A stretch of DNA of 38,480 bases from the NCBI GenBank assembly GCA_018399535.1, contig JAGYOR010000003.1, positions 1-38,480 on the forward strand, given 5' to 3'. Below, one piece after another: positions 1-38,480 of the stretch (within the stretch, counting starts at the first letter, position 1; every line of letters starts with the position of its first letter). Source of the stretch: Deltaproteobacteria bacterium (GTDB taxonomy: Bacteria; Desulfobacterota; Syntrophia; Syntrophales; UBA2210). Under the pieces are notes generated by a model. The model saw nothing but the letters and a program-made list of their open reading frames with translations, did no database searches and had not been told where the DNA came from. Made by a program: the position numbers and the translations under genes.

Positions 1-33
1 AACACCCGGTTCAATTCAACCGAATCAAAAACG

Positions 34-542
34 CCCGAAATACGCGATTGGTTCGGCCTGTTGATGGTACAGACAGTTCAACGCCCCGTTGATTCAGCAC
101 GCTGTGTGCTGTCCGATGCACATTCAGACCGAACCATTGAGGTTGCTGTATGGTTAGAACAGACTGAACCACCCATGAACCGTTCCACCGCGAAAGAGGA
201 ACTTTTACTGTCCGGCTCATTCTTGCCCGGTCTATCCTTCGACAGAGCTCAGGATGACCGGGTTAAATAAGGTTCTCAGGATAACCGGGTTAAATAAGGG
301 GCTCAGAATGACCGGGTTAAATAAGGTTCTCAGGATGACCGGGTTAAATAAGGGGCTCAGAATGATCGGTTGTCGGCCACCCCGTTCGGCCTCGTGTGCC
401 CCTTCAGGGGGTGGAGCTCCGTCGAAGGCCGGGTGTCTCCACCATCTCTGTTATATCTATATCCTTCGACTTTTCATACAGTGACGTTGCATATTGATGA
501 TTCGATAACGTGCTCCACAGAAAATCAATCGCGGATTTTGGG
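34..542 (+). repeat. MITE-like intergenic repeat element, copy A
   Basis: Left end cccgaaatacgcgattggtt (34-53) is an imperfect inverted copy of the right end aatcaatcgcggattttggg (~523-542). Interior blocks recur in inverted orientation at 16137-16501, e.g. ccggtctatccttcgacagagctcaggatgaccgg (227-261) vs 33/35 identical bases at 16332-16366. Confidence 0.6.
254..361 (+). repeat. Tandem repeat, 4 x 27 bp (higher-order 2 x 54 bp)
   Basis: Consensus atgaccgggttaaataaggKKctcagR; units 254-280, 281-307, 308-334, 335-361 alternate between ...ggttctcagg and ...ggggctcaga. Confidence 0.95.
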
Positions 543-667
543 AAGATGGGCCGGCCGGTGGCGATTAAAACATGACCGATATTGTTTTTACGGTATTCCT
601 GTTCTGTCCGCGGGAAAAGTATGTTATACAGTGACGCATACCGGCATGAGCCGGACGGAGCGTAAGC

Positions 668-1453
668 GTGCAGTCTTTTACGGCGGCGACTTTCAACGTG
701 AATTCCATTCGATCGCGCCTTCATGTCGTTATTCCCTGGCTTGAGCGTAACCGTCCGCGGTTTCTCTGCCTCCAGGAAACGAAGGCGGCTGACGCCGCCT
801 TTCCCGCCGGGGCCTTTGAAGAGATCGACTATCACGTGGCATTCAGCGGGACGGGGCGGTACAACGGCGTGGCCGTGGCCTCGACCGAACGGCCGCTGAA
901 AGTCGAGGCAGGATTCGACGACGAGGGACCACCCGATGAAGACCGGTTGCTGAGGGTCGATTTCGACGACGTGACGGTTCTGAATCTCTATGTTCCTCAG
1001 GGGCGGGATCGGGACCACGAACAATTCCGCTACAAGCTGCGCTGGTTTGAGCGCCTGAGGGAGTACCTCGAACGTCACGCGTCACCGGAACAGTCCCTCA
1101 TATGCTGCGGCGACCTGAACGTGGCCCGCGAAGAAATCGACGTTCACAATCCGAAACGGCTGCGCGGCCACGTTGATTTCACCCCCGAGGTCTGGGAAGG
1201 ATTCGACCGGCTGATCGACTGGGGGCTGACGGATGTTTTTAGACGACACAATCCCGACGCGCGGGAGGAGTACACGTTTTTCGATTACCGGGTACCCCGC
1301 GCGCTTGACCGAAAGCTGGGCTGGCGCATCGATCATGTCCTGGCCACCCCTCCTCTGGCCGCCCGTTCGACGGGCTGTTACATCGACCTCGATCCCCGAA
1401 GAATGGAAAAACCATCTGATCACACGATACTCGTCGCGCAATTCGGTGCATAA
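668..1453 (+). CDS. xth: Exodeoxyribonuclease III
   Basis: 261 aa; FNVNSIRSRL, LQETKAAD, GDLNVAREEIDVHNPKR, RIDHVLAT and PSDHTILVA motifs of the exonuclease III/AP endonuclease family; GTG start with cggag upstream. Confidence 0.93.
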   Translation: MQSFTAATFNVNSIRSRLHVVIPWLERNRPRFLCLQETKAADAAFPAGAFEEIDYHVAFSGTGRYNGVAVASTERPLKVEAGFDDEGPPDEDRLLRVDFDDVTVLNLYVPQGRDRDHEQFRYKLRWFERLREYLERHASPEQSLICCGDLNVAREEIDVHNPKRLRGHVDFTPEVWEGFDRLIDWGLTDVFRRHNPDAREEYTFFDYRVPRALDRKLGWRIDHVLATPPLAARSTGCYIDLDPRRMEKPSDHTILVAQFGA

Positions 1454-1491
1454 TAACCGGGCCGGATCATCGTCGCGCTCAAGGAGTCGGT

Positions 1492-1920
1492 ATGGCGGGA
1501 GTGTATGACAAGCCGGGTTCACGGTATGACACGAACCGGAGAGTGAAGATGGTTCTCGTCAGGCACGGCGTGAACCTGGCGATGTTGAAGTGGTCGAGTT
1601 CGTCGACGACGACCTATTTCTACGGTGTTCTCAAAAAGGAGCCCGACGACGACTTCTCGCTGTCATCACTGGATGCATTGATCAAGGACTTGGTACACAT
1701 GGCCCATGCTCCACGCATCAAATTCAACCTGGAAAACTGGGACATCAGCTCGGAGACGGGGTCGTGGGTCATTACGAAGAAAAGGCCGGTCAAGACGGCG
1801 GCTCCCGCGGCCGATAAACCCCGGACCGTGGTCATCCGAACCAACGAAAAACCGGAAGACGTCCTGCGCGACATGGAAAAAGAAAAGCGGTCCGGCGACC
1901 GCCGGAGGGGCAAGACGTAA
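1492..1920 (+). CDS. Hypothetical protein (142 aa)
   Basis: ATG with aaggag SD 5-6 nt upstream; charged basic C-terminus; no family recognised. Confidence 0.6.
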   Translation: MAGVYDKPGSRYDTNRRVKMVLVRHGVNLAMLKWSSSSTTTYFYGVLKKEPDDDFSLSSLDALIKDLVHMAHAPRIKFNLENWDISSETGSWVITKKRPVKTAAPAADKPRTVVIRTNEKPEDVLRDMEKEKRSGDRRRGKT

Positions 1921-1957
1921 ACATTATTGTTCGCCCGGCACCGGTCGCGGCGCGACT

Positions 1958-3454
1958 TCACTCCATGTTCTCGCCCGCCGCGGCGGGGGCTTCCTCCGGG
2001 GTGTTCTTCACGGGGGGTGCTTTCCGCGCTACCTTGACGATAACGGTTATCGGCGGAGGACGCCTGTCGACGAAAAACAGGCCGGCCTGCTGAACGACGC
2101 CCGGCGACAGCCGGGTTGTCTCGGTAATGGCGTCGAGCGCCACCGGTTCGGTGACGATGCGCAGGTCGTCGTCGCTTTGCCGTGTCGCCAGCATCTTGAC
2201 CTTTTCAGGCGATACCTCGATGCCCTCCAGCACCAGGTCCTCCCGCAACGTTCCTGTCGTCTGCACCCGCACGGACACGTCCCGGGGGACCAGCTCGTGG
2301 GCCGTCAGCGTGAGTATTGCCGGCTGGATGTCCACCACGGTCAGGTTCGAGGGGTGTTCAACGCTTCCGGACGTCAGGGGGATTTCCTGGTTGCCCTCGC
2401 GAATGTCGGACATGTCCACGATTACCCGCAGGGTATTCCTGTCGAAAAGATCGAAGGCCTGTTTCGGTCCCATCAGGGAGACGGTGGCTTCCCGCGGGTC
2501 CTGGCTTTCGATGATCCAGTTAACCGGAAGGTTCCGGTAGGAAACGGGAATGGTGAAGTCCCGGCGGATGCTTTCCGTCTGGAACCCGAAGGCAAGCCAG
2601 AGAACAGCCGCCAGCCCAAGGGCGATTCCCTTTTCCCAGGGATTCGCGGTTACCCGCAGTCGCCTGCCCTTTTCTGCCCGCTCGGGAGACTGCAGCCGGT
2701 AGAACGCGTCGATCTCGCCCTCGATATCCTCCGTGTTTACCAGGGTACGTATGGCGCCGTTCATCGCGACCGAGACAGTGCCCCGTTCTTCCGACACGAC
2801 AATGCACAGGGCGTCGGCAAGCTCCGACAAGCCGAGGGCGGCTGTGTGGCGGAGGCCGAGACCCGCCACCTTCACGCTGTTTCTGGACAGGGGGAGATGG
2901 CAGCTGAATAACTTGGCCCGTCCATTGTCGATAACGACGGCGCCGTCGTGACCCGGTGAATTCGTGTCGAAAAGGCTTTCGATAAGCGCCGTGCTCACTT
3001 CGCCGTCGAGGGCGACGCCTCCCTCGAGGTGGCGGTCGAGGTGATCGCGTCCCTTGATAATGATCAGCGCTCCCCGCCGTTTCCGCGCCAGTCTCATGAT
3101 AGCCGTCACGAGGGGTTCCGTGGGCGAGGCGACGGAGGCGCGTTCGCGGCTGCGCGGTCTCCAGATGGCCAGTCGTTCGAAAAAGCGACGAAGGTCTTCC
3201 TGAAAAATGATCAGCAAGGCGATCAGGAAAACGGCGAAAAACCCCCGCAGAACATACTCGGTGAGGTACATGTGAAAAAAGCGGGCCGCCGTATATATTA
3301 TGCTGAGAATAATAATGCCGAAAAAGACAAAGCGTGATGCCGTTTTCTTCATCCAGGTGAGGATCACGTAAATCAGCAACGTGATGACGCCGATATCGAG
3401 AATATCGGAAATTCGAATATTATTTACAAGATGGAGGAGATATTCTTTCATCAT
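1958..3454 (-). CDS. cdaA: Diadenylate cyclase CdaA (DAC domain) fused to C-terminal YbbR-like repeats
   Basis: N-terminal TM helices, FQEDLRRFFERL, NSPGHDGAVVI (DGA motif), GLRHTAALGLSE...SEERGTVSVA (RHR-position motif), then IRRDFTIPVSYRNLP...TLTAHELVPRDVSVRVQ YbbR-type repeats. Start MMKEYLL chosen over the longer ORF start at 3565. Confidence 0.88.
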   Translation of the reverse strand: MMKEYLLHLVNNIRISDILDIGVITLLIYVILTWMKKTASRFVFFGIIILSIIYTAARFFHMYLTEYVLRGFFAVFLIALLIIFQEDLRRFFERLAIWRPRSRERASVASPTEPLVTAIMRLARKRRGALIIIKGRDHLDRHLEGGVALDGEVSTALIESLFDTNSPGHDGAVVIDNGRAKLFSCHLPLSRNSVKVAGLGLRHTAALGLSELADALCIVVSEERGTVSVAMNGAIRTLVNTEDIEGEIDAFYRLQSPERAEKGRRLRVTANPWEKGIALGLAAVLWLAFGFQTESIRRDFTIPVSYRNLPVNWIIESQDPREATVSLMGPKQAFDLFDRNTLRVIVDMSDIREGNQEIPLTSGSVEHPSNLTVVDIQPAILTLTAHELVPRDVSVRVQTTGTLREDLVLEGIEVSPEKVKMLATRQSDDDLRIVTEPVALDAITETTRLSPGVVQQAGLFFVDRRPPPITVIVKVARKAPPVKNTPEEAPAAAGENME

Positions 3455-3480
3455 TGACTCTCTTTTTCGCTTAGAGATAT

Positions 3481-3509
3481 AGTATGCATTAGAGTCATTA
3501 TGTTGACAA
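3481..3509 (-). promoter_or_regulatory. Candidate sigma70 promoter for the cdaA-ybbR gene
   Basis: On minus strand: TTGTCA (3509-3504), 17 bp, CATACT (3486-3481), about 30 bp upstream of the ATG. Confidence 0.5.
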
Positions 3510-3797
3510 ATAAAAAAAGAGTGAACCGGTGTGATATTTGCACACAAAGCATGTTCGCCTCCCACCGGGCCTCCGAGAGGGCCGTCGATACGTTCGATTC
3601 AGGGAATACTACCCGGCGGTGCGGGTTCGGGGACGCGAGCCCGTACCGGACAAGGGAAACGCCTCACAGGGCGCCCGCGCCCGTCACCTGTATGCTCCAG
3701 CACTTTATACGACCACGGTAGTCCGCGGAATCGGCGTGTGAGCGGGTGAGAAAACAAATAGGGGACATCGGCATCAGCAGATAAAGGAATCAAATCC

Positions 3798-4856
3798 ATG
3801 AACTCAAATCAGGATATCGTGGAACATCCCGCCCGGACGCTGCTTGATCTCGCGTCGGGCAAACGTTCGATTCTCATCGTGTGTCACAACAATCCCGATC
3901 CCGATGCCATGGCCGCGGCCCAGGCCCTGAAGGTTATTTTTTTTGCACAGAAACCCAAGCGGAAAGTCGTCATCGTGTACGGCGGCATCGTGGGCAGGGC
4001 CGAGAACCGGCAGATGCTGCGCCGCCTGAAAATCGAGATGACAAGCATAAAAGACATTTCCTTCAGGGATTTTTCACTGGTCTGCCTGATCGACAGTCAG
4101 CCGCGTACAGGCAACAATGATATTCCTCGAGCCGTTTATCCCCAGGTAGTCATTGATCATCATCCGCTCACTGCGGCGACGAAGAAATGCGACTTTTACG
4201 ATGTACGGCCCGGTTACGGCAGTTCCTCGACCATCCTGACGGAATACCTGCGGGAACTTGAAATTCCCGTGGACAGAAGGCTGGCGACGGCTCTTTTCTA
4301 CGGAATGAAAACAGACACCGGCGGTTTTTCCCGTTCCGTTACAAAAGCCGACCTCGAGACATTCAACTTTCTTGCTCCCCGCGTGGCGCCCCGCACGCTG
4401 GCGGCGATTGAAAATCCTCCCGTTCCCAAGAGTTATTATCTCAAGTATGTCGAAGCGATCGAAAGCTGCGTGGTGTACCAGAACGTTATCGTGACGGACC
4501 TGGGCAAGATCGGCAACCCCGATATTCCCGCCGAGATGGCCGACTTTCTCCTTCGCATGGAGGCTATCCGGTGGGTGCTGGCCATGGGCGAGTACCGGGA
4601 CGAGCTGATCCTGTCTGTCCGCACGTCCCGGCGGGGCTGGTGGGCCGGCAAGATCGCCCTGCGTATATTGCGCGGGCTGGGGACGGGCGGCGGTCACGAG
4701 CGGGCCGCGGGGGGCAAGGTGGCGCTCGCCGGTATGTCGCCGGAAGAACGGAAAGTAGTCCGGGAGCGAGTGGCGGAACGTCTGTTGAAAGTAGTCGGCG
4801 TGGGAGACGTGACCGGAAAACCGCTCTTCGCGTCCCGTAATCAGGAGCAGTCCTAA
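3798..4856 (+). CDS. DHH/DHHA1 family phosphoesterase (NrnA/RecJ-like)
   Basis: HNNPDPDAMAAA, VIDHHPLT, LFYGMKTDTGGFSRS and C-terminal GTGGGHERAAGG (DHHA1) motifs. Confidence 0.9.
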   Translation: MNSNQDIVEHPARTLLDLASGKRSILIVCHNNPDPDAMAAAQALKVIFFAQKPKRKVVIVYGGIVGRAENRQMLRRLKIEMTSIKDISFRDFSLVCLIDSQPRTGNNDIPRAVYPQVVIDHHPLTAATKKCDFYDVRPGYGSSSTILTEYLRELEIPVDRRLATALFYGMKTDTGGFSRSVTKADLETFNFLAPRVAPRTLAAIENPPVPKSYYLKYVEAIESCVVYQNVIVTDLGKIGNPDIPAEMADFLLRMEAIRWVLAMGEYRDELILSVRTSRRGWWAGKIALRILRGLGTGGGHERAAGGKVALAGMSPEERKVVRERVAERLLKVVGVGDVTGKPLFASRNQEQS

Positions 4857-4881
4857 CGGGGAACGAACACAGGGGGGTGCC

Positions 4882-6138
4882 ATGAAAATATTGATGTTCG
4901 GATGGGAATTTCCTCCATCCGTAAGCGGCGGCCTGGGAACGGCATGCCGCGGGCTGGCGGAAGGGCTTCTGGCGAACGGAGCGGAGGTCGTTTTCGTGGC
5001 GCCCGGCGCGGAGGGAGTCACGTCCCTGCCGAACCTCAGGTTCATCGACGGATTGTCGGCACCTCTCGCCGAAGATTCCGAGGCAACACCCGCAATACTG
5101 GAACGTCCCGCAGGTGTGTTGCTTGCTCCCTACATGACGGCGGGCGATTACCGGGAACAGCTGTCGGAACGTGACGGGGACCGGTACGGCGGCGACATGT
5201 ACGACGAAGTGGCCCGGTACGCCCGGTGCGCCCGGGCCGTTGCCCGGGCAGAATGTTTCGACGTCATCGCCGTCCACGACTGGATGACGATCCCCGCCGG
5301 CATGGCTGCCCGCGAGGAAACGGAACGACCCTTGATCGTGCACATACACTCCCTCGAGTCGGACAGGAGCCCATTGCGGATCAACGAATACATTTACGGG
5401 GTGGAACGTTTCGGCATGCTCGAGGCGGATCAGGTTATCGCCGTCAGTAACTACACGAAACAGAAAATAATCGATCAGTACGGCATACCGGGCGGGCGCA
5501 TCACGGTCGTTCACAACGCGGCGCTCCCCCTGCCGCCCGCGCCGCGGAAGAATGTGAAAGAGCCTGCACGGGGGAAAACTGTTCTTTTCCTCGGCAGAAT
5601 AACCTTTCAGAAGGGGCCCGGGTATTTCTTCGAGGCGGCACTCCTTGTTGCGGCGGAAGATCCGTCGGTGCGTTTCCTGATTGTCGGAACGGGCGACATG
5701 ATCGGCATGATGAAGCAACGTGCGGCGGCGGAAGGCATCGCCGACCGGTGTATGTTCACGGGATTTCTGGAAGGAGGGGACGTGACGGAATCTTTTGCCC
5801 GGAGCGATCTTTACGTCATGCCAAGCGATTCGGAGCCCTTCGGAATCACCGCGCTCGAAGCCATCAGCCAGGGCGTTCCCGTTATCCTTTCGGTGCATTC
5901 GGGGGTTGCTGAAGTGCTGCAAAGCTGTCCCGTCGTTGATCCGGAGGATACGGAAGTCCTGGCGCGGGAAATACTGGACATTCTGGGCGACGACGATCGG
6001 CGCCGGAAGATCGTTCGGGACGGCCTCGAGGATATGAAGGAGTTGACCTGGCGCCGTCAGGCGGCGGCGGTGCACGCGTGCTACCGCTCCGCGGCGGACC
6101 GGGCGGGCGAAACGTCCCTTCCCCGGGACGGCGGGTAA
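4882..6138 (+). CDS. Glycosyltransferase family 4 (GT-B), starch-synthase-like N-terminus
   Basis: MKILMFGWEFPPSVSGGLGTACRGL; LFLGRITFQKGPGYF; MPSDSEPFGITALEAISQGVPVI (E-X7-E). Confidence 0.9.
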   Translation: MKILMFGWEFPPSVSGGLGTACRGLAEGLLANGAEVVFVAPGAEGVTSLPNLRFIDGLSAPLAEDSEATPAILERPAGVLLAPYMTAGDYREQLSERDGDRYGGDMYDEVARYARCARAVARAECFDVIAVHDWMTIPAGMAAREETERPLIVHIHSLESDRSPLRINEYIYGVERFGMLEADQVIAVSNYTKQKIIDQYGIPGGRITVVHNAALPLPPAPRKNVKEPARGKTVLFLGRITFQKGPGYFFEAALLVAAEDPSVRFLIVGTGDMIGMMKQRAAAEGIADRCMFTGFLEGGDVTESFARSDLYVMPSDSEPFGITALEAISQGVPVILSVHSGVAEVLQSCPVVDPEDTEVLAREILDILGDDDRRRKIVRDGLEDMKELTWRRQAAAVHACYRSAADRAGETSLPRDGG

Positions 6139-6183
6139 AGCGGGAAACGGCACGAAGGAAGAGAACGAGGTGTGCGAAGTACG

Positions 6184-9100
6184 ATGAACAAAACGATTGG
6201 TATATCGGCTGATTGCCTTTTTGAATTGAGCTGGGAAACCTGCAACAAGGTGGGCGGCATTCACAGGGTTCTCAGGGGGAAGGCCGCCCGTGCCGTCGAG
6301 CGGTTTGGAGACGGCTATTTTCTTATCGGTCCCGACCTGGGGAATAATCCGGATTTCGAAGAGACCGACGAAGAACTCTGGGACGACATCAGGTTCGACG
6401 CGGGCGCGAGAAACCTGTCCTGCCGGTGTGGTCGCTGGCGGGACGCTCCCGGTGGGCCCCGGACCATCCTGGTGAGCCACAACGGGAAGTACGACGCGGA
6501 CAGGTTGCTCTTCGGGCTCTGGCAGAACTACGGCGTCGATTCCATGGCGGGAGGTCCGGACTACATTGAACAGGTATTGTTCGCCACGGCGGCGGCCGAA
6601 ATCGTTGAAATTGTTTACGAACGGCTGCTGCGGCATCACGAGGTGTTCGTAGCCCATTTTCACGACTGGACAACAGCGGCGGGACTTCTCTATCTTAACC
6701 GGAATATTCCCGAAATCGCGACGGTTTTCACAGCTCACGCCACGGTGCTGGGCAGGGCGATCGCCGATGCGGGCGACGACCTGCCGGATGATCAGGGCGC
6801 CGCTTTTACCGCCGAGCTGGCGTCACGGCTGAACGTCAGCGCGCGGCATTCCATCGAGACGGCCGCCACGGCGCAGGCCGACTGCCTCTCCGCCGTGAGC
6901 GAGGTGACGGCGGAGGAAGTGACCCGCATCCTGGGACGCACTCCCCGTGTGATTCTTCCCAACGGCATTACCATTAATGATGTGCCTGAATGTTTCGACG
7001 AAGCGACCGGCGCCGACCCACGCCGCCTGGCGATGCTTGATTTCGCGTCGAAGTTCCTGCGTACGGAACTGCCTGCCGACAGGACCGATATTTTTTTTAC
7101 ATCGGGACAGTACGATTTCCGGGGCAAGGGGATCGACCTGTTTCTGGAATCGCTGAAGGGCGTGGGCGACGACCTGCGCAATGATCCGGCCGGCAGGAAG
7201 GTGGTCGCCTTCCTGGGCGTCCTCGGCGCTCACCGAGGGATTTCACATGAAACGTCGCGCATCCTTCGGGGAGAAGAGGGGGTCGTCTCCTCCGGCGTTG
7301 CCCGCATCTGTACTCACCAGCTTTCCGATCCCCAGCATGATCCCGTCTGGAAGGCGTGCAACGTCCTCAATCTTCTGAACGATGCCGGCGACGCGGTTCA
7401 CGTGATTTGCATGCCCGTCTATCTTGACGGGTACGACGGTATTGTGAATCTCACGTATGACGACGTACTCGCCGCCTGCGACCTGGGAGTGTTTCTCTCC
7501 CGGTACGAACCCTGGGGATATACGCCGCTGGACGGCGCGGCACGCTGTCTTCCGGTGGTGACCACGGATCGCGCCGGTTTCGGAGCCTGGGTGCGACGGC
7601 AGGAGGACATACCCGCCGGCGGTGTTTTCGTCCTTGATTTTCAGGGCAGGAGTCGGGAAAGCTGCGTCGCGGCGCTTAAGGAATGCTTTCTCCGCGTCCT
7701 GGACTGGACGCCCGAAGAGAAACGGCGTCAGCGGAGCAGGGCCCGGTTTGTCGCGGCACGGGCCGACTGGGCTGTTCTGTATGATCGTTACGGAGAAGCG
7801 TACAACGAGGCCGTCGCGACGGCGGATAAACGTCTGCACGGTCTCGATACCAGCGGCACGGGCCGCGAGGTCACTTACGCGGGCACCGATTCCCTGCAGC
7901 CGCGGTACCGGAATTTCAGCGTCGCCGTCCCCTTGCCTGAGCCGCTTGGTCGTCTCAGGGAGATCGCTTACGATCTTACCTGGACCTGGACCCCCGAAAT
8001 AGAAGAACTCTTCGCCCGGCTGGATCCCCGCCTGTGGGTCGATCTCGGCCGCAATCCCGTGGAACTGCTGGAGCGGGTCAGGGAAGACCGGCTGGTGGAA
8101 ATGGCGGAAAACGAGACCTACCTCCGGCTTTACCGGCGGGTGTTGACCCTGCTTGACGACATCGGCGCCGACAACGGATCATTTGGAGACGATGATGCAC
8201 TTATCACGGCGAAAACCCCCGTGGCCTATTTCTCGACGGAATACGGCATGCACGAGAGCCTGCCCATATATTCGGGCGGTCTCGGCGTTCTTTCGGGGGA
8301 CCACTTGAAGTCCTCGGCCAACCTTCATTTTCCTCTCGTCGGCGTGGGACTGCTGTACAAGAACGGCTATTTTTCACAGATGCTTGACGGCGAGGGCAAC
8401 CAGGCCGCACTCTACCCGGATAATGATTTTTCACGTATGCCTGTGAGCATCTGCGCCAACGGGAGCAAGCCCGATGAGGCGCTCAAGATTCATGTCGACC
8501 TGCCCGGGCGGAAACTATACGCCCAGGCCTGGCATGTTACCGTGGGAACGGTGACACTGTACCTGCTCGACACGGCCATTCCTGAAAACAACAGCCAGGA
8601 CATGGCCATTACGTCGCGTCTCTACGGCGCCGACCAGCGGCTTCGCATCGAGCAGGAAATCATGCTGGGCATCGGCGGCGTGCGGTTGCTGGAAAAGCTG
8701 GGAATACGGCCGGCCGTCTTTCATCTTAACGAGGGACACTCGGCCTTTCTGTTGCTCGAGCGCATCAGGGGCCTCATGGAAAAAAAGGGGCTGACCTTTC
8801 ACGAGGCACGGGAGGTTGTGCGGGCGAGTTCCATATTTACTACCCACAGTCCCGTCGAAGCGGCCAATGAACGGTTCGAAGAATCGCTCATGAAAAATTA
8901 TTTTTCCGAATACGCCGAGGAGCTGGGAATTTCCTGGGACACCTTCTGGCAGCTCGGCCGGGACGAACCGGGTCCAGGCAAACCCTTTTTCATGCCCGTA
9001 CTTGCTTTCAATCTGTGCTGCGCCTCCAACGCCGTGAGCGAACTTCACGGCCAGGTCGCGCGGAAGATGTGGAAAAAGGTGTGGTCGGGATTCGACGAGG

Positions 9101-10467
9101 ATGAAGTGCCCGTGAAGGCCGTCACCAACGGTGTGCACATGCAGTCGTGGGTGGCGCCCGCGATGAAGGAATGTTACGAGCGCTACCTGGGGATCGACTG
9201 GTATTCAGGGGATTTTGAAAACCTGGGCTGGGAACGGGTGGACGAGATTCCCGACAAGGTGCTCTGGCAGACTCACGCGGATCTCAAGACAAAAATGATC
9301 GATTACGTGAAAAGCAGCCTGACGGCGCAAAGCGAGCGGCAGGGAATTCCCCGGTCTCTGGTCCGGCGGAAAACAGAAAGTCTCGACCCCGGCGCCCTGA
9401 TCATCGGTTTTGCCAGGAGATTCGCCACCTACAAGCGGGCGCTCATGCTGTTCGAGGATTGCGACCGCCTGTCTCGACTGCTGAACGACAACGGCAGAAC
9501 CGTGCAGGTTGTTTTCGCGGGCAAGGCCCACCCGAATGACGAGGCCGGTAAGGAGCTTCTGAAACAGTTGTTCGCCTATACCTGGGACGAGCGGTTCATC
9601 GACAATATTTTTTTCATCGAGAATTATAATCTGGGAACGGCGCGAAGCCTGGTTCAAGGCGTCGATGTCTGGCTCAACAATCCCCTGCGGCCGCGCGAAG
9701 CAAGCGGAACGAGCGGCATGAAAGTTGTGGTAAACGGCGGGTTGAACCTGAGCATTCTCGACGGCTGGTGGGACGAAGCCTACAACGGCGACAACGGCTG
9801 GGCCTTCGGCGACGGCAGGGAGTGCAATAACGTGGACACGCAGAACACCGCCGACAGTGATTCTCTCTACGACGTGCTCGAATCGTCGGTGCTGCCGTGT
9901 TTTTTTGATACGAACGGCGGCGGTTACCCGGAAAAATGGCTTGCCATAATGAAATCGTCCATCAAAAGCCTTGTCCCCCGTTTCAACACTCATCGCATGG
10001 TCAAGCAGTATTATGAAACCATGTACCTGCCCGCGGCCCGTCGCGCGGCGGTCCTGAAGGCGCGGGGATACGAACGGGCGCGGGCCCTGGCCGGCTGGAA
10101 ACAGAAAATATCCTCGCGGTTTTCACGGGACCACATCCGGTGGTACAAGGTGCGGGGTTTCACGGGTGACCGCCTTGACGTGGGCGGATCATTCCAGGTG
10201 GAGGCGGGAATCGACCTGGGCCGGCTCTCGGAAGAGGAAGTGCGGGTGGAACTGGTCATCATGGAATCCGGGGAGAGAGGCGTGCTGCGCAAATCGGCCG
10301 TCCTGGGGATGAACAAGACAGGCGTCGACGCCGACGACGGGACACTCATATATTCAGGCGAGTACCGGGCCGAAAAATCAGGCACCTTTGTTTACGGTAT
10401 CCGTATCATGCCGACGCATCCCGACCTTTTCTCCTATCAGGAACCGGGACTGGTCCACTGGGCCTAG
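6184..10467 (+). CDS. Fusion enzyme: GT3 glycogen synthase-like domain + DUF3417 + GT35 alpha-glucan phosphorylase
   Basis: N-term [23 protein letters not shown] and [10 protein letters not shown] are GT3 (eukaryotic-type glycogen synthase) signatures; [30 protein letters not shown] is DUF3417-like; [30 protein letters not shown] and EASGTSGMK (PLP-lysine region) are alpha-glucan phosphorylase signatures. Confidence 0.9.
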   Translation: [1427 protein letters not shown]

Positions 10468-10515
10468 CCCCATACCGCGCGCCTATCGGCGGCGGGTTTG
10501 AAGGAGGATGTTCAC

Positions 10516-13212
10516 ATGTCGCTAGTCTGTTTGTACTTTCAGCTGCACCAGCCCTTTCGCCTGCATCCCGAGCGGGACAAGTTCCTCTGGGAAGACCTGA
10601 ATCGCGAGGTATTTCAAAAGGTCGCATCGAAATGCTATCTGCCCGCGCTGTCGCTTTTTGAGGAAATGGTGGCCGGCGAGGAATCGTTCAAGGCGACTTT
10701 CAGCTTTTCGGGGGCCTTCCTTGAGCAGGCGCAACTCTACAGTCCCGACGTGATCACGGCCCTGCAGCGTCTGCTCGATGCGGGCGGTGGCGAACGGGTC
10801 GAGTATCTGGACGAGACCTACTACCATTCACTCACGTCGCTTTTCGAAGATCCGAAACGACAGGAATTCCGCGATCAAGTGTCGTTCCACCGCGACCTGA
10901 TGCGGCACCTCTTCGGTATCAAGCCCACGTCCTTTCGCAACACTGAACTGATGTACAACAATAATATCGCCGCGGCCGTTCACGACATGGGCTACCGGGC
11001 GATTCTGTGCGAGCAGCGCCGGGACATGTACGGCGACGGAGCGGTTCTGACACCCGATTCCGTGTTCAAGTCCGTTGAAAACGGTCTCGTCGTCATTCCC
11101 CGCAACAGGGATCTGAGCGACGACGTTGCCTTCCGTTTCACCCACCGGCCGCTTGCGCCGGAGGAATATGCCGCCAATATCGCGCGTATTGACGGACCGG
11201 CGGTGCTGCTTGGCTACGATTTCGAGCATATCGGGGAACATCTCTGGGAAGACACCGGCATTTTCGAATTCTGGAAGGCGATTCCCCGGGCTTTCGCAAA
11301 CCATGAGTCAATCGTCATGGCCAATCCCACGGAGATAGCCGAGCGGTTCGAAAACGTGGAATGCCCCCCCGTGGACATTCCGGGCCTTGCGACATCGTCC
11401 TGGGCCGACGCATCGCGGGATACCCACGGGTGGCTGGGCACCATGACCCAGTATGAATTGTTCCGGAACATCGAAAAACTGGAAGGAGAAGCCCGGCGCG
11501 CCGGCGGCGAGCTGCTGACCCGCTGGCGGCACCTGACCACGTCGGATCATATCTATTTCCTTCATGAACGGATCGGCGAGGATCACGCCGTGCATTCCTA
11601 TTTCAACCCGTACGGTGGTTCCATCACCCAGGCGGCCCACGTGCTCACCCGCAAGATCGACGATTTCGAAGTCGCCATCAGGCGTTTCGAGGTGTTGAAG
11701 CGGCGGGAACGCACGGCAGTGCTGCTCATTGCACCCGAAAGCGGACGTCTGCCAGAGGATATGGGGGCGCTGGCATCCTATATATCGGGGAAAAGCGGCG
11801 GCCTCGGCGAAGTGGTCTCCGCCCTCTGCGAGGGGCTGAACGAACGGAACGTGGACGTACACCTGGCCATGCTGAATCTCAAGAAGCGGTTCCGCGAGGA
11901 CAGCCGCATCGGCGAGGAAGACTGGCGCACCTTGCGGTATCAGCACGACACGGACAGGATTCACCTGGTCAGTTCCTCCGTTTTCGCCGACCTGCCCGGC
12001 GCCTATGCCGGCGATCCCGCCCGGAACGCGGCCGAGTTCCAGAAAGAAGTAATAAATCACATCATCAAGGATGTGCGGGGAAAGAGCCGGGGGAGGCTGA
12101 TCGTCCATACCCACGACTGGATGGCCGGGGGAGCCGCCTCGGCGTACGTGAAATCCCGGGGCATTCCGCTCCTTCACACGATGCACAACAGTTTTACCGG
12201 GTACATTCCCCTGGAGATGCTGTTCGGCATCGAGATAGACGAACTGGTTCCCTTCCTGTACCTGTCGGACGATAAAGGCCGACGCTGCATCGACGCCCAG
12301 GCGACGGCGATCAAAAACGCCACGATGGTGAATTTTGTCGGCCGCCGGTTCCTCGAAGAAGTGGTAAACGATTATTTCATTGATCAGCCCGTCATTCCTC
12401 AGAGCGTCCGTGATGAAGTAAAGGCGAAATACGCCGTGGGCGCCGTTGTATCGATCATCAACGCCCCGTCCCGCACGATGTACCCCGAGTTCTGCCCTCA
12501 CCTCGTCAGGAACTACGGCCCCGACGCGGACATCCTGGCGGCGAAACGGGAAAATCTCCTGGAATTCCAGCGCCGGACCGGTCTCAACGTGAATCCCGGA
12601 GCGGTTCTGTTCTACTGGCCGTCCAGGCTCGACCCGTTGCAGAAAGGTGTGACGGTCTTTGAAGAAGTGCTGCTTCGTTTCGTCATTGAAAACCCGGACG
12701 TGCAGGTGGCGATCGTGGCCAACGGCGTCGGCGGCGACCGCGCGCACGAGGAAATCCTTGGAAGAATAGCCTGGGTGTCGGGAGGAAAAATCGCCTACCA
12801 TCACTACCAGGAGGATCTGTCCATGCTCGGTTTCGCCGCCGCGAGCGATGTTTTCGGGGTATCCCTTTACGAGCCCTGCGGGCAGATCGACCAGGTAGGC
12901 AACCTGTTCGGCGCCACGGCAACGAACCGTGACACCGGGGGCTACCACGACAAGATCAGGGAACTGCGGCTGAAGGCGGACGGTTCTCCCCAGGATGTGG
13001 GAAACGGGTTTCTTTTCAGGGATTACGATCCCGGCGGGCTGCTCTTCGGCATGGAAAAAAGCCTCCGCTTCCATCGAAGGCCCGCCGTCGAGCGTGAACC
13101 GCAGATCAGGCGCATCATGCGGGAGACCAGGGAGAAATATGACCTGGAGACCATGATCGCTCAGTACATGAGAGTTTACGAACGGCTCAACGGCGACCGG
13201 CCGCTGGTTTGA
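10516..13212 (+). CDS. Fusion enzyme: GH57 alpha-amylase domain + GT5 glycogen/starch synthase domain
   Basis: GH57 motifs HQPFRL, SFRNTELMYNN, LGYDFEHIGEHLWE; GT5 motifs YISGKSGGLGEVVSALCEGL, HTHDWMAGGAA, YWPSRLDPLQKGV, SLYEPCGQIDQ. Start 10516 has aaggagg SD. Confidence 0.88.
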   Translation: MSLVCLYFQLHQPFRLHPERDKFLWEDLNREVFQKVASKCYLPALSLFEEMVAGEESFKATFSFSGAFLEQAQLYSPDVITALQRLLDAGGGERVEYLDETYYHSLTSLFEDPKRQEFRDQVSFHRDLMRHLFGIKPTSFRNTELMYNNNIAAAVHDMGYRAILCEQRRDMYGDGAVLTPDSVFKSVENGLVVIPRNRDLSDDVAFRFTHRPLAPEEYAANIARIDGPAVLLGYDFEHIGEHLWEDTGIFEFWKAIPRAFANHESIVMANPTEIAERFENVECPPVDIPGLATSSWADASRDTHGWLGTMTQYELFRNIEKLEGEARRAGGELLTRWRHLTTSDHIYFLHERIGEDHAVHSYFNPYGGSITQAAHVLTRKIDDFEVAIRRFEVLKRRERTAVLLIAPESGRLPEDMGALASYISGKSGGLGEVVSALCEGLNERNVDVHLAMLNLKKRFREDSRIGEEDWRTLRYQHDTDRIHLVSSSVFADLPGAYAGDPARNAAEFQKEVINHIIKDVRGKSRGRLIVHTHDWMAGGAASAYVKSRGIPLLHTMHNSFTGYIPLEMLFGIEIDELVPFLYLSDDKGRRCIDAQATAIKNATMVNFVGRRFLEEVVNDYFIDQPVIPQSVRDEVKAKYAVGAVVSIINAPSRTMYPEFCPHLVRNYGPDADILAAKRENLLEFQRRTGLNVNPGAVLFYWPSRLDPLQKGVTVFEEVLLRFVIENPDVQVAIVANGVGGDRAHEEILGRIAWVSGGKIAYHHYQEDLSMLGFAAASDVFGVSLYEPCGQIDQVGNLFGATATNRDTGGYHDKIRELRLKADGSPQDVGNGFLFRDYDPGGLLFGMEKSLRFHRRPAVEREPQIRRIMRETREKYDLETMIAQYMRVYERLNGDRPLV

Positions 13213-14458
13213 GGGGCGCTTTGACGCCTTCCTCCCAGATTTCAACCAGGTAATCCTTCTGGCGTTCGAATTTCACCGCCTGGTCTTCGACCAGGGCTTC
13301 CGCCTCGGCGGAACTCATGTCCCAGGTGCGCCGGACGAAGGTGGCGACGCGGGCGTAGTAGAGCGGGGTCATCACATCGACGAGTTTGTTGCGATTCACT
13401 TTCCATTTATGAAAGGTTGCCGCCAGTTCGTAGAGGATCTTTACCCAGTCCTCTGTTGACAGGCTGAAATCCTCAACGCTCATGGAGGCGGCGCGGGTGA
13501 CTGCCTCGCAGCTTTCCGGGCTGAGCACCTCTCTCCACAGGGCTGAAAACTGGCTGTGTCCTGTCTTGAAATGTTCGATCATTCCCTCGAGATTCACGGG
13601 AACCGGTTCCGGTTCCAGGACCCCCTCGAAGCCGAAGGTTTCCACCGGCTCGCTGCCGTGTACCTTTTTCCAGACCGTCTCGTTTGTTTCCATGAGCGAG
13701 AAGACCGTCCACAGCACCTGCCGGAACATGGGGCCCAGGTGCAGCCCCGGATCTTTTGCGTCGTGAATCTTGACACCCAGGTTCGACTGGCAGACGCGGT
13801 AGTTGCTGGTGATGGCGTGCGTGGTCATCCAGATGTCGATGCCGTAACGCGCCACGTCCGTTTCCCACACATCCTGGTTGATAAAGTACCGCGTGACCTC
13901 CCGGGAAAGGGCGAAATCGCCCCCGATGGGTTGCCGGATCCGTTTTCCGTAGAGGGCCCTCGTCAGGTTGTACACGATGTTGTTGGTGATCGTGCCGTCG
14001 TATTTGTGCCTGACGTAGACCGGCGCCACGAACTGATAGCCCTTTTCGAGCACCGGGTCGAGCAGGTAGCGGACCCAGTCGGGAGTGATGCTCCTGAGAT
14101 CGGAATCGACCACGACGCAGGCATCTGTCTGCAGGCGGCAGGCGGCCTCGAAGATCGAACGGAGAGCCGATCCCTTGCCCGCGGGCCCCCTGTAGATTGA
14201 CACCACTTTTTCCTGCCAGGGCTTGATCTGGAATTCCTTGGCGACTTCCCTCGTGTCGTCCGTCGATCCGCCGTCGGCGATTATGATGACACTCCGCCTG
14301 TCCTTGTAATACTGGGCGAGACCATGAGTGAGCATCTGGATCACGTGCCCGATCGTCTTCTCGTTGTTGTAGCAGGGTATTCCCACGAGAATGTCGGCGT
14401 GTTCTATTTCCTCAAGCCGTTTCGCGCTGTAGGACCTGAGGGCCGTGTTGTAGTGCAT
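13187..14458 (-). CDS. GT2/GT81-like glycosyltransferase (glucosyl-3-phosphoglycerate / mannosylglycerate synthase-like)
   Basis: ILVGIPCYNNEKTIGHVI, IIIADGGSTDDTREVA, RGPAGKGSALRSIFEAA, CVVVDSDLRSI, IRQPIGGDFALSREV. Start at MHYN has aaagga SD. 3' end overlaps the GH57-GT5 gene by 26 bp, convergently. Confidence 0.8.
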   Translation of the reverse strand: MHYNTALRSYSAKRLEEIEHADILVGIPCYNNEKTIGHVIQMLTHGLAQYYKDRRSVIIIADGGSTDDTREVAKEFQIKPWQEKVVSIYRGPAGKGSALRSIFEAACRLQTDACVVVDSDLRSITPDWVRYLLDPVLEKGYQFVAPVYVRHKYDGTITNNIVYNLTRALYGKRIRQPIGGDFALSREVTRYFINQDVWETDVARYGIDIWMTTHAITSNYRVCQSNLGVKIHDAKDPGLHLGPMFRQVLWTVFSLMETNETVWKKVHGSEPVETFGFEGVLEPEPVPVNLEGMIEHFKTGHSQFSALWREVLSPESCEAVTRAASMSVEDFSLSTEDWVKILYELAATFHKWKVNRNKLVDVMTPLYYARVATFVRRTWDMSSAEAEALVEDQAVKFERQKDYLVEIWEEGVKAPLKPAAGRR

Positions 14459-14490
14459 GCGGCATCCTTTCATGCGAAATATTTAAAATA

Positions 14491-14519
14491 AGTATATTGA
14501 ATAATTGAAAAAAAGACAA
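14491..14519 (-). promoter_or_regulatory. Candidate sigma70 promoter for the GT81-like gene
   Basis: Minus strand TTGTCT (14519-14514), 17 bp AT-rich spacer, TATACT (14496-14491), about 33 bp upstream of the start codon. Confidence 0.65.
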
Positions 14520-14598
14520 TATTTCTCTTCGTGTATGTCGTGTGCTTCGTGGGGAGGAAACGTGTGGTTGCGAAAACGTTTTGCGTGAACAACCGGAT

Positions 14599-14629
14599 GG
14601 GGTGATTCATGGGGCGGGACAATCACCCC
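14599..14629 (-). terminator. Stem-loop overlapping the rarA stop codon
   Basis: ggggtgatt(14599-14607)/aatcacccc(14621-14629), perfect 9-bp stem, 13-nt loop; no T-tract. Confidence 0.35.
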
Positions 14630-15924
14630 CGTTGCTTCAGCTTTTTCCAGGCAAGCAGCCGGTCCCGGACGCGTGCTTCGTAGCCCCGGTCGGTGGGTCG
14701 ATAAAAGATCCGATTCCGGAGTTTTTCAGGCAATGCTTCCTGGTGGACCTGGGCGTCGGGGTAGTCGTGGGCGTACTTGTAGTGTTTACCGTATCCAAGA
14801 TCCTTCATGAGCTTCGTCGGCGCGTTTCGCACGTCCAGTGGAACAGGCAAGGCGCCTGTTTCCTCGATGGTTTTTCGAACCGCGCCCATTGCGCGGTAAA
14901 GGGAGTTGCTCTTGGGAGCCGCCGCGAGGTAGACAGCGGCCTCGGCAAGGGCGAGCTCGCCTTCGGGAGATCCCAGGAACCGGAAAGATTCCATGGCGTT
15001 AAGGGATACCGACAGGGCCGCCGGATCGGCGAGACCCACGTCTTCCGAGGCGAACCGCACCATTCTTCTCGCGATGTACAGGGGATCCTCGCCCGCCGTG
15101 AGCATGCGCGCCAGCCAGTAAAGCGCGGCGTCGGGATCGCTGCCTCGAAGGCTTTTGTGCAGCGCCGATATGAGGTTGTAGTGTTCCTCCCCGCTCTTGT
15201 CGTAACGCAGGAAGCGCCGCTGCAAGGCCTGTTCGGCGACGTCCCGCGTGATCACGGGAGCGCCCCGGTTCGATTCTTCCGCCAGAACGGCGGCCGCTTC
15301 GAGCCCGTTCAGGGCTGCCCGGGCGTCGCCGTCGGCGACGGCAATCAAGTGGTCCATGGCTTCAGGTTCCGCCGTGATGTTCAATTGCCCCAGGCCGCGT
15401 TCGGGATCATCCAGCGCCCTGCGGAGCATGGTTGCCAGTTCCTCCTCCGTATAGGGTGAAAGCACCAGGACACGCACCCTGGACAGAAGCGGCGCGACGA
15501 CTTCGAAGGAAGGGTTTTCCGTTGTGGCGCCGATGAGCGTTACGAGTCCCGTTTCCACGTGGGGCAGAAAGGCGTCCTGCTGGGCCTTGTTGAACCGGTG
15601 AATTTCATCGACGAAAAGAATGGTCTTTTTACCGTGGCGGTGAAGCTGGTTTCGCGCTTCTTCGATCATGGCCCTGATTTCTTTTACCCCCGAGAGGACG
15701 GCGGAAAAGGTTTCAAAGTGGGCCTGCGTTTCCGTCGCCGCCAGTCGGGCCAGGGTTGTCTTCCCCGAACCGGGGGGGCCCCAGAAGATCATGGAGAAAA
15801 GATGATCGCGGCGCAGGGCCTGGCGCAGGAGGCCGTCTTTCCCCACCAGGTGGGGTTGCCCCACGAAATCGTCGAATGAGCGTGGACGCATACGGTCGGC
15901 CAGGGGAGCCGTCGTTGCCGTCAT
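14623..15924 (-). CDS. rarA: Replication-associated recombination protein A (RarA/MgsA AAA+ ATPase)
   Basis: [63 protein letters not shown]. Start at MTATTAP preferred; the upstream ORF extension contains a strong hairpin (15962-15989). Confidence 0.92.
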
Positions 15925-15961
15925 CCGGTTTTTTTCGGGTGTGTCCGATTCATCGAGAAGG

Positions 15962-15989
15962 AGGCCCGTTTCCGCGGCGGAACGGGCCT
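15962..15989. other. Stem-loop upstream of rarA
   Basis: aggcccgtt[t]ccg - cgg - cggaacgggcct: 12-bp stem with one bulge. Confidence 0.55.
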
Positions 15990-16136
15990 TTCCCTTATTG
16001 TTCCTGGTTCCGGTGGGTGACACGACATTCGTCCTCGTTGTTCCCTCGGCGGAGTGGACTAATCGTATTCGCACAACCGCCGACACGTTGTCACATCATC
16101 GCACAGCTTCGCTTCGAGGGCAACGGAAGGATGATC

Positions 16137-16501
16137 CCCAAAATCCGCGATTGGTTTTACAAGGAGCGGGGTTTCGGGCCATCAGCACGAAAAATCGAAG
16201 AATCAACGGGAGCGGGTACTGGCGACCGTCCTTCGAAAGGCCTGTCCTGAGTAACACCAGAGGGCTCCACCGCCTGAGCGGGCATGCGAGGCCGAACGGC
16301 ATGACGACAACCGGTCTTCACGAGCCAACAACCGGTCATCCTGAGCGCCGTCGAAGGATAGACCGGTCAAGCACAAGCCGGACAATACGCAGCACGTTTT
16401 CCGGACCCCTCATGTGTGTCGGACAACACATATTGCGCTGAATCAACGGACTGTTTAGCTTTTTATGCCACGAGCAGGCGCCATGTATCGCGAATTCCGG
16501 G
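16137..16501 (-). repeat. MITE-like intergenic repeat element, copy B (inverted relative to copy A)
   Basis: cccaaaatccgcgattggtttt (~16137-16158) matches the copy A terminus; blocks at 16261-16314, 16332-16366 and 16411-16446 match copy A in reverse complement; weaker opposite terminus tatcgcgaattccggg (~16486-16501). Confidence 0.55.
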
Positions 16502-16539
16502 TGGTACTTCAGGACGGCGGGAATCCCCGCGACGCCGCG

Positions 16540-16791
16540 TCAGGGTTTTTTCTTGAGGGAATCGACGGCCTTGAAAATCGTCGAGATCCGGTCGCCGGGG
16601 GGCCGGTTGACGAACCTGTCCCATTCTTCCGGCGTGAGAACTTCCTGCAGCCACTCTTGAACCGGGAGCGACGGCCAGCATTCTATGATGCGGCTGCAGG
16701 GAAGATCGCCCTGTTCGACCCGGCAATAGGCGAAGGTAACCTCGCCGCCGAGCCGCGGGCACCTGATCAGCAAATCGTCAAATCGCTTCAT
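16540..16791 (-). CDS. Small conserved-looking Cys-containing hypothetical protein (83 aa)
   Basis: Start ATG with gaggga upstream; four Cys (CPRLGGEVTFAYC...PCSRIIEC); product unknown. Confidence 0.55.
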   Translation of the reverse strand: MKRFDDLLIRCPRLGGEVTFAYCRVEQGDLPCSRIIECWPSLPVQEWLQEVLTPEEWDRFVNRPPGDRISTIFKAVDSLKKKP

Positions 16792-16813
16792 GATGCATAT
16801 CCCTCGTTTCCCC

Positions 16814-16862
16814 CCGGTCGAAGGGACGCCCCCATTCTTCTGCGGGGTGTCCCTTCGACCGG
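16814..16862. other. Long intergenic stem-loop between trpB2-type gene and 83-aa ORF
   Basis: ccggtcgaagggacgcccc (16814-16832)/ggggtgtcccttcgaccgg (16844-16862): 19-bp stem with one G-U-type pair, 11-nt loop; no T-tract. Confidence 0.85.
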
Positions 16863-16905
16863 ATTCCGTCGGCAGTTTTACCGCGGGCCGAAAGTAACAG
16901 CCGGG

Positions 16906-18267
16906 TCAGGGTTGGGGAAATTGCGCCACCGTGGTCCGGGCGCGATCAATATCTTCCTCGGGCATGCTGTAGTTGAACAATTTACCCGAAAGGTAGGCGT
17001 CGTAGGACGCAAGATCGACCAGTCCATGACCGCTCCAGTTGAAAACAATGGTTTTTTCCTTACCTTCTTCTTTCGCCCGCCGTGCTTCTTCCACGACGGT
17101 CGCGATAGCGTGGGTTGTTTCAGGGGCGGGAATGAATCCCTCGGTGCGGGCCCAGTTCACCCCGGCCTCGAACGTTTCCAGCTGGTCGTAGGCCCTGGCT
17201 TCGACGAGGTTTTCCTTCACCAGATGACTCACGATGGGCGCCATGCCGTGATAGCGGAGCCCTCCCGCGTGAATGGGCGCGGGCACGTAGTCATGTCCCA
17301 GGGTATACATGGCCAGAAGCGGCGTGCTCATGGCCAGGTCGCCGAAATCATACGCGAAAGGCGCCCGGGTCAGGGTGGGACAGGAAGTGGGTTCAGAGGC
17401 GATGATGGATATGTCCTTGCCGTGAATCTTGTCGCGGACGAAGGGCAGCGAAAGCCCGGCAAAGTTGCTTCCTCCGCCGGCGCACCCGATAACCACATCC
17501 GGGTAGACTCCGATTTTTTCGAACTGACGCTGCGTCTCCAGGCCGATGATAGTCTGGTGCAGCAGGACGTGGTTGAGGACGCTGCCCAGAGAGTAGCGGG
17601 CGTCGTCCTTGTCGATGATGTCCTCGATGGCCTCGCTGATGGCGATGCCCAGGCTGCCTGGAGAGTCGGGATGCTCGGCGAGGACCCGCCGTCCCGTTTC
17701 CGTAATGTTGCTGGGACTGGAGAAACAGTTTCCACCCCAGGTCTGCATCATCAGGCGCCGGTACGGTTTCTGGTCGTAGCTCACGCGGACCATGAAAACG
17801 CGACATTCGATGCCGAACATGTTGCAGGCCATGCTGAGAGCGCTTCCCCACTGGCCGGCGCCTGTTTCCGTCGAGAGCCTCTTTACGCCGAAGGCCTTGT
17901 TGTAATACGCCTGCGCTACCGCCGTGTTCGGCTTGTGGGAGCCGGGAGGACTGACGCCTTCATTCTTGTAATAAATCTTGACCGGAGCATCGAGGAGCCG
18001 TTCGAAATTGTATGCCCGGTACAGGGGACTCGGCCTCCAGATCAGTAATTTTTCGAGTACTTCTTCCGGTATGTCGATCCACCGCTCGGAACTCATTTCC
18101 TGTTCAATCAGATTCATGGGGAAAATGCGGGCCATGTCATCGGGTGACAGCGGTTGTCCTGTCGCCGGATTGAGCGGCGGCGCCATGGGTGTGGGAAGGT
18201 CCGGCAGGATGTTGTACCACTGCCGGGGAATTTCGTCGTCTTTTAAAATTATTTTCTTTTCCTGCAT
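16906..18267 (-). CDS. trpB: Tryptophan synthase beta chain-like protein, TrpB2 type
   Basis: [23 protein letters not shown] (PLP Lys), [30 protein letters not shown]; extended N-terminus typical of TrpB2. Start has AAGGAGG SD. Confidence 0.9.
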
Positions 18268-18331
18268 CAGGATTCCTCCTTGACGGGTATATTTGTCGGT
18301 CCGCCGTTTGCCGGCGACCCGCGTCATCGCG

Positions 18332-18370
18332 AAAAAAAACCACGGGAGGCCTTCGCGTTGCCGCCCATGG
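18332..18370 (-). terminator. Intrinsic terminator / candidate attenuator upstream of trpB2
   Basis: Minus strand CCATGGGCGGC - aacgcgaag - GCCTCCCGTGG followed by T8 (18339-18332); 11-position stem with one mismatch and one G-U. Confidence 0.75.
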
Positions 18371-18397
18371 CTGTCGATCCTTCGAAGAGTCGCGAAG

Positions 18398-18469
18398 CTA
18401 GAGGGGCATTCCCCGGGCACGTGGCCGCCAGCGGCGGTTCATGTTTTCGCACCATCGAATGATTGCCAT
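18398..18469 (-). CDS. Putative Trp-containing leader peptide upstream of trpB2 ([23 protein letters not shown])
   Basis: 23-codon ORF with GAGGAG SD 9 nt upstream, Trp codons 6 and 14, located between a -35-like TTGACA and the intrinsic terminator. Confidence 0.45.
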
Positions 18470-18494
18470 TGCTTCCGTCTCCTCGTTTCTGCGG

Positions 18495-18523
18495 ATAGAA
18501 ACACAGACAGGGCCTGTTGTCAA
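18495..18523 (-). promoter_or_regulatory. Candidate promoter for leader/trpB2
   Basis: Minus strand perfect TTGACA (18523-18518), 17 bp, weak TTCTAT (18500-18495). Confidence 0.35.
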
Positions 18524-18609
18524 GGAAAATTATAAAAAAATTACGGGAGAGGGCTTTTTCCCTGACGACCCGCGGCAGCGCCGCGCGGCCGCAACTGTGT
18601 AAAAGAATT

Positions 18610-18639
18610 TTGACAAAACAACGGCGGGAACGGTATAAT
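18610..18639 (+). promoter_or_regulatory. Consensus sigma70 promoter for gltX
   Basis: TTGACA (18610-18615), 18 bp, TATAAT (18634-18639), about 57 bp before the start codon. Confidence 0.8.
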
Positions 18640-18695
18640 CCCGCTCTTTCGCGAATACCCCCATACGATGAAAGGAAGCGACAGGAAGAACAGTG

Positions 18696-20144
18696 ATGAA
18701 CATGGCGCGTGACGACGTTCGGGTGCGCTTCGCGCCCAGTCCCACAGGGTATCTCCACGTGGGCGGGTTGCGGACGGCCCTTTTTAATTTTCTTTTTGCC
18801 CGTAAAACAGGCGGAACATTTATCCTGCGGATCGAGGACACCGACCAGAAGCGTTCCGTGACCGGCGCCGTGGAAAAGTTGATGTCGACGCTCAGGACCA
18901 TCGGCATCAAAGACGACGAGGGTCCCGACGTAGGCGGTCCATGCGGTCCCTACATCCAGTCGGAGCGCAAGGACATTTACCGGCGGCACGTGGACCGGCT
19001 CCTTGACGCGGGCGTCGCCTATCACTGTTTCTGCACCGAAGAACGGCTCGAGCGGCTGCGTGAGGCACAGCGCAGGAAAAAACTACCCACCATGTACGAC
19101 GGCGCGTGCCGGGACCTGCCCGCAGACGAGGTTCGCCGCAGACTCGAAGCCGGAGAACCTTCGGTTATACGGCTCAGGTTTCCCCGGGAGGGAAGGACGG
19201 TGTTCGACGACGTGGTCCGTCGGAAGGTGGCCGTGGACAACGAACTCGTCGACGACCAGGTGCTGATAAAAACAGACGGATTTCCCACCTATCACCTGGC
19301 CAACGTAGTCGATGACCACCTCATGGGCGTTACTCACGTTATTCGCGGGGAAGAATGGCTCTCCAGCGTTCCCAAGCACATCTACCTGTACCGTGCGTTC
19401 GGGTGGGAACTGCCCGTCTTTGTCCACCTTCCCCTGCTGCTCAATCCGGACCGGAGCAAGCTCAGCAAGCGCCAGGGCGACGTCGCGGTGGAACGCTATC
19501 TCGAACGGGGATATCTGCCGGAGGCCCTGCTTAATTTCATCGCGTTGCTGGGTTGGCATCCCGCCGACGACCGGGAACTGTTTTCGCTTGAGGAACTCTG
19601 CCGCGAGTTTTCCCTGGACCGCATCAACAAGGCGGGCGCCGTTTTCGACGTGGACAAGCTGAACTGGATGAACGGCTGGTACATTCGGAATCTCGACCTG
19701 GAAACCGTCGCCGACCGGACGCGCCCCTACTTTGAAGCAGCCGGCATTGATGTTTCGGACCGGGAAACGTTCGTAAAGGTCGTCGCCGTGGCGCGGGATT
19801 ACGTTTCCTGCCTGGAAGAGATGGTTGATCGGGGCCGAATGTTTTATGAAGACATTTGTTTTTCTGATGAACAGCGCGAACTCGTGCGCGAAGAGGTGTC
19901 CCGGAGCATCTACACCCGCTGGATCGGGGAAATGGAGGCGAAACCGGCCTGGACCAGGGAGGACACCGAAAATTTTATTAAGCAGAGCATGAAAGAACTT
20001 GGCCTGAAGGGGAAAAATTTTTATTTTCCTCTGCGCCTCGCCCTGTTCGGAAACACCCACGGACCCGACATTCCGTCGCTCATCGATATTCTGGGTCCCC
20101 GTGAGACCGTCAGCCGGTTCCGCCGCGCCCTGGAACAGGTCTGA
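18696..20144 (+). CDS. gltX: Glutamate--tRNA ligase
   Basis: VRFAPSPTGYLHVGGLRTALFNFLFAR, RIEDTDQKRS, KLSKRQGDVAV (KMSKS-like). Confidence 0.96.
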   Translation: MNMARDDVRVRFAPSPTGYLHVGGLRTALFNFLFARKTGGTFILRIEDTDQKRSVTGAVEKLMSTLRTIGIKDDEGPDVGGPCGPYIQSERKDIYRRHVDRLLDAGVAYHCFCTEERLERLREAQRRKKLPTMYDGACRDLPADEVRRRLEAGEPSVIRLRFPREGRTVFDDVVRRKVAVDNELVDDQVLIKTDGFPTYHLANVVDDHLMGVTHVIRGEEWLSSVPKHIYLYRAFGWELPVFVHLPLLLNPDRSKLSKRQGDVAVERYLERGYLPEALLNFIALLGWHPADDRELFSLEELCREFSLDRINKAGAVFDVDKLNWMNGWYIRNLDLETVADRTRPYFEAAGIDVSDRETFVKVVAVARDYVSCLEEMVDRGRMFYEDICFSDEQRELVREEVSRSIYTRWIGEMEAKPAWTREDTENFIKQSMKELGLKGKNFYFPLRLALFGNTHGPDIPSLIDILGPRETVSRFRRALEQV

Positions 20145-20181
20145 AAGAACCGCGACGAACACGCCACCGGAGGAGGAAAGC

Positions 20182-21510
20182 ATGCCCTCGATACTTGTCA
20201 TCGGGAACGGCGCCAGGGAGCACGTGATTGCTGAAACACTGGCCCGCTCGGTTCATCATCCGAAACTTTTCGCGTTCATGAAATCGAACAATCCGGGCAT
20301 TGCCGCCCACTGTCTCGAAACACGTATGGGAAACTACGGCAATCTTGAAGGCATTACGGCCTTCGCCCGCGATAATGACGTTGATTTCGCCGTCGTGGGA
20401 CCCGAGGATCCCCTGGAAAAAGGCGTGGTCGACGCACTGACGGCGGCGGGCATCCCCGCGATGGGCCCACGCAGGGAGCCGGCCCGGCTGGAAACATCGA
20501 AAGTCTTCACGCGGAACCTGCTGAAAAAATACGGGATTCCGGGAAATCCCGCGTTCCGGGTCTTTTCGTCCATCACGGGTGTGCGGGAGTTTCTGAAGGA
20601 ACTCGACGGGGGCGCCGTGATCAAGCCGGACGGTCTCACCGGAGGCAAGGGCGTCATGGTCCAGGGAGATCATTTCGACGATGTCGACGGGGCGCTCGCC
20701 ATCTGCGAAAATATCCTGGAAGATTCCGGTTCGGTGCTCGTGGAGGCGAAACTGGACGGCGAGGAATTTTCGCTGCAGTGTTTCTGCGACGGCGAGACCG
20801 TTGTGCCCATGCCGGCGGTCCAGGACCACAAACGGCGTTTCGCCGGTGACCATGGTCCCAACACGGGCGGTATGGGATCGTATTCCTTTTCCGACCATTC
20901 CCTCCCCTTCCTGCGGTCCGAAGACACGGCGGAGGCGCTCGCCATCACCCGACGGGTGGCCGAGGCGTTGCGCAGCGAAACGGGAATCCCCTTCAAGGGC
21001 GTTCTGTACGGAGGATGGATCGCCACCGCCGAAGGTGTCCGGCTTCTGGAGTATAACGCCCGGTTCGGCGATCCCGAGGCGATGAACGTGTTGCCGCTTC
21101 TGAAAACCGATTTCGTCGACCTGTGCCGTTCCATCGTGGACGGAACGCTGAGTGATCTCGAGGTCGAATTCGAGCGCAGGGCAACCGTGTGCAAGTACGT
21201 GGTGCCGAAAGGATACGGGTTGCCGGCGGACCACCCGGACGCCGCTTCCCGCGAGTCGCGGATTGTTATCGGACAGGCGGAAGGGGTCAACCTGTATTAT
21301 TCATCGGTGGACAAGCGGGAGGACGGTCTCTACATGACATCATCACGCGCCCTGGGAGTGGTCGGAATCGCCGATGATATTGTCGAGGCGGAACGCAGGG
21401 CCGAGGCGGCGATCGGCGCCATCCGCGGTCCCGTGGATCACCGCGTCGATATCGGAACGGAAGACCTCATTCGACGGCGGATCTCGCACATGAAGGTGCT
21501 CCGGGGGTGA
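20182..21510 (+). CDS. purD: Phosphoribosylamine--glycine ligase
   Basis: MPSILVIGNGAREHVIAETL, VVGPEDPLEKGVVDAL, KPDGLTGGKGVMV, DHKRRFAGDHGPNTGGMGSYS; aggagg SD. Confidence 0.96.
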   Translation: MPSILVIGNGAREHVIAETLARSVHHPKLFAFMKSNNPGIAAHCLETRMGNYGNLEGITAFARDNDVDFAVVGPEDPLEKGVVDALTAAGIPAMGPRREPARLETSKVFTRNLLKKYGIPGNPAFRVFSSITGVREFLKELDGGAVIKPDGLTGGKGVMVQGDHFDDVDGALAICENILEDSGSVLVEAKLDGEEFSLQCFCDGETVVPMPAVQDHKRRFAGDHGPNTGGMGSYSFSDHSLPFLRSEDTAEALAITRRVAEALRSETGIPFKGVLYGGWIATAEGVRLLEYNARFGDPEAMNVLPLLKTDFVDLCRSIVDGTLSDLEVEFERRATVCKYVVPKGYGLPADHPDAASRESRIVIGQAEGVNLYYSSVDKREDGLYMTSSRALGVVGIADDIVEAERRAEAAIGAIRGPVDHRVDIGTEDLIRRRISHMKVLRG

Positions 21511-21575
21511 CAAACGCCCGAATGCAGAGACGCGAGCGAGACAGCATAGTATAATTGATGGAAGAAAGGAGAATC

Positions 21576-23144
21576 ATGGAAAACAGGATTAAACGCGTTT
21601 TGATAAGCGTCACCGACAAACGGGGGGTTATCGATTTTGCGGGGAAGCTCGCGGGCTTCGGTGTGGAGATTCTTTCCACGGGCGGAACGGCCTCGCAATT
21701 AAGAGATGCGGGTATAGCCGTCACCGACGTGTCCGATTATACCGGGTTCCCGGAGATGATGGACGGCCGGCTGAAGACGCTCCACCCCAAGATTCACGGG
21801 GGTATCCTCGCCGTGAGAGACAATGCCGAACACCTGGACGCCCTGAAAAAGCACCAGATAGAGACCATCGACATGGTGGTCATCAATCTGTACCGTTTCG
21901 AAGACACGGTGGCGCGGGAAGGATGCACGCTGACAGAAGCCGTGGAGAACATCGACATAGGCGGTCCCACCATGCTGCGGGCGGCGGCCAAGAACTGGCC
22001 CTTCGTGACGGTGGTCACTGATCCCGACGATTACGACCGTATCACCGAGGAGTTGAATAAGCGGGGCGGCGCCGTCTCGAGGGAAACAAACTTCGCCCTG
22101 GCGACAAAAACGTTTCAATTGACGGCCCGGTACGACGGGGCCATCGCCGACTACCTGGGCAGGCTCAGCGCCGACGGAACGGTCAGCTCGGATTTTTCCG
22201 ACACGCTGTCGCTCCAGTTCGAAAAGGCCCAGGACTTGCGCTATGGCGAGAATCCTCACCAGAAGGCGGCCTTTTACCGGGAACGGGACCGGTCGCTCGC
22301 GTGCGTTGCCAACGCCCTCCAGATCCAGGGCAAGGAGCTGTCCTACAACAACATCATGGACAGCGACGCCGCGTGGCAGGCGGTCCGAGATTTCAGGCAG
22401 CCCGCGGCGGTTATCATGAAACACGCCAACCCCTGCGGGGCGGCGACGGCGGAAGAACATCTGCGCGACGCTTACCTGAGGGCCCTTGAGACCGATCCCG
22501 TGTCCGCTTTCGGCGGCATCGTCGCCTTCAACCGTCCCCTGGATACCGAAACAGCCGAAGAGCTGGCAAAAATCTTTCTGGAGGTTATCATAGCTCCCGG
22601 ATTTGACGCCGGCGCAAAGGAAATTCTGGCTTCCAAGAAAAACGTCCGATTGCTCGAGATTCCGTCCTCGGCCGGTTCGGTGAAAACAGGGCTGGATTAC
22701 CGGCGTGTCGTGGGCGGATTACTTGTGCAGGAACGGGACACGGCCGTTGACGACGTGCGGGCCGCCCGGGTAGCGACGAAACGGGCGCCGACGGACGATG
22801 AATACCAGGCGCTTGATTTCGCCTGGAAAATGGTGAAACAGGTGAAATCGAACGCCATAGTCTTCGCCTCGAAAGATCAGCTCGTGGGTGTCGGCGCCGG
22901 CCAGATGAGTCGTGTCGACTCGGTGGAAATCGCCCGCATGAAGGCGAAATTGCCCACTGAGGGAACCGTCCTGGCCTCCGACGCCTTTTTCCCTTTCAGA
23001 GACGGCGTCGACATGGCGGCAAAAGCGGGTGTCACGGCGATAATTCAGCCCGGTGGTTCCATTCGGGATGAAGAAACGATTGCCGCAGCCGACGAGCACG
23101 GCATGGCCATGATCTTTACCGGCAGGCGGCATTTCAGGCACTGA
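21576..23144 (+). CDS. purH: Bifunctional AICAR formyltransferase/IMP cyclohydrolase
   Basis: [71 protein letters not shown]; aaaggag SD before MENRIK. Confidence 0.96.
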
Positions 23145-23150
23145 TGGCGT

Positions 23151-23185
23151 TGCGGGGAACGGGGCTTTATTCCCCGTTCCCCGCA
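23151..23185 (+). terminator. Strong stem-loop after purH
   Basis: tgcggggaacgggg (23151-23164) - ctttatt - ccccgttccccgca (23172-23185), perfect 14-bp stem; no clear T-tract downstream, so terminator role is uncertain. Confidence 0.5.
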
Positions 23186-23210
23186 CGCAAGGCGGAAAGA
23201 GCGTGTCTGC

Positions 23211-23852
23211 ATGACCGCGCGTGTTATTCTTCTCGATCCCCGAAATCCCTCGGAAACGGCACTCGGCGAAGCCGCCGGGTTGCTCCGGGACGGCGGGATC
23301 ATAGCCTATCCTACGGAAACCCTGTACGGTCTCGGCGTGGACGGGACCAACGAAGAGGCGGTGGAAAAAATTTTCACCGTCAAGGGCCGGTCATACACCG
23401 CTCCCGTTTCCCTTATAATCGGTTCCTGGTCCGACCTGGAACAGTTGGCTTTGAATATTCCACCGGCGGGACGGAAACTTGCAGAGGCCTTCTGGCCGGG
23501 CGGGCTGACGCTCCTGTTTACGGCTGCGCCCGCCGTATCGAAGAAACTGACGGCGGGAACGGGGAAAATCGGCGTCCGTTTCTCTTCCGATCCAGTTGCC
23601 GCCCTGCTCGCACGCCGCCTCGGGCGCCCGATAACGGCCACCAGCGCGAACCGCTCCGGCGGCGCCGAATGCCGCAGCTCACAGGAGGTGATCGCCGCCC
23701 TGGGCGAACGGCTGGATGCCGTTGTCGACTGGGGCACAACGCCGGGACCGCCGGGATCAACCATCGTGGACGTTACCGTCGATCCGCCGCTTGTTGTCAG
23801 AGAGGGCGTGATATCGAAGAGCCGCCTGGAGGCGGTGTTACGAGGGGCATGA
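23211..23852 (+). CDS. tsaC: L-threonylcarbamoyladenylate synthase (TsaC/YrdC/Sua5)
   Basis: [59 protein letters not shown]. Confidence 0.93.
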
Positions 23853-23869
23853 TACGGGGGTGTTCTGTG

Positions 23870-24796
23870 TTACCGGTCTTCTTCGTCCGCGCCGGGCATG
23901 CCCACGTCGATTATCTCGACGGCGAAAAGACCGGCCGTGTTCTCGGGATTAACGAATGCAAGCATAAAGGGAACAGGACCACCCGGCGGAATTGTCACGC
24001 CCCGTCGATCCCGTCCGGTAGGCATCAGCAGTTCCCGTTCTATTTCCTTTCTCGTGAGATTCCGGAGTTCTTCTTCCGAAAGCAGGTTGCCGCAGCAGGA
24101 TTCAGTTTCGGCGATGACGCTGCGGTTCTCGTCCATCAACTTCCCCTTGACCCGCAGCGACGACAGGCTGAAGTCGTTTTTGTTGACGGCGATTCCCGTG
24201 ACGACGAGAACTTTTCCCGCGATCCAGTTGTTATGCACGGCTTCTTCCACGTCGGCCAGATCGATGTTCTGCCGGGCTTCGCGAAACAGGTCTCGGTCAT
24301 CGTGGGAACCTACCAGCGATTCGACGACGGCGAAAGTACGGGAAACCCCTGTCGTCACAGCCGTCCGAACGGATGAATTCCGCCAGAGAGCCAGTGCGCC
24401 CAGGACAATGACGATGCAGAGAACAAGAAAAAACAGCCAACCGCCGGTCCGTCGGCGCTCTTTTCCGTCCGGCTGAGGTTCCGCCGCGGGCGTTCCGGCA
24501 GGTTCTTCCGGGCGCGTTTCGTCCGCCGCCGGTTCTTCGCCGGTCACTGTGCGCTGTACGTCAACGGATCCGCTGTCGATATCGTCGAGGAGTTTTGACA
24601 GGTTTCTCAGGTCTTCGTCCTGCCCCAGGGGAATGTCGCGGGGGACCGGCATTTCCCCGCCGGCATCAGGTTCGGGAGTCGCCGGACGGGTGAACACGTA
24701 TTTGCACCCGCCGCACCTGAAACGGGCGTCAGGCTTGTCCGCCAACTCGTCGCTGACTCGATAACGTCGTCCGCACCGGGGACATTCAATGATCAC
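23870..24796 (-). CDS. MJ0042-type zinc-ribbon / DUF3426-like membrane protein
   Basis: N-term CPRCGRRYRVSDELADKPDARFRCGGCKYVF zinc ribbon, central TM LFFLVLCIVIVLGALALW, C-term DUF3426-like region. Start overlaps hpt stop (ATGA). Confidence 0.75.
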   Translation of the reverse strand: MIIECPRCGRRYRVSDELADKPDARFRCGGCKYVFTRPATPEPDAGGEMPVPRDIPLGQDEDLRNLSKLLDDIDSGSVDVQRTVTGEEPAADETRPEEPAGTPAAEPQPDGKERRRTGGWLFFLVLCIVIVLGALALWRNSSVRTAVTTGVSRTFAVVESLVGSHDDRDLFREARQNIDLADVEEAVHNNWIAGKVLVVTGIAVNKNDFSLSSLRVKGKLMDENRSVIAETESCCGNLLSEEELRNLTRKEIERELLMPTGRDRRGVTIPPGGPVPFMLAFVNPENTAGLFAVEIIDVGMPGADEEDR

Positions 24797-25341
24797 GATC
24801 CGCCTCCGGCCAGCCGCCGCTCGTCAAGCACGTATATGTCGGGAAGGCAGCGGTATTGTTCGTCATAATCCAGCCCGTAACCGACGATAAAACCCTCATC
24901 GACGGCGAATCCCACGTAGTCAGGTACAAACTCCAGCTGCCGGCGCTCCTTCTTGTCGATCAGCGTGCACGATTTCAGCGAACGGGGGCTTCTTCGCCTG
25001 ATCCGTTCGGCGAAGAACGCGATGGTGATGCCCGTGTCGACGATGTCCTCGACAATGAGCACGTCCCGCCCCTGGACGGGGATTTCGATATCTTTCCTGA
25101 TCTCGACGCTGCCCGTGCTGGTGCTGCCGGAACCATAGCTGGCCAGCCGGGCGAAATCAATGACGTGAGAAAAATCAAGATTCCGTGAGAGATCCGCGAG
25201 AAACATGAACGATCCCTTCAGAATCGACACGAGCACCGCGTCTTTTCCTTCGTAGTCGCGGTTGATCTCGACGGCGAGTTCCCGCACGCGCCGGTCGATA
25301 TCATGCCGGTCGAAGAGAATTGTTCCCGGTATGTTTTTCAT
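24793..25341 (-). CDS. hpt: Hypoxanthine phosphoribosyltransferase
   Basis: LVSILKGSFMFLADL, VLIVEDIVDTGITI (PRPP loop), VGFAVDEGFIVGYGLDYDEQYRCLPDI. Confidence 0.94.
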   Translation of the reverse strand: MKNIPGTILFDRHDIDRRVRELAVEINRDYEGKDAVLVSILKGSFMFLADLSRNLDFSHVIDFARLASYGSGSTSTGSVEIRKDIEIPVQGRDVLIVEDIVDTGITIAFFAERIRRRSPRSLKSCTLIDKKERRQLEFVPDYVGFAVDEGFIVGYGLDYDEQYRCLPDIYVLDERRLAGGGS

Positions 25342-25410
25342 TGCGTCCCCTCTGATGATTGTTCATAAACCAACCACGGCGGGCTGTCAAACGGTATCAG
25401 GCCGCCGTGA

Positions 25411-26229
25411 TTATTGTGGATGGTCGCGGTAACAGTCGATGAAAGCGCGCAACTCGCCCTCGACCAGGTTTTCCGCCTGCCGGAGCTCATTCGAAGAGCG
25501 GAAACGCGACGTGAGGCTCAGAAATATTTTGTCGAAGCGGGACCGTTCGCAACCCAGGGCGTCATAATCGATGTGGCTGATCATGTACTGTGATCCGTCG
25601 AAATAATATTTTCCCAGGCGGTTCGTCTCTGACGACCTGAATGGCCAGGTCGTCTTGAAATTGAAAAACCGCCGCGCTACGTCTTTCAGACGTCCTGTTT
25701 TCAGGCGTTCAGGATCGGGCGCTTCGCCCAGGCCCTCCGCTATGAAACGGAAATATTCCTTCACCAGGTCGATGTCGGTTATGACCAGGCCGTAGAGATA
25801 CCAGTCATCGATGGTGTTGACCACGGCCTGTTGTTCCCACCGGGCAAGGTAGTGGTAACTGGGACAGAAATGGCCGTCACAGAGGTCGCGACCGTAAAAA
25901 GAGACGTCCCGCAGGTCTTCCCCGCCGTTCTGAAGCGGATGCAGCAGGCAGCCGACCCGGCGGTGTTCAGCGTCGATAAATCCCAGGTACTCGCAGCAGT
26001 AGATGACCTCGTAGCGTTTTTCCATCGATTCAGTCGACCTGACGAGGGTCGAGAATGTTCCCAGGTCATTCCGGCTGCGCACGGTGTCGTGGAAGAGGGC
26101 CGTTCGCGCTTCGAGGCGCGCTTCCAGGGATTCCCGGGTGCTGTCGCGGTAGTTGTAAAGTCCGCAACAGGCGCCGCAGGACTTCTCCGGTCCCGGCTGG
26201 CAGAGATGAATGTCGCCCGGTTTCAGCAT
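25411..26229 (-). CDS. Cysteine-rich hypothetical protein, possible CxxCC metal-binding family
   Basis: 272 aa; SCGACCGLYNY, CCEYLGFID, GCLLHP, CDGHFCPSYHY cysteine clusters. Confidence 0.65.
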   Translation of the reverse strand: MLKPGDIHLCQPGPEKSCGACCGLYNYRDSTRESLEARLEARTALFHDTVRSRNDLGTFSTLVRSTESMEKRYEVIYCCEYLGFIDAEHRRVGCLLHPLQNGGEDLRDVSFYGRDLCDGHFCPSYHYLARWEQQAVVNTIDDWYLYGLVITDIDLVKEYFRFIAEGLGEAPDPERLKTGRLKDVARRFFNFKTTWPFRSSETNRLGKYYFDGSQYMISHIDYDALGCERSRFDKIFLSLTSRFRSSNELRQAENLVEGELRAFIDCYRDHPQ

Positions 26230-26249
26230 GATGCAATGTCTCCGTTATC

Positions 26250-27011
26250 TTACCGGTTGTCTCCATGTCTCGATTGGACGGAAGCGGCCGTTTCCATCGC
26301 TTTTTTCACCCGTTCCGCGTCACCCAGGTAAAACCTGTTCAGCACGGTCAGGTCATCGGAAAACTCGTAGACCAGGGGAATGCCGGTGGGTATGTTAACC
26401 CCCGTTATGTCGTCGTCGGATATGCCGTCGAGGTATTTTATCAAGGCCCGCATACTGTTTCCGTGGGCGGCGATGAGAAGACGTGTTCCCGCTTCGAGTC
26501 GGGGCGCGATAGCCTCGTGCCAGCAGGGAAGCACCCGGCGAAGCGTATCCTTGAGTGATTCGGAGGACGGAAGTTCCTCGGGCGGTACGTTGCCGTAGCG
26601 CCGGTCGTGAACCGGGTGGCGCGGATCATTTGAAGAGAGCGGCTCCGGCGCCACGTCGTAACTTCGCCGCCACCGGTGAACCAGTTCCGCGCCCATCTTT
26701 TCGGCGGTTTCCTTTTTGTTCAGACCCTGCAGCGCCCCGTAATGGCGTTCGTTCAACCGCCAGTTCCGCTCGACGGGAATCCACATGAGACCCATTTCAT
26801 CGAGGATGATCCAAAGCGTTCGAATGGCGCGGAGAAGCACCGATGTCACTGCCATGTCGAATTCGTATCCGCCCTCCTTCAACAGAAGAGCCGCCTCGCG
26901 TGCCTCGGCTGTACCCCGTTCAGACAGATCCACGTCCGTCCAGCCGGTAAACCGGTTTTCCCGGTTCCAGATACTTTCCCCGTGGCGTACCATGACCAGC
27001 CGTTTTACCAT
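26250..27011 (-). CDS. gpmA: 2,3-bisphosphoglycerate-dependent phosphoglycerate mutase
   Basis: [63 protein letters not shown]. Confidence 0.95.
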
Positions 27012-27390
27012 GTTGAAACCATCCTTTCATCCTGCCTTGTATGCCGTTCAGGCAGATCCGGAAGCCTGTGGACGAACGGTGATGTTCCTGAATTTCTGAC
27101 ATCGTGGCATGCCCGATACCCGGATCTCTGAAAACGAACATCAGGTGATTGTTGCGTGCCCCGACGATGTTGTCAACCGGTTGTTCAAAGTAATGTTGTT
27201 CGGAGCAATGTTCGGAGTAAAAAAATATTCCAGCTGAGTATCCCGTTCGCGCGTTTGATATACTCTGCACCCCTGTCGCCCGCGCTCGACATGATGTCGG
27301 TCCGAATCGGGCGGGGGAACCTTTTGAGCTGTCTGGTGATCTTCGTCCCCGTGCATTTCTGAGGATAATAACGGTACAGATTGTTTCATA

Positions 27391-28152
27391 TTACTGCAGG
27401 ATCAGGTGCTGCGGGTCCACCTCTTTACGTAATATTCTCAATTCTTCCGCCGAGGGCGGTTCCGCTTCTACCGTTCTCGACACGTCGACGGGGAAGCCGG
27501 TATTCTCTAGTATTGTTTCAACAGGCACACCGGGATAGCGGCAGGCGAGGTACATTTCTTTCGTTGGATCGTCGAATTTCATGACGCCGAGGTTCGTAAC
27601 CACCGCTATGGGACCGCCCCGCGGAAGTCCAAGCCTGCGCCGGGAATCTCCTCCCCTGTACCAGCCCACGCTTGTCAGGTAGTCCAGCTTTTCGACGAAA
27701 CGGCGCTTCTCGTGTTTCACGAACGAGATCACGCCCGAGGCGCACGAGGCCGCGTCGCAGGCGCCGCCGCTTCCCGGAAAGCGAGTCGCTGGCCGGTGAT
27801 AGTCGCCGAGCGAGGTGGTGTTGAGGTTCCCGTACCGGTCGATTTGTGCGGTTCCCAGGAGGGCGATGGTGCGAAGTTTGCGGTGCCCCAGCAGTGAAAG
27901 AGCGTCTATCAGGCCCGTGTTTATCGAGGTGCCGCTCATGACCCTCGGATCGCCCACGGTCATGGGAAGTTCCCGAAGATCGGGATCGATGCCGCCGGTT
28001 TCAAAGAAAAAAACCGCCCCGGGCGCGTAGATCCGTTTCGCCGTTGTCGCGGCCAGCATCGAGACCCCCGTTCCCGCGAAGACGATGTCGCCGTCTTTGA
28101 TGAGACGCCCGGCGGCGAGGGCCATCATTTCGGTGTCGGTGTAGCCTGTCAT
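27391..28152 (-). CDS. CoA-transferase subunit B (glutaconate CoA-transferase-like)
   Basis: IVFAGTGVSMLAATTAKRIYAPGAVFFFETGGIDP, GTAQIDRYGNLNTTSLG, GSGGACDAAS; start MTGYTDTEM follows a gaggag SD. Confidence 0.8.
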   Translation of the reverse strand: MTGYTDTEMMALAAGRLIKDGDIVFAGTGVSMLAATTAKRIYAPGAVFFFETGGIDPDLRELPMTVGDPRVMSGTSINTGLIDALSLLGHRKLRTIALLGTAQIDRYGNLNTTSLGDYHRPATRFPGSGGACDAASCASGVISFVKHEKRRFVEKLDYLTSVGWYRGGDSRRRLGLPRGGPIAVVTNLGVMKFDDPTKEMYLACRYPGVPVETILENTGFPVDVSRTVEAEPPSAEELRILRKEVDPQHLILQ

Positions 28153-28165
28153 GGTGATAATCTCC

Positions 28166-29134
28166 TCATTTTCTGTCGAGGCCGACGGCGTATCCCCGCT
28201 CGGGATCGGCCCGCAGGGCGCGCAGCGCAGTGTCGCCGATTTTTTCGAGGTACGCCTCGTGTGACGGCACGCCGTAAATCCACTTGTCCAGGTACGCCCG
28301 CCAGGTCTCATCATCGCCGGCCGCAGCGCGGTAAAGGTTGAGATGGCCGGGATCGTAGTCGTAAAAACCGTAACACGCCGTAGGATGGGCGCCGTGAGGT
28401 GCGTGAACGATGGCATCCACCAGAAAAGGCGGAAGGGAGTTGGCATCCGGGTCGCGCCTGATGATTGACCGGGGGACGATTTCCTCGCAGCTCACGATAA
28501 CGACGTCCGCCGATTTTGCCTGTTCGATGTCGGCGAAGCTCAAACCGGTGATGCGCACGGTGCCGTCATCGCCGACGTACTGGGCGTGTACCAGGGCCAC
28601 GTCGGGGGTGAGAGCCGGCAGGAGCACGACCGGGTCATCATCGTTGCTGAAGGGGTTCTGCGCGATCACCACCTTTTTTGACGCGACGTTCCGTTCTTTT
28701 CGTATTCCCGGAGGGAATCCTTCCAGGCGAATCACGTCGCTTCCGAGCCCCGATTTCGAAGGAATATAGGGGACGCCCAACGCGCCGGCCAGGAACCGGA
28801 GACTCATCTGGTAGTTCGAATAATCCTCGAAAAGAATTTTATTATTTTCGACGGCGTCCCTGAAGCGGATGCACGTCGGAGCGTACCTGCCGTTGCCGCC
28901 GTAGGCGAGTTCGAGCCGGGAAACGCAGCCGGCACCGATGAGCAGATCGAGGGCCTGGCCGTGGGAATGACAAACCAGGTGAAGGTCTTTCACGCCCTGC
29001 CGGGCAATTTCGCAGGCGAGCGCCATGGGGTTGCGGTTGATGGTGAATCCGCCGATGGCGACCTGGGAGCCGTTCCCGATAAAACGCCTGACCGCGTCTG
29101 CAGGGCTCATCAACTTGTCGTCAATATCGGACAT
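28166..29134 (-). CDS. CoA-transferase subunit A (glutaconate CoA-transferase-like)
   Basis: LMSPADAVRRFIGNGSQVAIGGFTINRNPMALACEIARQG; VALVHAQYVGDDGTVRITG; paired with subunit B downstream. Confidence 0.8.
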   Translation of the reverse strand: MSDIDDKLMSPADAVRRFIGNGSQVAIGGFTINRNPMALACEIARQGVKDLHLVCHSHGQALDLLIGAGCVSRLELAYGGNGRYAPTCIRFRDAVENNKILFEDYSNYQMSLRFLAGALGVPYIPSKSGLGSDVIRLEGFPPGIRKERNVASKKVVIAQNPFSNDDDPVVLLPALTPDVALVHAQYVGDDGTVRITGLSFADIEQAKSADVVIVSCEEIVPRSIIRRDPDANSLPPFLVDAIVHAPHGAHPTACYGFYDYDPGHLNLYRAAAGDDETWRAYLDKWIYGVPSHEAYLEKIGDTALRALRADPERGYAVGLDRK

Positions 29135-29290
29135 GGCACTCTCCTTTTTCCGGTTCTGTCAATCGTAAGCAGAGATAGATCGCCCGGAGCGGAGAAAAAT
29201 GTCAAGCGTTTTTCAACGCAGCGGTGTTTCCCGGCGCTTATACATTCAGGAGGCGGAATAAAATGACATTTTTCTTCGATCATGTTAAAT

Positions 29291-29296
29291 TATAAT
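29291..29296 (+). promoter_or_regulatory. Candidate -10 element (TATAAT) upstream of hisC
   Basis: Perfect TATAAT in an AT-rich stretch; no convincing -35 at standard spacing. Confidence 0.4.
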
Positions 29297-29356
29297 GTGA
29301 TGTCGCACATGCGGGCGGATTTGTACCCATAATGAAGGAGAATGTAAGAGCGAGCG

Positions 29357-30430
29357 ATGAATAAGTTCTGGAGCGACTGTATTCGTGGACTTCAGCCGTA
29401 CACGCCGGGGGAACAGCCTCGAATCAGGGGATTGATCAAGCTGAACACGAATGAAAATCCCTATCCGCCGTCACCGGCGGCGCTTGACGCCATTCGCCAG
29501 GCCGCCTGCGGCGATCTCCGTCTCTACCCTGATCCCGAGGGAACGGAGCTGCAACGCACCATCGCCGGGTCGTTCGGTCTGTCCGAAAACCAGGTTTTTC
29601 TGGGCAACGGATCGGACGAAGTGCTGGCGTTTGTTTTCCTGGCCCTGCTCAAGCACGAGCGGCCCGTTTTCTTTCCCGATATCACGTACAGTTTTTACCC
29701 GGTATACTGCGCTCTCTTCGATATCGCCTATGAAACGATTCCCCTGGACGGGACCTTCCGGATCGACATTGCCGATTACCGGCGTCCGAACGGCGGCGTC
29801 GTGCTGGCGAATCCCAACGCCCCCACGGGATCGGCCCTGGACAGAGAAGAGATACGCGAACTGCTGGAGATGATGCCGGGCTCGGTGGTGGTCGTCGATG
29901 AAGCCTATGTCGATTTCGGCGCCGCGTCGGTTGTTTCCCTGGTGAAGGAATTCGACAACCTGCTCGTGGTTCGCACGCTGTCGAAATCGCACTCGCTTGC
30001 CGGCTTGCGGGTCGGCTTTGCTATGGGCAACCCGTCGCTCATAGAAGCGCTCAGGCTCGTAAAGAACTGTTTTAACTCCTATCCCCTTGACAGGCTCGCC
30101 CTTGCCGGCGCGGAGGCGGCGCTCCGCGACAGGGAGTATTTCGAGGAGACCCGACGGAAAATCATGGCGGACCGGGAACGGCTCGCGTCGGAACTCGCGT
30201 CGCTCGATTTCGACGTGTTTCCGTCGAGTGCCAATTTTCTGTTCGTGAGCCACTCCGATTACGATGCCGCGGATCTGATGCGGCTGCTCCGCGAGCGGCG
30301 CATCCTGGTACGGCACTTCAAGGGCGAAAGAATTTCACGGTTTCTGCGTATTTCGGTAGGCCTTCCGGAGGAGTGCGACGCGGTGGTGAATGCGCTGAGG
30401 GAGATTTTCAGGCAACGCCCGGAGATTTGA
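29357..30430 (+). CDS. hisC: Histidinol-phosphate aminotransferase
   Basis: KLNTNENPYPPSPAALDAI, FLGNGSDEVLAFVF, NPNAPTGSALDREEI, VVDEAYVDFGA, RTLSKSHSLAGLRVGFA (PLP Lys). Confidence 0.93.
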   Translation: MNKFWSDCIRGLQPYTPGEQPRIRGLIKLNTNENPYPPSPAALDAIRQAACGDLRLYPDPEGTELQRTIAGSFGLSENQVFLGNGSDEVLAFVFLALLKHERPVFFPDITYSFYPVYCALFDIAYETIPLDGTFRIDIADYRRPNGGVVLANPNAPTGSALDREEIRELLEMMPGSVVVVDEAYVDFGAASVVSLVKEFDNLLVVRTLSKSHSLAGLRVGFAMGNPSLIEALRLVKNCFNSYPLDRLALAGAEAALRDREYFEETRRKIMADRERLASELASLDFDVFPSSANFLFVSHSDYDAADLMRLLRERRILVRHFKGERISRFLRISVGLPEECDAVVNALREIFRQRPEI

Positions 30431-30555
30431 CCGCTTGTGGCGAGAGGCCAAATCTGGTACACAGGTCACGTGCGGAGGAACGAACGTCGGGCGGAACGCC
30501 GCGTGGTTCATCGCAAGTCCGCACAATACACTGGTACAAAGCGAGGATATATATT

Positions 30556-30933
30556 ATGGCGACATTGCCCGAACAAGTAATCAAGGCATGGGAAGACCGG
30601 GAGGGTCCGGTCGTTTTTGCGACCGTTGACAAGGCGGGAACACCCAACGCGATATACGCGACCTGCGTATCGAAATTCAGCGATGAGACTATCGTGATCG
30701 CGAACAACTATTTTTCAAAGACCCTGGAAAACATCCGGACGGGCAGCAGGGGGGCCGTTCTTTTTATCACGAAGGACGGGACGTCCTACCAGATCAAGGG
30801 TAGCATCACAAATCACAGCGAGGGTCCTGTTTTCGACGACATGAAAACATGGAATCCGGCGGAACATCCCGGTCATTCCGCGGCCGCCGTGACTGTGGAA
30901 GAGGTCTACGCGGGAGGGGAAAGGCTGCTGTAG
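30556..30933 (+). CDS. Pyridoxamine 5'-phosphate oxidase-family (FMN-binding split barrel) protein
   Basis: GPVVFATVDKAGTPNAIYATCVSKFSDETIVIANNYFSKTLENIRTGSRGAVLF. Confidence 0.8.
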   Translation: MATLPEQVIKAWEDREGPVVFATVDKAGTPNAIYATCVSKFSDETIVIANNYFSKTLENIRTGSRGAVLFITKDGTSYQIKGSITNHSEGPVFDDMKTWNPAEHPGHSAAAVTVEEVYAGGERLL

Positions 30934-30952
30934 GAACCCCCTTCCGGGGTCC
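30933..30952 (+). terminator. Stem-loop at the end of the PNPOx-family gene
   Basis: ggaacccc - cttcc - ggggtcc; overlaps the stop; no T-tract. Confidence 0.35.
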
Positions 30953-31079
30953 TTGCGTGTCTTCGGTATACTATTCAACAAGTTCCGGCTGGAATGCCGG
31001 GATGCGAGGACCGGACGGGGTGCGTGGCGAAGGCACATTCCGTCCGGGCATGAATGGCCGGAGAAAACGCACTTTCCGC

Positions 31080-31107
31080 TTGACAAAAACGCGTCGTTTT
31101 CCATACT
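31080..31107 (+). promoter_or_regulatory. Candidate promoter for substrate-binding protein gene
   Basis: TTGACA (31080-31085), 16 bp, CATACT (31102-31107). Confidence 0.45.
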
Positions 31108-31312
31108 AGAAAACTTGTATGAACATCCTTTACCGCTCCGCCAACTCCGCGTATTTTCCGATTCCAACACAGATATCGTCTACGCTTTTTCAGAAACCGT
31201 GATCGGGCAGTCGTAACGAGACACGCAAGCGGTAGCCTGTTCTCGATGCTGTCGGTACGACAGGCTCGCGGCAATACGAAGAAAGTTGGGAACATAGAAG
31301 AGGGGGCGACCT

Positions 31313-32593
31313 ATGAGAGTTGTGAAAACACTGTTGGTGATAATCGCTGCATTCGCCTGCATCGGCTGGCCGGCGGCGGGCGCCGCGGAAGAAGTGGTGA
31401 TGGGGTACACCGGGCCGTTGAGCGGACCTGCAGCAGAGTATGCAAAGGACAACTTCACCGGCGCGGATCTGGCCATCCGGGAAATCAATGCCGACGGAGG
31501 CATAACGGTAGCGGGCAATAAGTATACCTTCAGACTTGAATGTCTTGACGACCAGATGTCTCCCGAAGCGGCCGTCGCCAACGCCCGCAAGCTCGTGTCG
31601 AGATACAACGCGCCGGTGGTATTCAATTCCCTGGCTCACTGTATTGGTCCATTGTTGAAGGTGAATGTGGAACCGGGGAACGAATTTCTCATAATGGGAT
31701 ATTCGAGTATTCACAGTTTGCATAATTTCGGGAACCCGCTTTTTATAAATCCCACGCCGAACTTTATTGCGTACATTATCGCCTATTGTGACATCGCCTG
31801 GCAGAAGGGTTTCCGCCGGGGGGCCATGGTAGTCGTCAACACGGCCTACGGGGATGCCTGGCGCGGTCAGTTCAGGAGTCACTGGGAGAGACGGGGAGGA
31901 ATCATAACCGCCGATCACGCGGTTCCTTATACGGGGAACCCGGACGACTACCGGAAGGAATTGGAAGATGCTATAGCGGCGGACCCGGATTTCATTATCA
32001 TCGGCGGCGCATCGGTGCCGACGGCGCTCGTCGCCAAACTGGCACGGGAGCTTGGTTACGACGGAGCTTTCCTGCTGAGTGACCAGGCTCGCATGGACGC
32101 AATGGCCCGATTCCTGGATCACCGGGAAATTCGTTATCATAACGGTACCGACGTGCTGAACAGCGTGATCGGCGTTGCCAATATAGCCGACCTGCCGCTG
32201 CCGTACTCTTCCACGTTTGCAGAGAAGTACACGAGTATATTCAAGAGACCTCCCGCGTGGGAAACGGCGCTGAATTACACTGCCATGAAAATTATAGCCA
32301 GGGCCATGGTCAGGGCTGGAACGGTTTCCGATCCCTTCGCCATCCGGGCGGCCATACCCGAACTGCTCGAGGAGAAGCCCATACTGGGAGAAAAATCGCC
32401 CAACGAGGTGTTTGGTATTGAAGATAACGGCATTTTAAAAAGTGCGGGTGTCTTACAGACCGTTGAGGACGGCCGGGTCAGCAGGGTGGATCACATTTTC
32501 TCTTTTCCAAAAAGCGAGGAGGAATTCTACGAGGCACTCAATCAGAGCAAAGCCATAGAGCCGGAAAATATCCGCTGGTTCCCCCTGCGGTAG
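31313..32593 (+). CDS. ABC transporter substrate-binding protein, branched-chain amino acid/LivK-like (Peripla_BP_6)
   Basis: Signal peptide MRVVKTLLVIIAAFACIGWPAAGAA; MGYTGPLSGPAAEYAKDNFTGADLAIREINADGGI; DDQMSPEAAVANARKLV. Confidence 0.88.
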   Translation: MRVVKTLLVIIAAFACIGWPAAGAAEEVVMGYTGPLSGPAAEYAKDNFTGADLAIREINADGGITVAGNKYTFRLECLDDQMSPEAAVANARKLVSRYNAPVVFNSLAHCIGPLLKVNVEPGNEFLIMGYSSIHSLHNFGNPLFINPTPNFIAYIIAYCDIAWQKGFRRGAMVVVNTAYGDAWRGQFRSHWERRGGIITADHAVPYTGNPDDYRKELEDAIAADPDFIIIGGASVPTALVAKLARELGYDGAFLLSDQARMDAMARFLDHREIRYHNGTDVLNSVIGVANIADLPLPYSSTFAEKYTSIFKRPPAWETALNYTAMKIIARAMVRAGTVSDPFAIRAAIPELLEEKPILGEKSPNEVFGIEDNGILKSAGVLQTVEDGRVSRVDHIFSFPKSEEEFYEALNQSKAIEPENIRWFPLR

Positions 32594-32607
32594 GTTTCAT
32601 TTTCGGC

Positions 32608-32634
32608 TTGACATGACGCGGTATCTGCTATAGA
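32608..32634 (+). promoter_or_regulatory. Candidate rpsT promoter
   Basis: TTGACA (32608-32613), 15-bp spacer, extended -10 TGcTATAGA (32626-32634). Confidence 0.5.
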
Positions 32635-32682
32635 AAACCGCTTTTATTGCGGCTTATTTCAGATTGAAAGGAAGGTTCTGAG

Positions 32683-32958
32683 TTGGCAACCCACAAGTCA
32701 GCGGAAAAACGGTACCGCCAGAGCGAGCGGCGCAGGCAGAGAAATGTAGCGACGAAATCCCATGTCAGGACGCGGGTTAAAACGGTTCTTACCTCGGTGG
32801 CGTCGAAGGACGAAGATAAGTCCCGGGAAGAACTGTCGAAGGCTGTCAAGGTTATCGACAAAGCCGCCGGCAAGGGCGTGTTGCACAAGAACACGGCAAG
32901 CCGGAAAATTTCAAGGCTGACCAGGAAAGTCAACGCCCTTTCGGGCAGCGCCGGTTAA
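32683..32958 (+). CDS. rpsT: 30S ribosomal protein S20
   Basis: ATHKSAEKRYRQSERRRQRNVATKSHVRTRVKTV...AAGKGVLHKNTASRKISRLTRKVN; TTG start with aaggaag upstream. Confidence 0.96.
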   Translation: MATHKSAEKRYRQSERRRQRNVATKSHVRTRVKTVLTSVASKDEDKSREELSKAVKVIDKAAGKGVLHKNTASRKISRLTRKVNALSGSAG

Positions 32959-32965
32959 AAACCGG
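32951..32965. terminator. Palindromic hairpin spanning the convergent rpsT/lptE stop codons
   Basis: ccggtt-aaa-aaccgg, perfect 6-bp stem; contains both stop codons. Confidence 0.45.
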
Positions 32966-33464
32966 ACATCATATCCCGGTAGGCCTTTTCGGCCAAATCC
33001 TCGGCACATTTTCTCAGGGCGTCCTTCCTGCTTCTTTCGGTGGCGCTCGCGTCGTCGGTGACGCGATAGGTTTCCGTTCCCGAGTAATTCCTGCGCGACC
33101 ACAGGATCTCTCCGGTGCTGTCCTGGAACGTTATATCAAGGCTCATGCTGACCCTGTCTTCCACGGCGCTCTCGGCCACCCTATAAGTGGCTCGGGACGT
33201 TCGAATAGCGGTCACAGTCCCCGAAATATCGGCATCGCACGTTTCGGAACTTCCGGCGACGCTGAAACGTCCGCCATATCTGAGCTGTTCCACGAAGGCG
33301 TTTCTTACATAATTTTCAATCAGCGGTTCCGGTGTCGAATTTTTGAAGGGTGCCACGTAGACGTCCCGTATCGACGGATCGACCGCGTCTCCCATTCCGG
33401 CGAAGTGATACCCGCAGGACACGGGCAAAAGACAAAGAATACACAGCAGCATGTTCCGTATCAT
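32955..33464 (-). CDS. lptE: LPS assembly lipoprotein LptE
   Basis: Lipobox LLPVSCGYHF; VYVAPFKNSTPEPLIENYVRNAFVEQL; located directly after leuS. Confidence 0.85.
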   Translation of the reverse strand: MIRNMLLCILCLLPVSCGYHFAGMGDAVDPSIRDVYVAPFKNSTPEPLIENYVRNAFVEQLRYGGRFSVAGSSETCDADISGTVTAIRTSRATYRVAESAVEDRVSMSLDITFQDSTGEILWSRRNYSGTETYRVTDDASATERSRKDALRKCAEDLAEKAYRDMMSGF

Positions 33465-33491
33465 GGCGAATGTTTCCTTCCGGCCGCCGCC

Positions 33492-36077
<2,586 letters not shown>

Positions 36078-36202
36078 GATTTGCTCCGTTCCAGATTCTG
36101 GTATGCTTGCTGTAAAACGCCGCTTTCCTACCACACTTTACGGTAACAATCAAAGCCGGGATGCGGGCCGGACAGTGCCTCATGAAAGGGTGTCCACAGC
36201 TT

Positions 36203-37567
36203 TCATCCGAAGTAATCCAGTTTCACCGTCAATATTTTTTCGATCTGGGGAATTGCCGAGCGCATGGTCACGAGAATGACATGGTCGCCCGGCAGGATGA
36301 CCGTGTCTCCCGTGGGAATGATAACCTGCTCGTTCCTGAGGATGGCTCCGATGATGGTTCCCTTCGGGAATTTTATGGTTGCGAGGGGATGTCCGGTTAT
36401 TTCCGACGTTTCGAGCGCGATGAACTCCACGGCCTCCGCCTTTTCATCGCTCAACGGCGTGGAGGAAATAATTTTTCCCTTCCGTATGAAATGAAGGATC
36501 TTTCCGATAGTCGCCTGGCGGGGATTCATAACGCCATCGATGCCGATCATGGGAATCAGGTGCGTGTAATCGATCTTGTTGATAAGGCACAGGGCTCGCT
36601 TCGCGCCCAGTTGTTTGGCCAGCAGGGCGCCAAGAATGTTGGCTTCCTCGTCGCTGGTGACTGCTACGAAGTAATCGGCATCCTGGATATTTTCCTCCCG
36701 CAGCAGCCCCTGGCTGGTTCCGTCGCCGTGCAGGCAGATGGTCCTGTCCAGGCGGCTGGAAAGCATTTCGCACCGGTCCTGTCTCTTTTCTATAATTTTC
36801 GTGCTCATGCCCTTTTCTTCGAGTTCTTCCGCCAGCATCAGGGCTGTCGTACCGCCGCCCATGACGAAGACCCGTTCGGCCCGTTCCGTTTCTTTACCAA
36901 AAAATTTGAGAAGCTTCCGCACCTGCGACGATTCGATGAAGACGTAGATGTAATCCTTGGCCCGAATCACCGTGGACCCCGCGGGAACCAGGAGTTCGTT
37001 CGCGCGGATAATGGACGCGATGAGGGCGTCGCCGTCATAAGCGGCGCTGAATTCTTCGAGGTTTTTACCCACCATCAGGCAGGATTGATCCACGGAAAAA
37101 GCGACCAGTTTGATGCGTCCGCCGGCGAAATCCATTACCTCCGACGCTCCTGCATATTCCATGAGGCTTATCGCTCTCTTGACGGCCTCTCTCTCGGGAT
37201 TGATGCACAGGTCGATATTCAGGTAATTTCTGTCGAAAAGATTGGGCGCCTTGTCAAGATCGGGCGCCCTGATTCGCGCTATCTTGACGGGGACATTCGA
37301 CTGGGTGGCGGCAAGCAGACAGGCGACGATGTTGGTTTCGTCGCTGTCGGTAACGGCGACCAGCATTTCCGCCTGCTCGAGTTTCGCCCTTTTCAGTATG
37401 CGGGGGCTGCTGCCGCTGCCGTGAATAATCTGTACATCGAGATTTTCGGAGACATCTTTCAGGCGCTCCCCGTCCCTGTCGATAAGGATGATGTCGTTTC
37501 CCTCTTTCGACAGAATATCGGCGATATTGTAACCGACTTCACCGGCTCCTATAACGATAGCTTTCAT
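36203..37567 (-). CDS. trkA: Trk system potassium transporter regulatory subunit TrkA (two RCK modules)
   Basis: MKAIVIGAGEVGYNIADILSKEGNDIILIDRD; second Rossmann VFVMGGGTTALMLAEELEEKG; ALCLINKIDYTHLIPMIGID. Confidence 0.94.
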   Translation of the reverse strand: MKAIVIGAGEVGYNIADILSKEGNDIILIDRDGERLKDVSENLDVQIIHGSGSSPRILKRAKLEQAEMLVAVTDSDETNIVACLLAATQSNVPVKIARIRAPDLDKAPNLFDRNYLNIDLCINPEREAVKRAISLMEYAGASEVMDFAGGRIKLVAFSVDQSCLMVGKNLEEFSAAYDGDALIASIIRANELLVPAGSTVIRAKDYIYVFIESSQVRKLLKFFGKETERAERVFVMGGGTTALMLAEELEEKGMSTKIIEKRQDRCEMLSSRLDRTICLHGDGTSQGLLREENIQDADYFVAVTSDEEANILGALLAKQLGAKRALCLINKIDYTHLIPMIGIDGVMNPRQATIGKILHFIRKGKIISSTPLSDEKAEAVEFIALETSEITGHPLATIKFPKGTIIGAILRNEQVIIPTGDTVILPGDHVILVTMRSAIPQIEKILTVKLDYFG

Positions 37568-37596
37568 GGCTGTTTTCCTTTGCCGCCGCGGCGGCT

Positions 37597-38154
37597 TCAG
37601 GTCGCGAAAGAAGTGTCGTCACGGCGCTGCAACCCGTCGATTGCCGATCGGACGCCTCTTTCCACGTCCCGCAGAAGATGATCCGATTCCACGATGTAAA
37701 TCGACGGCCACTGTTCAGACAGACGTCCCGACGCGCCGAGCGCGTCCAGCATTCCCGAAAGGAATGACTCCGCCAGATCTGCCGTCGAAAGTTCTTCGCG
37801 GTCCGCTCCGGGAACGGAAGCGGCGAATTCATTGCAACCGGCCGCCGTGAACGAGTTCACAATTGTCGCGCCGGCCTGGTACAGGTTATTCGGAGCCAGA
37901 TCTCCCACCATGCCGAGGCCGACGATCAAAACTTTCAGAGAAGGGAACGCACGCCGGTCCGGCGCAAGCAGGACGGTTTCTCCCTCCTTGCCGGTGATGC
38001 GTCCCGACGCCATCGAGCGCGATATCATGCCGTTCAGCCGCCAGTCAACCATGCCCGTGTATCCCCGGGGCGGACGTTCATCCGAGAAAAGGCCCAGCGC
38101 GAGACCTTCCTGCCACAGTTCCTGAACGGGCGTCGATGTCAGGTTAATCTTCAT
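37597..38154 (-). CDS. Peptidase M17 N-terminal-domain-like protein
   Basis: VQELWQEGLALGLFSDERPPRGYTGMVDWRLNGMISRSMASGRITGKEGETVLL...LKVLIVGLG resembles the leucyl aminopeptidase N-terminal domain; no catalytic C-terminal domain. Confidence 0.65.
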   Translation of the reverse strand: MKINLTSTPVQELWQEGLALGLFSDERPPRGYTGMVDWRLNGMISRSMASGRITGKEGETVLLAPDRRAFPSLKVLIVGLGMVGDLAPNNLYQAGATIVNSFTAAGCNEFAASVPGADREELSTADLAESFLSGMLDALGASGRLSEQWPSIYIVESDHLLRDVERGVRSAIDGLQRRDDTSFAT

Positions 38155-38480
38155 GTCCTGTTGTCTGCATGCGGGAATAAAAAGCGTCGAGAATGCCGTT
38201 GACAAAAGACCCGGAATTTTCGGAGCCGAAGGTTTTGCCGAGGTCTATGGCTTCGTTAAGGGTCGCCTTGGGCGGTATCTCCTCCAGGTAGAGCAGTTCG
38301 AAGACCGCCATGCGCAGAATATTCTTGTCGACGCGGGCCATGCGTTCGAGGGACCAGTGATCGGAACAGTCGCGGATCGCCGTGTCGATCGCTTCGAGGT
38401 GTTCCGTTGTTCCCAGGATCAGCATCGCGGCGAATTCGCGCGCGTTCTCCGGCGCATCAAAATGCGACCAGAAAAGATCC
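38144..38480 (-). CDS. nusB: Transcription antitermination protein NusB (5' end outside window)
   Basis: FWSHFDAPENAREFAAMLILG...WSLERMARVDKNILRMAVFELLYLEEIPPKATLNEAIDLGKTFGSENSGSFVNGILDAF; frame is open to the window edge. Confidence 0.92.
   Translation of the reverse strand, partial: DLFWSHFDAPENAREFAAMLILGTTEHLEAIDTAIRDCSDHWSLERMARVDKNILRMAVFELLYLEEIPPKATLNEAIDLGKTFGSENSGSFVNGILDAFYSRMQTTGHED

Follow-up and report, generated by a model that had tools for sequence, protein, structure and literature searches.

A GH57-GT5 fusion protein of Syntrophales as a candidate glycogen synthase with its own brancher

We describe a protein family of Syntrophales in which a GH57 domain is joined in frame to a GT5 glycogen synthase, and we favor, with a probability of roughly 60%, the reading that it is a synthase carrying its own putative brancher, the divergent GH57 domain, in a single chain. 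This reading draws on the fusion architecture, the conserved catalytic residues, the lack of any other candidate brancher, the presence of a debrancher, and a decay of the GH57 domain that is associated with branching enzymes (BEs).

Architecture and distribution of the fusion

The stretch of DNA that we analyzed (the window; 38,480 nt) is contig C154 of host genome G000, which is 2.06 Mb in size and 96% complete. The fusion lies in an open frame of 904 codons on the plus strand, from TTG 10498 to the stop ending at 13212. The first-pass annotation had begun the gene at ATG 10516, and we likewise favor this codon over the TTG as the likely true start because it has a Shine-Dalgarno sequence upstream and most orthologues start there (Table 1). 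The proposed GH57-GT5 architecture was borne out by Pfam and NCBIfam matches in one frame, with all of the motifs originally quoted for it found. PF03065 (GH57) matches residues 12–289 of the 904-codon frame (E = 6.5e-55), and TIGR02095 (GlgA, GT5 glycogen synthase) matches residues 432–897 (E = 8.4e-34), the latter at 117 bits, below the curated cut-off of 328. Judged by its sequence, the GT5 half is a divergent GT5 branch; E. coli glycogen synthase can be aligned to it, and its active-site motifs (K-x-G-G, HDW, R..K, and E-P-C-G) are kept in essentially all full-length copies of the fusion. The GH57 half has the five conserved sequence regions (CSRs) of its family with the Glu nucleophile and Asp acid/base; E150 aligns with the catalytic Glu of the Thermococcus litoralis 4-alpha-glucanotransferase, and in 1k1w the catalytic pair lines up with E150 and D241.

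Table 1. Positions of the fusion, its parts, and its neighbors in the window
Feature	Position	Strand	Details
GT4 gene, GH133-GT4-GH57 cluster type	4882..6138	+	Domain match
GT3-DUF3417-GT35 fusion	6172..10467	+	UDP-glucose-type synthase and alpha-glucan phosphorylase; TIGR02094, E = 5e-242
Shine-Dalgarno sequence AAGGAGG	10501..10507	+	8 nt 5' of ATG 10516
GH57-GT5 fusion gene	10516..13212	+	898 aa from ATG 10516
GH57 (beta/alpha)7 domain and helical part	10516..11682	+	Residues 7-395; Pfam, AF2, Foldseek
GH57 nucleophile E150 (FRNTEL, CSR-3)	10945..10947	+	Alignment and CSR numbering of PMC6037648
GH57 acid/base D241 (GYDFEHIGEH, CSR-4)	11218..11220	+	Alignment and CSR numbering of PMC6037648
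GT5 synthase domain	11710..13209	+	Residues 405-904; KSGG, HDW, SRLDPLQKG, EPCGQ
Convergent GT2 gene	13187..14473	-	Glucosyl-3-phosphoglycerate-synthase-like, below cut-off

In an AF2 model of the full-length protein, the GH57 half was predicted with confidence (pLDDT mostly >85) and the GT5 half poorly, with few fusion sequences eligible for the alignment. A Foldseek search with the GH57 half, an incomplete (beta/alpha)7 barrel, returned many GH57 structures (best E = 1.6e-12); Foldseek separately matched E. coli glycogen synthase.

The fusion is real, conserved, and characteristic of the order. It occurs in 77 of 149 sampled Syntrophales genomes, 76 with motifs that could be scored plus one (G104) in which the gene ends before the motifs; most copies span the full length, with a few cut by contig ends. 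Dozens of independent genomes share this in-frame architecture, which is therefore neither a chance event nor an assembly artefact. In a sample of the whole phylum, full-length matches to the fusion fell only inside Syntrophales, and matches outside the order were to stand-alone GT5 proteins (about 32–40%) or stand-alone GH57 proteins (about 31–41%). One Phycisphaerae contig among the matches listed carries a fusion of 931 aa whose GH57 domain is decayed (FLNTAL for FRNTEL). Searches of the open-licence PMC literature turned up neither an account of a GH57-GT5 fusion nor a paper about glycogen synthase in Syntrophales.

GH57 motif decay in relation to branching enzymes

The fusion is the sole GH57 protein of its host genome, in which we detected no GH13 match of any kind, no BE, and no GlgC (TIGR02091). 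The absence of glgC and of a GH13 glgB, first remarked on for the window, thus extends to the whole of the 96% complete genome. TIGR02091 scored above its cut-off solely in genomes of family f10, none of which carries the fusion, so that by the presence of GlgC in the genome no fusion genome falls under the classical GlgC-GlgA-GlgB pathway; the four NTP_transferase matches of the host look like RmlA-, ManC-, GlmU-, and RfbF-type proteins, with no GlgC or GalU among them. A GH133 debranching enzyme is encoded on another contig of the host (C205), and GH133 is present in 45 of the 52 fusion genomes that lack a GH13 BE (33 of 35 at >=90% completeness). Seven genomes that are 96–100% complete (the host, G005, G007, G009, G014, G068, and G092) have the fusion as sole GH57 and zero GH13 matches. 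Retention of a debrancher suggests that these cells probably make branches, which makes the fused GH57 domain the obvious candidate for the brancher. The GH13 proteins of G001, from the host's genus, were considered as BEs and set aside, being sucrose-phosphorylase/TreS-like and debranching-glucanotransferase-like instead.

The GH13 protein of ~690 aa in BE-bearing fusion genomes is a BE of the eukaryotic type (human GBE1, E = 1.5e-207). Two representatives match human and plant BEs at 1e-190 or better, and the best NCBIfam family of a third is branching enzyme; G033 and G077 have GlgB-type enzymes above cut-off. The eukaryote-type BE lies near the fusion in several f16 genomes, and human GBE1-type BEs (GH13_8-like) are common in Syntrophales (for example, loci L103 and L086-L089). 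A genome from the window's own family (G008) has a GT5 protein orthologous to the C-terminal half of the fusion, without GH57, beside a GH13 BE; no GH57 was found in that genome. The same locus (L094, 5601-18701) encodes a bifunctional debrancher (GH13-GH133), a GT35, a GT5, the eukaryote-type BE, and, as second GT5, the orthologue of the fusion's C-terminal half.

We scored the GH57 motif as intact when it read NTEL plus D[FYIL]EH[ILM]GEH, a definition set after inspection of the data, in 76 fusion genomes, some of them incomplete, of which 52 lack and 24 have a GH13 BE. Of the genomes without a BE, 50 of 52 have intact motifs, against 7 of 24 BE-bearing ones (Fisher 1e-9, with no correction for relatedness); the motifs are altered or lost in the other 17 BE-bearing genomes, and the GT5 motifs stay constant in the alignment. 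Several altered copies retain E150 and D241 and differ at neighboring residues, and loss of either catalytic residue itself was seen in 2/52 and 10/24 genomes, respectively (Fisher 9e-5). When BE presence was simulated on the GT5 tree (Mk model), the association with the motifs held (p = 0.0006). On the same tree, a leave-relatives-out measure of divergence gave p of about 0.01 for GH57 and p = 0.0036 for the GH57/GT5 ratio, with p = 0.48 for the GT5 control. The independent motif changes number only ~7, and an independent-pairs sign test had too few pairs to reach significance.

The altered lineages with a BE are g11 (E150D/N, D241N or other), G074, g29 (D241E), the Syntrophus-like f15, G033, G006, and G080 (E150D, D241Y). 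Counter-cases exist in both directions: a BE stands beside an intact motif in G043, G056, G064, G146, and G077, and by a relaxed motif also in G095 and G111; the motif is lost without a GH13 BE in G028, which lacks GH133 as well, and in G147, a 77% complete genome with no BE seen, whose sampled congeners do have a BE. As an out-of-sample prediction, the genome with the decayed Phycisphaerae copy was expected to encode a BE, and a GlgB was indeed found there (909 bits); many bacteria have GlgB, which makes this a weak test.

Because the motifs decay mostly where a BE is present, the catalysis of the GH57 domain appears to be redundant with that enzyme. The pattern lends evolutionary support to the first-pass suggestion of GH57 as a possible brancher, an activity that we infer, and does not fit the label of a "degradative-plus-synthetic" fusion, as genomes otherwise missing a BE keep GH57 catalysis and those that have one have often lost it. 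In the mechanism that we propose, the GT5 half would lengthen alpha-1,4 chains with an NDP-glucose as donor, which is probably not ADP-glucose given a genome without GlgC; the GH57 half would act as a retaining enzyme, with E150 as nucleophile and D241 as acid/base, cutting a chain and reattaching it via an alpha-1,6 bond; and the GT3-GT35 protein (a second synthase plus a phosphorylase), GT4, and the GH133 debrancher encoded on the other contig would complete the glycogen cycle. Branching (transferase) activity, the identity of the donor, and any coupling between the domains are the predicted elements of this scheme.

Fingerprints and competing activities of the GH57 domain

We classified the GH57 domain by the CSR fingerprints that distinguish GH57 specificities (PMC6037648). 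It shows the alpha-amylase features at positions 1 (Glu/Gln) and 12 (Arg/Glu), in QLHQP and RNTELM, and departs from that fingerprint at position 23, with His (GYDFEHIGEH) for Thr/Ser/Ala, and at positions 35-36, with Tyr-Phe (SDHIYF) for Tyr-Tyr. GH57 BEs have Trp or another aromatic residue at 12, Leu at 23, and Phe at 35 followed by a non-aromatic residue, where the window has Arg, His, and Tyr-Phe. These signatures put the domain on the alpha-amylase side, yet it matches neither alpha-amylases nor known GH57 BEs.

Position 12 counts against a brancher, the Arg being an alpha-amylase-side feature and not that of known GH57 BEs, as does the coexistence of stand-alone GH57 relatives with a GH13 BE in some Bacteroidota. 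The one characterized close type, from M. jannaschii, is reportedly an amylase. The same Arg would suit a plain endo-amylase, serving the fused synthase by chain trimming or by supplying maltooligosaccharide primers, a reading that we regard as unlikely but worth serious weight. The nearest stand-alone relatives have full alpha-amylase fingerprints (DYETFGEH, SDHFYY), and Sulfolobus extracts without AmyA hydrolyze less glycogen (PMC8158581). An endo-amylase, however, would leave unexplained both the loss of catalysis mainly in genomes with a GH13 BE and the origin of the branches in genomes that have only the fusion and GH133; His 23 and Phe 36 are off the amylase fingerprint, and among ~20 BE-lacking fusion genomes with other GH13 matches, GH57 is intact in all but G028.

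Decayed copies remain in frame across whole genera (g11 and g29) instead of being deleted, so the domain may also do something other than catalysis; that it serves mainly as a glucan-binding or structural part of the synthase, without catalysis, is nonetheless very improbable, since 50 of the 52 genomes without a BE retain both catalytic residues. Least probable is a role in debranching or disproportionation, as a 4-alpha-glucanotransferase or amylopullulanase: the T. litoralis 4-alpha-glucanotransferase is the best Foldseek match, with amylopullulanases ranking close, and the sole confident match of a GH57 profile search of the PDB, but the Foldseek matches span all GH57 activities, among them glucanotransferase, BE, and amylopullulanase structures, at 12–18% identity, so the fold does not decide the activity, the domain lacks the Lys at 23 of glucanotransferases and the Trp-Trp at 35-36 of amylopullulanases, the redundancy is with a branching enzyme, and a GH133 debrancher already present in most fusion genomes makes debranching, the other role first suggested for GH57, unlikely.

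Related systems and neighboring genes

The closest parallel to the proposed synthase with its own brancher is the pair amyA (saci_1200) and glgA (saci_1201) of Sulfolobus acidocaldarius, which form one transcript and of which the amyA mutant accumulates no glycogen; trimming or debranching was proposed for AmyA, which could not be expressed in that work (PMC8158581). As described there from the gene order and the mutant, the pair resembles the fusion in placing GH57 before GT5, in the need of GH57 for glycogen, and in belonging to an archaeal group without a classical BE; it differs in comprising two proteins instead of one and in that Sulfolobus has glgC, which fusion genomes lack. A 2024 review raised the idea that amylase-type GH57 proteins are perhaps the missing brancher of those archaea that make glycogen without GlgB (PMC11046441), and the BE-linked decay favors this idea over trimming or debranching. 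The fusion family thus adds independent bacterial evidence on that question and offers a bacterial protein open to assay, making it directly testable. We hold it evenly balanced whether alpha-amylase-side GH57 proteins tied to GT5 synthases form an unrecognised class of BE, occurring in Syntrophales as a single-chain synthase-brancher that uses a donor other than GlgC-made ADP-glucose and decays when a eukaryote- or GlgB-type GH13 BE is present.

Stand-alone alpha-amylase-type GH57 proteins of archaea, Bacteroidota, Desulfovibrio, and others, about 35–42% identical among the matches listed, have the same catalytic residues and sit in clusters with the same companions (GH133-GT4-GH57, often GT3/GT35); unlike the fusion, they are not joined to GT5, the aligned examples have Thr at CSR-4 position 23 and Tyr-Tyr at 35-36, and a GH13 BE is nearby in some of those genomes. 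The GH57 BEs of T. kodakarensis (TK1436), Thermus thermophilus, and P. horikoshii share the fold and the Glu/Asp pair, but differ at the three fingerprint positions (aromatic/Trp 12, Leu 23, Phe 35) and are unfused to a synthase. Fusion of a glycogen synthase to a branching-type GH domain is also known from the GlgA-GlgB protein of Waddliaceae/Criblamydiaceae, whose branching is non-functional and for which no other reported example is named (PMC7935935). That protein has a C-terminal GH13 domain and is ADP-glucose-specific, whereas the Syntrophales fusion, with synthase and putative branching domain in one frame in the window, has an N-terminal GH57 domain and is kept across many families of the order. 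Should it prove active, the Syntrophales protein would become the first synthase-brancher fusion on record whose branching works.

The GT4 and GT3-GT35 genes noted in the first-pass annotation are indeed upstream of the fusion on the same strand. The further idea of a compact three-gene machine with conserved gene order was upheld in part: the order GT4, GT3-GT35, GH57-GT5 is found in the window's family (f1) and in most contigs of f17, but in other Syntrophales families the fusion stands apart from GT4 and GT3-GT35, and in G003, from the window's genus, GT4 adjoins the fusion with no GT3-GT35 at that locus. The convergent GT2 gene is retained beside the fusion over the same range (f1 and most f17 contigs). 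In G007, G009, and G068, a GH133 debrancher gene lies just 5' of GT4, and in G006 one lies 5' of GT3-GT35. The GT3-GT35 fusion is widespread (Bacteroidales, Alistipes, and a deltaproteobacterium) and is therefore not the special part of this locus; its opposing activities, synthase and phosphorylase, in one chain look poorly described. A PADLOC search returned zero matches for the GT4, GT3-GT35, and GH57-GT5 genes, and a defence function for the three was dropped.

Several smaller observations concern the surrounding genes. The GT2 gene has a long C-terminal extension and overlaps the 3' end of the fusion by 26 nt. A DHH/DHHA1 phosphoesterase gene (3798-4856, plus strand) lies directly 5' of GT4 and is adjacent or near also in G001, G003, and G009. 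GT3-GT35 is a single gene of 1,412–1,428 aa next to or near GH133-GT4-GH57 in the listed complete loci (L203, L206, L208, and L239), and a second cluster in G050 (L096, C1:862000-875000) combines GT4, a stand-alone GH57, and GT3-GT35 with a GT5 on the opposite strand.
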